64,000 bases of DNA from Oligoflexia bacterium (GTDB lineage: Bacteria > Bdellovibrionota > Bdellovibrionia > Bdellovibrionales > Bdellovibrionaceae), in NCBI GenBank assembly GCA_016861345.1, contig BOLD01000002.1:62001-126000 (forward strand), in the 5' to 3' direction. The notes below the pieces were generated by a model. It searched no databases. It was not told where the DNA came from and saw only the letters and a list, made by a program, of their open reading frames with translations. The position numbers and the translations under genes are program-made. Shown in pieces: positions 1 to 64,000 of this stretch (the first letter of the stretch is position 1; every line of letters begins with the position of its first letter).

Positions 1-625
1 CAAAAAGAATTGTTCCAAGTCGGACCCAGGTGGCACCCTCTTCTGCAGCCACCGAGTAATCATGACTAGTTCCCATTGAGAGTTCAGTGAGCTCAGGTGA
101 GAGCGAAGTAAGCTGGTCCCTCAGTTTGCGAAGTTCTCGAAAATAGGGGCGAGCCTGCTCAGGATCTAATTCGAGGGGAGGCATCGTCATCAGGCCCTTA
201 ATTTTGATGTTGGGAAGGGCTTTTATTTTTTCAACCAACTCTTTGACTTCGCTGAGTTTAATTCCTGATTTTGTTTGCTCTTCGGCAATATTGACTTGGA
301 TCAGAATATTTTGAATGACATTTTTTTTGACGGCCTCTTTTTGAAGAGCTTGAGCAAGTTCAAAGCTGTCCACAGAGTGAATCAGATCGACCTTGCCAAC
401 GATGTATTTCGCTTTATTCTTTTGCAATGACCCGATGAAGTGCCAGTGAATATCCAGATTGGCCAGATTCTCCATTTTTTTTGTAAGCTCTTGAACGTAA
501 TTTTCACCGAAAGATCGCTGGCCTTTTTCGTAGAGGGCTCGGATTTGGTCTTCAGACTGCAATTTGGAAACGGCTAATATTTTGGTGGTCGTCGGCAGTG
601 ATTTTTGAATTTCAACTAAGCTCAT
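1..625 (-). CDS. YggS family pyridoxal phosphate-dependent protein (PLP homeostasis), 3' end outside window
   Basis: Minus-strand reading frame starts MSLVEIQKSLPTTTKILAVSKLQ and contains SMGTSHDYSVAAEEGATWVRLGTILFG, typical of YggS/PROSC. Start overlaps the maf stop. Confidence 0.88.
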   Translation of the reverse strand, partial: MSLVEIQKSLPTTTKILAVSKLQSEDQIRALYEKGQRSFGENYVQELTKKMENLANLDIHWHFIGSLQKNKAKYIVGKVDLIHSVDSFELAQALQKEAVKKNVIQNILIQVNIAEEQTKSGIKLSEVKELVEKIKALPNIKIKGLMTMPPLELDPEQARPYFRELRKLRDQLTSLSPELTELSMGTSHDYSVAAEEGATWVRLGTILF

Positions 626-1248
626 TTGACCTGCCAATTATTTTCCTTCAGCATTTTTTGAAGAAGGCCGATGGGAAGACCGACAACATTGTCATAGGGA
701 CCCACGATTTTTTCCACAAATTTTCCGCCAAGCCCCTGAATTCCATAGGCGCCGGCTTTATCCATGGGTTCTCCAGTTTTGATGTAGTCTTCAATTTCTT
801 GATCAGTCAAAGTTTTAAAAAACACATCCGTGGTTTCAATATCACAAATAAAATGAGGATTATTTTGTTGATCTTTTTGACAAGGCTGTTCAACGACTAA
901 GCAAATTGCAGTTTTGACCTGATGTTTTTTTCCCGACAATCGTCTTAAAATTTGAAAGGCCTCATTAGGATTTTCTGGTTTTCCAAGCGGCTCATTTCCT
1001 TCGACGACCATTGTGTCCGCAGTGAGTATTAAATAATTGTGTAAATTCAACAATTTATATTGATCAAAGGCGGCGACAGCCTTTCGTCTGGCAATGGAAA
1101 TTATTTGGTCGTCAACATTTAGGTTTTTCTCAAGATTTTCCGATACCTTAACAGGGAACACCGTGAATTGAAATCCGGCTTCGCTGAGAAGCGATTTGCG
1201 GCGCGGTGACTCGGAAGCAAGAACAAGCTTGAAGATGTCTTGGTGCAT
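622..1248 (-). CDS. maf: Maf family nucleotide pyrophosphatase
   Basis: LVLASESPRRKSLLSEAGF start motif, TADTMV and GKP motifs, GAYGIQG near the C-terminus. Confidence 0.93.
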   Translation of the reverse strand: MHQDIFKLVLASESPRRKSLLSEAGFQFTVFPVKVSENLEKNLNVDDQIISIARRKAVAAFDQYKLLNLHNYLILTADTMVVEGNEPLGKPENPNEAFQILRRLSGKKHQVKTAICLVVEQPCQKDQQNNPHFICDIETTDVFFKTLTDQEIEDYIKTGEPMDKAGAYGIQGLGGKFVEKIVGPYDNVVGLPIGLLQKMLKENNWQVK

Positions 1249-1276
1249 ATCACCAATTCATCACAAAGGAACAAAA

Positions 1277-2179
1277 ATGGGAAGTGCTGAATTCATTCTG
1301 GGTGGAGCATTATTCTTAGCAGCAGTGTCTGTGTACCTGCTCGTTTCGACATTGCTCACGAACAACACCGACAAAGACAAACTTCTCTGGGCCACAGGTC
1401 AAGAGCCAGCCAAGTCTAAGTCGGCATTAGTGAATTGGTCTCGTCCCTTTGTTCATAATTTTACTCTTCAGCATGCCCTTAAGATCAAGAATCCACGCTA
1501 CAGAAAACGTGTTGAGCGTTTGATATTAACAGGGGGCTTGTCACGAGAGCTTAATGTTGACGAGTTCATTGGTCTTCAGATTCTTTGGGGAGTTGCCTTT
1601 CCCTTACTTTTACTGATCATGAATTTCGCCCTTGATCTCGGGATACCTTGGATCGGAGTTCTTTTGGCTTCGCCAGTTGGGATTTATTTTCCTCATCTCT
1701 ACGCGAATAATCAAAAACGCAGTCGAGAGTCCGCAGTTCGTGCAGATCTTCCCTTCTTTGCAGATTTGTTGGCTCTTTCGACTGAGGCCGGGCTTGATTT
1801 CATTTCAGCACTTCAGCGAATCGCAGATAAGGCCGAGGGCAGCGTATTTGCCGAAGAGCTTGCGATTGTACTGAAAGATATTAAGCTCGGTGCCTCTCGC
1901 GCTGATGCTCTTCGTGGTTTGGCAAAAAGAATTGATGCTCAAGAAATTGTGAGCTTTGTTGCTGTCTTGGTTGATGCGGATGCGACAGGAGCAAGTATTT
2001 CGCAAGTGCTCAAGGATCAATCTGTGCAAATTCGACTTGAGAGATTTGTGCGGGCAGAAAAGGCGGGAGCCAAGGCCTCTCAAACAATGCTGATTCCAAT
2101 GATTCTTTTTATTTTGCCGGCCGTTTTTTTAGTCGTGTTTGGTCCGGTGATTGTTCAATTTATATCGGGTGGAAAATGA
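1277..2179 (+). CDS. Type II secretion system F family protein (TadC-like)
   Basis: Membrane protein with DLPFFADLLALSTEAGLDFISAL and RLERFVRAEKAGAKASQTMLIPMILFILPAVFLVVFGP, typical of the T2SSF domain in TadC. Start moved from 1196 to the ATG at 1277 (MGSAEF). Confidence 0.85.
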   Translation: MGSAEFILGGALFLAAVSVYLLVSTLLTNNTDKDKLLWATGQEPAKSKSALVNWSRPFVHNFTLQHALKIKNPRYRKRVERLILTGGLSRELNVDEFIGLQILWGVAFPLLLLIMNFALDLGIPWIGVLLASPVGIYFPHLYANNQKRSRESAVRADLPFFADLLALSTEAGLDFISALQRIADKAEGSVFAEELAIVLKDIKLGASRADALRGLAKRIDAQEIVSFVAVLVDADATGASISQVLKDQSVQIRLERFVRAEKAGAKASQTMLIPMILFILPAVFLVVFGPVIVQFISGGK

Positions 2180-2526
2180 TGGCGACATTATTTAACAAAA
2201 CAAAATCAGCTGAACTGATTTCTGATCTCAAGATCGCTGATAATCTTTTTTCTCGAATGAAGGGTCTTTTGGGAACAAATGAGTTGTCTGAAAATCAAGC
2301 GATGTGGATTCATCGCTGCAACAGTATTCATACCTACTTTATGAAGTATCCGATTGATTGTGTTTTTTTAACTCGTGATCTCAGAGTTCTATCGATTGTC
2401 GAATCTGTTGGGCCATGGAAAATGGTGTGGCCTCAGTGGGGAGCAGATTCTGTCGTTGAAATGCGATCGGGCAACGCAAAAAAATTAAAATTAAACATAG
2501 GAGATGAACTACATGTGGGCAATTAG
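2176..2526 (+). CDS. DUF192 family protein
   Basis: RMKGLLGTNEL..AMWIHRCNSIHTYFMKYPIDCVFL matches the DUF192 core pattern. ATGA overlap with the upstream gene. Confidence 0.85.
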   Translation: MMATLFNKTKSAELISDLKIADNLFSRMKGLLGTNELSENQAMWIHRCNSIHTYFMKYPIDCVFLTRDLRVLSIVESVGPWKMVWPQWGADSVVEMRSGNAKKLKLNIGDELHVGN

Positions 2527-4180
2527 AATTATGAATGGCCCTCAGGCCGGACAAATATTCACTCTGAAAGAGGGTAAAAATAAAATTGGACGCGCCCAAG
2601 GTTGCGACTATGTTCTCAACTCAAATGGTGTTTCAAAAGAACATCTTGAAATTACGGTTACCGGAGACCGAGTTGTTGTTTCTGATTTAAACTCAAGCAA
2701 TGGAACTTTCTTAAATGGTGTGCGTGTCAAAGGCGGCCAGCTTAAATTAGGAGATAAGGTCGGAGCTCATAATATTTTATTTGATCTTATTGTTGCAACA
2801 GACAAACTTCAAAGCATGGCTGTTGCTCGTATGGGGCAGGTGCCTGCAATTCCGAATGGAATTCCATCGGGTATACCCATTTCGCCACCAGTTCCTTATG
2901 GACAGCCGGCTTATCAACCTCAATATGGTCAACAAGCTTACGCGGCTTACCCCCAGGGGCATCAGCCAGGCCCGGCTCCCGCAGCTCCAAAGCAGGGATT
3001 TGATTTAAATGCATTGGTTCAAAGATTTAATGATTATATTCAAAGAGTCGTTATGCCTGGTCTCTATAGCATGACGGAAAAGTTTGAATTCAAATACATC
3101 ATGATGTCGTTTGTGGGTATTTATGTGGTGTTAGTCACACTGCTCTCAATGATTCCCATGAGTCAAATCACGTCAGAAAGTATCACTTATGAAAGCAAGA
3201 GAAGGGCTTTAACTGTTGCAAGAGCGCTGGCACAAGCCAACGAGCGTGTTCTTCGCGCAGGAGATATCTCGACGTTTAGTACGGATTTAGTTCTTAAAGA
3301 AGAGGGCATTGATGATGTCTATATTACCTCTAAAGATGGGCGTATCATAGCTCCTCCAGAGAGAATTGGAACGGCCCCCAAGGAGGCAAGTTTTATTAAA
3401 AAAGTTAAGGGATCTATGAAAGAAACTTCAGATGAGTTTTTTGGAAAGATTGGAGCCGCCGTTCCTATTCTTTCTTATGACCCTGACCTTCAGCAAAACG
3501 TGGCAAAGGCATACGCTGTTGTGATCTACAATCCCGGTTCCATGAAGTATGATGATGGACGAGCATTAAGTCTTTTTGTGCAGATGTTGGCTCTTGCCTT
3601 TTTGGCCGGTGGAGTTCTTTTCTTCTTTATGTACAAGCTCGTTGAATACCCTTACCAGCAATTGGGATTAGAGCTTGAGTCCGCACTTCGAGAGGGCAGA
3701 GAGCACGCCGTGATTAACGTCCAACTTCCTGTGCTTCAGAGTATGGTGACGAATCTAAACAGTTTGTTGACTCGAGCGCTGACTGGACCTCAGGAGACGG
3801 GACCGGTTGCGGGTGCGGGATCAAAGAATACAGAGTATATCAATATATTATCCTTGGTGGGATATCCGGGACTTCTCATTAACAATGAGGGGCGAATCAT
3901 GAAAGCCAATGGGCCCTTTGAGGTTCTGACAGGTATGGCAGCAAATAATATTGAAAATCAGAATATCAACATGCTTCCAGATCAGGCCTTGCAAAAGAAT
4001 ATTGCAGAGTTGATGCAAAATGCGGGAGCAAATACGGGAGCCATTGCCATGGATAAGCTTGATATTGGTGGGCATCAATTTAAGCTCAGTTGTCAAGCGA
4101 TGACCACGGCAAGTGGCGAAGTTGACTGTTACGTTTTAACAATTTCTCCAGCTGATGGAGTCGAGGGACAAGCGGCATGA
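2513..4180 (+). CDS. FHA domain protein with transmembrane segments and possible PAS-like C-terminal region
   Basis: N-terminal FHA (IGRAQGCDYVLNSNGVSKEHLEI...DLNSSNGTFLNG), Pro/Gln-rich linker, two hydrophobic segments, C-terminal PAS-like stretch (VGYPGLLINNEGRIMKANGPFEVLTGM). Confidence 0.85.
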   Translation: MWAIRIMNGPQAGQIFTLKEGKNKIGRAQGCDYVLNSNGVSKEHLEITVTGDRVVVSDLNSSNGTFLNGVRVKGGQLKLGDKVGAHNILFDLIVATDKLQSMAVARMGQVPAIPNGIPSGIPISPPVPYGQPAYQPQYGQQAYAAYPQGHQPGPAPAAPKQGFDLNALVQRFNDYIQRVVMPGLYSMTEKFEFKYIMMSFVGIYVVLVTLLSMIPMSQITSESITYESKRRALTVARALAQANERVLRAGDISTFSTDLVLKEEGIDDVYITSKDGRIIAPPERIGTAPKEASFIKKVKGSMKETSDEFFGKIGAAVPILSYDPDLQQNVAKAYAVVIYNPGSMKYDDGRALSLFVQMLALAFLAGGVLFFFMYKLVEYPYQQLGLELESALREGREHAVINVQLPVLQSMVTNLNSLLTRALTGPQETGPVAGAGSKNTEYINILSLVGYPGLLINNEGRIMKANGPFEVLTGMAANNIENQNINMLPDQALQKNIAELMQNAGANTGAIAMDKLDIGGHQFKLSCQAMTTASGEVDCYVLTISPADGVEGQAA

Positions 4181-5277
4181 GTGCAGCACCGGTATTAGTA
4201 AAAACGAGAAAATTTTCTCTTGAGGTGAGCCAAGGTTCACTGAAGGGAGAGAAGTTTCATTTTACAAAGCCGATTGTGCAAATTGGTCGCGGCCCTGAAA
4301 ATGACATTGTCCTTGATAAAGATGTGAAAGTCAGTCGCATCCATGCTGAAATTCGTCAGCAAAACGGTCAAGTTTTTATCTACAATGTCAGTCAGAAAAA
4401 TACAGTCATTGTGAATGGTCAAAAGATCACTCAGTTGGCCATTGAGGGGGATTGCAAGATTTTGATTGGGGACAGTGAGTTTTTGTTTTCTGTCGAACCA
4501 GCTCCAAAACCCCAACTGACTGGTTTTCCTGCTCAAAGACCAGGTCAAGTTCCGATTTCACAGACGGCGCCAGTGGCACCAATCGCAGTAGTGCCATCGA
4601 CGTCTTCAATTCCAACTCCCTATCAGCAAGTGTCACATCACCCTCAAGCTTATGTGCATCAGCCGCCACCTCCTCCGCCCCCACAAGCGCATCAGCATGC
4701 TGGCTATGCTCAGCCTGCTGCAAATCCATCTCGAGGAATGAATCCTCGTTTAAGATTTTACTTAATCGTGGGAGTCGTATTAGCAATCGCCGCTTGGCTT
4801 TTGAGTCCAAGTGGAAAGAAGAAGAAACCGATTGATGATATTCGCTCGCAAGTCGAAATTGAAGAGGACTTGGCAAAGTCAGAGAAGGCTATTGCCGAAA
4901 TCAACAAGCAAAGCGAGAAAAGGCAAGAGGGGTCGATTCAGTTCATGACGGCCCAGCAACACTACGTTAAGGGTTTTCGAGATTATTCGCAGGGGCAGTA
5001 TGGAAGGGCGATGCAATCTTTCCAGGCCTCGTTAGCGTTTTATCCCCAGCACGATTTAGCTAAACGCTATTATTCTTTGGCGAAGAAAAAGAATGACGAG
5101 TTAATTAAATTCAACATGAGCCAAGGAACAAAGTATCGATCGAAAAATAATTATCGCTTATGTGCTTCGTCATTTCGGTCGGTATTAGTCTTAAATCATG
5201 ATCCGAACGACCCTCTTTATAAAGAGGCGAAACAGTATATGGAAGAGTGTGAACGATTAGGGCAAGGAAAATATTGA
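4177..5277 (+). CDS. FHA domain protein with TPR-like C-terminus
   Basis: FHA (IGRGPENDIVLDKDVKVSRIHAEI), Pro-rich linker, one TM, TPR-like helices (HYVKGFRDYSQGQYGRAMQSFQASLAFYPQHDLA). Confidence 0.87.
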   Translation: MSAAPVLVKTRKFSLEVSQGSLKGEKFHFTKPIVQIGRGPENDIVLDKDVKVSRIHAEIRQQNGQVFIYNVSQKNTVIVNGQKITQLAIEGDCKILIGDSEFLFSVEPAPKPQLTGFPAQRPGQVPISQTAPVAPIAVVPSTSSIPTPYQQVSHHPQAYVHQPPPPPPPQAHQHAGYAQPAANPSRGMNPRLRFYLIVGVVLAIAAWLLSPSGKKKKPIDDIRSQVEIEEDLAKSEKAIAEINKQSEKRQEGSIQFMTAQQHYVKGFRDYSQGQYGRAMQSFQASLAFYPQHDLAKRYYSLAKKKNDELIKFNMSQGTKYRSKNNYRLCASSFRSVLVLNHDPNDPLYKEAKQYMEECERLGQGKY

Positions 5278-7319
5278 TGTCAAAATTAAGAATATTCCGT
5301 GAAGGAGTTTTTTTAAAAGAGTTTGAGCTTGTCCCAGGGCAAGGTTATACGGCTGGTCGTGGGGATAGTTGTCATATTCGACTTGATCCTGAGGCTGGAA
5401 TTTCTCGACAGCATTTTGAATTGGTTCCTACTGGAAACACATGGCAGGTCAATGTTCTGTCAAAGTATGGCGAACTCTATATCAACAATGAAAAACAATC
5501 CGGATTTTCCTTAGTCTCTGGAGGAAAATTCCGAGTTCCTCCGTATGAATTTCATTTCATGATTTCAAATGAATCAACAAGTCCCGCTCCGCAGGCTCAA
5601 AGCCAGACTGAGTCTGGTGACTTTGAGAAGACCATGGTTCAAGTTATGCCAAGTGCAGCTTACATGAAGATCATCGATTCTCGTGGGCACCTTGTTCAAA
5701 ACTTACGTCTTGAGGGAGATAGTTGGATTGCTGGCCGTGAAACAACATGTAACATCTTTATTGATAGTCAAAAAATAAGCCGTCAGCAATTTGAAATGTA
5801 TTCCGATGGTGGAAACTATTTTGTGAAAGATTGTGGAAGTGCAAACGGAACATTGCTCAATGGAGTTCCACTCTCCCAGCAAGAGTGGAGCCCGATTCAG
5901 AGCGGTGACGTTCTGACTGTTGTGGATTGGACCCTGAAGTTTGAAATACGAGACGCTAGTTATGATCAGCGAATGAGAGATGTCGCTCCCGAGTTAAAAG
6001 CTCCTGTCTATATTGACCCGACAGAGGGAGGATTGCCACCACAGGGAGATTTTGATCCTTCACAGATGAATCCAGATTTGGGCCCCCCGGCCTATTTAGG
6101 TCAAGCTCAGCCTCCAGCGCCGTATCATCAAAATTATCAAACGGGTTACGCTCCGGTGAACTACGAGCCGCCTCAGCCCCAAGGGCAGTACCAGTCTCAG
6201 GCTCCTCCGTCTCAGCAACCAGCGGGGGCACCGCCGGCATCAAAATGGGCTGGAAAAATTCAGGAGCTTAAAGCCAAGATGAACCCAGTTCGCGTGGCCA
6301 TTTTGGCTCTTGTTGTCTTGGGTCTTGGATTTGCGCTGTTCAGTGATGATGGGGGCACGAAGCAGGCAGCGAAGGTCAAAGAGAAAACTCCGTTTGATAA
6401 ACTGAGTCCCGAGGATCAGCAGTTTGTCCAGCACACTTTTAATTTGGGTAAGCAGTTGATCATGCAAGGACGTTATCAGAATGCGCGTGATGAGATGATT
6501 AAGCTTCATGCAAAGTTACCATCGGGTTACGAGGACTCAAAAGAAGTTCTGAGATCTGCTGAGCATGCTTTGGCTCTTGTTGAGGAGCAGCGACTGATGG
6601 AGCAGAAAGAAAAAGAGCGTATTGAAATAGAAGAGAAAATTCAAAGGCAAGTGGCAACGTGCAAGGCTCAAATAACTGACAAAACTGAAGTCGTGGATGT
6701 TGAAAACTGTCTGGCCCCAGTATTAGCTTATAATCCAGAACATCCAATGATTGTCGAATTGAAAAGTCAGGTTGAAAAGGCAGTCACAGATCGGCAAGTG
6801 AAGGCTGCACAAAAAGAAGAGTACATGGCTCTAGTTCGAAAATTAAAGCAAATTTTTGACAAGGCTGAGGCAACATATAAAGAAGGACGTCCGCGTGAGG
6901 CAATCAAGAGTTTCGAATTGGTGATCGCTTCGAAACTGCCTGATCCAAACGATTTGAAAGGAAAATCAAAGCGGACAATAGCTTCGATTCAGCAAAAAAT
7001 GGCAAATGACCAGGCGGTTTATGAGAAAAAATCGGAAGAGCTTCATAAGGCAGGTAAGCTGAGAGAGGCCATTGTCATGTTGAAAAAAGCTGTTGAGATT
7101 AATCCTGAAAACGAGGTGACCAAGGGACGTTTGACGGTCTACTTGGGCGAGCTTCGTAAGCAGATGCAGGGATTTTATCAAGAGGGCATTCTTGAGGAGA
7201 GTATTGGAGATGTTGAGGCAGCTAAAGTCAAATGGAAGAAAATTATCGACCAGAGTTTACCAGATGAGGACTACTATCAAAAGGCCACGATTAAACTTAA
7301 AAAATACGGGGTTTATTGA
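5274..7319 (+). CDS. Protein with two FHA domains, TM segment and TPR-like C-terminus
   Basis: Two FHA modules (AGRGDSCHIRLDPEAGISRQHFEL; AGRETTCNIFIDSQKISRQQFEMYSDGGNYFVKDCGSANGTLLNG), Pro/Gln-rich linker, TM, TPR-like region. Confidence 0.87.
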   Translation: MMSKLRIFREGVFLKEFELVPGQGYTAGRGDSCHIRLDPEAGISRQHFELVPTGNTWQVNVLSKYGELYINNEKQSGFSLVSGGKFRVPPYEFHFMISNESTSPAPQAQSQTESGDFEKTMVQVMPSAAYMKIIDSRGHLVQNLRLEGDSWIAGRETTCNIFIDSQKISRQQFEMYSDGGNYFVKDCGSANGTLLNGVPLSQQEWSPIQSGDVLTVVDWTLKFEIRDASYDQRMRDVAPELKAPVYIDPTEGGLPPQGDFDPSQMNPDLGPPAYLGQAQPPAPYHQNYQTGYAPVNYEPPQPQGQYQSQAPPSQQPAGAPPASKWAGKIQELKAKMNPVRVAILALVVLGLGFALFSDDGGTKQAAKVKEKTPFDKLSPEDQQFVQHTFNLGKQLIMQGRYQNARDEMIKLHAKLPSGYEDSKEVLRSAEHALALVEEQRLMEQKEKERIEIEEKIQRQVATCKAQITDKTEVVDVENCLAPVLAYNPEHPMIVELKSQVEKAVTDRQVKAAQKEEYMALVRKLKQIFDKAEATYKEGRPREAIKSFELVIASKLPDPNDLKGKSKRTIASIQQKMANDQAVYEKKSEELHKAGKLREAIVMLKKAVEINPENEVTKGRLTVYLGELRKQMQGFYQEGILEESIGDVEAAKVKWKKIIDQSLPDEDYYQKATIKLKKYGVY

Positions 7320-7987
7320 TGAACTTCACGGAAAGGTCTCTCGTTGTTGGGAAAGGCTTTCAGCCGAAGCCATCACTTAAGGTGATTCAGGATCCTTGGA
7401 CCCTTATCGTGGTGAATGCTTGGGGTCAGGCCGACGTGGGTGAAAAAATCACCGAAATCATCTCTGAGAGTCTAACTCAACCCTCCGTTGTCGATGATGA
7501 TACGACAAAGCTTGGTGTTGAAGTTTCACCTAAACTAGAGCCCACAGTGCTTGACCAAATGAAAGGTGCCATTCTGAAGGCCCATGATTATCTTCTAAAA
7601 GAGGCCAACGCTGAAGAGTGGACAAGTATGGCAGAGGTCAGTTTGCTGCGATTTGAAAATCATTCTGTTCAGTGGGTTTCCGTGGGTAAACCACATATCT
7701 TTATGAGAACTAGTTCGGGTATTGAGCCTATGAATTACACCCCAGATCCGAATTGGCATCAGCGTCAAAGTGCGCCTCTTGCTCTTCAAGCCATTGGTTT
7801 GGATCAAAGTCCATTTTTTCATGGTGGAGTGATGTCAGTGCAGAAGCACGATCAGATTATACTGGTCAGTGCAGGCGCAGTGCCTACTGCCTTTTACTTG
7901 CAAGATTCTTTTGATTTGAGCAAGGTGGCAAATTTGTTTGCAGAATTTTTGCCAAAAACGCCGGCCTGGTTTTGCCTGTTAGAATAG
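7316..7987 (+). CDS. Degenerate PP2C-like protein (putative)
   Basis: VSLLRF...VQWVSVGKPHIFMRTSSGIEPM...HDQIILVSAG resembles the PP2C core, with the usual SDG Asp replaced. ATGA overlap with the FHA gene. Confidence 0.55.
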   Translation: MMNFTERSLVVGKGFQPKPSLKVIQDPWTLIVVNAWGQADVGEKITEIISESLTQPSVVDDDTTKLGVEVSPKLEPTVLDQMKGAILKAHDYLLKEANAEEWTSMAEVSLLRFENHSVQWVSVGKPHIFMRTSSGIEPMNYTPDPNWHQRQSAPLALQAIGLDQSPFFHGGVMSVQKHDQIILVSAGAVPTAFYLQDSFDLSKVANLFAEFLPKTPAWFCLLE

Positions 7988-9829
7988 TTATCGGTTTTGA
8001 GTATCAATTTTTAGGGCAAGCATTTCTTTTTGTAGCCAGTTTCTTTGCTTTTGATATTTTGGCAAGGAAAGCACAGAGTAAAATAAACTTCGATTACCTG
8101 TAATTGAGTCAGAAGTATTCCAGATCATCCCCATGCCTAGGCTGTAGCTTGCAATCATATTGTCAAGGGTTTCTTCATAGAACGATAAAATTAAGTTTTG
8201 CTTGAGGTGATCAGGTGGAGGAGTTCCTTCGGGGCTTGAGGCAATCCACTCGATTAGATTGAGATAGCGAGGAAGATAGCAGTTGCGAGCGGCAATACCG
8301 GTGTAGGCTTTCTTGGCGAGCAGCTGTAGACAGGGCTCAGTGATCATGGCTAAGTCTTTTGGTCCGGCGTTTATTGCCCGAGCAAATTGTGACCAAATTG
8401 GGTCATTTAACTTTTTTGAATACTTCTCAAGATCAGAGTATTCTTGATTTTGTATAGCATAATCGATGAGCCATCTTCCAATGGGAAGAGGTGGATCAAA
8501 AGAGAGATGGTTTCTAAGAATATTTTTTCTCTCAGGATCTGAAGGTTGTTTCGTCCAAAGATTGAAATCAAATAGTTGAGCCAGTGATTGGAGATCAGTT
8601 TTTTCATAGTTTTGGTGAGCATCGGGTAGTTTGTTGACGAGCGTGCGTGCAATTTTTAAAAAATATTGAATGCTTGGATCAGATAAGTTCATTGGGTTAG
8701 ACTCTGCACGATCAGCCAAAGAATTATAAACGGATTCCTTCCCATCCCAAATATAGAGAAACTGATCGCCTCGTATGGCATAGAACGGAGGCTCTCCGAG
8801 CCTCCAGGTTGGCCAGCCAGATTCTGAGATAATCAGTCGATTTTGTGGCCAGTTGTATTGTGGTGATTGAACGGCCTGATTGAGCGACTGGATAGGATTG
8901 TCCATGTTATCGATAGATGGATTTTTTTCCTCAAGAATTTCAAAAAGGGTAAGTCCGACATCCACAAGAGAGACATTGCGATCCTGAGACCAAGAAAGCC
9001 CCTGATCACGGGGTTTATAGGGGGGCTTAATTAGCAATCCAACTTGAGTATTACTGGAGGTTAGATCGATGGGCTGAAATGCGCTCTCGCCGTCGATAAC
9101 GCTGGGACGACCGTTGAGACCGAGAATAATAATATAGGATTGATCCCAGATCTTCATTTTTTTCATTTGCTGAAAAAGGGTACCAAGGGACTCATCAATT
9201 TCATCAAGCTGAGAATCAAAAGATAAGTTTCGTATTTCTCCCAGATCCGTTACTGTCTCTGTATCAATAAATGAGAGATCGGGAAGATAAAGGACCGTAA
9301 AAAATGGTTTATCTTTCGTTTCCTTTTGCCAATTTAAAAAGAGCTGAACATTTTGACTGGCATTTCGGTATAAAGATTTAAGATTGGGGACCAAGTGGTC
9401 GTCAAACAAATCAAATCCCTGCTGAATTCCACTGACCCGTGTGAGCGGTGGACCTCCAGAGAATAAGCTTGTTTGATAACCTTTTGCGTGGGCGGCTTCA
9501 GTGACGGTTCTGATATTACCAGCTAGATATTGAGATCCATTATTTCTTAACCCATGTGTATAGGGATATTGTGCTGTCAGTACGGATGACAGGGCTGGTA
9601 AAGACAAAGTTGACGGAGTGAATGCGTGGGTAAACCGAACACCCTCGCTACAGAGAAGGTGAAACCCTTTCTTGGGTTTATTGGGGTCCTGTGAGCAACG
9701 AAGTTGATCAGAGGACAGATGATCTATAGCAATGATAAGGATGTTGGGCTTCTGCACTCCATACCATGAGCATGAACTCAGAAGTAAGAGTAAGACCAGT
9801 CCTAATGACCTGTTGATTTTCTGAAGCAT
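7988..9829 (-). CDS. Sulfatase/alkaline phosphatase superfamily lipoprotein
   Basis: Lipobox-like LLLLLSSC; NILIIAIDHLSSDQLRC and TLSLPALSSVLTAQYPYTHGLRNNG match the sulfatase fold N-terminus. Confidence 0.75.
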   Translation of the reverse strand: MLQKINRSLGLVLLLLLSSCSWYGVQKPNILIIAIDHLSSDQLRCSQDPNKPKKGFHLLCSEGVRFTHAFTPSTLSLPALSSVLTAQYPYTHGLRNNGSQYLAGNIRTVTEAAHAKGYQTSLFSGGPPLTRVSGIQQGFDLFDDHLVPNLKSLYRNASQNVQLFLNWQKETKDKPFFTVLYLPDLSFIDTETVTDLGEIRNLSFDSQLDEIDESLGTLFQQMKKMKIWDQSYIIILGLNGRPSVIDGESAFQPIDLTSSNTQVGLLIKPPYKPRDQGLSWSQDRNVSLVDVGLTLFEILEEKNPSIDNMDNPIQSLNQAVQSPQYNWPQNRLIISESGWPTWRLGEPPFYAIRGDQFLYIWDGKESVYNSLADRAESNPMNLSDPSIQYFLKIARTLVNKLPDAHQNYEKTDLQSLAQLFDFNLWTKQPSDPERKNILRNHLSFDPPLPIGRWLIDYAIQNQEYSDLEKYSKKLNDPIWSQFARAINAGPKDLAMITEPCLQLLAKKAYTGIAARNCYLPRYLNLIEWIASSPEGTPPPDHLKQNLILSFYEETLDNMIASYSLGMGMIWNTSDSITGNRSLFYSVLSLPKYQKQRNWLQKEMLALKIDTQNR

Positions 9830-9901
9830 GATCTCCGCCTTGACCTTGTTTCATATTAGCATGGATACTTGAAGAGTCTAGTTTTGTAAGGAGTAATTAG
9901 C

Positions 9902-10531
9902 ATGCTTAGCGAAAAAATATTTGCGGTGGCGAACATTGCCGATCAGGCCGTTCTTGTTATTCTTGTTATTCTCAGCGTGATCAGCATAGGAGTGATTCTT
10001 GAAAGGTTTTTCTTTCTTAGAAAAATTGCCAATCAAAGTCGGATTATTCGATCTCGAGTTAAACTAGCACTTCAGAGCCATAGTATTGAGGATGTGGAGA
10101 CCTTAGCGAAAGATCCTGACACGATCGAGGGGCGTGCCTTGTCATTTGCAATGAGACATATGAAGGAGAGCGGAACAAAGGGTTTGGAAGAAGTATTTAA
10201 CACCTATGCGCTAACAGAAAAACCTGAGCTTGAGCGGTCTTTAAATTTTTTAGCAACAGTGGGTTCCAATGCTCCGTATATTGGACTGTTTGGAACAGTT
10301 TTGGGCATAATGAAAGCATTTAATGATCTAGCTCACAGTCCTGAAGCAGGCCAGCAAACTGTGATGGCCGGAATTTCGATGGCTTTAGTTGCTACGGCAG
10401 CAGGACTTTTTGTCGCGATCCCTGCAGTTATTTCTTATAACTATTATCAAAGAAAAGTTCGAGCAATTATGCAAAGCTTAGATAGTGTGAAGGAGCTTTG
10501 CCTGGCCTATGGAAAGAAGAAGGGTCACTAA
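9902..10531 (+). CDS. MotA/TolQ/ExbB proton channel family protein
   Basis: LNFLATVGSNAPYIGLFGTVLGIMKAF...MAGISMALVATAAGLFVAIPAVISYNYY. Confidence 0.93.
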   Translation: MLSEKIFAVANIADQAVLVILVILSVISIGVILERFFFLRKIANQSRIIRSRVKLALQSHSIEDVETLAKDPDTIEGRALSFAMRHMKESGTKGLEEVFNTYALTEKPELERSLNFLATVGSNAPYIGLFGTVLGIMKAFNDLAHSPEAGQQTVMAGISMALVATAAGLFVAIPAVISYNYYQRKVRAIMQSLDSVKELCLAYGKKKGH

Positions 10532-10534
10532 ATT

Positions 10535-10948
10535 ATGGCGGGAAAAATGAACGTGGATCTGGATGATTCAATCTCTGACATCAACGTCGTTCCGTTAGTC
10601 GATATTATTCTGGTGGTCCTGATTATTTTTATGGTCACAGCCCCTATGATTATGAAGCCCACAATTAACGTCAATTTGCCAAAGGCAGCCAGTGGTGAAA
10701 ACACAGCTCCCAGCCAGCTGGCAATTACATTGGCACAAGATGGGCGTACACTTCTGAATGGCAATCCGGCAACAGAAGAATCAATCTCAACAAAGGCGAA
10801 AGAAGAGCTGCAGAAAAACCCAGATGTTCAAGCGATCATTTCTGCGGATAAAGATGTGCCCCATGGTCGAGTTGTGACAATCATTGATGTGGTCAAATCA
10901 GCTGGGGTCAAAAAATTCGCTATTAGTATTGATAAGAAGACGCCCTAA
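10535..10948 (+). CDS. ExbD/TolR family biopolymer transport protein
   Basis: ISDINVVPLVDIILVVLIIFMVTAPM signature. Confidence 0.93.
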   Translation: MAGKMNVDLDDSISDINVVPLVDIILVVLIIFMVTAPMIMKPTINVNLPKAASGENTAPSQLAITLAQDGRTLLNGNPATEESISTKAKEELQKNPDVQAIISADKDVPHGRVVTIIDVVKSAGVKKFAISIDKKTP

Positions 10949-11026
10949 TCTAATGTATTTGAGCTAATGAGCTGTCTCATTTTGACACGGCTTTAGTCCC
11001 GTCAAAATTCTGCCGATGGATGGATC

Positions 11027-11548
11027 ATGCGGCAGAGTCAACAAAGAGCAAAGATAGAGTCACAATTTTTATCAATCACGGCAGTGTTAGTCACTCTTAT
11101 AGGAGTTCCAGCTTTTTTCTCTGTTATGAAAGATCCAACTGCGGATGTTGTTCGTGTTTATAAAGTTGATTCCGGTCGTTCTCCGGCAAGTATTGAACTT
11201 GCAGAGAATAAGTATTCTCAAGTAGAGGTCAGCGACAAAGTTTCAACTTTAACAGTCGATTGCGAAAGTCAGATGGATGAGCAAGAGGTTTCAAGTGCTC
11301 TTGTGAGATTTACTGGAAAAGGTTGTTCTCAGGGAAAAGAATTTCAAGTTGTGAATCAAACGAATGGTTTCACGGCCTCGATTGTTCCTTTAAAAAACAA
11401 TCAATACACGACGGACTTTATTGACTTGAAAGAAGGCGTCAATCAAATCGAGGTTGTCTCTCATGCTGAAGACGGCCAGCCTCAAAAGCGCTCCTTTGTT
11501 ATTCACCGTCGCCAGCCTGCAAGTGAAGCAAAGGTTGAGCGTCAATAG
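11027..11548 (+). CDS. Hypothetical membrane-anchored protein
   Basis: Intact ORF, N-terminal hydrophobic segment, downstream of exbB/exbD on the same strand. Confidence 0.6.
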   Translation: MRQSQQRAKIESQFLSITAVLVTLIGVPAFFSVMKDPTADVVRVYKVDSGRSPASIELAENKYSQVEVSDKVSTLTVDCESQMDEQEVSSALVRFTGKGCSQGKEFQVVNQTNGFTASIVPLKNNQYTTDFIDLKEGVNQIEVVSHAEDGQPQKRSFVIHRRQPASEAKVERQ

Positions 11549-11684
11549 TGTAAAGAAAAAATTAGTAAACGAAGTTTTACACAATGAAGCGTTAGGCCAA
11601 TTTCTGGCAATTGTTATACTATTTTGAAATCAAGCTTCACTTGTCATTATTCCCCTGGCTTAATGGCTACAGTAGAGGTTTTAA

Positions 11685-12101
11685 ATGAAAACACCACTCA
11701 TTTTAGCAGTCGTTTTATTAGGGCAATTTATTTCCCCCAAGTTGTTGGCTCAAGGTTCTTGGACTTCGCAGAAATCCTTGCACTGTTTTCTCAGAGATGA
11801 AAATCGCAGAAGGGTGATGGATGAGCGCTTCGTCCAATATCAGAATGGCAATAAAATATTATTTTTGATGGGCACGTCAGAGATTGCCGGTTATGTGACT
11901 GATGTTCAGGGGGCTTCTGCCGACGATCGACATTTGCAACTTGAGATGCGGTATCAGGTGGGTTCCGAGTGGGGTGTGGCGCAAACCTCTGTCGATTATA
12001 AAATATCCGATGCACCCAAAAATCTAGCATCTCTTAGTTTGCAAGAGCCGACGGTTTGGGCGCATGTCATTACACTGAAATGTGAACTTGTGAGCAGATA
12101 G
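11685..12101 (+). CDS. Hypothetical secreted protein
   Basis: Signal peptide-like N-terminus MKTPLILAVVLLGQFISPKLLAQ. Confidence 0.55.
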   Translation: MKTPLILAVVLLGQFISPKLLAQGSWTSQKSLHCFLRDENRRRVMDERFVQYQNGNKILFLMGTSEIAGYVTDVQGASADDRHLQLEMRYQVGSEWGVAQTSVDYKISDAPKNLASLSLQEPTVWAHVITLKCELVSR

Positions 12102-12115
12102 TATTGATATAATTT

Positions 12116-12436
12116 TTGAAGCGAATTTTTAGGGGTCCAGTGAGTATCTTTAATCGTGAAACTCTAGTTCCAGATATTCTTGGAGGCTTGTCGGCGATGC
12201 TAGTGGCATTGCCTTCAGCAGTTGCCTTTGGCTTGTTGGTGTATTCAAGTGTGGGTTTTGAATATACGGGCCTCGCAGCGCTCTCAGGAATTGTTGGAAC
12301 CATGAGCTTGGCGTTAGTTGCCCCCTTGTTGGGTGGATCTCAAAGGTTGGTGACGGCACCTTGCGCGCCAGCAGCTGCGGTGTCCCTATACTGTCGTCTC
12401 TGGATACTTAAGTGGGGTAGGGTTATTAATTTTTGA
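12116..12436 (+). pseudogene. Truncated SulP-family anion transporter remnant
   Basis: VPDILGGLSAMLVALPSAVAFGLLVYSSVG..GGSQRLVTAPCAPAAAV is the N-terminal SulP region. Homology-like character stops after about 90 aa and the ORF ends soon after. Confidence 0.7.
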
Positions 12437-12449
12437 CATACTAACCCCT

Positions 12450-13148
12450 TTATTTCATATCCGGGAAATAGACTTTCAAGCTTTCCAGTTGCTCATCTAA
12501 AGACATGTTCACAATTGTACTAATCGAGTGCAGGTCAACGAGGGCGTTCAGATTGGCATCTTTTTGACTTGCCTTGCGGATTCTCGTGAGAAAATTTTCG
12601 TTTACGATCATGAGATCATCATAGAGCTTGTGCAAATTCTTGAGATCTAAATCGGCGGGTTTACCGCTTTTGTGATTGAAGAATTGCTTCAACAAGTAAG
12701 CGCTTACTGTGCGAAACAATGTTTCTTCGTTTGTCGCAAATGGAAGATGAAAATAGGCCAGGCTTTTCAGTTGAGAGGTATAGGGGCAGCCACTTTTTGC
12801 CATCATCAGGCCAATCAGTGATCGAAGGGCGGTCTGCATGTCGACTTCTTTTTGGTAAAGCCGCTCAGGAGATTTTACTGTTACGACAACTCTTTCGTGA
12901 GATAGTTTCGCCTGAAAGGTTTCAATAGTGCTGGCGACCTCAAGAGCAGCGGGGCAGTTGGGATGATCTTCCTTTTTTAGTGGGCAATTGGGACATTGAT
13001 TAAATTCAAGTGCAGTCCACTCTCTGGGTTTTGCTGGGTCAGCCTGTGTGGGTTTGTCCAAGTCAACACTAAACAGAAGACGATCGCCTGATTGAAATCG
13101 AATAGAGTATTCAATAATCATAAAATCCTCGTTCAAAAATCCTATCAT
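12450..13148 (-). CDS. Hypothetical protein with Cys cluster (CPNCPLKKEDHPNCPAA)
   Basis: Intact 232-aa ORF with CxxC-type cluster. Confidence 0.6.
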   Translation of the reverse strand: MIGFLNEDFMIIEYSIRFQSGDRLLFSVDLDKPTQADPAKPREWTALEFNQCPNCPLKKEDHPNCPAALEVASTIETFQAKLSHERVVVTVKSPERLYQKEVDMQTALRSLIGLMMAKSGCPYTSQLKSLAYFHLPFATNEETLFRTVSAYLLKQFFNHKSGKPADLDLKNLHKLYDDLMIVNENFLTRIRKASQKDANLNALVDLHSISTIVNMSLDEQLESLKVYFPDMK

Positions 13149-13184
13149 GTTCTGAACGGTTGATAATGAGATTCTTTGAAAAGA

Positions 13185-13997
13185 TTAAAAAGAATGACTT
13201 AAGCCGAGTGCAACTTTGCTTTCGCGCGGCGTTTTGCCTTCTGGCTTGGTATAGGTCGACCCGCCCATTAAACCCGCTAAGTTTTCTTTAAACATATGGA
13301 TAAATTCAAGAGTGAAAATCCCATCCTCTGTGGCGACGTTCGTATTTACTCGAGTTTTTTTGTTTAAATTTTTACCAAGCCAGACTCTATTTTCTTGCAC
13401 CTGGCTTGGGCCGAAAGCTCCTGGGTCCATTTCGACTGCCAGCTTTGAATCAATCCAGGGGTTATCATAAATTACATCTAAAGTGTTGCCGGCAAGAGAG
13501 TACCGAAGGTCCATTTTAGATTCTTTGGTGACTTCGACTTCCATGTGACTCAGTTTTTCTTTCAGTTCATAGACCTTTCGCATCTGGGGCTTGCTCTTGA
13601 TATAATTGTCCACATGCCACTCGGTCAGACGCTTGGTCATAAACTCGCCAAATTGGCGACGCTCTTTCAGTTCAGCCTCGATGGCTAGGGGTCTATTTTT
13701 AAGGTTCTCGTTCATATCAAAGCGAGAGCTTTGGTAGACGGCACTTTCAGAGTCAACTCGACCAAATTTTTCCTGGTACTTTGAGCGGAACTCCTTTGAG
13801 AGTTCTCGATTAAAGATCACCTCGGTCAGTTTTGTTTCGTTTGGCGGAGGGGTCACAAAAAGAAAGATTTCGTAATACCGTTCTGCGCGCTCAGTTTTGA
13901 CATCTGAAATATAACCCATTGCAGCAGACCATCCTGCCTGGGGGGCAAGAAAAACCAGAAACATAATGAGAATAAAATGTCGCAACAGGAGTTCCAT
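13185..13997 (-). CDS. Hypothetical secreted protein
   Basis: Intact ORF with signal peptide-like N-terminus (MELLLRHFILIMFLVFLAPQAGWSAA). Confidence 0.6.
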   Translation of the reverse strand: MELLLRHFILIMFLVFLAPQAGWSAAMGYISDVKTERAERYYEIFLFVTPPPNETKLTEVIFNRELSKEFRSKYQEKFGRVDSESAVYQSSRFDMNENLKNRPLAIEAELKERRQFGEFMTKRLTEWHVDNYIKSKPQMRKVYELKEKLSHMEVEVTKESKMDLRYSLAGNTLDVIYDNPWIDSKLAVEMDPGAFGPSQVQENRVWLGKNLNKKTRVNTNVATEDGIFTLEFIHMFKENLAGLMGGSTYTKPEGKTPRESKVALGLSHSF

Positions 13998-14211
13998 ATC
14001 AATTGCAAGAGCAAACGACCTGCCAGGTGGGCCATATTTAACATATTGATATTATTAGATATTATTTGATCAAATCAGAGCTAGACTGAGGTCCAAAACG
14101 CAATGTGTCAACTGGCGATTCACCATTGCCCCGTATAATAAAAATACATAGTATTTTCATATAGTTATAATATCATATCCTTGTGGTTGTCAGAACAAAA
14201 AACGTCCTCTA

Positions 14212-14922
14212 ATGTGGGGGACACTTATGGATATAACAGAATCGATTACCAGAGTGGATTTGAAGAGCGATAAAGACAGTCATCTCAAAAAAAGATCGGA
14301 CCTTCATCTGGCCCGAAAGTTTTGGCACATGGGCGGAGTGTCCCTGATTGTAGCCCTCTATGCCTTCTTGCCTGAAAAAACAGCATTGGTGGGGCTAACA
14401 ATTGCATGGCTCCTTTTTGTTCCTATGGATTTTGTTCGCCTTCGTGTCAGTGCTATGAATGACATCCTTGTTCATTTTTTTAAGCCCATCATGCGCGAGT
14501 ATGAATTAAAGGGACTTGCTGGAACTTCTTATCTACTGACTGGTGTTACGCTGGTGGCTTATATTTTTCCTCGAGAGATTGTGCTATTAACTCTTCTTTT
14601 TTTAGCTTTCGCGGATCCGATTGCCAGCTTTTTTGGAATTAAGTTTGGAAAAGACAAGATCCTTGGAAATAAAAGTTTGCAGGGAACTTTAGCCGCCTTT
14701 GTTGTCTGCACCTTGTTGACCTTAAGTTTTTTGTACTACAAGGGAATGCTTTCTGATCGACTGGTGATCGTCAGTCTTTTGGGTGGGCTCATTGGTGCTG
14801 TAGCTGAATTGGTTCCGATTTGGGATTTAGATGACAATCTCTCTCTGCCGGTTGTCAGTGCGACAGCGTTGTATTTTTTATTTTCAATTTTTGGTGCTTT
14901 TTCATCTTACCAGGTCCTCTAA
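14212..14922 (+). CDS. Diacylglycerol/polyprenol kinase family membrane protein (SEC59/dolichol kinase-like)
   Basis: ARKFWHMGGVSLIVALYAF...FADPIASFFGIKFGKDKILGNKSLQGTLAAF...AELVPIWDLDDNLSLP motifs. Confidence 0.8.
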   Translation: MWGTLMDITESITRVDLKSDKDSHLKKRSDLHLARKFWHMGGVSLIVALYAFLPEKTALVGLTIAWLLFVPMDFVRLRVSAMNDILVHFFKPIMREYELKGLAGTSYLLTGVTLVAYIFPREIVLLTLLFLAFADPIASFFGIKFGKDKILGNKSLQGTLAAFVVCTLLTLSFLYYKGMLSDRLVIVSLLGGLIGAVAELVPIWDLDDNLSLPVVSATALYFLFSIFGAFSSYQVL

Positions 14923-14940
14923 TTCGACAAGGGAGATATT

Positions 14941-15795
14941 GTGGCTGATCATACAGGAACCAACGCCCTCGATGCTGAACCACCTAAAAAGTTGGCGATG
15001 CATATTTATGTTTTGCCGAACTTGGTTACGACCGGAAATATCTTTTTCGGTTTTTATGCCATCATTCATGCCATTAAGCAGGAATTCACCATTGCAGCTT
15101 ATGCCATGGTGGCAGCGGCGATCATGGATTTGTTAGATGGCCGATTGGCTCGACTGACTCGGTCCACTTCAAAGTTCGGAGCCGAGTATGATTCCTTAAG
15201 TGATCTGGTGAGCTTCGGTATGGCTCCGGCAATCACATTGTATCTTTGGGCTCTTCATCCATTCGGGCGCTTGGGTTGGATCGCTTGTTTTCTTTTTGTC
15301 GCCTGCGGAGCTCTTCGGTTGGCTCGATTTAACGTGCAGGCACATGTGGTTGAAAAGGCCTACTTTCAGGGCTTACCCATTCCAATGGCGGCTGGAATTG
15401 TGGCAAGTTCCATTTTAGCCTTTCAGGATCTGGAGATGAATCCTGTGGGCAATATAGGTCTTTTGATCATGACCTTCTTGCTGGCCTTTGTGATGGTTTC
15501 CACATTTCGCTACCGCAGCTTTAAAGATTTGGATCTTAAAGAAAGATTGCCATTTCGATATTTGGTTGCCGGCGTTGGAGTGATCACTCTTGTTGCATTA
15601 AGACCAGAGGTCAATTTGTTCCTGCTCTTTCTGACTTACGCTGTTTTGGGTGCCGTCTGGGGAGTACTTCGATTTGGAACAAAGAAAATTCGACCCAACG
15701 TGTATCTTCCTGCACATCTTCCACAAGAGCATGATCTTGTGCTAGAAGAAGATGAAGAAGAGGAAGAAATCAAAGATGGACCATCGAAAACTTAA
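14941..15795 (+). CDS. pssA: CDP-diacylglycerol--serine O-phosphatidyltransferase
   Basis: CDP-alcohol phosphatidyltransferase motif DLLDGRLARLTRSTSKFGAEYDSLSDLVSFGMAPA. Confidence 0.92.
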   Translation: MADHTGTNALDAEPPKKLAMHIYVLPNLVTTGNIFFGFYAIIHAIKQEFTIAAYAMVAAAIMDLLDGRLARLTRSTSKFGAEYDSLSDLVSFGMAPAITLYLWALHPFGRLGWIACFLFVACGALRLARFNVQAHVVEKAYFQGLPIPMAAGIVASSILAFQDLEMNPVGNIGLLIMTFLLAFVMVSTFRYRSFKDLDLKERLPFRYLVAGVGVITLVALRPEVNLFLLFLTYAVLGAVWGVLRFGTKKIRPNVYLPAHLPQEHDLVLEEDEEEEEIKDGPSKT

Positions 15796-16783
15796 AGTCG
15801 GAGTTGTCGGCGCCACAGGGATGGTGGGCAAGTCATTTATGGAAACCCTTGAGCAAAGGGATTTTCCTGTTGCGGAACTGCGGCCCTTTGCCAGTGAAAA
15901 ATCAGCAGGTCTTGATATTGAACTGATGGGAAAATCATATCCCATTCAAACCCTGACTCCTGGATGTTTTAATGGACTTGATCTGGTCTTTTTTTCTTCT
16001 GGGGATGAGATCAGTCACAAGTGGGCTCCGCTAGCGGCAAAGGCTGGGGCTTTTGCTGTGGATAACTCAGCAGCTTTTCGAATGGACAACCAAGTCCCTC
16101 TTGTTGTTCCAGAGGTGAACGGGGACATTCTGGATCAAATTAAAATAAAGCCACAGATTATCGCGAACCCCAACTGCACAACAATTCAGCTCGTCGTAGC
16201 TTTAAACCCACTTTACAAAAAATATGGTCTGAAAGAGGTCCGCGTCGCCAGTTACCAAGCCGTGAGCGGAGCTGGGCAGGCGGCTTATGATGAACTTGTG
16301 GCTCAAGTTAAGGACTCCCATCAAGAGCCTTCGGTTTTTCCACACCGCATTGCTTATAATTGCATTCCTCAAATAGGATCTTTTCAAGATAATGGATTCA
16401 CAAGCGAAGAAATCAAGGTGATCAAAGAAAGCCGCAAGATTCTTCGTCATCCCCAGTTAAAAATTTCTTCTTTTACTGTGCGAGTGCCGGTATTAAACGC
16501 CCATGCCGAGGCCGTTTGGGCGACCTTGGATAAAGAGACCTCTAGGGAAGAAGTGATTAAAACTCTCGAAGCTGGGCCGGGGCTAGTTGTTGAAGACAAT
16601 CCTCAGAAATCATTTTACCCGCAGCAGTATTTGGCCTCAGGACAAGATCCAGTCTATGTGGGCAGAATTCATCGAGATTTAGAGGACCCCAAAACCTGGC
16701 TGATGTGGGTTGTGGCCGATAATGTTCGAAAGGGCGCTGCTCTAAACGGGATACAAATAGCTGAGCGAATTTTTGACATCTAG
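15776..16783 (+). CDS. asd: Aspartate-semialdehyde dehydrogenase
   Basis: KVGVVGATGMVGKSFMETL, NPNCTTIQLVVAL active-site Cys, VPVLNAHAEAVW. Start refined to ATG at 15776. Confidence 0.94.
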   Translation: MDHRKLKVGVVGATGMVGKSFMETLEQRDFPVAELRPFASEKSAGLDIELMGKSYPIQTLTPGCFNGLDLVFFSSGDEISHKWAPLAAKAGAFAVDNSAAFRMDNQVPLVVPEVNGDILDQIKIKPQIIANPNCTTIQLVVALNPLYKKYGLKEVRVASYQAVSGAGQAAYDELVAQVKDSHQEPSVFPHRIAYNCIPQIGSFQDNGFTSEEIKVIKESRKILRHPQLKISSFTVRVPVLNAHAEAVWATLDKETSREEVIKTLEAGPGLVVEDNPQKSFYPQQYLASGQDPVYVGRIHRDLEDPKTWLMWVVADNVRKGAALNGIQIAERIFDI

Positions 16784-16808
16784 CTTTGTCCATGCTGCAA
16801 TTATCCGT

Positions 16809-18212
16809 ATGCAATGGATGGCTTTATCTTTGATCGTGTTTGGATTTTTAAATTTCGCCAAGGCAACAACTGTTTCCACGGCTTATCCAACCGACTTCTA
16901 TACGGTTGATACCAGCGATGCAACCAACATCAAAATCTATACAGGGCGAGCTGGGACGAACTGCCCCGTCTCGACAACAAGCACTCGATGCGATAGTTGT
17001 GCCGCATTCACATCTCCGGTGACAACGGGAACAACGTATGCCTGCAACAACAATCAAACCGAGTCCGGACAAACTTTTAACGTCACGATCAAATCTGATA
17101 AGTCAGATATTTTTACCACATCAACAAAAGTGGCAGCCATGGTGGGGACGACTTACATCAATCTCACTCCATCGTCAGGCACGATTGGTGTTAACCAAGA
17201 AGTCTCTGTTGCTATTAACTGGAGTGATATTTGCTCGGCGGCAGGCAGTTCAGTAGGTAGTTCTTGTGCTGAAAGCTTTATCGCCACCCTTAAAGTTGGT
17301 TTTGATAAAGATGGGGGCGGGACAGCACTTGCTGAGTATCAACAGTTTACAATTTCATACCGTGTTGTCGGGGGTTCGCAAACCCAGTCTTTTCCCTGTT
17401 CTCCGGCTGTAGCACCTGCAGATACCTATGAGGGATTTTGTGATTTTGTTGTCTTTCCTGGCGATGAAAAAATATATGTCGAGCCCACGGTGAACAACAC
17501 CAACAGTTATAAGGTGGGCAAGCTTGTTTCCAGTACCTCATCTGCCGGCACAGCAGATGCCAGCGGACAGTATTATGCAGCACTCAGGCTTTATTATGCT
17601 CAAGGCACCAACTTTTCTGTGATCTCTCCAAGCAGTTTAGAGTATGTCGATCTTCCCTTTAATTCGACGACGGGAGAGCTGACGAAAAAGAAAATTACAG
17701 GACTGACGAATGAAACTCCTTATGTTTTTGTCAGTGCCAGCGTGGATCAGGGTGGAAATGTGACTTATTTTTCAGACATTGCTCTTTTGAACAACTCGAC
17801 AGCATCTGCGGACTACTGGCAAACCCAAGCCGCTGTTCCCCACCAAGTTGTGGGGCTTTTAGATGAAAAAAAATGTTTTATTGCCACGGCGGCATTTGGA
17901 TCAGAGATGGATGGCTTTGTTCAAAAGTTTCGTGATTTTCGCAATCAGTTTTTATTAACGAGCTCTTCAGGGCAAAAATTTGTGAGGTCTTATTATAAGA
18001 TCTCTCCTTACTATGCCAATATCATTTCACAGAGTGAAATTTTAAAAAGTATTGCTCGGGGATTTTTATATCCACTGTTGGTTATCGTACAGCTGTCATT
18101 GATGATCGGATTAGTTCCAACTTTTGTAATTTTACTTTTGGGAGCCGCGGGTTATCTTTATTTAATTCGTCAATTCAGTCGTCAAAATAAAATTTTTCGG
18201 CAGGGGGTTTGA
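16809..18212 (+). CDS. Secreted protein with C-terminal CFI-box (CFIATAAFGS)
   Basis: C-terminus CFIATAAFGSEMDGFVQKFRDFRNQFLLTSSSGQKFVRSYYKISPYYANIISQSEILKSIARGFLYPLL resembles the CFI-box-CTERM pattern. Start refined to ATG at 16809, just after asd. Confidence 0.75.
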   Translation: MQWMALSLIVFGFLNFAKATTVSTAYPTDFYTVDTSDATNIKIYTGRAGTNCPVSTTSTRCDSCAAFTSPVTTGTTYACNNNQTESGQTFNVTIKSDKSDIFTTSTKVAAMVGTTYINLTPSSGTIGVNQEVSVAINWSDICSAAGSSVGSSCAESFIATLKVGFDKDGGGTALAEYQQFTISYRVVGGSQTQSFPCSPAVAPADTYEGFCDFVVFPGDEKIYVEPTVNNTNSYKVGKLVSSTSSAGTADASGQYYAALRLYYAQGTNFSVISPSSLEYVDLPFNSTTGELTKKKITGLTNETPYVFVSASVDQGGNVTYFSDIALLNNSTASADYWQTQAAVPHQVVGLLDEKKCFIATAAFGSEMDGFVQKFRDFRNQFLLTSSSGQKFVRSYYKISPYYANIISQSEILKSIARGFLYPLLVIVQLSLMIGLVPTFVILLLGAAGYLYLIRQFSRQNKIFRQGV

Positions 18213-18971
18213 GTGAAACGGATTTTGCTCAATCCTTTGTTGTTTTTTATAACCACTTTTGTCGTTGGTGATTTGGGTTTTGCTGACGAAGTGAAAATGA
18301 TTCCTCATCCCGGCGCGGCTCAAGGACTTCAGCGAATCAACAAAGATGGTTCGTATCAGTACAAAGTTCCTTTGCGAGAAAAATCTCAGTCGACCTCTGT
18401 TCGTTTTTCGTCGATGAGCACCCCTAAAATTGATGGGGGCAATGGCAATACTTACGATGCTCTGTACGGTTCAAGTCGAGCGGTGGGCCTTTTAATTGAT
18501 TATGACTGGCAGCCATTTCGTGGATTTGGTTCACTTGGACTTCAACTCGGAGTGGGAATTTTTTCAGCAAGTGGGCACGGAGTCCTTCAAGATGGAGCTG
18601 GTACAGCATCTGAAGAGTCTTACACGCTGTATATGGTGCCACTGAGTGCATTTCTTGTTTATCGATTTGAATATGTACGTCGGCAATGGATTGTTCCTTT
18701 TATCGCTGGAGGGGGCACTCTTTACGGCTTAGCAGAGAGACGTGATGATGGAAAGAAACCAACCTTTGCTTCGGCCAGTGCGGCCGGTGGGGGCGGTGGA
18801 GTCCATTTTTCGATCTCTCGATTGGATCCTCATGGTGCCTTCACATTGGATCGGGATTATGGAATAGCGGATATGTGGCTCACTCTTGAGGCTCGGGTGA
18901 TGCAGGGTTTGAGATCGGATATCGATTTTACCAATACTGAATTCAGTGCTGGAATCACTGTTGACTATTAA
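18213..18971 (+). CDS. Hypothetical outer-membrane beta-barrel-like protein
   Basis: GTG start abutting the previous stop; signal peptide; Gly/aromatic-rich alternating pattern. Confidence 0.6.
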   Translation: MKRILLNPLLFFITTFVVGDLGFADEVKMIPHPGAAQGLQRINKDGSYQYKVPLREKSQSTSVRFSSMSTPKIDGGNGNTYDALYGSSRAVGLLIDYDWQPFRGFGSLGLQLGVGIFSASGHGVLQDGAGTASEESYTLYMVPLSAFLVYRFEYVRRQWIVPFIAGGGTLYGLAERRDDGKKPTFASASAAGGGGGVHFSISRLDPHGAFTLDRDYGIADMWLTLEARVMQGLRSDIDFTNTEFSAGITVDY

Positions 18972-18999
18972 TACAAATCAATAGATAGGCATAGTCTCT

Positions 19000-19785
19000 A
19001 TGCCCAAAATAAAACTCTTAGTTTCATATGACGGAACCGATTTCTGCGGATGGCAAAAGCAAAAAGACCATGCCTTTGCACCTGAACTCCCTAGCGTTCA
19101 AGAAACAATCGAAAAGGGTTTAGAAAAAATCTTTCGACATCCCATTGATCTCTGTGCCTCAGGAAGAACTGATGCTGGAGTCCATGCCATCGGACAGGTT
19201 TGTCATTTTGAAACGGATCGTCCTCTTCCAAAGGATTTATGTTGGGCGCTGAAACCTCAGCTGCCAGATTCCATTGCTCCCAAGGCTGCCTGGATTGCAC
19301 CTGATGAGTTTCACGCGACCTTGTCTGCGGTGAAGAAAACATATCGATATTGGATTTGGAATCATCCCAGGTCCTCGGCCCTTTTGACCCGATATTCGTG
19401 GTGGATTCGAAACCCATTGGACCTGGATTTTATGAATCAGGCCTCTCAATATTTGATCAAACATCAGGATTTTGAAAGTTTTCGGTCCGTCGGGACCCCT
19501 GTTAAGCACACGTTTCGTGAAATATATGGAGCCCAATGGGCTTATAAGAAGCCCAATCTGATCGAGTTTCGAGTCACAGGAAATGGGTTTATGAAGCAAA
19601 TGGTACGCAATATAGTGGGTACAATTGTTGATTTAAATCAGAAAAATCAACAGGTTACGCGCATGCAGGAGATCCTTGACGCCAAGGACAGACGTAAGGC
19701 TGGTCCTACAGCGCCGCCCCAAGGTCTTTTCTTATCCAAAGTTTATTATCCCAAGGATCTTGACAATAAGTGCCGACAAATTTAG
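19000..19785 (+). CDS. truA: tRNA pseudouridine(38-40) synthase TruA
   Basis: LLVSYDGTDFCGWQKQ, ASGRTDAGVHAIGQVCHF, GNGFMKQMVRNIVGT. Confidence 0.95.
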   Translation: MPKIKLLVSYDGTDFCGWQKQKDHAFAPELPSVQETIEKGLEKIFRHPIDLCASGRTDAGVHAIGQVCHFETDRPLPKDLCWALKPQLPDSIAPKAAWIAPDEFHATLSAVKKTYRYWIWNHPRSSALLTRYSWWIRNPLDLDFMNQASQYLIKHQDFESFRSVGTPVKHTFREIYGAQWAYKKPNLIEFRVTGNGFMKQMVRNIVGTIVDLNQKNQQVTRMQEILDAKDRRKAGPTAPPQGLFLSKVYYPKDLDNKCRQI

Positions 19786-19821
19786 AAAGAGCGTTCTGCT
19801 TTTAAGTATTTGGGAGTCAGC

Positions 19822-20262
19822 ATGAAGACGTTATTTGTCGCAAAAGAAGATACAGAAAATAATTGGTGGATTATCGATGCTGCCAATCAACGAGTAGGAC
19901 GAGTTGCCACTCAGATCGCGATGCTTATCCGTGGTAAGCACAAACCAACTTTCACTCCGAACCAAGACAACGGTGATTTTGTTGTTGTTATTAACACTGA
20001 CAAACTTCAACTGACTGGAACAAAGTGGGATGACAAAAAATATTTCCGTCACTCACGATTCTTCGGTTCTCTGAAAGAGAAAACTGCGGCTCAAATGAAA
20101 GAAGAAGATTCAACATTTGTTTTGACTGAAGCAGTACGTGGTATGATTCCTGAGAACAAGCTTTCCTATTCTTTAATTAAGAAAGTAAAGGCATTCAAAG
20201 GTGCTGAGCACAACTTGACAGCTCAGAAGCCACAACCTTGGACAAAGAATTTAAGTAAATAA
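19822..20262 (+). CDS. rplM: 50S ribosomal protein L13
   Basis: WWIIDAANQRVGRVATQIAMLIRGKHKPTFTPNQDNGDFVVVINTDK. Confidence 0.97.
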   Translation: MKTLFVAKEDTENNWWIIDAANQRVGRVATQIAMLIRGKHKPTFTPNQDNGDFVVVINTDKLQLTGTKWDDKKYFRHSRFFGSLKEKTAAQMKEEDSTFVLTEAVRGMIPENKLSYSLIKKVKAFKGAEHNLTAQKPQPWTKNLSK

Positions 20263-20273
20263 GAAGGACGACA

Positions 20274-20669
20274 ATGGCTACTGAAAAAGTATTCTACGCA
20301 ACTGGAAGAAGAAAGACGAGCGCAGCTCGTGTATTTATGAAGCCTGGTAAAGGTGCAATGACTATCAACGGATTGAAAGCTGATGAGTATCTGAAGCGCA
20401 TGCAATCTAAGATGGTCATTCTTCAGCCTTTCGAAGTATCTAATCAAATGAATAAATTCGATCTTGATATCACTGTAAGTGGTGGCGGTGAGAATGGACA
20501 AACAGGTGCAATCCGATTGGGTATTGCTCGTGCTTTGACAGCATTTGATGCTGCTCTTCGACCTGCTTTGAAAGCAGCCGGATTCTTGACTCGCGATCCT
20601 CGTGAGGTTGAGCGTAAAAAGTACGGTTTGCGTGGAGCACGCCGACGAGGTCAATACTCTAAGCGATAA
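20274..20669 (+). CDS. rpsI: 30S ribosomal protein S9
   Basis: YATGRRKTSAARVFMKPG... and C-terminal RKKYGLRGARRRGQYSKR. Confidence 0.97.
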   Translation: MATEKVFYATGRRKTSAARVFMKPGKGAMTINGLKADEYLKRMQSKMVILQPFEVSNQMNKFDLDITVSGGGENGQTGAIRLGIARALTAFDAALRPALKAAGFLTRDPREVERKKYGLRGARRRGQYSKR

Positions 20670-20696
20670 TCTTTTGATTTTAGCTTGTGCGATCGT

Positions 20697-20727
20697 AAAA
20701 AACCCGCTGTTCAGGCGGGTTTTTTTA
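20697..20727 (+). terminator. Rho-independent terminator after rpsI
   Basis: AAAAAACCCGC-TGTTCA-GCGGGTTTTTTT hairpin with T-run. Confidence 0.9.
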
Positions 20728-20951
20728 TTTTTCGAAATGATGTCGACTTCGCCTGCTGGTTTTTTGTGAAGCTTGGAAAGTTTAATAAAATGTCGATTTT
20801 ATTTACATGAAAAGGAAAAACTTTTTTTCGCTCAGGTTAAAACTAAAATTAGTGTTGAACTGTTAGAGTTCTATCTTGAGATCATTTCGAGCAAAACTCG
20901 AGAAATCATATTTTTGAGTATAAGCTATATTTCATAACTATGGAGGCCGTT

Positions 20952-22142
20952 ATGAAGAAGCGAATATCAAGGACAGAGATGTTGAATATGATGGGCTTCG
21001 TGTTGTTGATGGTTTTAATGGTTCTGACTGGCTGTCAGAAAAATGAAGGTGGCAAGACCGAGTTAACCACCGAAATTGCTCAGGCGACCGACAGGGTGAA
21101 GACAAGGTCGGCTTTTGATGTGAATCTTTATGCTATGAATAAGACAGTATGTGATCCATTCATTGAGCAGACAGCGATCTCATATGAGAACGGGATTAAG
21201 GGGTCTCTGTATTATAGAACGAGTTCGATGCCTCGTTACTATAAAGCAAGTGATTATGTTGAGAAGACTCAAAAATCAGCCCAGTCTATCTTTTTAACTG
21301 ATCTCAATGTTCCAACAAGAATGTTTACGAATGGATTTTCAACCCAATCAACAGGTGTTGTGAAAGACGATGCTGGAAATATTCTTATTGAATATTTTGG
21401 AATGAAGTTTGAGACGATAATTCGCTTAAGTTCAGACCAACCTGAGGGTGACTATGAGTTTGCATCACTTTCAGACGATGGTTTTGTAATGAAGGCTCTG
21501 ATTGACGGAGTATGGCAGACTATTATCAATAACGATGGAGATCACCCAACCCGAATGGGATGTGCAAGTCAGTCCATTCATTTGACTCGAGATAAAGAAG
21601 TTCCTGTTGAAATTACTTATTACCAGGGGCCTCGTTATCATATTGCAAATGTATTGATGTGGAGAAAGGCAAATGATGCAAGTTCACTTGGAAAGGACCC
21701 GCAGTGTGGAAAAAGTGGGAACAACTATTTCTTTGATCCCAATAAAAACTCGGTGGAACTGCAGCCATATAAAGATCTGCTGGCTCGAGGTTGGGAAGTG
21801 GTGCCTGCAAAAAATTATTTTATAACAAAAGAGGCATCTTACAACCCTTGTGTGGCGGGAACAGATCCCATTATTTCTAATCTGCGGGTTGATGAGATTC
21901 TTTCAAACGATGCCTATATCTCATGGACGACTGATTTGCCTGCAACAGCTCAACTATTAATTACGGATGTTGAAACTGGAACAGAATCAATTACTGTTTC
22001 TGATAATGTTTTGCAGACAGTTCATACTCTTTATGTCACTGGCTTAAAGGCAAACACAGCTTACAAGGCCCGAGCCATCAGTGTTTCCGGGGATCTTGGT
22101 CGAGCTATCAGCGGTGAGTTCACATTTAACACTTTGCCTTAA
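20952..22142 (+). CDS. Lipoprotein with PA14-like region and C-terminal fibronectin type III-like domain
   Basis: Lipobox LMVLTGC; DGFVMKALIDGVWQTIINNDGDHPTR resembles PA14; C-terminal ISNLRVDEILSNDAYISWTTDLPATAQLLI...HTLYVTGLKANTAYKARAIS resembles FN3. Confidence 0.7.
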   Translation: MKKRISRTEMLNMMGFVLLMVLMVLTGCQKNEGGKTELTTEIAQATDRVKTRSAFDVNLYAMNKTVCDPFIEQTAISYENGIKGSLYYRTSSMPRYYKASDYVEKTQKSAQSIFLTDLNVPTRMFTNGFSTQSTGVVKDDAGNILIEYFGMKFETIIRLSSDQPEGDYEFASLSDDGFVMKALIDGVWQTIINNDGDHPTRMGCASQSIHLTRDKEVPVEITYYQGPRYHIANVLMWRKANDASSLGKDPQCGKSGNNYFFDPNKNSVELQPYKDLLARGWEVVPAKNYFITKEASYNPCVAGTDPIISNLRVDEILSNDAYISWTTDLPATAQLLITDVETGTESITVSDNVLQTVHTLYVTGLKANTAYKARAISVSGDLGRAISGEFTFNTLP

Positions 22143-22178
22143 TTTTAATTTCTAATGCAGTTTTTCAACTGTGTATGA

Positions 22179-22207
22179 GGGGGCAGGATGCCCCCCGTTT
22201 TTTTTGC
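22179..22207 (+). terminator. Rho-independent terminator
   Basis: GGGGGCA-GGA-TGCCCCC followed by CGTTTTTTTTG. Confidence 0.88.
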
Positions 22208-22322
22208 TTTCTGCCTGGACTAAAGAATATTTTCTTTTAAATACTGTCTCAGATTGAGATCTAAAGAATTGATTTCTGGCAAGGTTTCCCCATTCTGTTA
22301 TGATGGTGGAAGGGGGAATTGA

Positions 22323-22841
22323 ATGCAGAAGCTATTTGCATTGTTTGCAGTCGTTATTATATTTCTGTCTTTTCAGAACTGTTCAAAAAAGAACCTTCAG
22401 TTTTCCCCATCCGATTTGACAATTACCCACATTGAAACTCAGAAGACCGCGGTGGATTCGTTTCGTGATTTACTCATCTATGACCGTACAAATGGGATCC
22501 AATACGATCTTGAACTGAATTCGGGTCGTATTCGTGTGATGAATGACGACGGAGTTGATCAGGGTATTCAGTACTGCTTATCGGACCACCAGAAAGAAGC
22601 TCTCAATCAAATTCTTTTTCAAGCAGAAGTGTGTGAGCAACCAAGCGCTGGTCAGGGAGACCGAGTGTGTGCCCAATCATATCAGTATCCTTATGCGGCC
22701 TTTATTAATGGAGGAACCGTTGTTCGCCTTGGTGAAAAGCGAGATGCCTGCTCTGTTCCAACAGATCTTTGTGGAGAGAAGGCAGCGCAGCTTCAACAAT
22801 TCAGTCAGGCGCTGGTGCAAAATCCACCAGCTTGTCTGTAA
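22323..22841 (+). CDS. Hypothetical lipoprotein
   Basis: MQKLFALFAVVIIFLSFQNCSKKN signal/lipobox-like N-terminus. Confidence 0.6.
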   Translation: MQKLFALFAVVIIFLSFQNCSKKNLQFSPSDLTITHIETQKTAVDSFRDLLIYDRTNGIQYDLELNSGRIRVMNDDGVDQGIQYCLSDHQKEALNQILFQAEVCEQPSAGQGDRVCAQSYQYPYAAFINGGTVVRLGEKRDACSVPTDLCGEKAAQLQQFSQALVQNPPACL

Positions 22842-22842
22842 A

Positions 22843-25575
22843 TCATATTCCCAAAAATTCAGTGATTTTCTTTTCTGCATCGCCAAGCTTTGTTCTATCG
22901 GGCGCAGCGCCTTGGGCAAAGTCAGGTCGACCCCCACCTTTGCCACCCATCACTTGAGAGAACTCTTTTAAGATAAACCCTGCGGTGATTTCGGGATTAA
23001 GATCTTTTGAAACGCTGACAATAATCGGATGAGAGGATTCGCCTTTTCCGACAACGATAACAACGCCTGTTTGAATTTTATTTTTAATCTGGTCTGTCAG
23101 TTGAGCAAGAACATCGCGGTCATCAATATCGACTCCGGCGCAAACAAATTTAGCTTCTCCGGATTTTGAGAAGAAATTTTTTGCTGACTGAAGAATCGAG
23201 TCGACATTGACCTGTCCACCCTGAAGTTTCTTAATTTCTTTCTCAAGATTTTTAATTTCTGTTTTCTTTCCCTCGATCCAATCAGACATGTCTGTTTTTG
23301 ATTCTAAATATGTCGACCAGTTCTCGATCAAGCCAGCGTTGGACCGGGCCTTTTGATTTTCAAGAGCGTTTTTCATCAAGTACTGCAGAGCAAGGTCACC
23401 AGTTAAAGCTTCAATTCGACGGACTCCGGCGCTCACGCCACTTTCAGATACGATTTTAAACATTCGGATTTGAGCAGTGTTCGAAACGTGGGTTCCTCCG
23501 CAAAGCTCGGTGGATAGATTTCCCATTTTGAGCATGCGAACTTGGTCGCCGTATTTTTCCCCAAACAAGGCCATGGCTCCGTTTTCAATTGCGGACTTAT
23601 AGGTCGTGACAACTGCTTCAACAGGTGTGCCTTGAGAAATACCATCATTGACAAGGCCCTCAATTTTATTCAGTTCATCTGAGGTAAGGGCTTTGTTGTG
23701 AGTAAAGTCAAAACGAAGTTTGACTGAATCTACAAGTGATCCGGCCTGGGTCACATGAGTACCCAACACATTTCTGAGCGCTGCGTGGAGCAGATGCGTA
23801 GCAGAGTGATTTGAGGCCGTTCTTCGGCGTTCAAGGCTTGAGACTTGAAGATGGGCAGAAGTTTGAGATTTGATTTCGCCACTGGTGACTTCAACATGGT
23901 GAAGGAAGACCTCGTTCACTTTGGTTGTGTTGTGAACTGTGGCTTCGCCGGAATCAGTTTTGATTGAACCAGAGTCGCCGCATTGGCCTCCGCCCTCGGC
24001 ATAGAAAGGGCTTTTATCTGTAATCAGTATTCCAGCCTCTCCTTTTTTAAGTAAAGAGACTTCAGTTTGGCCGTTGGACAGAGTTAAGATCTGGCCTTTT
24101 GTGGTTATGCCTTCATATCCTGTGAAAACTGTGGGCTTTGATTTATCCAAAGTTTTTTGCGCTAATTGGATCAAATGTGCTTCATCACTTTGAATGCCTT
24201 TGCCTTTCCAAGAAGCTTTTGCTTTTTCTCGAGCGGCCTCCATTTCGGACTCAAATTTCTTTTCATCCACAGTGAAGCCCTGCTCAGCAGCCATCAATCG
24301 GGTTAGGTCTACGGGGAATCCGAAGGTGTCATAAAGTTTAAACACAACTTCGCCGGAAACTTCTTTTTGATTTTTGGATTTTAATTTTTTTAACTCTTCT
24401 TCAAGAAGATGAGTTCCTGTTCCTAATGTTTGCATAAAGCGATCTTGCTCATCACGCAAAGTTGTCAGAATATGCTCTTGTCTAGTTTTAAGCTCCGGGT
24501 AGACGGAGCTCATTTCGCTAATGAAGACTTTGGCGATTTCAGGCAAGAAGGCATCTCCGCCTGAGAGCAATTGAGAAAAGCGAACTGCGCGTCGGAGAAT
24601 TCGGCGAAGCACGTAACCGCGGCCTTCATTTGAAGGTAAAGCACCATCAGCGAGAAGGAGCGAGCAAGATCGTGTGTGGTCAGCGATCACGCGAAGAGCG
24701 GCAATTTGATCTCGCACCGTCGGAGATATTTTATTGTGAATTCCATCTCGGTTCATCTCTTCAATGGCTTTTAAGAGATCCATCTTTTTTGAGATTTCAG
24801 CTGATCTGGTAATCAGCGGCCAAAATAAATCTGTGTCATAGTTATTCAGCTTTCCCTGAAGAGCAGCTGTGACCCGCTCAAGACCAGATCCGGTGTCCAC
24901 AGATGGACGAGGAAGGGGTTCCATTTTTCCAGGAGCTTTTTCTTCAAACTGCATGAAAACTAAGTTCCAAATTTCAATAAACCGATCTTCTCCAGCGATA
25001 ATGCCCTTGAAAGGGTCAGCTTCGCGACCAGCTCGAGGTCCATGATCATAAAATATTTCTGTGCAAGGTCCGCAGGGGCCAACGTCACCCATTCTCCAGA
25101 AGTTGTCTTTTTCTCCTAGTCTGAAAATACGATCTTTGGGAATGCCCTCTTGCTTGTGCCAAATATCTGCGGCCTCGTCATCGGTTTGAAAAACAGTGAC
25201 GTAGAGTTTTTCTTTAGGAATGCCAAGATCTTTAGTGAGAAGTTCCCAGGCAAAATGAATAGCATCTTTTTTAAAATAATCACCAAATGAGAAATTCCCC
25301 AGCATTTCAAAAAAAGTATGATGTCTTGCTGTGAATCCAACATTTTCAAGGTCGTTGTGTTTTCCGCCGGCGCGAACGCATTTTTGAACCGTGACAGCTC
25401 GCTTGTAGTCCCTATGCTCAAGTCCTAAGAAAAGATTTTTAAATTGGTTCATCCCTGCATTGGCAAACAGCAGTGTTGGATCATTTTCAGGAATCAGCGA
25501 AGAGCTACCAACATGGGCATGGCCATTTCGTTTAAAGTATTCAATAAAGGCATTTCTAATTTCTGAGCTTTTCAT
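22843..25575 (-). CDS. alaS: Alanyl-tRNA synthetase
   Basis: MKSSEIRNAFIEYFKRNGHAHVGSSSLIPENDPTLLFANAGMNQFKN, HTFFEMLGNFSFGDYFK, NHSATHLLHAALR, CGGTHV. Start refined to 25575. Confidence 0.97.
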   Translation of the reverse strand: MKSSEIRNAFIEYFKRNGHAHVGSSSLIPENDPTLLFANAGMNQFKNLFLGLEHRDYKRAVTVQKCVRAGGKHNDLENVGFTARHHTFFEMLGNFSFGDYFKKDAIHFAWELLTKDLGIPKEKLYVTVFQTDDEAADIWHKQEGIPKDRIFRLGEKDNFWRMGDVGPCGPCTEIFYDHGPRAGREADPFKGIIAGEDRFIEIWNLVFMQFEEKAPGKMEPLPRPSVDTGSGLERVTAALQGKLNNYDTDLFWPLITRSAEISKKMDLLKAIEEMNRDGIHNKISPTVRDQIAALRVIADHTRSCSLLLADGALPSNEGRGYVLRRILRRAVRFSQLLSGGDAFLPEIAKVFISEMSSVYPELKTRQEHILTTLRDEQDRFMQTLGTGTHLLEEELKKLKSKNQKEVSGEVVFKLYDTFGFPVDLTRLMAAEQGFTVDEKKFESEMEAAREKAKASWKGKGIQSDEAHLIQLAQKTLDKSKPTVFTGYEGITTKGQILTLSNGQTEVSLLKKGEAGILITDKSPFYAEGGGQCGDSGSIKTDSGEATVHNTTKVNEVFLHHVEVTSGEIKSQTSAHLQVSSLERRRTASNHSATHLLHAALRNVLGTHVTQAGSLVDSVKLRFDFTHNKALTSDELNKIEGLVNDGISQGTPVEAVVTTYKSAIENGAMALFGEKYGDQVRMLKMGNLSTELCGGTHVSNTAQIRMFKIVSESGVSAGVRRIEALTGDLALQYLMKNALENQKARSNAGLIENWSTYLESKTDMSDWIEGKKTEIKNLEKEIKKLQGGQVNVDSILQSAKNFFSKSGEAKFVCAGVDIDDRDVLAQLTDQIKNKIQTGVVIVVGKGESSHPIIVSVSKDLNPEITAGFILKEFSQVMGGKGGGRPDFAQGAAPDRTKLGDAEKKITEFLGI

Positions 25576-26014
25576 ATAAGACCTTTCGAACAATGCTCGT
25601 TTCAAAGCCGCGAGAAATTAAGAAACGCCCAATTTTAGATTTGAGTTTTTCTTTTTCCTCGCGATCTAATTGATCAGAGAACGAATATTTATTTTCAATG
25701 AGGTTCAGTGCTTTTTCAAGCTCCAGATCGGGGTTAGACTGGACTTCAGGTAAGCCCTTTTCGGCTAAATAAGAGTTGATAAAGAGAATTCCCTTTTTCT
25801 TCCGATGCAGAGAATCGGCCGTACGATCAGATAGACCAAGGGCTTTTTCTGCAGTATCGGGGAGCCAGTTATTTTCTTTTCCGTACTGAATTGCTTTATC
25901 GATTTCTTCTGGGGAAAACTTGGCTCGTTTTAGCTTTTGTCGCAACTCTTTCTCCGAGTGATCTCTGCGAGCAAGAAGATCCATCATTTTATTTCGGGCC
26001 GATTGTTTAGTCAT
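25556..26014 (-). CDS. recX: Regulatory protein RecX
   Basis: DLLARRDHSEKELRQKLKRAKFSPEEIDKAIQYGKENNWLPD. Overlaps the alaS start. Confidence 0.85.
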   Translation of the reverse strand: MTKQSARNKMMDLLARRDHSEKELRQKLKRAKFSPEEIDKAIQYGKENNWLPDTAEKALGLSDRTADSLHRKKKGILFINSYLAEKGLPEVQSNPDLELEKALNLIENKYSFSDQLDREEKEKLKSKIGRFLISRGFETSIVRKVLYEKLRN

Positions 26015-26056
26015 AGTCCTATTGCGAGCATATTATTAAGGGGGTTATTTAATCTG

Positions 26057-27718
26057 CTATTTAAATAGCCACTTACAATAAGGCACTCGTTGGGATTCGA
26101 CAAGAACTGTTACCTCACGCCCCTTGTCACTGAGATTCACTTTTCCATTCCCAGATCTTGGCAAGCCCCTTCCCCAAGGGGTATCGGTCACCAGGATGCC
26201 TTGGTGAGAGACATCAGTGATCACTCGCAAATCAACAATATTATCGCCCATTGTCGAAAGGGGAGTGAATTTTTGGACGATGTACATTTGGGGGTCTAAT
26301 TCAAGTCGGCTTCGAAGCTCGGAGATCTCTTCGGACTTCATCTTTTGCCCAACCCAGACGGCATCTCCGCCTCGTCCGTCGACTTTCTTAATCACATATT
26401 GATCAAGATGATCGAAAACTTCTTTCATCAGGACTTCGTTTAATCGGCCGTCGTGATGGGCTAATTTTTGTGTTTCAATATTTCGAATAATAGGCTCTTC
26501 TTTTAAATAAAAGCGAATGAGCTCTTCAACGTAGACGTAAAATTCTTTGTCGCCAATAAAGTCCACACCTGGAGTGTAATTCAAACTCACCTGTCCGTGG
26601 TAGGCCGCGCTCATTAGATTTTGGGCCATGGACATGGCTCTTTGTGTGGCAATAATTTTGTGTGGGATATTTAATTCTTGAAGAAGATTTATAGCAACCT
26701 CGCGGTCAAATTTTCCTGGAGTTTTTTGGATAACATCGAAGAGACGAATTAGTTCCTTTTTTGCTTCTTTTGAAAGACTTTCGTTTTCTAATTGATCCTG
26801 AATTTCGTGGGCAAAGAGTTGCATTTCTGTTGTTGGGTGCGAGGGCTCAAGCCAATAGTGTTCGCCCAGAAGAGTGATGTGCCCAACCTTTTCTAATTTT
26901 TGATTTTCATCTTTATCATAAAGGTAAACACCTTTGTTTGTGACTTTAATTTGCTTTCGAGTTGTGGGGGTGACTGTGATAATGCCCTGGCTCTCAAGCA
27001 ATTTTTGAAGACGCAGGTCTTCTTGATCGTTTAACGAGGTCCTTCTTAGAAAAATTGCGACTCCGCCTTTTTTCTGAGCCTGATTGCGATAGCCAGCGGC
27101 CAACTGTTGATAAAAGCTCATCGGCTGTCGGTACTGTTCAGACTTTAATGTTTTTGGATAAGCCTGCATCATGTAATCAAAGGCCAATTTTAAATCTCCA
27201 AAGCCTCCGATGAAGCCCGGGTTGTCTTCAATGACTCTCCAGGTGCCATTCGTGTCTCGAATAATGTCGGGCCCGTAGACAAAGGCGATGTCATTGGGAT
27301 TCAGGACATTTTCAAACTGGGATTCATTTGCTCGCTGAATAATTCTTTTTAAGACGTGAGGGGGGAAAATATTCGCCTTTTGATAAGATTTCTTTCCAGA
27401 GTAATGGTCTTGAAGAAAAGCCAAGAGTGCTTTGGCTCTTTGTTCAACGCCGGGCTTAAGTTGCTGGTCATATTCGGCACCGGTCAAAATGCGCGGAAGA
27501 GGATCAAGAGAGTTGTCACCTTTAAAAGCATGCTTGGATTGAATTAAAAATTGCTCCTGTTTTTTGGGACTAATTTTCGACCACGCAGGGTATATTTTTT
27601 CGTATTGGGGTCGAAGATTTCCATGGTCATCCATAAGTTCATTAAACTGGGCAAGAGCAGTGTGCGAATTAAGATTCAAGCTGATTGCAAGTAATGGCAG
27701 TAGTAGGCTCAGTTTCAT
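26057..27718 (-). CDS. Exported protein with circularly permuted ATP-grasp-like domain
   Basis: Signal peptide; IAFVYGPDIIRDTNGTWRVIEDNPGFIGGFGDLKLAFDYM and YVIKKVDGRGGDAVWVGQKM...PQMYIVQKFTPLSTMGD. Confidence 0.72.
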   Translation of the reverse strand: MKLSLLLPLLAISLNLNSHTALAQFNELMDDHGNLRPQYEKIYPAWSKISPKKQEQFLIQSKHAFKGDNSLDPLPRILTGAEYDQQLKPGVEQRAKALLAFLQDHYSGKKSYQKANIFPPHVLKRIIQRANESQFENVLNPNDIAFVYGPDIIRDTNGTWRVIEDNPGFIGGFGDLKLAFDYMMQAYPKTLKSEQYRQPMSFYQQLAAGYRNQAQKKGGVAIFLRRTSLNDQEDLRLQKLLESQGIITVTPTTRKQIKVTNKGVYLYDKDENQKLEKVGHITLLGEHYWLEPSHPTTEMQLFAHEIQDQLENESLSKEAKKELIRLFDVIQKTPGKFDREVAINLLQELNIPHKIIATQRAMSMAQNLMSAAYHGQVSLNYTPGVDFIGDKEFYVYVEELIRFYLKEEPIIRNIETQKLAHHDGRLNEVLMKEVFDHLDQYVIKKVDGRGGDAVWVGQKMKSEEISELRSRLELDPQMYIVQKFTPLSTMGDNIVDLRVITDVSHQGILVTDTPWGRGLPRSGNGKVNLSDKGREVTVLVESQRVPYCKWLFK

Positions 27719-27851
27719 TCATACTCCAAATGGTTCAACAGGTGTCAAAAGTTTTGACGCTGTTTTGCATTCTGCTTCAATAGGCCGAGTATTCGGCCTA
27801 CTTAATTTCTTTTTTGCAGACCTTGAGCCAATTTCGTTATAGAAAACTCGA

Positions 27852-28334
27852 ATGACAAAACAGAAATTTGTTCAAGTGGTCGTGACATTTTTGGGGGCTG
27901 GTTTAAGCCCAAAGGCTCCCGGAACTGTGGGCACTTTGGCGGCGCTACCTTTAGTGTATTTGCTCACCTTAACAGGCCCACTTTTGTACATGGCGGCCGT
28001 TGTCCTTTTGGCAATTCTTGGGATGTGGGCGAGCGAGCAGTACGAGCAATTAAAGGGTGGGCATGACCACCAAGAAATTGTGATTGATGAAGTGGTCGGA
28101 ATTCTGATCACGATGACTCTGGTTCCATTAACCTGGCAGTCCGTTCTTGCAGGATTTATTCTTTTTCGAGCACTGGATATTTTAAAACCTTTTCCAATTG
28201 GTACTTTAGATAAGAAGGTTCGCGGTGGAATGGGTGTGATGGCCGACGATATGGCCGCAGGAATTATTGCCAATATTTTACTGCAAATCGTTTTGGTTAA
28301 GACCGCTTGGCTTGGAGTGCAGCTCAGTTATTAG
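27852..28334 (+). CDS. pgpA: Phosphatidylglycerophosphatase A
   Basis: GLSPKAPGTVGTLAALPLVYLL, HQEIVIDEVVGILITM, GMGVMADDMAAGI. Confidence 0.92.
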   Translation: MTKQKFVQVVVTFLGAGLSPKAPGTVGTLAALPLVYLLTLTGPLLYMAAVVLLAILGMWASEQYEQLKGGHDHQEIVIDEVVGILITMTLVPLTWQSVLAGFILFRALDILKPFPIGTLDKKVRGGMGVMADDMAAGIIANILLQIVLVKTAWLGVQLSY

Positions 28335-28361
28335 TGCGTGAAGAGGAATTATTCTTGAAAG

Positions 28362-28883
28362 GTGATCGTGACGACAGCAAATTCTCTGAATCAATTAATT
28401 GAAACCATTCGCTCAAAAAAGCTGACGGTAGGGTTTGGTGAATCCTGCACAGGGGGACTTCTTTCGGCAACTTTGACCAAGGTTGCTGGGGTTTCTGATG
28501 TTTTTATGGGTTCAGTTGTGTCTTATTCTTATCCTGCAAAGGTCGATTTACTTGGAGTTTCGCAGGAGACTCTCAATACAGAAGGGGCCGTTAGCGAAGA
28601 GGTGGCTCTTCAGATGGCGCGGGGAGTTTGCGAGAGATTAAAGGTGGATTGCTCTATTGCCATAACCGGAGTCGCAGGTCCAGGGGGCGGAAGCCCGGAT
28701 AAACCAGTGGGCACTGTGTGGTTTGCCGCTAAGGGTCCAGGTTTTGAAGTGTCTGAACGGAAACTTTTTGCCGGTGACCGAGAGCAAATTCAGAAGCTAA
28801 GTGTTGAATTTGCTGTGGAACTTCTACTTAACGCGCTTCAGCAAGACCAGGGGCTTAGGAAGAAAATACCCTCGACCACCTAA
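28362..28883 (+). CDS. CinA C-terminal domain protein (nicotinamide-nucleotide amidohydrolase, PncC type)
   Basis: GFGESCTGGLLSATLTKVAGVSDVFMGSVVSYS, AITGVAGPGGGSPDKPVGTVW. Confidence 0.92.
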   Translation: MIVTTANSLNQLIETIRSKKLTVGFGESCTGGLLSATLTKVAGVSDVFMGSVVSYSYPAKVDLLGVSQETLNTEGAVSEEVALQMARGVCERLKVDCSIAITGVAGPGGGSPDKPVGTVWFAAKGPGFEVSERKLFAGDREQIQKLSVEFAVELLLNALQQDQGLRKKIPSTT

Positions 28884-28977
28884 AAATTAAGTTTGAAAGT
28901 ATATGTAAATTATGTGTAAGTTGATTTTGTCAACAACACGAGTCCACAGAGCGATTCTGTGAGAAAGCGAGAAGGAA

Positions 28978-30150
28978 ATGTCAGCTATGAATACAGACAA
29001 AGGATTGGATACAAAAGCTCAGGCCGAAAAGAAAAAGGCTCTTGAGTTAGCGGTGAGCACGATTGAGAAGCAGTTTGGTAAGGGCTCAATCATGCGACTG
29101 GGAGCAGAAGAAAGTCTTGTGAAAGATGTCGAGGCAATTTCAACAGGTGCTTTGAGTCTTGATATTGCTCTGGGAATCGGTGGATTGCCAAAGGGACGTA
29201 TTGTTGAAATTTTTGGCCCAGAATCATCAGGTAAGACGACAATTGCACTTTCAGTGATAGCTCAGGCTCAGAAAAAAGGTGGAGTGGCTGCCTTCGTGGA
29301 TGCAGAGCATGCCTTGGATGTCTCTTATGCCCGAAAATTAGGTGTGAACACAGAAGATCTTTTGATCTCTCAGCCAGACACTGGCGAGCAGGCACTTGAG
29401 ATCACGGAAACTCTTGTGCGATCAGGAGCGATTGACGTCCTTGTTGTGGACTCAGTAGCAGCTCTTGTTCCAAGAGCAGAGATTGAAGGCGACATGGGCG
29501 ACAGTCACGTCGGTCTTCAGGCTCGCTTGATGTCTCAAGCTCTTCGTAAATTAACTGCAGCCATTAATCGTTCAAACACTTTGGTGATTTTCATTAACCA
29601 AATTCGTATGAAAATTGGTGTCATGTTCGGAAATCCAGAGACAACAACTGGTGGTAATGCGCTGAAGTTCTACTCTTCTGTACGTTTGGATGTCCGCCGT
29701 GTGGGCGCAATTAAAAACGGTGAAGATGTGACTGGAAACCGTACCGCTGTGAAAGTTGTGAAGAACAAAATGGCTCCGCCGTTTACAAAAGTTGAATTCG
29801 ATTTGATGTACAACGAAGGCATTTCAGAAGAGGGCGATGTTCTTGATTTGGCCGTGACTGCAAACATGGTTGAAAAGTCAGGGGCATGGTTTAGTTACAA
29901 TGGTGAGCGCATGGGACAGGGGCGCGATCAAGCGAAGCAGTTCTTAAAAGAAAATCCTCAGGCTACTAAAGAGCTTCGTAATAAGATTTTGGCAGCTAAA
30001 GGGATTGGCACGCTTTTGATGAGCACTCCAGAGACCAACGCTGAAGGAACAATGGAAGAGGCTCACGCGGATGAGGCAACTCCAAAGACAAAGGCTTCTG
30101 CAAAAGACGCCAAAGATGAAAAAAGTGCGACAAAGAAAATGAAGCATTAG
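28978..30150 (+). CDS. recA: Recombinase RecA
   Basis: [61 protein letters not shown]. Confidence 0.98.
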
Positions 30151-30175
30151 TTTTTTTGAAAAATAAGTCTGAAGA

Positions 30176-30207
30176 AGGGTCAGCTAGAAGATAGCTGGCC
30201 CTTTTTA
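30176..30207 (+). terminator. Rho-independent terminator after recA
   Basis: GGGTCAGCTA-GAAGA-TAGCTGGCCC followed by TTTTTATTTTT. Confidence 0.88.
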
Positions 30208-31581
30208 TTTTTGAGATTCTGTGGAGGCTGAAGCAGGTAATTTTGAGGCCTGCTCGATAAAATCCATCTTTTTGGGTTCTTGAGATGGCTCAGAGAGAAG
30301 AAGGGCTTCGGCATCGGCAAGTTTTTTTTCTCGAGCATAGTCAAGGGGAGTCATCTTATTTTTATCCTGATGGTTGCGATTGGCCTTTGTTTGAAGAAGA
30401 TATTTCAGCACTCTCATTCTATCGGGGGATTGAAGGGCGTAGAAAAATATATTTCTACCCTCATCATCAACTTCATCAAGGGAATGTCCTACCATGAGGA
30501 GAAGATAGATCGTCTTCAGATCACTATTTTGGGCAGCAACCAACAAAGGAGTAGCGTTATTCAAGGTGGGTTCTAATTGTCGGTCTTTTTCTTGTCCAAT
30601 CAGAAGCATAACTTTTCGATGGTTTTTTTCCTCTATGGCTTTGGTGATTTCACTCTTTGAGGACAGTAATTTGGGGAATTCGAACTGAATTTTGGGAACT
30701 CGGACTTCTGATAATTGATTTTGGACCTGTGTATTTAAGCTCAAGAGCACTGTTGAAAGGCCAAAGAGAAGAAAACTAACCAGAGTGTAGGCTCGAATCA
30801 AAATGATCGACTTTGAAGGGCGAGGATATTCAAGGTCGCTTGAGTCTTGAATGCGATGAAGCTGATATGTAGTCTCAAGTGATTGAGATTTTTTTGTGAA
30901 GTAAGTTATTGCCAACGAAATTACGGCAGCAATTGCGCCCAAAGATATATTTTTAATCAGAGCACCATCAAAATTCATAAGGAGATGGGGTTCGATATTT
31001 TTGTGAAAGAGAAAAAAGACTGAATATAAAATCAGTGTTGTTGTTCCGAAGACTAGAGCTGGAGAAGTCCAGCGATGATACCTTGCTCGAACTGCATATT
31101 GAGAAATGGTTTCATCAAAATCGAGAAATTTTAACTTATCAAATGCAGATTGAGTCATAAAAATTGACGCCCCAAAGGGCTTTGGCAAGACAAAAAAACC
31201 AAGGACGGGCCAATTATTTAAAAAGTGCAGTCCAGAATTGCGAATAATAAATATTTGAGGGGCCGAAAGTTTTAATTTTCGAAATCGCTCGCCCAGTCGA
31301 ATAATGTATTTGGGGTCCCGAAGTCGCGAGACTGGGAAAAGTAAAATCATCATGATTGGCCAAAGTAAATGCCCCACAAAATATGTTAAGTAGAGTGTAA
31401 AAAGCGTCAGAGGAACCGCCAAGGGAAGGCGATCCAAAATTGTGAGATGAGAAAACTGATTTAAGAAATAAAACAGCCCAGCACTGGGGAGAGATATGGG
31501 GATGAGTAGAATAAAAAGGCGAGAGACCTCCCAAATCAGTTGAAATATTGTGCGAATGAATTTTGAAAGCCAAGATTTCAT
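30205..31581 (-). CDS. Membrane protein with C-terminal ankyrin repeats
   Basis: Several TM helices, then NNATPLLVAAQNSDLKTIYLLLMVGHSLDEVDDEGRNIFFYALQS...NKMTPLDYAREKKLADAEALLL. Confidence 0.75.
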   Translation of the reverse strand: MKSWLSKFIRTIFQLIWEVSRLFILLIPISLPSAGLFYFLNQFSHLTILDRLPLAVPLTLFTLYLTYFVGHLLWPIMMILLFPVSRLRDPKYIIRLGERFRKLKLSAPQIFIIRNSGLHFLNNWPVLGFFVLPKPFGASIFMTQSAFDKLKFLDFDETISQYAVRARYHRWTSPALVFGTTTLILYSVFFLFHKNIEPHLLMNFDGALIKNISLGAIAAVISLAITYFTKKSQSLETTYQLHRIQDSSDLEYPRPSKSIILIRAYTLVSFLLFGLSTVLLSLNTQVQNQLSEVRVPKIQFEFPKLLSSKSEITKAIEEKNHRKVMLLIGQEKDRQLEPTLNNATPLLVAAQNSDLKTIYLLLMVGHSLDEVDDEGRNIFFYALQSPDRMRVLKYLLQTKANRNHQDKNKMTPLDYAREKKLADAEALLLSEPSQEPKKMDFIEQASKLPASASTESQK

Positions 31582-31785
31582 GCTCAGGTGCCCTTCAGAA
31601 GACCATCGGAATATTAGGGAACTTGCCGGATGACCGAAGGTCTAGATCAGGCTCAGTATTTGGTTATTTTTCGTCCGGACGCAGTGTTTCCAATGGAGAT
31701 TCGAAAATCATCTCAATGTGAGACAATGTAGTTCTTGATTGCCATAAATGATTCATGGAATTCATTAAAATACCGATGAGCGAGC

Positions 31786-34527
31786 ATGGCTATTGACAGG
31801 CTATTCATGATTATTGCGGGTGTCATTTTTCTCTCAACTCAAGTTGAAGCGCGGTGGGATATTCACCAAATGAAAAAAGTGCAGCAGGTCGGTGTTGATA
31901 AGCTAAAGTCAAAGAATGCTGATAGATATATTACAGTGAAAGGACAGAAGTACAGACTGATTCAGTCTTATAACTCAAAAGGTCTTGCTCAAAAAACGAT
32001 TCTCATTTCAAAAAAAGAAACGCAAATCAAAGTTGATAAAAATGGCGATGGTCGAACAGATTATTGGGAAATTCACCGACCCGGTTTGATGATCCGAGCT
32101 GAAGAACCAATGAAAAATATTTTTCAGCTGATCCAGATTAAAAAAGCGAATCCAAAGGGTTTTGATGAAGTTCAGTTGGTTTATAATGCCAAGAAGAAAA
32201 AATATTCTGTCGTAGGTCGAAGGTTTTTGCCTCCGAAAAAATACACGAAAGAAAATATCCAAGTTGATGTGAGTGGAACATGTGAGCAATCAGAGCCAAC
32301 AGTGAAAGAGGCTGTCTTGGCCTGGGAGAAAGTTTTAAGTAACTTGTCGGATGCCCCATCTGAGATAGCAGAACGAATTGAAAAAGGTCAAAATAACCTT
32401 TTTTCTTCGAGTTGTATGAGCGGCGATTTTAAGGAGAGCTTTCCATTGATCAAAGATGCGCTCACTGATGTGATGGCGTCTAGTGAAAAAGCTGGTGGAG
32501 CAAAAGAGCCGACGTATCTGTCCTGTCTAGAAAAAAATGGACTCCAATATCATGCGGCAAGGATAGAAGCAAAATTTTATGAACACCTCGAGGGAAGTGC
32601 TGGTTCAAGCAGAACCTTCAGTTCATTGATTAAATGCCAAAAGAGTTCGGACTTTGGCAGTTATAGTTCGTGGTGGGACGAAATCTCAATTGGGAAAACA
32701 AAAGATGAATTGAGCAGTGGTGTTAAGAGCAGCAATATGGCAGGAGAGACCGCGACGGGCTCGAATAGGTACGCAGGGAGACTAGTTGCCAATACTGATG
32801 GCCCAGAGGCAAATGCTAGAAAAAACTATGCGAAAACTCTTTTTCACGAGTTACTTCACTCTTCTGAAATCGAGAACGAAGGCTTCGTTCACTCGATTGA
32901 AGAGTGTTGCGGTGATCCACAAAAGTCGGACTCAGCTTCTTGCCAGGCAATGAGAGATTTTGTCACAAGAGAGAGGGAACAAAAGCTATCAAAACAAATT
33001 TTATCTCGATCAAACCCAGATCAGTACGAACAGTTACAGTCAAAAATTAGCTATGAAATCACAGATGCAGCTGAATTAAATCGTTTTCGAGAGGGAATTA
33101 GTCAAGATATCGGTTCTTCAATTGCCTCTGCGGACAAGAAATATGCGAAGATTTTAGATGACACTTCGCTTGATGTTTCACAACGTGAAGAAAAGTTAAA
33201 TCAATATAAAAAAGAGGTGCTTCAGGATTTAGATCAAAAAATATCTGCCCAGTGTGAGCGCACCACATTTGCAACAAATGTGAATAAAAAGACAGCCTGT
33301 GCGGATATTAAAAAATCCATTCTTGAAATGACAGAAAAAACTCTTGAGGACCGAGGGATAGACGGTGTCTGTCTTGATCCCAGTCGCGCATCGAGAAAAT
33401 CAGTCTCTGACTTATTAAATTCAGCAGATCCTCCGGGATTCACTCCAGCGCCGGATTCGTTTTTTAAAAAGAAAATTGAGAACCAATCTACTCCAGGAAA
33501 TACAGGCGCTCAAATAATTTGGAGATTGATGGTCAATGCGGCTTTTGCCGCAGAGGCAGCCCAGTGTGATGATATTATTCGAGATGCAATTAGTTCAGTT
33601 AATAAGCGAAATGAGTTTGAGGTCGATAGATCGAATAGCTTGGGTCTCAAAGACAGATTGGACCAGCCTGACGTTGGAGATACAAATAAAAGTATAGTTC
33701 AGGATCCTGTAAGAGCGGAGCAGACTCAAGGGGGTTTGCCGCAAGCCGAGTCAAATGCAGGAGTTCGGGCTCCTGCGGTTGCCCAAGATGAGAGCGGGGG
33801 ACAGCAATTAGGTAGCGCTCAAGGTCGACAAGATGATTTGGGAGTTGGGGATACCCGTCAAATCGATCAAATAACGAATGAGGCATTCCCTCGAGCTCAA
33901 GCAGGTGGCACAGAATATTCAGGTGGGTTAGGATCATCATCTGCAGGCAGCTCTCGGGAGTCATCACAGGATTGGTCGGCGCAGCAGCCGGTGCCAGCAA
34001 AATCGACCGCGGGACAAAATCAAATCAGTCGGACTCGCAACCAGACATTTCATTCAGCTTCATATCAAACAAAGCAGTCATTGGAAGACTCAGAGGAGTT
34101 CCATCAGGCTCAAATACCTAGAGTTCAAACTTCTACACCTTCTGCCTCAAATGGGGTTGGCGGCAGTGGAACATCTGTGAATCGAATTCCATCCCAAAGC
34201 CTAGAGCAAAACTCTACAAGACGCTATCTTGATGGAAAAGAAAAGAAGCGAATTGCGGAGGAAATTCAGAGCCAACCGAAGCTGACTTCTGGTCATAATC
34301 AGCGAGGCCCTCAATCAGTCAGTACGGCAGAGTTGGAGAAGACATTTAATCGCAGTTTCAACTCTGTCATCGCAGACCTTGAAAAACCAGACTTTCAAAA
34401 TGATTTGATGGGAAAAAAGATTCAAGTCATTGATCATAAGGGACGGGTGCATGGATATAGAGGTAAAGACCCGGCAATTAAATACGTGTATTCTATTTTG
34501 AAAAATAGATTTGTGCGGTCAAAGTAG
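31786..34527 (+). CDS. Large secreted protein with HExxH motif (putative zinc metallopeptidase) and Ser/Gln-rich C-terminal half
   Basis: Signal peptide; AKTLFHELLHSSEIENEGFVHSIEECCG; low-complexity region followed by a short terminal domain. Confidence 0.65.
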   Translation: MAIDRLFMIIAGVIFLSTQVEARWDIHQMKKVQQVGVDKLKSKNADRYITVKGQKYRLIQSYNSKGLAQKTILISKKETQIKVDKNGDGRTDYWEIHRPGLMIRAEEPMKNIFQLIQIKKANPKGFDEVQLVYNAKKKKYSVVGRRFLPPKKYTKENIQVDVSGTCEQSEPTVKEAVLAWEKVLSNLSDAPSEIAERIEKGQNNLFSSSCMSGDFKESFPLIKDALTDVMASSEKAGGAKEPTYLSCLEKNGLQYHAARIEAKFYEHLEGSAGSSRTFSSLIKCQKSSDFGSYSSWWDEISIGKTKDELSSGVKSSNMAGETATGSNRYAGRLVANTDGPEANARKNYAKTLFHELLHSSEIENEGFVHSIEECCGDPQKSDSASCQAMRDFVTREREQKLSKQILSRSNPDQYEQLQSKISYEITDAAELNRFREGISQDIGSSIASADKKYAKILDDTSLDVSQREEKLNQYKKEVLQDLDQKISAQCERTTFATNVNKKTACADIKKSILEMTEKTLEDRGIDGVCLDPSRASRKSVSDLLNSADPPGFTPAPDSFFKKKIENQSTPGNTGAQIIWRLMVNAAFAAEAAQCDDIIRDAISSVNKRNEFEVDRSNSLGLKDRLDQPDVGDTNKSIVQDPVRAEQTQGGLPQAESNAGVRAPAVAQDESGGQQLGSAQGRQDDLGVGDTRQIDQITNEAFPRAQAGGTEYSGGLGSSSAGSSRESSQDWSAQQPVPAKSTAGQNQISRTRNQTFHSASYQTKQSLEDSEEFHQAQIPRVQTSTPSASNGVGGSGTSVNRIPSQSLEQNSTRRYLDGKEKKRIAEEIQSQPKLTSGHNQRGPQSVSTAELEKTFNRSFNSVIADLEKPDFQNDLMGKKIQVIDHKGRVHGYRGKDPAIKYVYSILKNRFVRSK

Positions 34528-34536
34528 GAGGGGTGA

Positions 34537-36546
34537 GTGAACTGGTTTTCTTTGAAAAGAAGATCCTTGTTTCTTTCCGCCGGATTCATTTTATCTGCTC
34601 TTGTGGCCCTCTATACATACAAACAACTTGAGATGACGACGGGAGAATTTTTCGCTAGGTACACACTTCATCGTGAGCGAGCCGTTCTTGCCTACCTTGA
34701 TGTTTCCCAGCATGTATTTCAAGCGAAAGGTATCGATGGCCTAAAGCCAATCCTAGATGGAGCAGTTGAAAATCGAATTTTTGATTGGTACTTAATCCGC
34801 CATAATAATCACCCAGTTTTTGTTAAGCCCGAGGGCATCGAAAAAATTTCGGATCTTCAATTTGAACCAAATAAACCTCAGATCACGATGAGAAAAAGCT
34901 ATCAAACCGTTGAGCTCATTGATGGACTGACGGTGACAATTGGGGTGAATAAGAATCGTTACGAATACATGAAGGCGATTTGGGAAGATCAGTACAAGAC
35001 GATTATTCAGGATGCTATAGTCCCCGTCATTCTGGCACTTTTGGTATTTATGTTCTTTTTAAAAGATATTTTGAAGCTGTTAGGTGTTATTAAAACGGGT
35101 AGTGTCGCCGAGAGGCTGAAATCGCTAGAAGATATTTCGGTGAGATCGCAAGAGGCGCTGATTTTAAAGAATTCGCTTCGTGGATATGAAGTCACGCTGG
35201 GTAAAATGGAGCATGAGCGCCGTCTACTTTCAGGTCAGGTTCTGCCCAGTATCCGGCGAGAGATTTTGCAAAACAGAAAGCCTCCTTATGAGTTCAATTG
35301 CACCCTTGTGAGAATGGACATTAATCAATTCTCAAATATGTTTAATCAATGTGATCGGGATATTTTGCTCAATCAAATTCATCAGTATTTCGAGAGGGTC
35401 ACGGTGATCGTATCGGGCTATGGTGGATATGTTCACGAATTTGTGGGTGATGAAGTTTTATTTTATTTCAAGGATGAGGAAGTAAAGGATTCTCGAAACA
35501 TGGCTTTAGCCACGGTTCGGGATATATTTGAAATGACCTCTCATTTTTCTGATCAATTTCAGAAAGCCACGAAGTTTCCTTTAATCGTCAAGGCAGCTTG
35601 TTGTCATGGGACTTTGAGATTTGGAAAGCTTGTGGATGGGTTTAATTTGGCTGGTGGAATTTTGATTGAGACGGTGAGAGTGCTTAGTCAAGTTCATGAC
35701 AAGTTAGAAAATATCTGTGTCTTTTCATCTCTGGATCCAGAATCAGTATCACCAGTAGCTCAAATGTCAAAGTATGGTGACTATCAGTTGAAGGGTTACT
35801 CTGAGACGATTTCTGTTTGGAAAGTGGATCAGTTTCACCCCCATCGTCATCCTCAGTATTGGAAATCCAACAAGTCCTTAGCTTATTGGCTGAAACAATT
35901 TGAGAAAGAAATGTCTGTTGATCCTAGTCGGGCCTTATCTGTGCTCAATGAAATTTACCAATCACCAACATACGAGATTCATTCAGATAGCATTCAGCTT
36001 TTAACTAAACAAATTCAAACCTTCAGTGGAATGAAAAATGAATTCGAGCAGTCGGCTTTGGAAACTTTAACATCACTACTTCGAGTTTTGCCTGACAATG
36101 AAGAATTAAAACAATTTTTAAAGGATCATGTGGGGCAGCTATTGAGCACGAGCAGTGAGCGCGTGCGCGCAAATATTATCGAGGTCGGCGCGGGAATTCT
36201 CAATGCCGAATCTTTGCGAAAAGTCATGTTTCATCCATCGCCTCGGATACGCGCAAATGCTCTGGTGTTGTTGGCCCGTCAGCAATTATCAAAAGAAGTC
36301 ATTGATCAGTTCCACTCGTTGATTCACTCTATCGATCCCGAGTATGTGGCTAGCGGTCTGTATGCACTTCATGAGACCATCGTCTGGTACTTGGAGCATA
36401 ACCGTGTTGCGCTCGAGGCCAATGTGGATATGAAACAAATCTATCAATATGGCATCTCACTTCGAAAAAGTGAGAATATCTCTATAGCTCGCCAGGCGCG
36501 AGAATTAGGAAAAGTGGATTTTGTGCGCCAGAAGCTTGCAAGTTAA
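34537..36546 (+). CDS. Membrane protein with class III nucleotide cyclase-like domain and HEAT-like C-terminus
   Basis: Two TM segments; VRMDINQFSNMFNQCDRDILL...GYGGYVHEFVGDEVLFYF...VKAACCHGTLRFGKL. C-terminus has HEAT-like helices. GTG start. Confidence 0.75.
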   Translation: MNWFSLKRRSLFLSAGFILSALVALYTYKQLEMTTGEFFARYTLHRERAVLAYLDVSQHVFQAKGIDGLKPILDGAVENRIFDWYLIRHNNHPVFVKPEGIEKISDLQFEPNKPQITMRKSYQTVELIDGLTVTIGVNKNRYEYMKAIWEDQYKTIIQDAIVPVILALLVFMFFLKDILKLLGVIKTGSVAERLKSLEDISVRSQEALILKNSLRGYEVTLGKMEHERRLLSGQVLPSIRREILQNRKPPYEFNCTLVRMDINQFSNMFNQCDRDILLNQIHQYFERVTVIVSGYGGYVHEFVGDEVLFYFKDEEVKDSRNMALATVRDIFEMTSHFSDQFQKATKFPLIVKAACCHGTLRFGKLVDGFNLAGGILIETVRVLSQVHDKLENICVFSSLDPESVSPVAQMSKYGDYQLKGYSETISVWKVDQFHPHRHPQYWKSNKSLAYWLKQFEKEMSVDPSRALSVLNEIYQSPTYEIHSDSIQLLTKQIQTFSGMKNEFEQSALETLTSLLRVLPDNEELKQFLKDHVGQLLSTSSERVRANIIEVGAGILNAESLRKVMFHPSPRIRANALVLLARQQLSKEVIDQFHSLIHSIDPEYVASGLYALHETIVWYLEHNRVALEANVDMKQIYQYGISLRKSENISIARQARELGKVDFVRQKLAS

Positions 36547-36661
36547 AGAGCTCAAAGGTTTTGGCTCAGGGCCAATCGTCTCAAAAAGAGATTCGACGTC
36601 TTAAATTGAGAATTTACCTTAAGATCCTACATCTTTGTCCAGTTTCTGCCGATAATAAATC

Positions 36662-38164
36662 ATGGTCGGAATGATTCTTTTATTCATTTTGAATTGGGGT
36701 AGTGTGTCCCATGCAGGCAGTGTCGGTTGTACTTCTTGGGATATCCAGTTGAATAGGTCTGGGTGTGGGCGGACAGGGATACCTTATAATACTCAGACGG
36801 GCACGGGATTGCCATCATCGAACTACTTGCAGCAACAACCTATACCCACAGTGAATGAAATTGTGGATGATGCTGTAAGAAATAATAGCGGGCAAATTGA
36901 TTCTCAACCAAGCACCCAATCAGAAGGTTCAAATTCTAATGCGAAAGTTTGCCCATCTGGTTATACAGGAACATATTTTCATGATCCAGAGGCTGAGTGC
37001 TCAAGGGCCCAAAGCAACTCAGTGGAATGCGACGATCACTGTCAGCAGAGGTCATACGATTGTGCAGCTCAATCGATGGATTATCGTGTTGCTGATGATC
37101 AGTGTGTCCCTCGAGATGGACAAAATCAGAATGGCGATAGCAATCAACAGGCAATGTGCAGTCGGGACCTTCAAAGTGCAAAAAGCACCTGCAGTGAAGA
37201 TAATCCCGACATGAAAAAGGTGAAGTCAGATATGGAGCGCCTGACGGCGGGTGCTCAAAATATGAAAATGGGCGGAGCTATTGATCAGTGTTCACCGGTC
37301 TCATCATTTGCTGATGCGGCGGATGTCACCTTGGCCACGGTCAAAGCGAATTGTGCGATGGCGGCGCGAACATGCGAGTCTTCGTGCGCTGATGATCCAG
37401 CCAGTATCAAAGAGTGCCGCAAGGCTGGGGAGCAAGGAAACGGATTGGCGATGAATGCCACTCGAGCAGCTGTCAGTCAGTTTGGAAATCAGTGTAAGGA
37501 TTTGATGCAAAAACTTTCCAGTATGGGAAATGGAATGGGAAGCAGTGGTGGCGGCATGGGCTCAGCTTATCTTCCGTCAAATTCAAATCTGGGAAGTGTT
37601 TTACCTGGAATGAAGTCAGGTTCACAGGCATATGCCTCAAAATCTGCTGATGTGATTGGCGGATCCACAAGTGGGATTTCTAAAAAAGGTTTGGGAGCAA
37701 CTGATCTCGGTGCGCTGATGAATGGTGAAGAAGATGGGGTTTACGGTACTTCACAAACAGCGGCAGGCAAAGCTGGTGGCAGTGGTGGAGGCTCAGGTCT
37801 CGGAGGAAATAGTGGTGGAGGTGGCGGTGGCCCAGGTAAACAGCAAAAAGGAGTTGCTAGCCGTCCTGGATTAAATACGAATATTCATCGAGGATATGTC
37901 GGTTCTTCTGCAATGCCAGGGTTTGGTGGTCCTGGTGGAGCAGGCACGGCCGGCGGCGGTGTTGGCGGTCCGAACGGTCGTCCTGGTATTGGACCCAATG
38001 GACAGCAGCCTGATTGGCGAAAGTTTTTGCCAGGCGGGCAGTATGATCCTCGTCGAGGCATCGCCGGAGTGACAGGACCTGATGGAATTACGGGACCAGC
38101 GACAAATTTGTTTGATAAAGTTCATAATCGCTATGGCGCTGTTGGGCATACTTTGAAGCCTTAG
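36662..38164 (+). CDS. Secreted Cys-containing protein with Gly-rich C-terminal region (paralog 1)
   Basis: Signal peptide-like N-terminus; GGSGGGSGLGGNSGGGGGGPGKQQKGVASRPGLNTN...PDWRKFLPGGQYDPRRGIAGVTGPDGITGPATNLFDKVHNRYGAVGHTLKP. Confidence 0.75.
   Translation: MVGMILLFILNWGSVSHAGSVGCTSWDIQLNRSGCGRTGIPYNTQTGTGLPSSNYLQQQPIPTVNEIVDDAVRNNSGQIDSQPSTQSEGSNSNAKVCPSGYTGTYFHDPEAECSRAQSNSVECDDHCQQRSYDCAAQSMDYRVADDQCVPRDGQNQNGDSNQQAMCSRDLQSAKSTCSEDNPDMKKVKSDMERLTAGAQNMKMGGAIDQCSPVSSFADAADVTLATVKANCAMAARTCESSCADDPASIKECRKAGEQGNGLAMNATRAAVSQFGNQCKDLMQKLSSMGNGMGSSGGGMGSAYLPSNSNLGSVLPGMKSGSQAYASKSADVIGGSTSGISKKGLGATDLGALMNGEEDGVYGTSQTAAGKAGGSGGGSGLGGNSGGGGGGPGKQQKGVASRPGLNTNIHRGYVGSSAMPGFGGPGGAGTAGGGVGGPNGRPGIGPNGQQPDWRKFLPGGQYDPRRGIAGVTGPDGITGPATNLFDKVHNRYGAVGHTLKP
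37749..38164 (+). repeat. Direct repeat copy 1 (about 415 bp, near-identical to 39353..39768)
   Basis: Shared from CACAAACAGCGGCAGGCAAAGCTGGTGGCAGTGG through ...AAAGTTCATAATCGCTATGG to the stop, with scattered substitutions. Confidence 0.93.
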
Positions 38165-38172
38165 GGGGATTA

Positions 38173-39768
38173 GTGAGGTTACTTTCTTATTTGGTATTTA
38201 TTTTTGTTTGCTTGCCAGATCGCCAGCTGGCTTTCGCGTGTAATAACTTGTCAGATGACGGTTCATGTTTTGATGCTGTCCCATATGAACCACCAGCCAT
38301 GCCATCAACGAGGTACGTTGAGGGGCGTATTAACCCTGCGCCAGCACCTGTGACTCAGCCAACCTATTACGGTAATGAGGGAAGCAGACCAACTTATCAG
38401 CAGATGCAGAACCCTGCGCGAAGTGTGCCAGTAAAAAGAAGTAATGCAGGTCGGCCGCCAGCGGTGAAACCGCCAGATGATACGTCAGAACCATGTGAAA
38501 AAGGAACTATTTATCCATCAGGGCACCGCTGTAATAATGTAGGTATATCAGAACCTAAGGGATCACAAACTAATTCAAATACTGAATGCCGTGACTTTGA
38601 GACAGTTAGCGGATTGTGCCCAGATAGCAATAAGTCAAATGATACAAGTTCTCCGGAGCAGGAATGTCGTGATGCGAATAATGCTTTGATTTCAAATGGC
38701 AGCAGTGGCCGATATGATTATCGAAATGGCCAGTGCTTGTATTATAACCTTGAGTGTGAGCAAAAATCTCAAGAGGCGATGAATACCTGTGATATGGATA
38801 AGAATAGTGAAACGAAGGCATTTACGGATAATGCCGACAAGGCCGCGAAAGCTTATGCAACCGCACAGCAAGGCGGAGCAATTTCGTCTTGTAATGAAAT
38901 GAGGCAGGTTGCTGCAGCAGCCAATACCGCACTGGCGACTTTGAAGGCACAGTGCAGTGTTGTGGTTTCTGAATGTAACCGTGTTTGTAATGGAGATCAG
39001 ATTACGGGCACAAAACTATGTTCGCAGGCTTCTGCACGAGTGAAAGATGCCGATATGAACACCACACAGGCCGTTATTGGTTTTCAAGATCAGCAGTGTG
39101 ATACTCTTCAAAAAGCTCTCAGCGGTTTAGCAGGCGGGAGTGGGGGCGGAGATGGAATTTCAGGAAAAATGTATGTGCCAAGTTCTAATTTATCAAATGC
39201 CCTTCCGGGAATGAAGTCGCCAAGTGGAGCTTCATCATATGCATCAACAGGTAATACTGTTGGTGGAAGCACTGGCGGACCTTCTCAAAAAGGGCTCGGA
39301 GCAACAGATCTCGGTTCTCTTATGAATACAGATGAAGATGCAATCTACGGAGACTCACAAACAGCGGCAGGCAAAGCTGGTGGCAGTGGTGGAGGCTCAG
39401 GTCTCGGAGGAAATAGTGGTGGAGGCGGCGGTGGCCCAGGTAAACAGCAAAAAGGAGTTGCTAGCCGTCCTGGATTAAATACGAATATCAATCGAGGATT
39501 TGTCGGTTCTTCTGCAATGCCAGGGTTTGGTGGCCCCGGTGGAGTCGGTGCAGCTGGCGGCGGTGTTGGCGGTCCGAACGGTCGTCCTGGTATTGGACCC
39601 AATGGACAGCAGCCTGATTGGCGAAAGTTTTTGCCAGGCGGGCAGTATGATCCTCGTCGAGGCATTGCCGGGGTGACGGGACCAGATGGAATCACAGGGC
39701 CAGCGACAAATTTATTTGATAAAGTTCATAATCGCTATGGGGCTGTCGGACACTCATTGAAGCCCTAG
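38173..39768 (+). CDS. Secreted Cys-containing protein with Gly-rich C-terminal region (paralog 2)
   Basis: C-terminal about 138 aa nearly identical to the preceding gene; divergent N-terminal half. Confidence 0.75.
   Translation: MRLLSYLVFIFVCLPDRQLAFACNNLSDDGSCFDAVPYEPPAMPSTRYVEGRINPAPAPVTQPTYYGNEGSRPTYQQMQNPARSVPVKRSNAGRPPAVKPPDDTSEPCEKGTIYPSGHRCNNVGISEPKGSQTNSNTECRDFETVSGLCPDSNKSNDTSSPEQECRDANNALISNGSSGRYDYRNGQCLYYNLECEQKSQEAMNTCDMDKNSETKAFTDNADKAAKAYATAQQGGAISSCNEMRQVAAAANTALATLKAQCSVVVSECNRVCNGDQITGTKLCSQASARVKDADMNTTQAVIGFQDQQCDTLQKALSGLAGGSGGGDGISGKMYVPSSNLSNALPGMKSPSGASSYASTGNTVGGSTGGPSQKGLGATDLGSLMNTDEDAIYGDSQTAAGKAGGSGGGSGLGGNSGGGGGGPGKQQKGVASRPGLNTNINRGFVGSSAMPGFGGPGGVGAAGGGVGGPNGRPGIGPNGQQPDWRKFLPGGQYDPRRGIAGVTGPDGITGPATNLFDKVHNRYGAVGHSLKP
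39353..39768 (+). repeat. Direct repeat copy 2
   Basis: See copy 1; read directly from sequence. Confidence 0.93.
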
Positions 39769-40958
39769 ATAAGTTCGTGCAAAGCCTTCAGAGTTTTTTC
39801 TCGATCTTTTTGTTTTAGGATCAGAGAGATACTCATGGGGTTGAGAATAACTTTGGGGATTTCTATCTTATTTTCACTTAGTTTTTTTAGAACCATCTTT
39901 GGAATGTCCGAAGAAGTTGAGCTGGTGCAAGTGGCAGTGACCGAACTCATTTTGTCTGAGTGAATTTGAAAATCCTTTGATTGGGGAAGCTCTCTTTCAA
40001 TTGATTGGATGACTTCGGCGGGGCCAGTGAGAACCATTTCAATCCCGATCTTCGATGTTTCCAGAGAAAGAAGTTGGGGAAAGGGAATTTCTTTTTCGGT
40101 CAGAAAGTTTTCCAACATGGGAAGAGCTTGATCACTGGTCAGCTTTTGAGTTTTGATCAAAAGAACAGTCTCATGAGAATTTAATGCGAGAATTTTAGGG
40201 GTTTCGTACTGAGCATTTGGCATACTTCCTCCGTCACTGATGAGTGTACCATCTGCAAGTTCAGATGATGCGGGTCCAACGTAAAGGGGAACTTTATTTC
40301 GCTTTGCAAGCTCAACTGAGCGGTACTGCAATACTTTAGCTCCCCAAAAAGTCATATCGAGCAATTGGTCATAGGTAAGTTTGAGTAAAGGTTTTGCGTC
40401 TGGAATAATGTTGGGATCAGCAGTGAAAACTGCTGCAACGTCTTTCAGAATTTCACATCGTTCGGCTTTGAGAAAGGCTCCCAGAGCAATTGCAGTGATG
40501 TCGGAGCCTCCGCGCCCCAGTGTTGTGATTTCTTTTGTGATGGGGGATACGCCCTGAAATCCAGCAAGAACCACCACTTTATTTTCCTTGAGAGCCTGCT
40601 CCACTCGAAATGCCTTCACATCAGTAATTAAGGCATTGACGTGCGAATCGTCCGTTAAAATCCCAGCTTGGCTTCCTGTAAAACTAATGGCCTGACATCC
40701 CAGATCATTAAGAGCAATACTGACAAGAGCCATGCTCACTCTTTCACCAGTTGAAAGAAGCATATCCATTTCTCGACGATTTGGATTTGTAGAAACTTGG
40801 CCAGCGAGCTGAATCAGTTGATTTGTGGTTTTTCCCATGGCGCTGACGACAGCAACAACCTGAGTTCCATTTTTTGAGAGGTCTGAAATTCGCTTGGCAA
40901 CAGCTTTAATTTTCTCTGGGTCAGATAGAGTGGCTCCGCCGTATTTTTGAATGATCAA
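39765..40958 (-). CDS. lysC: Aspartate kinase
   Basis: IIQKYGGATLSDPEKIKAVA, VSAMGKTTNQLI, LGRGGSDITAIALGAFLKAERCEILKDVAAVFTADP. Confidence 0.93.
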   Translation of the reverse strand: MIIQKYGGATLSDPEKIKAVAKRISDLSKNGTQVVAVVSAMGKTTNQLIQLAGQVSTNPNRREMDMLLSTGERVSMALVSIALNDLGCQAISFTGSQAGILTDDSHVNALITDVKAFRVEQALKENKVVVLAGFQGVSPITKEITTLGRGGSDITAIALGAFLKAERCEILKDVAAVFTADPNIIPDAKPLLKLTYDQLLDMTFWGAKVLQYRSVELAKRNKVPLYVGPASSELADGTLISDGGSMPNAQYETPKILALNSHETVLLIKTQKLTSDQALPMLENFLTEKEIPFPQLLSLETSKIGIEMVLTGPAEVIQSIERELPQSKDFQIHSDKMSSVTATCTSSTSSDIPKMVLKKLSENKIEIPKVILNPMSISLILKQKDREKTLKALHELI

Positions 40959-40993
40959 AGCTTGGTACTCCTGCTGAGTGCATCTACAAAATG

Positions 40994-41968
40994 TTATTGA
41001 ATTATAACACTCGGTTGAGAGGTCTCAGCTTTCGAGTATTTTTTTGAAGGAAACTGACCCGCTAGAAATTCGGATACGGCGGCAATTGATCCTCGTGGCA
41101 CTCGAATCTGATGCTTTTCAACTTGTCGAGGAATATAACCTAAAACCAACTCAGCGTTAAGGTCTTTAAGTGATTTTCGCGTGATACCAAGATGATCAGC
41201 AAGGTCATTCAACTCGAGCCCCCCTGGGGCTGTCGCAAAGTCGTATTCCACAGGATCGTACTGGGTGAGATTTCGAAATCCATAGAGACCAGGAGCCTTG
41301 GCAATCAACATTGCTGCCAATATTTTAGGAACGTAGTCCATGGTTTCTTGAGGCAGAGCTCCGTGTCTTGAGAGAGCCCAAAAATCAGTTGTTTTGTATT
41401 TTTGAATTTGTCTTCTCAATCCTGCCTCACCCATGTTGTAGCTTGCTGCGACCAGGTACCATGAGCCGAACTCTCGATAAAGATCTCGAATATATCGAGT
41501 AGCGGCTATTGTGGATTTCTTGAAATCTCGCCGTTCATCTAACCACCATCCAACTTTCAGATTGTAACGTTCTGCTGTGGGTTGGATAAATTGCCATGGA
41601 CCAACAGCGCTTGCTGAGCTTTTTGCATTGGCTTCAAAACCACTTTCAATCATCACCATGTACGCAAGATCTTGGGGTAGACCGACGGCCTTTAATTCGG
41701 CCTGAATGGCAGGCATATACTTTGTGGATTTTTCAAGCCATTCGGTGAACCAGTTTTTTCCTTTCGTTTGGTAATAACTAATCCAATAGCTGACTTTGCG
41801 GTTGTAGGTTAAAGGCAGATCAAAAATGAGAGAGGCTTTTTGAGATTGGGGGCTTCTTTGCATTCGCTCTTGGAGACGGTCCTTCAAGCTAATTGTGTTT
41901 GTGTTAGGAGTTGCTCCCAAACTGAATGAGTTCAAAACAATAAAAACACTAAAAATTAAACTTCTCAT
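40994..41968 (-). CDS. Lytic transglycosylase (MltD-like, SLT domain)
   Basis: LPQDLAYMVMIESGFEANAKSSASAVGPWQFIQPTAERYNLKV...YLVAASYNMGEAGLRRQI. Confidence 0.9.
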   Translation of the reverse strand: MRSLIFSVFIVLNSFSLGATPNTNTISLKDRLQERMQRSPQSQKASLIFDLPLTYNRKVSYWISYYQTKGKNWFTEWLEKSTKYMPAIQAELKAVGLPQDLAYMVMIESGFEANAKSSASAVGPWQFIQPTAERYNLKVGWWLDERRDFKKSTIAATRYIRDLYREFGSWYLVAASYNMGEAGLRRQIQKYKTTDFWALSRHGALPQETMDYVPKILAAMLIAKAPGLYGFRNLTQYDPVEYDFATAPGGLELNDLADHLGITRKSLKDLNAELVLGYIPRQVEKHQIRVPRGSIAAVSEFLAGQFPSKKYSKAETSQPSVIIQ

Positions 41969-42178
41969 CGGTTTTTAGTATTTCATCTGGTCGTGTGAAG
42001 AGATACGAGACAAACGTCTGGTTTCTTATCTCAAAATTTTGACTGAGATGACGGGATCTTGACGTATGAATCTTGGCCTATCGGCACCAAATTGAAAATA
42101 CTGAGTCGAGAAATTTAAATCTAGACCTCTATCCAATGGGCATGTGGCTTGCTTTTCAATTGTTGAAGGGGAGGGTCT

Positions 42179-42997
42179 ATGGGAACAAAAGGTATCTATA
42201 CAGCGTTAAGTGGTGCAATGGCGCAGGCCCAAAGACTAGATACAATTGCGAACAATATTGCAAACGTGAATACCCCTGCCTTTAAAAGAGATCAGCAAGT
42301 GTTTCAAGAATATCTGACCGCAAATGAAAAACCGCCATCAGTTATTCAAGTTCCCAGAGTACCTGCCTCGGTTGAGAGTTTTTATGACATGCAAGGCGGA
42401 GATAAAAGTTATGTGGACGCAGCGGGAACTTACACCGACTTTTCTCAGGGTGGTTTAAAAAGTACAGGAAATGCGTTGGATGTGGCCATTGACGGAAAAG
42501 GTTTTTTTGAAATTGCGACTCCAAATGGAGTGCGATTTACTCGCCATGGATCCTTTAGCATCGATGGTAATGGCCAACTCGTGACGCGAGATGGGCACCC
42601 TGTGCTTGGAGCTGGAGAGCCTGGTGCTGATCCTGCTTCACGCGTGATTCGTTCGCAGGGCGGTCAGATTGCAATTTCAGATGCGGGTGAAATTTTTGAG
42701 AACGGAAATTTGATTGGAAAGTTATCTTTAGTAAATATTCCTGATGCTGACCAGCTTCAGAAGGTTGGTAATTCTCTCTACCAATTTAAACCAAATGCTG
42801 CGCCAGAAATGACTAATGTGGAGCGACCAAATTTGAAGCAAGGTTTTGTAGAGGCCAGTAATGTGAATGTCGTCCAAGAAATGACTGACATGATCACGGC
42901 GACAAGAACTTTTGAAAGCACGCAGAAGGCCATTTCCGCATATGATTCAATGTCAGATAAATTAATCAATGTTGTTGGAAGAACGACTGCAGGATAA
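42179..42997 (+). CDS. flgF: Flagellar basal-body rod protein FlgF
   Basis: GIYTALSGAMAQAQRLDTIANNIANVNTPAFKRDQ; C-terminal VEASNVNVVQEMTDMITATRTFESTQKAI. Position before flgG. Confidence 0.9.
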   Translation: MGTKGIYTALSGAMAQAQRLDTIANNIANVNTPAFKRDQQVFQEYLTANEKPPSVIQVPRVPASVESFYDMQGGDKSYVDAAGTYTDFSQGGLKSTGNALDVAIDGKGFFEIATPNGVRFTRHGSFSIDGNGQLVTRDGHPVLGAGEPGADPASRVIRSQGGQIAISDAGEIFENGNLIGKLSLVNIPDADQLQKVGNSLYQFKPNAAPEMTNVERPNLKQGFVEASNVNVVQEMTDMITATRTFESTQKAISAYDSMSDKLINVVGRTTAG

Positions 42998-43007
42998 GGG
43001 GTAATGA

Positions 43008-43793
43008 GTGATTAAAGCGTTAAATACGGCCGCAACGGGAATGCAAGCCCAACAGACGAACATGGATGTGATATCGAATAATCTTGCCAACTCTTCGACC
43101 GTCGGATTTAAAAAATCAAGGGCAGAATTTGAAGATCTTCTTTATCAAACTCAGAAAGAGCCAGGGCAAGCCACAGGTATGAATTCCGTATCTCCAACAG
43201 GGGTTCAGGTCGGTCTGGGGGTACGCACTGCCGCGATTCAGAAAAATTTTGATTTAGGAAATGCAATCGTGACCAAGAACCCACTGGATTTGCAAATCGA
43301 GGGTGCTGGATTTTTTCAATTACTCACGCCAGACGGACAAGCTGTCTATACTCGTGACGGGCAATTTAAGAGAGATCCGGCGGGGACTATCGTTGATAAA
43401 AATGGAAACGCACTTCAGCCACAGATTACAATTCCTTCTGATGCGTCAGGTATTGAAATCACAGCCACTGGTGAAGTGAGAATATTGCAGGGATTATCGG
43501 ATCCCCCGCGAACTGTCGGTCAAATTGATGTTGTAAACTTTGTCAATCCTGCGGGATTAAAAGCAATTGGTAAAAATCTATTTGTTCAGACTGGAGCAAG
43601 TGGGCAGCCCGTCAGCGCGCGCCCTGGGTTGCAAGGGACTGGTTTTCTGGCTCAGGGACAGGTTGAATCAAGTAATGTGAACATCGTTGATGAGATGGTG
43701 AACATGATTACAGCCCAGCGGACATATGAAACAAACAGCAAGGCGGTTCAAGCTGCGGACCAAATGCTTCAAACAGTAAATAGCTTGAGGTAG
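43008..43793 (+). CDS. flgG: Flagellar basal-body rod protein FlgG
   Basis: ALNTAATGMQAQQTNMDVISNNLANSSTVGFKKSRAEFEDLLYQ; VESSNVNIVDEMVNMITAQRTYETNSKAVQAADQML. Confidence 0.95.
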   Translation: MIKALNTAATGMQAQQTNMDVISNNLANSSTVGFKKSRAEFEDLLYQTQKEPGQATGMNSVSPTGVQVGLGVRTAAIQKNFDLGNAIVTKNPLDLQIEGAGFFQLLTPDGQAVYTRDGQFKRDPAGTIVDKNGNALQPQITIPSDASGIEITATGEVRILQGLSDPPRTVGQIDVVNFVNPAGLKAIGKNLFVQTGASGQPVSARPGLQGTGFLAQGQVESSNVNIVDEMVNMITAQRTYETNSKAVQAADQMLQTVNSLR

Positions 43794-44764
43794 TGATGAA
43801 ATTTTGGCTTTTTGTTACGTTTACATTATTCACTGAGCTGTTGGTGGCAAATGTGCAAACACTCGCACAGCGCCCAGAGATCAGCGTCATTAATCAAGCC
43901 GAAGTGGCTTCGCAGATGCCTCTGCGATTAAAAGATATTGCAACAGTCACTTTTGTTGAACATCAAGCAAAAATGGCAGCCTTTGATTTAGAAATTCTTC
44001 CTGCGATGAGGGCGGATCAGGAGATCACATATAAGAACTCAGAATTAATTCGGATATTAAAAACAAAAATTAACGAAAGCTCCGATCTGGCTCAAATTAA
44101 CTGGACCTTCTTTGTTCCAGAAACATTGAATATAAAAGCTGTAAAAAATTACATTTCATCCTTCGCTATTCAGAATGATTTGCTGGCGCGGTTAAAGTCA
44201 AAATGTGAAGAATGCACTTTTCAAATTAAGGATCTTAAGCTGCCCGTGATAACAGAGAAAGTTGAAATGCAAAAGTGGCAGTTGGATTTGGAGCCACTTA
44301 AGTTAGGGGGCTCTTTTGTTCTACCTTTGACAGCCCATTTTGGTGGGAAAAAAGAAACCTTCTGGGTTTCTGGTGTTATCAAAGTTATGAAAAAATCTGC
44401 AGTGGCAACAAGACAACTCAGTCCTGGTGTTCGAGTTCAAGATTCGGACATTCAAATGAGTCTTGTCGACATCACATTTTCAAACGATGCATTGGCTTCG
44501 GTTGATGAAATCAGAGGGCAGCAGCTCGCAAGAGCAATATCGGTACATCAACCTATTTACAAATCGGATATCAAGCGTGAGCTTGCTATACAGCGTGGAC
44601 AGGTGATTAAGGCCATCATTGGAAACGAAGTTTTTGAAGTCACCAGTCAGGCTACGGCGGAAGAGGGCGGTTTTGTCGGTGATTTGATTAAAATTAAAAA
44701 TACTGAGACTCAAAAAATATTATCAGGTCAAATTATTGAGCGCGGTGTGGTGAGGATTCAATGA
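43793..44764 (+). CDS. flgA: Flagellar P-ring formation protein FlgA
   Basis: C-terminal SAF-like region ATRQLSPGVRVQDSDIQM...IRGQQLARAISVHQPIYKSDIKRELAIQRGQVIKAI; location between flgG and flgH. Confidence 0.88.
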   Translation: MMKFWLFVTFTLFTELLVANVQTLAQRPEISVINQAEVASQMPLRLKDIATVTFVEHQAKMAAFDLEILPAMRADQEITYKNSELIRILKTKINESSDLAQINWTFFVPETLNIKAVKNYISSFAIQNDLLARLKSKCEECTFQIKDLKLPVITEKVEMQKWQLDLEPLKLGGSFVLPLTAHFGGKKETFWVSGVIKVMKKSAVATRQLSPGVRVQDSDIQMSLVDITFSNDALASVDEIRGQQLARAISVHQPIYKSDIKRELAIQRGQVIKAIIGNEVFEVTSQATAEEGGFVGDLIKIKNTETQKILSGQIIERGVVRIQ

Positions 44765-45543
44765 TGAAAAAAGTTATTATTTTAATGGGTTTTGCATTAT
44801 CTGGCTGCGCAACGATGAAGGGTTGGGTTGGACTCGACGATGAAAAACCAAAAGCAAAGGTTGCTGACCAGCCAAAAGCTGAAGTGATGATTGATGGCGA
44901 AAAAGTCGTGCGATTTTCCGAAAATCAAAATATGCCAAATGTCACCAACCGACAGTACCGTCGAATGAATCGGCAACGTATGGAAGAAGAAGCTGAACTT
45001 CATGCGGGAGCAGGCTCAATGTGGGTGATGGAAGGACAGGGAGCCTATCTTTTCACCCAGAACAAAACCAGAAGAGAAGGTGATATTCTCAATGTTAAAG
45101 TTGAAGGCCCAGCCCAAAAGCAAATTGAAACAAAAGTGAGTGTGATCAAAAAGCTTCTCAAGCAATTAGAAGATGAAGAAAAGCGTGCACGCGAGTTTGA
45201 GCAGATGAAAAATGATCCAAAACTTGCTGAAGGACAACAGCCTGCACCTGGACCAGATGGAAAAACTCCGGCTCCTGTTGCGCAAAGAGCTCCTGCAGAG
45301 GCTGCAAAAGAAGAAAAGGATGAACCAATTCAGATCGATACTGTGTCTACAAGGATAGTGGAGCGTCAGCCAGATGGAAATTATCGTATCAAAGGGCAAC
45401 AACCATTTATGATTGGAAAACGTGAGTATAAAGTTTTGGTTACAGGAATGATTCGCCCTGAGGACTTTAATGATGAAGGTGTTAGTTCCAACAAAATCTT
45501 GGATCCTCAGTATGATGTTGTGAGCCTAAGGAGAAAAGAATAA
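44761..45543 (+). CDS. flgH: Flagellar L-ring protein FlgH
   Basis: Lipobox LMGFALSGC; NKTRREGDILNVKVEG; C-terminal VLVTGMIRPEDFNDEGVSSNKILDPQYDVV. Confidence 0.9.
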   Translation: MMKKVIILMGFALSGCATMKGWVGLDDEKPKAKVADQPKAEVMIDGEKVVRFSENQNMPNVTNRQYRRMNRQRMEEEAELHAGAGSMWVMEGQGAYLFTQNKTRREGDILNVKVEGPAQKQIETKVSVIKKLLKQLEDEEKRAREFEQMKNDPKLAEGQQPAPGPDGKTPAPVAQRAPAEAAKEEKDEPIQIDTVSTRIVERQPDGNYRIKGQQPFMIGKREYKVLVTGMIRPEDFNDEGVSSNKILDPQYDVVSLRRKE

Positions 45544-46547
45544 TGAAAGCACTTTTGATAACCACAATCAGTCTTTTCACAACGGTCTGTTTTGGCGCTC
45601 GCCTAAAAGATATTTCAAGCATTCGTGGTGTACGAGAAAATCAGCTTATTGGATATGGAATTGTTGTTGGTCTTAAGGGCACAGGGGATGGTAAGGCAGA
45701 ATTCACAAGCAAATCCATTGCCCGGATGCTCGATAAACTTGGTGTCAAGCTTGATAGCCAACAAATTGATAGTAAAAATGCGGCTGCAGTTATTGTGACG
45801 GCAAATCTACCGGCATTTGGAAAAGCGGGTAACCCATTGGACATCACGGTCAGCGCACTGGGCGAGGCCTCAAGTTTAGAAGGCGGAACTCTTTTGCAAA
45901 CTCCTCTTCGCGCGGCTAACGAGCAGGTCTATGCTGTTGCTCAGGGTTCTGTGTTGCTTGGAGGATCTGGGAAGGATTCTTTCACGACTGTAGGAAGAAT
46001 ACCCAATGGCGCTATTATTGAAAAAGATGTCTCGAGTGATTTTTCCTCAAGAAAAATGTTCCGGTTAACCTTGCACAATCCAGATTTTATCACTGCAGCT
46101 CGAACGGTTTTGACCATCAATAAAGAACTGGGTGGCCAGTATGCCAGCGCAAAGGATGCGGGCACAATTGATATCGTGACTCCATATTCCTACGAGAATA
46201 GAGGTGTTGAATTGCTGGCAACGATCGAGGCTATTGATATTAATCCTGACTCAAAAGCAAAGGTTGTTGTGAATGAAAAAACAGGAACTGTGATTATTGG
46301 TGACAAGGTGAAGATTTCAAAAGTGGCTATCGCTCACGGAAATCTTGCAGTGAAAGTCACCAGTAAATCAGGTGCCGCATCAAAGTCAGGTGAAGAAGAA
46401 AAAGTTGCAGTCATTGATTCAGGAGTCTCCGTTGGGGATCTAGTCCAGGCTTTGAACAAGCTGGGCGTCTCTCCAAAAGACCTGATAACACTACTTCAGT
46501 CCATAAAGGCAGCTGGAGCTTTGCACGGGGAACTCGAAATATTATGA
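45543..46547 (+). CDS. flgI: Flagellar P-ring protein FlgI
   Basis: RLKDISSIRGVRENQLIGYGIVVGLKGTGDG...VVVNEKTGTVIIGDKVKISKVAIAHGNLAVKV. Confidence 0.95.
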   Translation: MKALLITTISLFTTVCFGARLKDISSIRGVRENQLIGYGIVVGLKGTGDGKAEFTSKSIARMLDKLGVKLDSQQIDSKNAAAVIVTANLPAFGKAGNPLDITVSALGEASSLEGGTLLQTPLRAANEQVYAVAQGSVLLGGSGKDSFTTVGRIPNGAIIEKDVSSDFSSRKMFRLTLHNPDFITAARTVLTINKELGGQYASAKDAGTIDIVTPYSYENRGVELLATIEAIDINPDSKAKVVVNEKTGTVIIGDKVKISKVAIAHGNLAVKVTSKSGAASKSGEEEKVAVIDSGVSVGDLVQALNKLGVSPKDLITLLQSIKAAGALHGELEIL

Positions 46548-46562
46548 AAAATGACTATTGTT

Positions 46563-46589
46563 TTGACACATTATTTAATAAAATAAAAT
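46563..46589 (+). promoter_or_regulatory. Candidate sigma70-type promoter for structured RNA (TTGACA / TAAAAT, 15-nt spacer)
   Basis: TTGACA at 46563-46568, TAAAAT at 46584-46589; short spacer. Predicted TSS falls within a few nt of the first hairpin. Confidence 0.4.
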
Positions 46590-46590
46590 T

Positions 46591-46800
46591 AACACCAGTG
46601 ACAAGGATGTTGTTGGTGTTCGGGGAGGGTGAGTTAGGAATCAAGAACCAAGGACGGTTTTGGAACTCATTCAGTTTCTCGCAGGAAACAGGAGCAATAG
46701 GTCAGCAGAAGCCAAGGATTGGCGATGAAAGGCCGAAGCTTGAAAGAGAGTTAAGTGCATGGATGCACGTTGACTCTAACTCAACTCCCCACTTTTTCTC
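46591..46800 (+). ncRNA. Candidate CsrA-binding structured RNA (CsrB/RsmZ-like sponge or flgJ leader)
   Basis: Consecutive hairpins with GGA in loops: AACACCA-gtg-ACAA[GGATG]TTGT-TGGTGTT; AGAACC[AAGGAC]GGTTTT; GCCAA[GGA]TTGGC; AGAGTTAAGTGCA[TGGA]TGCACgTTGACTCT. Nine GGA motifs between 46605 and 46763. Confidence 0.5.
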
Positions 46801-46827
46801 CTCTCACAATTTAGGGATAAGCTAGCT

Positions 46828-47535
46828 ATGGCTGTTGATCCCTCGAATTTAAAAGCTCCTTCGCAGTACACTTCGCTTCGCAAGGTCACAACAGCTGCTG
46901 ATCAAGATAAGCGACTTCGCGAAGTTGCCGATCTTTATGAAAAGCAATTCATGCGCGAAATGATGAAGGCCATGCGGGGAACAGTTCAAGAAAGTGGACT
47001 CGTCAAAGTTGGCCAGGCTGAAAAAATATTTCGTGAAGAACTTGATGGCGAGCATGTGAACAACTGGAGCAAGCAAGGCGGGCTTGGTCTTTCTAAAGTT
47101 ATCTACGATCAGTTGATTGAAAAATATGGTGCTCGATTGGGGATTAAATCTCCAGAGTTAAAACCTCAGGGGCCAATTCCACTTGATGAGAAATCCCAAT
47201 TCACCGGAAGTGTGAAAACAATTCATTCTGGACCAAAAGTGAGCTATCAATTTTCAAGAGAAGAAAGTGTTGGTCCAGAGTCACTTCAGCGACCACAACT
47301 GATGGCAGTGAAAGCGCCCTGGGATGGAAGTATTTTGCAGTCCCAAAGAATTAATGCTGATGAGTACGTATTGGATATGCTCCACGATAATGGGCTGAAA
47401 AGTCAGTTCGTTTTCCGCGGTCAACCCCAGCCTGGACTGGCTCAGCGAAAAGTCCAGGGGGGCGAAACGATTGGGTTATTAAGTCCTGAGGCCAAACAAT
47501 TTTTTTGGAATATCGAACCCACTGTCTCAGAATGA
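46828..47535 (+). CDS. flgJ: FlgJ-type rod-binding protein with C-terminal degenerate M23-like region
   Basis: REVADLYEKQFMREMMKAMRGTVQESGLVKVGQAEKIFREELDGEHVNNWSKQGGLGLSKVIYDQL; C-terminus VKAPWDGSILQSQRI...LDMLHDNGLKSQFVFRGQ...GGETIGLLSPEAKQFFWNI. Confidence 0.82.
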   Translation: MAVDPSNLKAPSQYTSLRKVTTAADQDKRLREVADLYEKQFMREMMKAMRGTVQESGLVKVGQAEKIFREELDGEHVNNWSKQGGLGLSKVIYDQLIEKYGARLGIKSPELKPQGPIPLDEKSQFTGSVKTIHSGPKVSYQFSREESVGPESLQRPQLMAVKAPWDGSILQSQRINADEYVLDMLHDNGLKSQFVFRGQPQPGLAQRKVQGGETIGLLSPEAKQFFWNIEPTVSE

Positions 47536-47592
47536 TTTGGTCAAATGGTCTCATTGTGATACACTAATAAGAAAGAAACATGGAGGAATCCC

Positions 47593-47943
47593 ATGAAGAT
47601 TACACATAATAAAGTTGGTCGAAACCTGAATATGACGGATACAGCAGGTAAGGCTGACAAAGCTTCTAAGGCTGGAAAAGTTGATGATGCTTCTGGGGCG
47701 AAAGCTTCTGCTCTTGCTTCGCTGGGTGAGACGGATTCTTCTTCAAAAGTAAAACTTTCTGAACGTGCTCAGGATATGAAAAAAGCAAAAGAGATTGCAA
47801 AATCTGCTCCTGAAGTTCGAGCGGATCGAGTCGCTGAATTGCAAAAGCTTATTGACCAAGGACAATACAAAGTCAGCGGTAAAGATATTGCTGATAAAAT
47901 GGTCGATGAGGAGCTTCAGTGGGCCGGAGCCACGAGCGAGTAA
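47593..47943 (+). CDS. flgM: Anti-sigma-28 factor FlgM
   Basis: SSKVKLSERAQDMKKAKEIAKSAPEVRADRVAELQKLIDQGQYKVSGKDIADKMVDEEL. Confidence 0.92.
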   Translation: MKITHNKVGRNLNMTDTAGKADKASKAGKVDDASGAKASALASLGETDSSSKVKLSERAQDMKKAKEIAKSAPEVRADRVAELQKLIDQGQYKVSGKDIADKMVDEELQWAGATSE

Positions 47944-47978
47944 TTTGACTGGTTAACAAACTTTAAACAAGGATGGAC

Positions 47979-48503
47979 ATGGATCAGTCCAACACGAATA
48001 GACAGGAAGTCTACTTTCAACTTCTCAGCGGTTTAGATGAGCTTGTGAGGTTGTATCGTACTTTGTTGGATTTAATGGTCCGAGAGAAAGATATTCTGAT
48101 TCAGGTGGATCTCGATAAAATTCAAGAATCCAATCAAGCCAAAGAACTTCTCCTTCACAAAATTCGACAGGCAGACGCAGAGAGAGAAAAACACGCTATT
48201 GAATTAACAAAAATAATTGGCGGAGATATTCGACAGCCGCGTTTGTTGGAAATTGCAAAAAAAATGAAGTCCGACGAGGCGGTGAAATTAAAATCAGTTC
48301 ACACCGCTCTTGATCTTTTATTGAGACAAATCACAGAGCAAAATAATGAGAATGAAAAGTATGCGGCTTCAGCGCTGAATATCTTTAATGGTGCCTTGGG
48401 GGATATAAAAGACTCGCTTATTGGCAAAAAGACGTATGGTAAAAAAGGCGTGATGACTGAGGGCGCAGAAAAATCAGGTAACTTTGTGAGCAAGGAAGCG
48501 TAG
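47979..48503 (+). CDS. flgN: FlgN-like flagellar chaperone
   Basis: Small helical protein between flgM and flgK; LDELVRLYRTLLDLMVREKDILIQVDLDKIQESNQAKELLLHKIRQ. Confidence 0.82.
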   Translation: MDQSNTNRQEVYFQLLSGLDELVRLYRTLLDLMVREKDILIQVDLDKIQESNQAKELLLHKIRQADAEREKHAIELTKIIGGDIRQPRLLEIAKKMKSDEAVKLKSVHTALDLLLRQITEQNNENEKYAASALNIFNGALGDIKDSLIGKKTYGKKGVMTEGAEKSGNFVSKEA

Positions 48504-49916
48504 ATGGCAAAAATCCATTCGATGATGGACATTGGTAAGCGGACAATGATGAATAGCCAAACGGCTCTTCAAACCGCTGGCCATAACATTGCCAATAAGA
48601 CGACGGAAGGTTACTCAAGGCAAAGAGTTGAGCTTGTTCAAGCTCAACCCATTGGTGAGGGGCGCTTGCAAATGGGCATGGGCGCTCGGGCGGCTATGGT
48701 GACTCGAGTGAACAACCCATTTCTAGATAAACAATTGCAAAAAGAAACGGGAACGATGGGTTTTCTGGATGGACGAGCAGAGGCGCTTTCTCGTGTTGAG
48801 CAAGTCTTTAACGAGCAAATGAACAAGGGCCTGAATCAATATGTTTCAGATTTCTTCAATGCCTTTCGTGAATTATCAAATAATCCAGAGTCTGTAACCA
48901 CACGAACCATGGTGAAAGAAGCTGCTGAAGCCTTAACAACTGATTTTGAACGGGTACACAATCAGCTTGAGGGTGTGCAAAAAGAAGTCGATATGCAAAT
49001 TACTCATACGGTTGAAGAGATCAACAAAATGAGTAAAGAGGTAGCTTCACTGAACGAGAAAATTGCAGCTGTTGAAATGCAAGGTGTTCCTGCAAACGAT
49101 GAGCGGGATCGGCGAGAGACTTTGATTAAGAAAATGATGGAGAAGGTGGACATTAAGGTTGCCGAAGGAAATACGGGCATGGTGTCTATTTCAACTGCAG
49201 GCAACGCGGTACTTGTTTCCGGTCTTGAGTCAATGGAGCTGACGGCCAGACACACTCATGGCACTGAGCGGATGCAGATCTTCTATAGAACTAGCTCGAC
49301 GACTCCTGATTTTAATATCACCGATCGTGTAAAGGGTGGAACTCTTGGTGGAGCTTTAGTTGTGCGAGATCAAATTGTTCCAGATTTAAAGCAAAAAGTT
49401 GATAACATGGCCTATACGATCGCTAATGAAGTTAATAAGGTGCATATACACGCCTATGACAAAAACGGTAAGGTAGGAAATTTGTTTTTTGACCGGCTAG
49501 ATGGTGTCGAAGATGCTGCGAAATACATTGTTGTTAGCGATGATATTTTAAATGATGTGACAAAGATTTCGACTGCGGCAAAGCCCAACGCTCCAGGAGA
49601 CAATACGGCGGCCAATGTCATATCGATGCTCCAGTACAAAGAAATTATGGATGAAGGATCTTCGACAATAGATGATTATTACAACTCTCAAGTGGGTCGA
49701 ATCGGAGTTATGGCGAATCGAGCCAATAAGGCCAAAGAGTCTCAGGCGAATATTTTGCAGCAAATTAGTACGATTCGAGAGAGTGTTTCCGGAGTTAGCT
49801 TGGATGAAGAGGCTACAAAGATGATTGAATATCAAAAAGCCTTTGATGCCTCAGCAAGATTGATTCGCACTGCGGATGAGATGTTCGACACGGTTTTGAG
49901 TTTAAAGAGGATGTAA
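48504..49916 (+). CDS. flgK: Flagellar hook-associated protein 1 FlgK
   Basis: SALQTAGHNIAN-type N-terminus (MNSQTALQTAGHNIANKTTEGYSRQRVELVQA) and C-terminal SGVSLDEEATKMIEYQKAFDASARLIRTADEMFDTVL. Confidence 0.96.
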   Translation: MAKIHSMMDIGKRTMMNSQTALQTAGHNIANKTTEGYSRQRVELVQAQPIGEGRLQMGMGARAAMVTRVNNPFLDKQLQKETGTMGFLDGRAEALSRVEQVFNEQMNKGLNQYVSDFFNAFRELSNNPESVTTRTMVKEAAEALTTDFERVHNQLEGVQKEVDMQITHTVEEINKMSKEVASLNEKIAAVEMQGVPANDERDRRETLIKKMMEKVDIKVAEGNTGMVSISTAGNAVLVSGLESMELTARHTHGTERMQIFYRTSSTTPDFNITDRVKGGTLGGALVVRDQIVPDLKQKVDNMAYTIANEVNKVHIHAYDKNGKVGNLFFDRLDGVEDAAKYIVVSDDILNDVTKISTAAKPNAPGDNTAANVISMLQYKEIMDEGSSTIDDYYNSQVGRIGVMANRANKAKESQANILQQISTIRESVSGVSLDEEATKMIEYQKAFDASARLIRTADEMFDTVLSLKRM

Positions 49917-49920
49917 TTAA

Positions 49921-51003
49921 ATGCGCGTAACGGATAAGATGGGATATAATCAAGTGACCCAGAATCTCCAGAAAAATCGTGGAGAGCTTTCCGATTTGCA
50001 AAATCAGGCGGCTACACAAAAGCGCATCAATAAGCCATCAGATGATCCTGTGGCTTCGGCTCGTGTTTTAAGCAATAGAACTGAAGATCGAAGCAGTCAG
50101 CAATTTATTAAGAACATCAACTCTGCTCGGTCCTTTCTCGAGTTTACCGATGTTTCCTTGGGCGAGTTATCTGAAGTTCTCATGAGAATGAAAGAGCTGG
50201 CCATTCAGCAGGCCAGTGATGCTGGGGCGAGCGATCAGACCAGAAGAGTTGTTGCTGAAGAGGTTCAGCAGGCATTTAATCAAATTATTCAAATTGGAAA
50301 TCGAAAATTAGGTGAACGATTTGTTTTTGGGGGAAATCGCACTACAAAGTCTCCCTTTGATGGCGAAGGGAATTATCTTGGTGATGATGGGGATCTTAAA
50401 ATCCACGTCAATAAGGATGCTTATGTGGCCATGAACTTGCCGGGGGATAAAGTATTTTTGGGTCAGGGTGTCGATAACGATGGCCTTATCCGTCCGCGGG
50501 CAAGTACTCCAAAGTCAGCTCAAGAGTTTATTAAATTTAAAGAAGAAGAGCGGATGCGTGATGAGCACAATCAGAATTTCCAAACTGAAAGTGTAAGAAT
50601 GAGGGGACCTGCGACTGTTCACGCCGCCCAAGAAACGTTTAACTCCAATGTGAAGGGTGATAAAGAGGGTGTTAACATTCTATCGACGATTAAGAACTTT
50701 GAGATTGCCCTTCGCACCAATGAAAAATCCCTTATTCAGGATGCCATTGACGATATTGATATGGCGTTAACTCAGGTTGTTCATGCCCGAGCTCAAGTGG
50801 GTGCGCGAATCCAGGTCCTGAATCACACTAATGATAGTTTAACTAAAAACATACAAGAGAATAAGGTGAACTCGTCCCAGCTTGAAGATGCAGATATCTT
50901 CCAGGTTGTTTCGGATATGGCCAAGACGGACAGTGCCTTGAAGGCGACCCTCGAGACTTCAGGCCGGATTATTCAACCAAGCCTACTTGACTTCTTAAAG
51001 TAA
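49921..51003 (+). CDS. flgL: Flagellar hook-associated protein FlgL
   Basis: MRVTDKMGYNQVTQNLQKNRGELSDLQNQAATQKRINKPSDDPVAS; flagellin-like C-terminus. Confidence 0.93.
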   Translation: MRVTDKMGYNQVTQNLQKNRGELSDLQNQAATQKRINKPSDDPVASARVLSNRTEDRSSQQFIKNINSARSFLEFTDVSLGELSEVLMRMKELAIQQASDAGASDQTRRVVAEEVQQAFNQIIQIGNRKLGERFVFGGNRTTKSPFDGEGNYLGDDGDLKIHVNKDAYVAMNLPGDKVFLGQGVDNDGLIRPRASTPKSAQEFIKFKEEERMRDEHNQNFQTESVRMRGPATVHAAQETFNSNVKGDKEGVNILSTIKNFEIALRTNEKSLIQDAIDDIDMALTQVVHARAQVGARIQVLNHTNDSLTKNIQENKVNSSQLEDADIFQVVSDMAKTDSALKATLETSGRIIQPSLLDFLK

Positions 51004-51013
51004 TAAATATACC

Positions 51014-51040
51014 TAATGTTCCGCCAAAATACGCCGATAG
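51014..51040 (+). promoter_or_regulatory. Candidate sigma28 (FliA)-type promoter upstream of csrA
   Basis: TAAT-N15-GCCGATAG against consensus TAAA-N15-GCCGATAA; about 22 nt before the csrA ATG. Confidence 0.45.
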
Positions 51041-51061
51041 ATAGGATGTTAGAGGTGAATT

Positions 51062-51292
51062 ATGCTTGTTCTTACACGGAAGTTGGGCGAGAGCATTGCG
51101 ATCGACGACCACATTAAAATCAGAGTAGTCCAAATCAAGGGCAAACAGGTCCGTTTGGGCATCGAAGCTCCAAAGGAAACGAAGATCCATCGGGAAGAAG
51201 TTTATCTTGCTATCCAGGATACAAATAAAGAGTCTGCGGCGGTGACTTCAGAGCGAACTCGTTCAATTTCCCGCATGCTCAAAGAAAAATAA
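51062..51292 (+). CDS. csrA: Carbon storage regulator CsrA
   Basis: MLVLTRKLGESIAIDDHIKIRVVQIKGKQVRLGIEAPKETKIHREEVYLAI. Confidence 0.97.
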   Translation: MLVLTRKLGESIAIDDHIKIRVVQIKGKQVRLGIEAPKETKIHREEVYLAIQDTNKESAAVTSERTRSISRMLKEK

Positions 51293-51444
51293 ACCTCACT
51301 TACGTTAAAATTCAATGCGCCGCATATATGCATTGGATCTAAGTCTAGTTTTTTTCATCAGCTACCCAGTTTTTTGTCTTGCTGTGTCCTATATTCAGGT
51401 GCATGCTTAAAATAAGGCCGAAATGTTTATTTTCGCAAACCTTA

Positions 51445-51990
51445 ATGGAGGGGCTCGTGGTCATTCAAACAACCCGTTTTGGACAGATTGAGGTTCAAAC
51501 TGAAGATCTCATACAGTTTCCGGAAGGGATCGTGGGTTTTCCTGATCTCAATACTTTTGTTCTCTTGGATGATCCAAATGATGATATTTTTGCTTGGTTG
51601 CAAAGTTGTAATGAGCCTGCGATCGCTTTCCCAGTTCTTGAGCCTGAGCTTTTTGCTGAGAATTATAAGGTTGTTCTCACGAAAAGTGATTACGAAGGTT
51701 TGAAGATGCAGAATATGGAGCGCGCTCGGCAGTTTTGTATCGTGACTATTCCGGATGATCCGACAAAAATGACGGCCAATATGAAGGCTCCGATTATTGT
51801 GAACGTTCCGCTCAGAATTGCTCGTCAGTGTGTTCTTCAGGATAATGGATTGGCAATTCGAGAGCCGATCTTTGCCAAGCTTCAGCAGCGTGTGTTCCAG
51901 AATCCAACTCAATCAATTAAATCCCAGTCTCAGGGGCTGGATGTTGCGATTCGGTTGCCTGAGTCGCAAGGCCCAGAAGTCACTGCCTAA
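51445..51990 (+). CDS. fliW: Flagellar assembly factor FliW
   Basis: TTRFGQIEVQTEDLIQFPEGIVGFPDLNTFVLLDDP..FAWLQSCNEPAIAFPVLEP; adjacent to csrA. Start refined from 51379. Confidence 0.93.
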   Translation: MEGLVVIQTTRFGQIEVQTEDLIQFPEGIVGFPDLNTFVLLDDPNDDIFAWLQSCNEPAIAFPVLEPELFAENYKVVLTKSDYEGLKMQNMERARQFCIVTIPDDPTKMTANMKAPIIVNVPLRIARQCVLQDNGLAIREPIFAKLQQRVFQNPTQSIKSQSQGLDVAIRLPESQGPEVTA

Positions 51991-52057
51991 TCTCAACATA
52001 ACTAACGCAGAGCGTTCTAGCCGTTGGTTTTTCGTAAGGTCATTGCGTATCCCATTC

Positions 52058-52110
52058 TCCTCCTTCACACTTTTGTAATCAACCACAAGAGTTGAGTTAT
52101 TGAAGGAGGA
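52058..52110 (+). promoter_or_regulatory. Candidate RBS-sequestering nested hairpin upstream of DUF3015 gene
   Basis: TCCTCCTTCA (52058-52067) is the perfect reverse complement of TGAAGGAGGA (52101-52110), which contains the Shine-Dalgarno. Inner stem CTTTTGT (52070-52076)/ACAAGAG (52085-52091). Confidence 0.55.
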
Positions 52111-52113
52111 TTC

Positions 52114-52596
52114 ATGAAACTATTAAAAGTTGTTGTGGCACTGACGGCTGTATTTTCAGTCGGTGTTGCCCAAGCACAGAAAAAAGAAAAAAAACAAAGT
52201 CTGCATGATCAGTTTACAGGTCAGTCCTATGGGATGGCCGGTTGCGGCCTTGGATCAGTTGTTTTCGGCGATAAGCCAGGAATGATTCAGGTTATTGCGG
52301 CTTTTGTGAATGCAACTGGATATCAAACCTTTGCAATTTCTTCTGGAACATCGAATTGCGGTGAGTCTGGAAAGGCAGCAAAGGCAACTCAGTTCATCGA
52401 GACAAACAAAATTGTTCTTGAAAAGGACATCGTTCGCGGACAGGGTGAGACTTTAACAACTTTATCTCAACTGATGGAGTGTAAGAACTCTTCTTTTGGT
52501 GAGACATTAAAGTCCAACTACTCAAACACTTTCCCACAAGGTGGAGCATCTTCAGAGGCTCTTCAAGCTGTGGCTTATCAATCTTGTCAAATCTAA
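52114..52596 (+). CDS. DUF3015 family secreted protein (paralog 1)
   Basis: Signal peptide; YGMAGCGLGSVVFG...QTFAISSGTSNC pattern. Confidence 0.88.
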   Translation: MKLLKVVVALTAVFSVGVAQAQKKEKKQSLHDQFTGQSYGMAGCGLGSVVFGDKPGMIQVIAAFVNATGYQTFAISSGTSNCGESGKAAKATQFIETNKIVLEKDIVRGQGETLTTLSQLMECKNSSFGETLKSNYSNTFPQGGASSEALQAVAYQSCQI

Positions 52597-52606
52597 GGGG
52601 TAAAAC

Positions 52607-53065
52607 ATGAAAACATTAATCGTATCACTAGTTACTCTTTTGGGTTCATTTGCACTAGCTGCTGGTTATGGTGAAGCAGGATGTGGTCTTGGCTCGATGG
52701 TCATGGGTAAGGACGGCAATCAAATTCTTGCTGCGACGACAAATGGGACATCAGGCAGTCAAACATTTGGTATCACCACTGGAACATCGAATTGCACAGA
52801 GGGTGGAGCTGTAAGATCTGCTCAGCAGGTTCCTCTCTTCATTGAAATCAATAAAATGGTTTTGGCAAAAGATGCTTCTCGTGGTCAGGGCGAGACTCTT
52901 TCTGGCTTGGCTCATTTGATGGGTTGTGACTCAGCAAAATTGGGTCAGACTTTAAAGTCAAATTACAACCAGATCTTTGTTGAAACTGGTATGAATCCAC
53001 AGGGCATCCAGTCACAGATTGAAAAGCAGGTTTCTGCGAATAAATCTCAGGCTTGCGGAGCTTAA
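52607..53065 (+). CDS. DUF3015 family secreted protein (paralog 2)
   Basis: YGEAGCGLGSMVMGKDGNQILAATTNGTSGSQTFGITTGTSNC. Confidence 0.88.
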   Translation: MKTLIVSLVTLLGSFALAAGYGEAGCGLGSMVMGKDGNQILAATTNGTSGSQTFGITTGTSNCTEGGAVRSAQQVPLFIEINKMVLAKDASRGQGETLSGLAHLMGCDSAKLGQTLKSNYNQIFVETGMNPQGIQSQIEKQVSANKSQACGA

Positions 53066-53093
53066 TCGTTTGATCTTAAAAAAGATCTGATGC

Positions 53094-53130
53094 AAAAAGG
53101 CTAGGGCTAACTCTAGCCTTTTTGTTTTTG
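53094..53130 (+). terminator. Rho-independent terminator after DUF3015 pair
   Basis: AAAAAGGCTAG-GGCTAACT-CTAGCCTTTTT followed by GTTTTTG. Confidence 0.85.
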
Positions 53131-53135
53131 GGGGA

Positions 53136-53564
53136 TTGATGATTTCAATATTAGCTGCTGTGTTGACGAATTTTGGTGGGCACTGGGTTGGAACAGGATT
53201 CGCTCATGACAAAAGTGGATGGCAAGCCAAGTGTGACCAAATAGAGTTTCAGTCTACTCAAACTGAAGAAGTCATTTCGATTCACTCAGGAAACTTAAGA
53301 TGCGGAAACTTAAAAACCACTTGGAGACCCCATCAGGTTCAAATTCGAGGAAATGAACTTTGGTTCAATGGGGAAAAGATTGGAACCATTGCAGAGACCC
53401 ATGTTCATACTGAAAGTATTTCGGCCAATTCAAAGATCAAACAAGTTTTTGATTTTGAAATCCAAGGTGAGATCATGCTGTACAATGAAATCTGGACAGA
53501 CCTTTCAGGCAGTCGAGAGTATCTGAGCATTCAAGGTCAGTTGGAACGAATAGAAAAGCCCTAA
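53136..53564 (+). CDS. Hypothetical protein
   Basis: Intact ORF with start/stop overlapping the next gene. Confidence 0.55.
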   Translation: MMISILAAVLTNFGGHWVGTGFAHDKSGWQAKCDQIEFQSTQTEEVISIHSGNLRCGNLKTTWRPHQVQIRGNELWFNGEKIGTIAETHVHTESISANSKIKQVFDFEIQGEIMLYNEIWTDLSGSREYLSIQGQLERIEKP

Positions 53565-55435
53565 TGAAGTTTATTTTTTTCTTTTTATTTTGTTTTGTGA
53601 GTATTGCTCAAGGCGAGAATGAAAAATTCGCTCTTTCAAAACCCTGGCTTCGGCTTTTGCATTATGATGTCAAAGGTACAGACCATGAGAGCCAGGTGGA
53701 TGGGCAAAATTATTTTCTCAATCCAAATGGAAAATATGATCCGATTGCAGAGTACAATTCGACATTGCAGGGGGTTATCAGCACAGCTAACGAAGCGGAA
53801 GAGTCCAATCGAGTGGGATGTCGATTTCCGGCCCGAACTTATTTGCTCAAACAAAATCATCCCGAGCTTCAAGAAAAACTTAAAAATCTTCAGTGCCCCA
53901 AGTTTGAAAAATGGTTCATCACTCTTCGCGGAGTTGGTGTTTCTTTGGTGTTCTCAAGTTATTATCTCAACAATCCCTCTTCGGCCTTTGGTCACACATT
54001 TATGAGAATCAATAAGGCTCCGACAGAATCAGGCAAGAGATTTGAGCTTTTGGATTATGGAGTGAATTATGCCGCGAACATGAGTCCAGATGAAAACCCC
54101 ATCATTTATGCTTACAAGGGGATGTTTGGATTATTCCCTGGAACTTTTGGCAGTATGCCCTATTACTACAAGGTTCGAGAGTATAATAATGCCGAGTCTC
54201 GGGATCTGTGGGAATACGAACTTAATGTCACACAGGAAAAAGTGGATCTGATGATTGCCCATCTTTGGGAGTTGGGGCCGACATACTTTGATTACTGGTA
54301 TTTGACTGAGAACTGCAGTTATCACATGTTCACAATACTTGAAGCTGTTGATCCGGATCTCGATTTGACCTCTGGGTTAAAAAAATATATCATTCCTTCG
54401 GATACAGTTCTTCATATTTATGAAGTGCCCAACTTTGTTCGCAGAGCCGTCTTTCGTCCCTCGATTCGGTCGGAACTTTTTCATCGTACAAAACTGATGT
54501 CAGAAGATGAGATTTATTTTGCTATTGATATTGTTCACCAGAAGAAAATACCAGAAAGTTCTGATTGGGTTCAGTTGAGCGATGCTTCAAAGGCTCGAAG
54601 TCTGGATATGGCTATTGATCTTGTGGACTATCAATTTCCGAAAGAAGTTCAAATTCAGGATTCGCCAGAGACAAAATTTAAAAACTCACTTCTGGGTCGA
54701 CGAAGCCAGATCCCCGTTGTCAGTCCACAGTTGGTGATTGTGCCTGAAGAAAAAGACCAGCCCCATATTGCCCACGGGTCACGTCGGATGGGGATGGGTT
54801 TTCGAGCCGGAGTCAAATCTTCGTATGTCTTGTTTCAATATAAATTCGCTCTGCATGATCAACTTGATCCCATGGGGGGATATCCTGATTATTCCGAAAT
54901 TCATTTCGGAGATTTTCAATTCACAGTTGATGACCAAAAAAGAAAATTTGAATTTGAGTCATTTTCTCTATTCGAGGTCGTCTCCCATTCCCCGTTCACA
55001 GCATTAACACCTGATATTTCTTGGCGAGTCAGAATTGGAATGGATCGATTAAGGCAAGAATCTTGTTACCTTTGTCATGCTCCCTTATTCATGGTTGGGC
55101 CGTCGATGACATTTTTACTTCCTCTTGACTCGCCACTTTCAGTCAACTTGGGGGCACGACTGATGACTTACACAACGCCCTCAGCTCCTGGGAATAAATT
55201 ATTTGTTGCTCTGGGGCCAGAGGCCCGAATGCGATATAAATTTAATGACAAGTTCATTTCCATGATTGAATATTTCTCTCGACAGGATTTCAATCGAGAG
55301 CGTGATACTCGACAGACGGTCGAGGCAAAGCTATCGATGCAGTATTCTTTTGATCAGTCGCAGGGATTTCGACTGACTGGGATCGATCGTCAGTTTGAAT
55401 CTTTTGGGGGAGCAGATTGGTTTTGGTATTATTAA
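53564..55435 (+). CDS. DUF4105 (Lnb-type N-terminal periplasmic) domain protein
   Basis: LVFSSYYLNNPSSAFGHTFMRINKA...FELLDYGVNYAA...YWYLTENCSYHMFTILE. Confidence 0.85.
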   Translation: MKFIFFFLFCFVSIAQGENEKFALSKPWLRLLHYDVKGTDHESQVDGQNYFLNPNGKYDPIAEYNSTLQGVISTANEAEESNRVGCRFPARTYLLKQNHPELQEKLKNLQCPKFEKWFITLRGVGVSLVFSSYYLNNPSSAFGHTFMRINKAPTESGKRFELLDYGVNYAANMSPDENPIIYAYKGMFGLFPGTFGSMPYYYKVREYNNAESRDLWEYELNVTQEKVDLMIAHLWELGPTYFDYWYLTENCSYHMFTILEAVDPDLDLTSGLKKYIIPSDTVLHIYEVPNFVRRAVFRPSIRSELFHRTKLMSEDEIYFAIDIVHQKKIPESSDWVQLSDASKARSLDMAIDLVDYQFPKEVQIQDSPETKFKNSLLGRRSQIPVVSPQLVIVPEEKDQPHIAHGSRRMGMGFRAGVKSSYVLFQYKFALHDQLDPMGGYPDYSEIHFGDFQFTVDDQKRKFEFESFSLFEVVSHSPFTALTPDISWRVRIGMDRLRQESCYLCHAPLFMVGPSMTFLLPLDSPLSVNLGARLMTYTTPSAPGNKLFVALGPEARMRYKFNDKFISMIEYFSRQDFNRERDTRQTVEAKLSMQYSFDQSQGFRLTGIDRQFESFGGADWFWYY

Positions 55436-56259
55436 GAGTGCTATTGATTTTGGGATTGACCATGCTTCTGGGTTGTACTCATCTTTTTTATTATCCGAAT
55501 AAGGATCGAACTTACTTTAACCCTGCTGATTTTGCTCTGTCTCCCGAGGATGTGTGGATTAAATCTGGAGAAGAAAAGATTCATGGATGGTGGTTTGCAA
55601 GTCACGAAACGCCAGCCAAGGGTACAGTTCTGTTTTTTCACGGCAACGCTGAGAACCTGTCTTCGCATTACATGTCTATGGGTTGGCTTCCAGATAGCGG
55701 GTATAACTATTTGATTATTGATTATCCTGGATATGGAAAATCAACTGGTGAGCCCACTCCGCTGGGATGTGTTCAGGCGGGCCGAGATGCTTTGAATTGG
55801 ATTCGTAAAGAAAAAGATCCAAACCCCATTATTTATGGTCAAAGCTTGGGTGGTAATGTTGCCCTTCGGGTGGCAGAAGAGGAGAAAGCCACAGGAAAAA
55901 TACGAGCTCTTGTTCTGGATTCAACTTTTCCCAGTTACCAAAAAATTGCTCGAGGTAAGCTTTCAAAATCATGGGTCACTTGGATTTTACAGCCTTTGAC
56001 CTATGTTCTGATCAGCGACAGCGGATCACCCAAGGATCTAAAATCCATTTCTCCAATCCCGACCCTTGTTTTTCACGGCCAGCTCGATCAGGTTGTAGAG
56101 CCTGAATACGGGGATATGCTTTTTACGCAGCTCAATGAGCCTAAAAAGTTCATTTCCGTTCCAGAAGCCCAACACGGGCAGGTGTTTTGGGTGGCTCAGG
56201 GGAAATACCGCCAAGATTTTCTACAATTTCTCAGTGACAATAAGGGTGAAAATAAATAA
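55417..56259 (+). CDS. Alpha/beta hydrolase (lipoprotein-like)
   Basis: TVLFFHGNAENLSSHY, DYPGYGKSTGEPT, IYGQSLGGNVALRVAEE. Confidence 0.88.
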   Translation: MVLVLLRVLLILGLTMLLGCTHLFYYPNKDRTYFNPADFALSPEDVWIKSGEEKIHGWWFASHETPAKGTVLFFHGNAENLSSHYMSMGWLPDSGYNYLIIDYPGYGKSTGEPTPLGCVQAGRDALNWIRKEKDPNPIIYGQSLGGNVALRVAEEEKATGKIRALVLDSTFPSYQKIARGKLSKSWVTWILQPLTYVLISDSGSPKDLKSISPIPTLVFHGQLDQVVEPEYGDMLFTQLNEPKKFISVPEAQHGQVFWVAQGKYRQDFLQFLSDNKGENK

Positions 56260-56343
56260 TTGTCGAAACTACCTGTCTAAAATTCTGACACTGTAGAAAG
56301 CAGCGAAGACCAAGTAGAATGGCGCCTTGCTTGTACTTAAGAC

Positions 56344-56970
56344 GTGAGGTGCTTTATGCGTTTTCTGACGATGATTCTCTCTGTGACTTTTGCCATTCAA
56401 TTTTCTTTCTCTTCTGCTCAAGCCGAAATGTATTCGAAAGATGTGAATGATCCTCATTTTATCAAGGTCTCTGCTGTGGACGGCAAATATTTGCTTCAGA
56501 TTTGTAAGACAGATGATCGTACCAAATGCCAACAGTTGGGAAATCGCCCTTACACAAATAAAGAACTGACTCAAATCAAACGCCAATTGATCTTAGCTGG
56601 TGGAGGCCGTGCACTGGCGGGAGCCATCATTGTTGCGGGAGCGACAGTTGCCGCAGGATATGTGGGGGGCGTTGCTGCTGTTTCCATGTCCGGTCCCGAG
56701 ATGGGAGCGTTGATCAATTTAATGTTGGGTCAAATTCTAGGATATGGAGCGGGCTTTGCAGGTGGTGTGGTGACAGTTGCTAAGACAATGAATCCACTTA
56801 ACCAATTCCGAGCTGCTGAGGTTGTCGGTATTTCAAATCTTCAGGGGCAAGAAATTCGAGTGAACTCTCGAATGAATTATATGGCGGCACTGATTGATGA
56901 AAAATTAAAAACTTTAGATAGCGATCAAAGTGAAACTGCGCCAATGGATCTATATTTGGTCATGCCATGA
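56344..56970 (+). CDS. Hypothetical secreted protein with Gly/Ala-rich hydrophobic segments
   Basis: Signal peptide and two Gly/Ala-rich hydrophobic stretches. Confidence 0.6.
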   Translation: MRCFMRFLTMILSVTFAIQFSFSSAQAEMYSKDVNDPHFIKVSAVDGKYLLQICKTDDRTKCQQLGNRPYTNKELTQIKRQLILAGGGRALAGAIIVAGATVAAGYVGGVAAVSMSGPEMGALINLMLGQILGYGAGFAGGVVTVAKTMNPLNQFRAAEVVGISNLQGQEIRVNSRMNYMAALIDEKLKTLDSDQSETAPMDLYLVMP

Positions 56971-57383
56971 TTTTTTCAAGTCAAAGCTCACAGGTTGTGG
57001 GGTCTCGGTTAGTTCAAGGGGCTGACCTAAAAAAGTCCTTGGTTGAGATCTGTAGGAAAGAGGACGTCCAAGCAGGAGCTATCCTGACGGCAGTAGGAAG
57101 TCTTTCTCAGCTGCATATTCGTCTTGCTGGCGCACGAGATTATCTGAAGCTTCAGGGTGTGTTTGAGATTCAGTCTCTAACAGGAACTCTTGGTCAAGAG
57201 GGCCTGCACCTTCATTTAACTGTTTCTGATCGAGAGGGAAATTTGATCGGCGGACACTTGATGGATGAGAACATTGTTCACACGACGTCTGAGTGTCTGA
57301 TTATAAAATTTGAGGATCTCATCTTTCAGCGAAGATTCGATCCTCAATCTGGTTTCAAAGAATTAATTGTCGAAAAAAACTAA
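56967..57383 (+). CDS. PPC/DUF296 domain-containing protein
   Basis: GADLKKSLVEICRKEDVQAGAILTAVGSLSQLHIRLA...EGLHLHLTVSDREGNLIGGHLMDENIVHTTSE. Confidence 0.9.
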   Translation: MIFSSQSSQVVGSRLVQGADLKKSLVEICRKEDVQAGAILTAVGSLSQLHIRLAGARDYLKLQGVFEIQSLTGTLGQEGLHLHLTVSDREGNLIGGHLMDENIVHTTSECLIIKFEDLIFQRRFDPQSGFKELIVEKN

Positions 57384-57386
57384 AAA

Positions 57387-57671
57387 CTAACCGACGTTTG
57401 TGGCCGCTTTCTTTCCTGTTTCCATTTTTTCTTTAACTTCAGTTTCGTAGGCATCCAACAGAGTTTTCATAACTTTTTTCTCTGGAATTCCAAGAATGAT
57501 AACGAGCTGTCCAAGTACATTAAATGGAACTTTGGAAAGACCACGTTCAAATAAGGACACAAACTGTGTTGAATCGTACCCAAGCTTTTGGGCGAGATCT
57601 AATTGTGTCATATTCGCTTTCTGACGATATTCTCTAACAAGTGCTCCGAGCTCAACATGAACCTGCTTCAT
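57387..57671 (-). CDS. XRE-family helix-turn-helix protein
   Basis: LVREYRQKANMTQLDLAQKLGYDSTQFVSLFERGLSKVP. Confidence 0.85.
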   Translation of the reverse strand: MKQVHVELGALVREYRQKANMTQLDLAQKLGYDSTQFVSLFERGLSKVPFNVLGQLVIILGIPEKKVMKTLLDAYETEVKEKMETGKKAATNVG

Positions 57672-57877
57672 AAGAACCTCTCTCCTTCTCGGTTTCAGCC
57701 CACTGGGGGGGGCTGGAATGAATCATTAACCTGCATTGATTCTACACCAAATGAACCGCGTCAGAATACGATAAATACAAATTAAATTCAACTTTAGGGA
57801 TGAGTTCTATTTTTGAGACATAATTTCCCAGAAACTTGCTTCCCTTATGCGTTTAATTGTTTTTTAACACCGAAAGC

Positions 57878-59038
57878 CTACTCCTTAGGCAGAAGCAGTT
57901 TTTTTTCAGTCTTGGCACCTAACTCTTTCAGCATTTCTACCTGGCGGATGAGATTTCCGCTCCCAGTGGAGAACTTATTCATGACTCCCTGGTAAGACTT
58001 CTGGGTGTCTTCAATTTTCTTTCCAAGCCCCTCGAGGTCTTCAACAAGAAGAGCAAATTTATCGTAGAGTGCGCCACCTCGTTTGGCGATCTCAAGGGCA
58101 TTGCGCTCTTGGCGCTCTTGTCTCCAGATTGCCGCCACAGTTCTAAGCGTTGTGAGCAGGCTTGTGGGGCTCACCAGTGCGATTCGTCGTTCCCAGGCGT
58201 ATTGGAGAAGATCAGGCTTTAAACGAAAAGCCAGAGCGAAGGCTGGCTCAATAGGCATGAAAAGAAGAACGAAGTCAGGACTGATCAGTTGGTCGCTGGA
58301 GTAGTATTTTTTTTGCGAAAGCCCATCAATGTGGCGTTTGAGAGAATCAATGTGAAGCTTTCCCCATTTTTCTTTTTCAGCCTCGGTCTCACTTTGAACG
58401 TAAGACTCATAGGCGACGAGGGAAACTTTCGAGTCAATGATCAAATGCTTCTGATCTGGCAGATGAACGACCACATCGGGCCTGATGATTTGGCCTTCAT
58501 CATTTTTTAAACCGAGATCTGCGCCTTGAACAATGTACTCTTCTCCTTTGCGCAGGCCGGAGTGTTCAAGGATATTTTCTAAGATCATTTCTCCCCAATT
58601 GCCTTGGGTTTTCACATCACCCTTCAGGGCCTTGGTGAGATTCTCTGTCTCTGTGGACATGCGAATATTCAGATCCATTAATTTATTCAGCTCACCTCGA
58701 AGATTCGATCTTTCTGACCGATCGTTGGAATAAGTTTCTTCAACCTTTTTCTCAAAGTCCTTGAGGCGTTCTTTAAACGGCTCAAGAATTGTTCCCAGAG
58801 TGCGAAGACTTTGATCTGATAGTTTTGCGCTTTTGTCCTCGATAATTCGTCCTGCTAAAAGTTCAAACTGTTCGCTCATTTTATCTTGAAGCAGTTTTTC
58901 TTGATCTTTTTGCTTTTTCAGTAGCTCAAGTTCAGTTGTAGCCACAAGTAGCGAGTTTTTCATTTTCAGATAAACAGCGACTGCGCCGAGTGTAAGACCA
59001 ATCAATATTCCGAGGAGAAGATATCCAATCATAGGCAT
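57878..59038 (-). CDS. rmuC: DNA recombination protein RmuC
   Basis: TQGNWGEMILENILEHSGLRKGEEYIVQ...RPDVVVHLPDQKHLIIDSKVSLVAYESYV. Confidence 0.93.
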   Translation of the reverse strand: MPMIGYLLLGILIGLTLGAVAVYLKMKNSLLVATTELELLKKQKDQEKLLQDKMSEQFELLAGRIIEDKSAKLSDQSLRTLGTILEPFKERLKDFEKKVEETYSNDRSERSNLRGELNKLMDLNIRMSTETENLTKALKGDVKTQGNWGEMILENILEHSGLRKGEEYIVQGADLGLKNDEGQIIRPDVVVHLPDQKHLIIDSKVSLVAYESYVQSETEAEKEKWGKLHIDSLKRHIDGLSQKKYYSSDQLISPDFVLLFMPIEPAFALAFRLKPDLLQYAWERRIALVSPTSLLTTLRTVAAIWRQERQERNALEIAKRGGALYDKFALLVEDLEGLGKKIEDTQKSYQGVMNKFSTGSGNLIRQVEMLKELGAKTEKKLLLPKE

Positions 59039-59138
59039 TCAATGCCACGCTGTTTTTACTTCGTCATCAGAATAAAAAATGGTATGAAGCAATTTGACAG
59101 AGATATATCGCATTGCAACATATTGGAGTAATCACGAG

Positions 59139-60011
59139 ATGGTTCGTCACTGGATTATGGCATTTCGCCCGAAAACACTAACAGCCGCCGTTGTTCCTAT
59201 CATTGCGGGAACTGCCCTGGTCATGGCGCTTCAGTTTTCTGTCCAGTGGTGGATCTCAATTTGCGCTCTAATGGCCTCTTTATTTATTCAAATTGGAACA
59301 AACTTGGTGAATGATGCTGTTGATTTTAAAAAGGGCGCTGACACTGAAAAAAGAATCGGTCCTCAAAGAGTTACTCAGTCAGGTCTTTTTTCAGGAAAAA
59401 TTGTGATGGCCACAGCCGGCGTGTTTTTCTTTCTCGCGCTACTTTGCGGTATTCCTCTTGTGTACCAAGGGGGATGGCCGATCGTTTTGATTGGTTTAAT
59501 TTCAATTTGTTGTGGATATGCTTATACGGCTGGGCCCTTTCCCTTAGCTTATCGGGGAATGGGGGATTTATTTGTCATTCTCTTTTTTGGAGTTGTGGCT
59601 GTCATGGGTTTGGTCTTTCTTCATATTCAAGAGTGGCGGATCGAGGCCTTTATTCTGGGTCTTCAAGTCGGTTTTCACTGCACAGTTTTAATTGCAATTA
59701 ATAATCTCAGGGATGTTGACGGAGATCGCTTAGTCAACAAGAGAACTCTTCCTGTTCGATTTGGAAAAACCTTTGCTCGGTGGGAAATTGCTTTTCTTTG
59801 TTTGGTTCCATTTGTGATCCAATTGTACTGGTTTTCAACTGGTTTTTGGAAAGCTGGGGTTTTGGGATTTCTGATTTTGCCTCTGGCTTTACAAATTACG
59901 AAACTGGTCTTTCATACAGAGCCAAGCCCCATCTATAATCAATACTTAGCAAAGGCAGCGGGCTTGCATCTTGCCTTTGGATTATTGGTCACCCTGGGGT
60001 TTTTCATATGA
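59139..60011 (+). CDS. menA: 1,4-dihydroxy-2-naphthoate polyprenyltransferase
   Basis: AFRPKTLTAAVVPIIAGTAL, TNLVNDAVDFKKGADTEKRIGPQRVTQSG, NNLRDVDGDRLVNKRTLPVRFG. Start refined to MVRHWIMAFRP. Confidence 0.93.
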   Translation: MVRHWIMAFRPKTLTAAVVPIIAGTALVMALQFSVQWWISICALMASLFIQIGTNLVNDAVDFKKGADTEKRIGPQRVTQSGLFSGKIVMATAGVFFFLALLCGIPLVYQGGWPIVLIGLISICCGYAYTAGPFPLAYRGMGDLFVILFFGVVAVMGLVFLHIQEWRIEAFILGLQVGFHCTVLIAINNLRDVDGDRLVNKRTLPVRFGKTFARWEIAFLCLVPFVIQLYWFSTGFWKAGVLGFLILPLALQITKLVFHTEPSPIYNQYLAKAAGLHLAFGLLVTLGFFI

Positions 60012-61006
60012 TTCAGTTTTCATATTTTAAATATAAACTTTATCCTCAGGCCGCGCTTGGCGCTATTGCCAATGATCAGCCAAGAGACGGAGCTCTTCTT
60101 CAGATTCAATGGCCAGATAAGAAAATTGGTTATGCTGATTTGTTCCCATGGCCTGAGTTGGGAGATTATCCTCTTGATCGGCAGTTGTTTGAGCTGCAAG
60201 AGGGGCGCATTACTCCTTTAGTGGAGCAAGCAATTTGGTTAGGACGCAAGGATGCCAACTTGAGAGCTAAAAAAGTCAATGCTCTGACCGAGGCGCCTCG
60301 AATTAAAAATCATTTTCTGATCACCGATTGTACAAAGGTGACAGATGAAAATTTAAGTGAGATTCGAACTGCAGGTTTTTCAACGCTTAAAATTAAGGTT
60401 GGTCGCCAGCTTCATGAAGAGGTTCGGTGGGTTCAGCGTATCCTTGAGCAGTTTCAATTTCAAATTCGTCTCGACTTTAACTCGTCGATGGATTTTTCAA
60501 GCTATGAAAGATTCATGAGTTTTTTCAATGCGATTTTAAGACAAAAAATTGAGTTTGTTGAAGATCCCTTTCCGTATGATGCGGAAGCCTGGTCAGAGGC
60601 GTCGCAGTTTGCCCCTTTGGCTCTTGATCAAGAGTATGACAAGGTTCAATGGGACACGCTGACTGGAAGGCCACCTTTTCAAGTTCTTGTGATTAAGCCA
60701 GCCAGACAAGATGTGGATAAAGCATTGAAACATGCCCTGGCTCATGAATTAAAAATTGTCATCACCAGCTCTATGGATCATCCTGTTGGAGTGGCTCATG
60801 CCATTCGTGTCGCGGCAGATTTGAAAAAAGATTATGGGACCCAAATTCTTGAGTGTGGATGTTATTCTCACCGTGCTTATCGAGCTAATGAGTTTTCCAC
60901 AGCGATGATTTTTCAAGGGCCCTATTTAACTCAAATAGCAGGAACTGGGATTGGATTTGATGATTTACTGAAGGTCTTGCCGTGGACTTTGATCAAAGCC
61001 AAATAG
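60008..61006 (+). CDS. menC: o-Succinylbenzoate synthase (enolase superfamily)
   Basis: LKIKVGR, RLDFNSSM, FVEDPFPYD, ALDQEYD; between menA and menE. Confidence 0.85.
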   Translation: MIQFSYFKYKLYPQAALGAIANDQPRDGALLQIQWPDKKIGYADLFPWPELGDYPLDRQLFELQEGRITPLVEQAIWLGRKDANLRAKKVNALTEAPRIKNHFLITDCTKVTDENLSEIRTAGFSTLKIKVGRQLHEEVRWVQRILEQFQFQIRLDFNSSMDFSSYERFMSFFNAILRQKIEFVEDPFPYDAEAWSEASQFAPLALDQEYDKVQWDTLTGRPPFQVLVIKPARQDVDKALKHALAHELKIVITSSMDHPVGVAHAIRVAADLKKDYGTQILECGCYSHRAYRANEFSTAMIFQGPYLTQIAGTGIGFDDLLKVLPWTLIKAK

Positions 61007-62130
61007 ATTGGCAATCCGAGAAAAGCCTGCTTCTCATGAATCCTCAACTGCATGAGAGTGAGAAAAATGACCTTCAAAATCTTTTTCGCCAGTTTCACAA
61101 GCCAGGCCATTTTTTTATTGCTTCATCGGGATCTGCACAAAAAGAAAACCAATCTTTAAAACTGATCGCTCTTTCTAAGAAAGCGATTTTAGCTTCTGCC
61201 ACTGCTGTCAATGAGCATCTGCAGGTCACTACAGGGGATATTTGGGGATTGGCTTTACCTGTATTTCATGTCGGGGGCCTTGGAATTTTAGCTCGATCCT
61301 TTCAATCAGGTGCTCAGGTCGTGGACGCTCTTTCAAATGGAAAATGGGATGCCACAACTTTTTTGAACATTTGTGAATCAAAAGGGGTGACTCTCTCTGC
61401 TCTTGTTCCGACTCAAGTTTTTGATTTGGTTCAGTTGGGACGTCCAAGCCCATCAAAACTTCGAGCAATCATCATTGGTGGTGCAGAGCTGAGTAATGAG
61501 CTTTATCAAAAAGCTCGCAAGCTAGGTTTTCTTGTATTGCCCAGTTATGGAATGACCGAAGTGGCTTCGCAAATTGCCACAGCGGAAATTTCTTCTTTGA
61601 AGAATGATCATTATCCCCAATTTAAAATCCTGTCTCATTGTAAAGTGAAAGTGGATTCAGAAAAAATACTGTCCATTCAAAGCTCCGCCATGATGAGTGG
61701 ATATGGTCAGATCATGGATGGAGAAATGAAGTGGTTCGATCAGCCGAGCGGTTCCTGGTATCAGACCTCGGATCGAGGCGAAATCGAGAATGGATATTTA
61801 AAACCACTTGGACGTGATGAGTCCTTTGTGAAAATTTTAGGGGAAGGTGTTGATCTCAATCGACTTCGCGATCGATTAAATCAAATTATTACTGAAATGA
61901 ATCCTGAGCTGGTTCTTGATGTGGCTCTTGTTAGTCGGGATGATGCAAGACGGGGACACCAACTGGTTTTCGTTTGTACAAAAAAAATCAGTCCGGATTT
62001 CCTAAGCGAACTGACACTACGCTATGCTGCTCAATCACCGAAGATTGAGCAGTGGGAGAACGTCATTTGGGTTGATCAGATTCCCCGCTCAGCTTTGGGG
62101 AAAATATTGTGGAAAGACCTTAAAATCTAA
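60982..62130 (+). CDS. menE: o-Succinylbenzoate--CoA ligase
   Basis: FFIASSGSAQKENQSLKLIALSKKAI, LPVFHVGGLGILARS, VLPSYGMTEVASQIAT, TSDRGEIENGYLKPLGRDESFVKILGEGVDL, PRSALGKILW. Confidence 0.9.
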   Translation: MDFDQSQIDWQSEKSLLLMNPQLHESEKNDLQNLFRQFHKPGHFFIASSGSAQKENQSLKLIALSKKAILASATAVNEHLQVTTGDIWGLALPVFHVGGLGILARSFQSGAQVVDALSNGKWDATTFLNICESKGVTLSALVPTQVFDLVQLGRPSPSKLRAIIIGGAELSNELYQKARKLGFLVLPSYGMTEVASQIATAEISSLKNDHYPQFKILSHCKVKVDSEKILSIQSSAMMSGYGQIMDGEMKWFDQPSGSWYQTSDRGEIENGYLKPLGRDESFVKILGEGVDLNRLRDRLNQIITEMNPELVLDVALVSRDDARRGHQLVFVCTKKISPDFLSELTLRYAAQSPKIEQWENVIWVDQIPRSALGKILWKDLKI

Positions 62131-63298
62131 AGTACCCACCACAGCCGATTTGATCTTTCCAGGCTGGGACTTGGACACAGTTTTTTAAAATGTAACTGCG
62201 AATTTGTTGATAACTCCACTGAGGGTTTTTTGCCCAAAGTAGGGCCACAACACCCGTGATATGGGGAGCGGCCATCGAGGTCCCGTCAAGGTACCCATAT
62301 TTTTTCTCATTGATTGTGCTCAGAATGGACGCTCCAGGAGCTGCCACATGAACAGTTTTTTTACCCCAGTTTGTGAAATAAGCGAGGTCTTCGTGAAGAT
62401 CAGTCGCAGCAACAGAGATGATGTTATCAAGATCAAAGCTAGCAGGATAAGTTGGAACCTTATCATTATCAGCCGTGTCGTTTCCGGCAGCAGCGATGAC
62501 CAGGACTCCTTTATCTCGGCATCGAGCGATGGTCTCTTTCAGCAAGGGACTGTCTTTTGCCCCCCCCCAACTAGCATTGACAATTTTTGCTCCGCGAGCG
62601 ACAGCATAGTCAAAGGCGCGGATGGCACTTTCAGTACTTCCTCCGCCGTTGGCTCCAATAAATCGAATCGGAATAAGAGCGACATTCCAGTTTAATCCCG
62701 CAACTCCGATGCCATTTCCTGGCTTTGCGCCGATGATGCCAGAAACATGGGTTCCGTGGCGATAGGTATCCATTGCAAAATTATTGTTATCATAAGAGTT
62801 CCATCCGTAGACATCATCAACATAGCCATTTTTATCGTCGTCAATTTTATTATTGGGAATCTCTTTTGTGTTAATGCCAATGTTGGCAGCGAGATCTTCG
62901 TGCTCGTAATCAATTCCTGTATCGATCACAGCAACCTTGACCTGGTCGCTACCACGACTTTGTTTGTTCCAGAATTCATTGATTCTAAGCGTATCAAGAG
63001 CCCATTGGTCATTTGCCATAGGGTCATTCAATTCAGATAATCGGAAAGTCTCAAATTGAAAAGTTCTCCACACAGTTTCTTCTTCAAATTGAAGATTTTC
63101 AAGGGGGCTTAATCCCATCAAAGAGTAAGTATTTTCACATCGCACTTTTAAGATGTCGCCGCCCAGGTGGGGATTGATGACTTGGCTTGTGCAACCTTTG
63201 AGATTTTGGATGGCTTTTTTCTCTGCTGCTTTCACAAGAAAGTCAGTCTGGCCATAGGAAAAAATCGGAAGCAGTAAAGTGAGGAAAAGTGTTTTCAT
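62120..63298 (-). CDS. S8 family serine peptidase (subtilisin-like)
   Basis: Intact catalytic motifs VAVIDTGIDYEHEDL, HGTHVSGIIG, GTSMAAPHITGVVAL; signal peptide. Confidence 0.95.
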   Translation of the reverse strand: MKTLFLTLLLPIFSYGQTDFLVKAAEKKAIQNLKGCTSQVINPHLGGDILKVRCENTYSLMGLSPLENLQFEEETVWRTFQFETFRLSELNDPMANDQWALDTLRINEFWNKQSRGSDQVKVAVIDTGIDYEHEDLAANIGINTKEIPNNKIDDDKNGYVDDVYGWNSYDNNNFAMDTYRHGTHVSGIIGAKPGNGIGVAGLNWNVALIPIRFIGANGGGSTESAIRAFDYAVARGAKIVNASWGGAKDSPLLKETIARCRDKGVLVIAAAGNDTADNDKVPTYPASFDLDNIISVAATDLHEDLAYFTNWGKKTVHVAAPGASILSTINEKKYGYLDGTSMAAPHITGVVALLWAKNPQWSYQQIRSYILKNCVQVPAWKDQIGCGGYFRF

Positions 63299-64000
63299 TT
63301 GAAGTAAGCCCCCTTCAATTCATCAAAGTGAAGGGGAAGAAATTTCCCCATTCGTGAACACATTAAATTTTGAGTATCCAATTGATAACTAACAATTAAA
63401 TTTTCACTAGGTTCCCAGAATTCAGTGTAACAATCTGGTAGGCCTAGAATGTGACCATATTCATGGCGAATAATCCATCGCACGTCCCATTCTTCTAAGG
63501 GAGCGTTGGCATCCATCGTGATCGTGTTTCCGGCTAGGCCATTGACGTGAGGAGTGACCCCTGGCTCAAACTCAAGGTGAGGGATCGAGTCAACATCATC
63601 AGTGAATCGAAAATCAAGTTTGAGATTCCAGCTTTGAGTTCTCCACTCGTCTTCAATATTTGTTTGAAGAAAATTTTTGAGCTTGGGATTTCCTGGATCA
63701 AGAAAGGGAACTGTCATGAGATTTGGCATTGAAGAAGTCCAAAGCACGTCTGATCTCAGCGTGGGAATTTTAAAAAATCTTTCCCAAAGCTGGAGAGCTC
63801 CAGGTCTTGAAGTTTCAAAGAACTGAAAAAGCCGGTTGTTTTTTTCAGCTTCTTTCAGTTGGCTTTGACATTTTTGATAAAGTCCTTTGTCGTTAAAGCA
63901 AACTTGTAAAAGCCAGTCGCGGTACTGGGCCTTTTTTTCATTTGTTAAAGAACTCCACTGGGAAAGAGTTTTGTTTAAATCGGGCTCTTGGCTGAGAAAG
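63295..64000 (-). CDS. Metzincin-like zinc metalloprotease, N-terminus outside window
   Basis: IIRHEYGHILGLPDCY (HExxHxxGxxD) and NLMCSRMG Met-turn-like. Reverse-strand frame stays open from 63747 to the window edge (...FLSQEPDLNKTLSQWSSLTNEKKAQYRDWLLQVCFNDKGLYQKC...). Confidence 0.75.
   Translation of the reverse strand, partial: FLSQEPDLNKTLSQWSSLTNEKKAQYRDWLLQVCFNDKGLYQKCQSQLKEAEKNNRLFQFFETSRPGALQLWERFFKIPTLRSDVLWTSSMPNLMTVPFLDPGNPKLKNFLQTNIEDEWRTQSWNLKLDFRFTDDVDSIPHLEFEPGVTPHVNGLAGNTITMDANAPLEEWDVRWIIRHEYGHILGLPDCYTEFWEPSENLIVSYQLDTQNLMCSRMGKFLPLHFDELKGAYFK

Follow-up and report, generated by a model that had tools for sequence, protein, structure and literature searches.

A conserved GGA-hairpin sRNA between flgI and flgJ of Bdellovibrionales, a probable CsrA sponge

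Small RNAs that antagonise CsrA have been described mainly in Gammaproteobacteria, while in other bacteria FliW is seen as their substitute; to our knowledge, sponge RNAs are thought to be absent from bacteria that use FliW instead. The gammaproteobacterial CsrB/CsrC and RsmX/Y/Z RNAs share with the RNA described here a short non-coding transcript, repeated GGA hairpin loops, a terminator and presumed sequestration of CsrA. The binding determinants of CsrA are RUACARGGAUGU and an ANGGAN hexaloop, and CsrB has 22 GGA motifs (PMC7652899); CsrA sites have also been found in CANGGANG hexaloops (PMC4894983). The leader of the flaA mRNA in C. jejuni is likewise an RNA antagonist of CsrA that works beside FliW in a flagellar context through GGA hexaloops (PMC4894983), and merRNA of B. 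bacteriovorus is another RNA of the attack phase for which a sponge role has been proposed (PMC3627812). According to a 2020 review, it "remains to be determined" whether any species uses FliW and sRNAs together (PMC7652899), and a 2026 paper notes that Geobacter still has no characterised sRNA of the CsrB/C family (PMC13407953).

The window, a 64,000-nucleotide stretch of contig BOLD01000002.1 from a Bdellovibrio-type genome, contains flgI (45543-46547, + strand; Pfam FlgI, 5.7e-114) and flgJ, encoding a rod-binding domain (46828-47535, +; Pfam Rod-binding, 1.1e-10), separated by a gap of 280 nt. This gap holds a structured sRNA of 208 nt (46590-46797, +), located with a covariance model and alignment; its end lies in a T-run, and its start is projected by alignment from the transcription start site (TSS) mapped in B. 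bacteriovorus HD100, as there are no expression data from the organism of the window. Located 3' of the gap are a flgM-like gene, flagellar genes, csrA (51062-51292, +; Pfam CsrA, 5e-26, with PDB relatives including the RsmE-RNA series), whose product is the presumed ligand, and fliW (51379-51990, +; Pfam FliW, 1.9e-36), encoding the protein antagonist of CsrA.

A single-contig genome of 3,782,950 bp, which we take from its length to be that of HD100, has a homologue of the RNA at 499,333-499,585 (+), and the coordinates of a published transcript agree with this assignment. That transcript, APsRNA1, spans 499,375-499,581 (+), 207 nt (Karunker et al., 2013, Table 2; PMC3627812). Its RPKM is 50,451 in attack phase, 16-fold above the 3,181 of growth phase, and it was listed without a FliA promoter, an assigned function, a link to CsrA or significant homology outside B. 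bacteriovorus (PMC3627812). Its TSS lies 5 nt after TACAAT and its end falls inside the U-run of the homologue. APsRNA1 and the window RNA are orthologous by sequence, strand and synteny, and we regard them as the same RNA. Because the HD100 homologue coincides with this transcript, the RNA is a separate sRNA and not only a flgJ leader; the evidence for an independent, terminated transcript thus comes from the published HD100 start and end, not from the organism of the window. The preliminary description of this DNA had left the choice between an operon-embedded Csr RNA and a CsrA-controlled flgJ leader, and the separate transcript it called for favours the former over a mere leader, with CsrA binding still inferred. 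The transcript was therefore already known; new are its conservation, its family and its likely function, none of which we found in the literature searched or in Rfam. No paper beyond PMC3627812 uses the name APsRNA1 in that literature. When the other HD100 APsRNAs were considered as further sponges, none had a similar array of GGA loops.

All the hairpins listed in the preliminary description were recovered in place. HP1 (46591-46620, +) has the loop ACAAGGAUGU, the core of the SELEX consensus RUACARGGAUGU (PMC7652899) and a putative CsrA site, on a stem of 10-11 pairs, all changed on both sides among relatives. HP2 (46647-46658, +) presents an ANGGAN hexaloop in ACC[AAGGAC]GGT; this inner hairpin stood, but the outer GTGAGTT/AACTCAT helix drawn around it proved lineage-specific. 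In the conserved fold, the 5' strand of that region pairs mainly with the 3' end of the RNA: GGGGAG (46622-46627) with CTCCCC (46785-46790) forms a closing stem (46622-46790, +) that is followed by a T-run (46793-46797, +) in which the HD100 3' end falls, a predicted multibranch closure resembling an intrinsic terminator. HP3 (46674-46689, +; GTTTCTCGCAGGAAAC) keeps its stem (91% paired) and has GCAGG in nearly all sequences, with GCAGGA half paired, so that its GGA is only partly available in a loop. HP4 (46711-46723, +; GCCAAGGATTGGC) has compensatory changes in 6/6 pairs, and HP5 (46747-46777, +), with the loop ATGGAT / AGGAT, has a core stem 96% paired. The loops thus match the known CsrA determinants, namely the ANGGAN hexaloop, RUACARGGAUGU and the CANGGANG hexaloops.

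For the flgI-flgJ region, the predicted fold has an energy of -76.1 kcal/mol (z = -3.0; 1/200 shuffles). The preliminary description had pointed to nine GGA motifs, at least four of them in loops: the loop placement is exceptional, since the four GGA in hairpin loops of the 208-nt sRNA were equalled by 1/500 dinucleotide shuffles, but the count of nine is ordinary and was reached in 36/500. Among 1,228 tiles covering both strands of the window, the sRNA ranks first for GGA in loops. The next two tiles (three each; 47529-47736 and 47841-48048, +) flank the flgM-like gene, and ACAAGGATGGACATGG at 47967-47982 overlaps the start codon (47973) of a 176-aa gene after flgM, possibly a CsrA-repressed translation start.

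Relatives have a gap of similar size with the same order of hairpins and the closing GGGGAG...CUCCCC-U-run. In a structure built by hand from 33 sequences, 91.4% of cells pair vs 81.5% in shuffles, and there are 154 double changes vs 40. With 97 sequences, 89.2% of cells are paired vs 71.2% when shuffled and 38-49% when partners are slid as a control, double changes number 824 vs 259, and 44/51 pairs have changes on both sides. The larger alignment was fitted to the covariance model and so leans towards its structure; compensatory changes still occur in 20/47 pairs of the first MAFFT alignment, which was folded with no structure imposed. GGA is retained in the loop of HP1 in 92/97 sequences, of HP2 in 95/97, of HP4 in 82/97 and of HP5 in 96/97, so that four loops carry A(N)GGA in 82-96 of the 97. 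HP1 has 89 distinct 5' arms among the 97 sequences while its loop GGA stays. Constant loop GGA on changing stems is the pattern predicted by CsrA binding, and the preliminary description had made conservation of both stems and loop GGA in relatives a check on its reading, which the RNA passes.

The same alignments bear on the idea that the structured sRNA serves another partner, by base pairing or through a different protein, with the loop GGA coincidental. AGAGAUC and AGGUCAGC, which are invariant and lie outside the GGA loops, are not needed by a CsrA sponge and would suit such a partner. Yet in four separate hairpins with changing stems nothing is better conserved than the loop GGA, the loops correspond to a clearly defined protein motif and CsrA occurs throughout the order; we consider this explanation quite improbable.

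Of the 142 genomes of the order, 110 have a single copy of the RNA according to the covariance model; one fragmented genome gives two partial matches, at contig ends. Two copies occur in a sister order, likewise between flgI and flgJ, and beyond these no match was found among 289 genomes drawn from the phylum. No second copy was found in the window's own genome and no match in phage and viral collections. Copies of B. exovorus type are too divergent for the genome scan and retain the GGA hairpins. Two metagenome-assembled genomes titled Streptomyces griseus (bin-158; L190) and Rhodobacteraceae (S24.Bin137; L200) also carry the motif, and their titles are probably wrong. Judged from these alignments and searches, the RNA is an ancient covarying family of the whole order, whereas APsRNA1 had been reported without an assigned function and from B. 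bacteriovorus only.

Searches with the Rfam models that the preliminary description had recommended gave nothing: CsrB, CsrC, RsmX, RsmY and RsmZ have no match in the window at gathering threshold or at E<=10, the Csr/Rsm models have none in 13 relatives at E<=3, and the family is absent from Rfam 15, where relaxed thresholds give chance matches only. The lack of a Csr/Rsm match counts against the sponge reading. So does the complete loss of the RNA in several Pseudobdellovibrio-type genomes (L118, L119, L121, L122 and L124), in which flgI abuts flgJ, csrA is retained in all and fliW wherever tested.

The presumed partners are widespread. A csrA gene is present in 104/104 good-quality genomes of the order, and L4, R44 and N55 are kept in 30/30 CsrA proteins examined, that of the window included; L4 and R44 contact RNA (PMC7652899) and N55 contacts FliW (PMC13407953). 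All genomes with the RNA that were tested also have FliW. The RNA was limited, in the order search, to genomes bearing flgI, except for one with the RNA at a contig end, and non-flagellate genomes of the order keep csrA and lack the RNA, so csrA alone cannot explain its presence. Owing to the physical linkage of the RNA to flgI, joint loss of RNA and flagellum is weak and non-independent evidence of function. A set of small, flagellum-less genomes of the order (G101, G102, G108-G111, G125, G126, G128-G131) has more divergent CsrA, and FliW is missing in 4/5 of those tested.

The preliminary description also proposed a TTGACA/TAAAAT promoter ending before HP1. The -10 element TAAAAT (46579-46584, +) holds up: it aligns as TAnAAT in relatives and agrees with the mapped HD100 start, where TACAAT takes its place. 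TTGACA (46563-46568) was rejected as a sigma-70 -35 element because only 10 nt separate it from TAAAAT. In aligned promoters of relatives, the -35 region is overlapped by an imperfect dyad, TGTTTC-N5-GACACA/GAAACA, of which the window has a degenerate copy (46556-46570, +). The dyad sits about -36 to -21 from the TSS and is strongest in Bdellovibrio. Transcription of the gammaproteobacterial Csr sRNAs is controlled by BarA-UvrY/GacA; here a regulator of the sRNA may bind the dyad near -35, and none has been identified. In one genus (g7; L011 and L016), roughly 100-150 nt of extra, partly G-rich sequence separates flgI from the RNA promoter, and csrA is either on another contig or distant from the RNA.

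A reading frame of 93 codons (46544-46825, +) also spans the gap; it begins with an ATG that overlaps the stop codon of flgI (ATGA) and terminates 2 nt 5' of flgJ. Of 90 loci, 43 have this coupled frame free of stops across the RNA, against 2 and 0 for the other two frames. Where the overlapping start codon is present, the frame is open in 38/56 loci, and in 5/34 where it is not, counts that ignore kinship. Open loci of Bdellovibrionaceae have flgI-to-RNA spacings of 43, 46, 55, 58, 61, 64 or 67, all 1 mod 3; where the register differs in other families, the open frame of the RNA shifts along with it. By genus, the frame that is open across the RNA coincides with the coupled frame in 23/26 (binomial p 9e-9, genera treated as independent), and in many relatives the coupled frame stays stop-free through RNA and terminator.

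Such openness at loci with the overlapping start codon might indicate a small protein gene to which the RNA structure is secondary. However, substitutions are equal across codon positions (9095/9860/9719), purifying selection on the amino acids of the 93-aa ORF was not seen, the reading frame of the 3' part varies from species to species, the 93-aa frame has no Pfam match, and in HD100 the sRNA starts downstream of the start codon of this frame. We rejected the small-protein reading on the codon-position and frame evidence, leaving it the barest residual chance. The preliminary description had called the ORF dubious. Its amino acids are unconserved, yet the frame is kept open in relatives. As the frame is open while its codon positions change equally and its 3' frame shifts, the selected property appears, from sequence comparison, to be openness and not the peptide.

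With the start codon upstream of the TSS, translation of the spacer frame is possible on the operon mRNA alone. Ribosomes re-initiating at the flgI ATGA would translate the spacer on that mRNA and, in transit, melt the hairpins and terminator, so that transcription and translation reach flgJ; the short transcript, without that start codon, would fold freely. Tentatively, and with somewhat more doubt than confidence, we suggest that a Csr-type sponge gene is nested in a translated frame whose protein is irrelevant, coupled ribosomes erasing its hairpins and terminator so that flgJ is made, and an internal promoter yielding a folded, terminated CsrA sponge that acts with FliW in attack phase.

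The open frame through the terminator is also what one would find if the element acted mainly in cis, as a CsrA-responsive attenuator or leader in which CsrA binding or ribosome transit decides passage into flgJ and the short transcript is a by-product. The RNA lies between flgI and flgJ in every neighbourhood inspected, sister order included, a fixed place that is expected of a cis element and counts against a sponge; moreover, flagellar mRNAs are common CsrA targets, and in C. jejuni these include flgI (PMC4894983). Against this, the terminated 207-nt RNA has its own promoter and TSS and is highly abundant, its five GGA hairpins are spread along the RNA with none needed at the flgJ ribosome site, and the RNA can be lost while abutting flgI and flgJ stay functional-looking. 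A mainly cis-acting element is unlikely in our estimate, and a cis role could coexist with a sponge.

We consider it likely that the RNA is an independently transcribed sRNA that binds and sequesters CsrA dimers through four to five GGA hairpins, a functional analogue of CsrB/RsmZ. Arrays of GGA in loops, a terminated transcript and a cognate CsrA, three features of the class of CsrA-sequestering sRNAs, are all present: the conserved structure, the loop GGA, the HD100 -10 element, TSS and T-run end, the high attack-phase level and a CsrA with its RNA-binding residues are observed, and binding itself is inferred in the absence of binding, deletion or CLIP data. Four to five sites are few beside CsrB, and other CsrA-binding RNAs also carry few. 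Unlike CsrB/CsrC and RsmX/Y/Z, this sRNA matches no Rfam family, belongs to a different lineage, has a fixed place within a flagellar operon, lies in a spacer frame that is presumably translated and coexists with FliW. It also differs from the flaA leader, an mRNA leader with two GGA hexaloops, in being a separate terminated sRNA with four to five sites, and from merRNA, which contains a c-di-GMP riboswitch and has no comparable GGA-hairpin array. If CsrA binds as we infer, the sRNA would titrate it in trans and, together with FliW, would set CsrA activity in the motile attack phase. Taken together, the reading of the flgI-flgJ gap RNA given in the preliminary description is supported.

The sRNA would thus be a concrete case, in the standard laboratory strain B. 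bacteriovorus HD100, of a sponge beside FliW, and it gives a likely function to an attack-phase sRNA left unexplained since 2013. The losses in Pseudobdellovibrio-type genomes are natural deletions useful for comparison, and the nested translated frame suggests a way of placing an sRNA gene and its terminator within an operon. For Bdellovibrio itself, the sRNA offers an entry to the switch between motile attack and growth.
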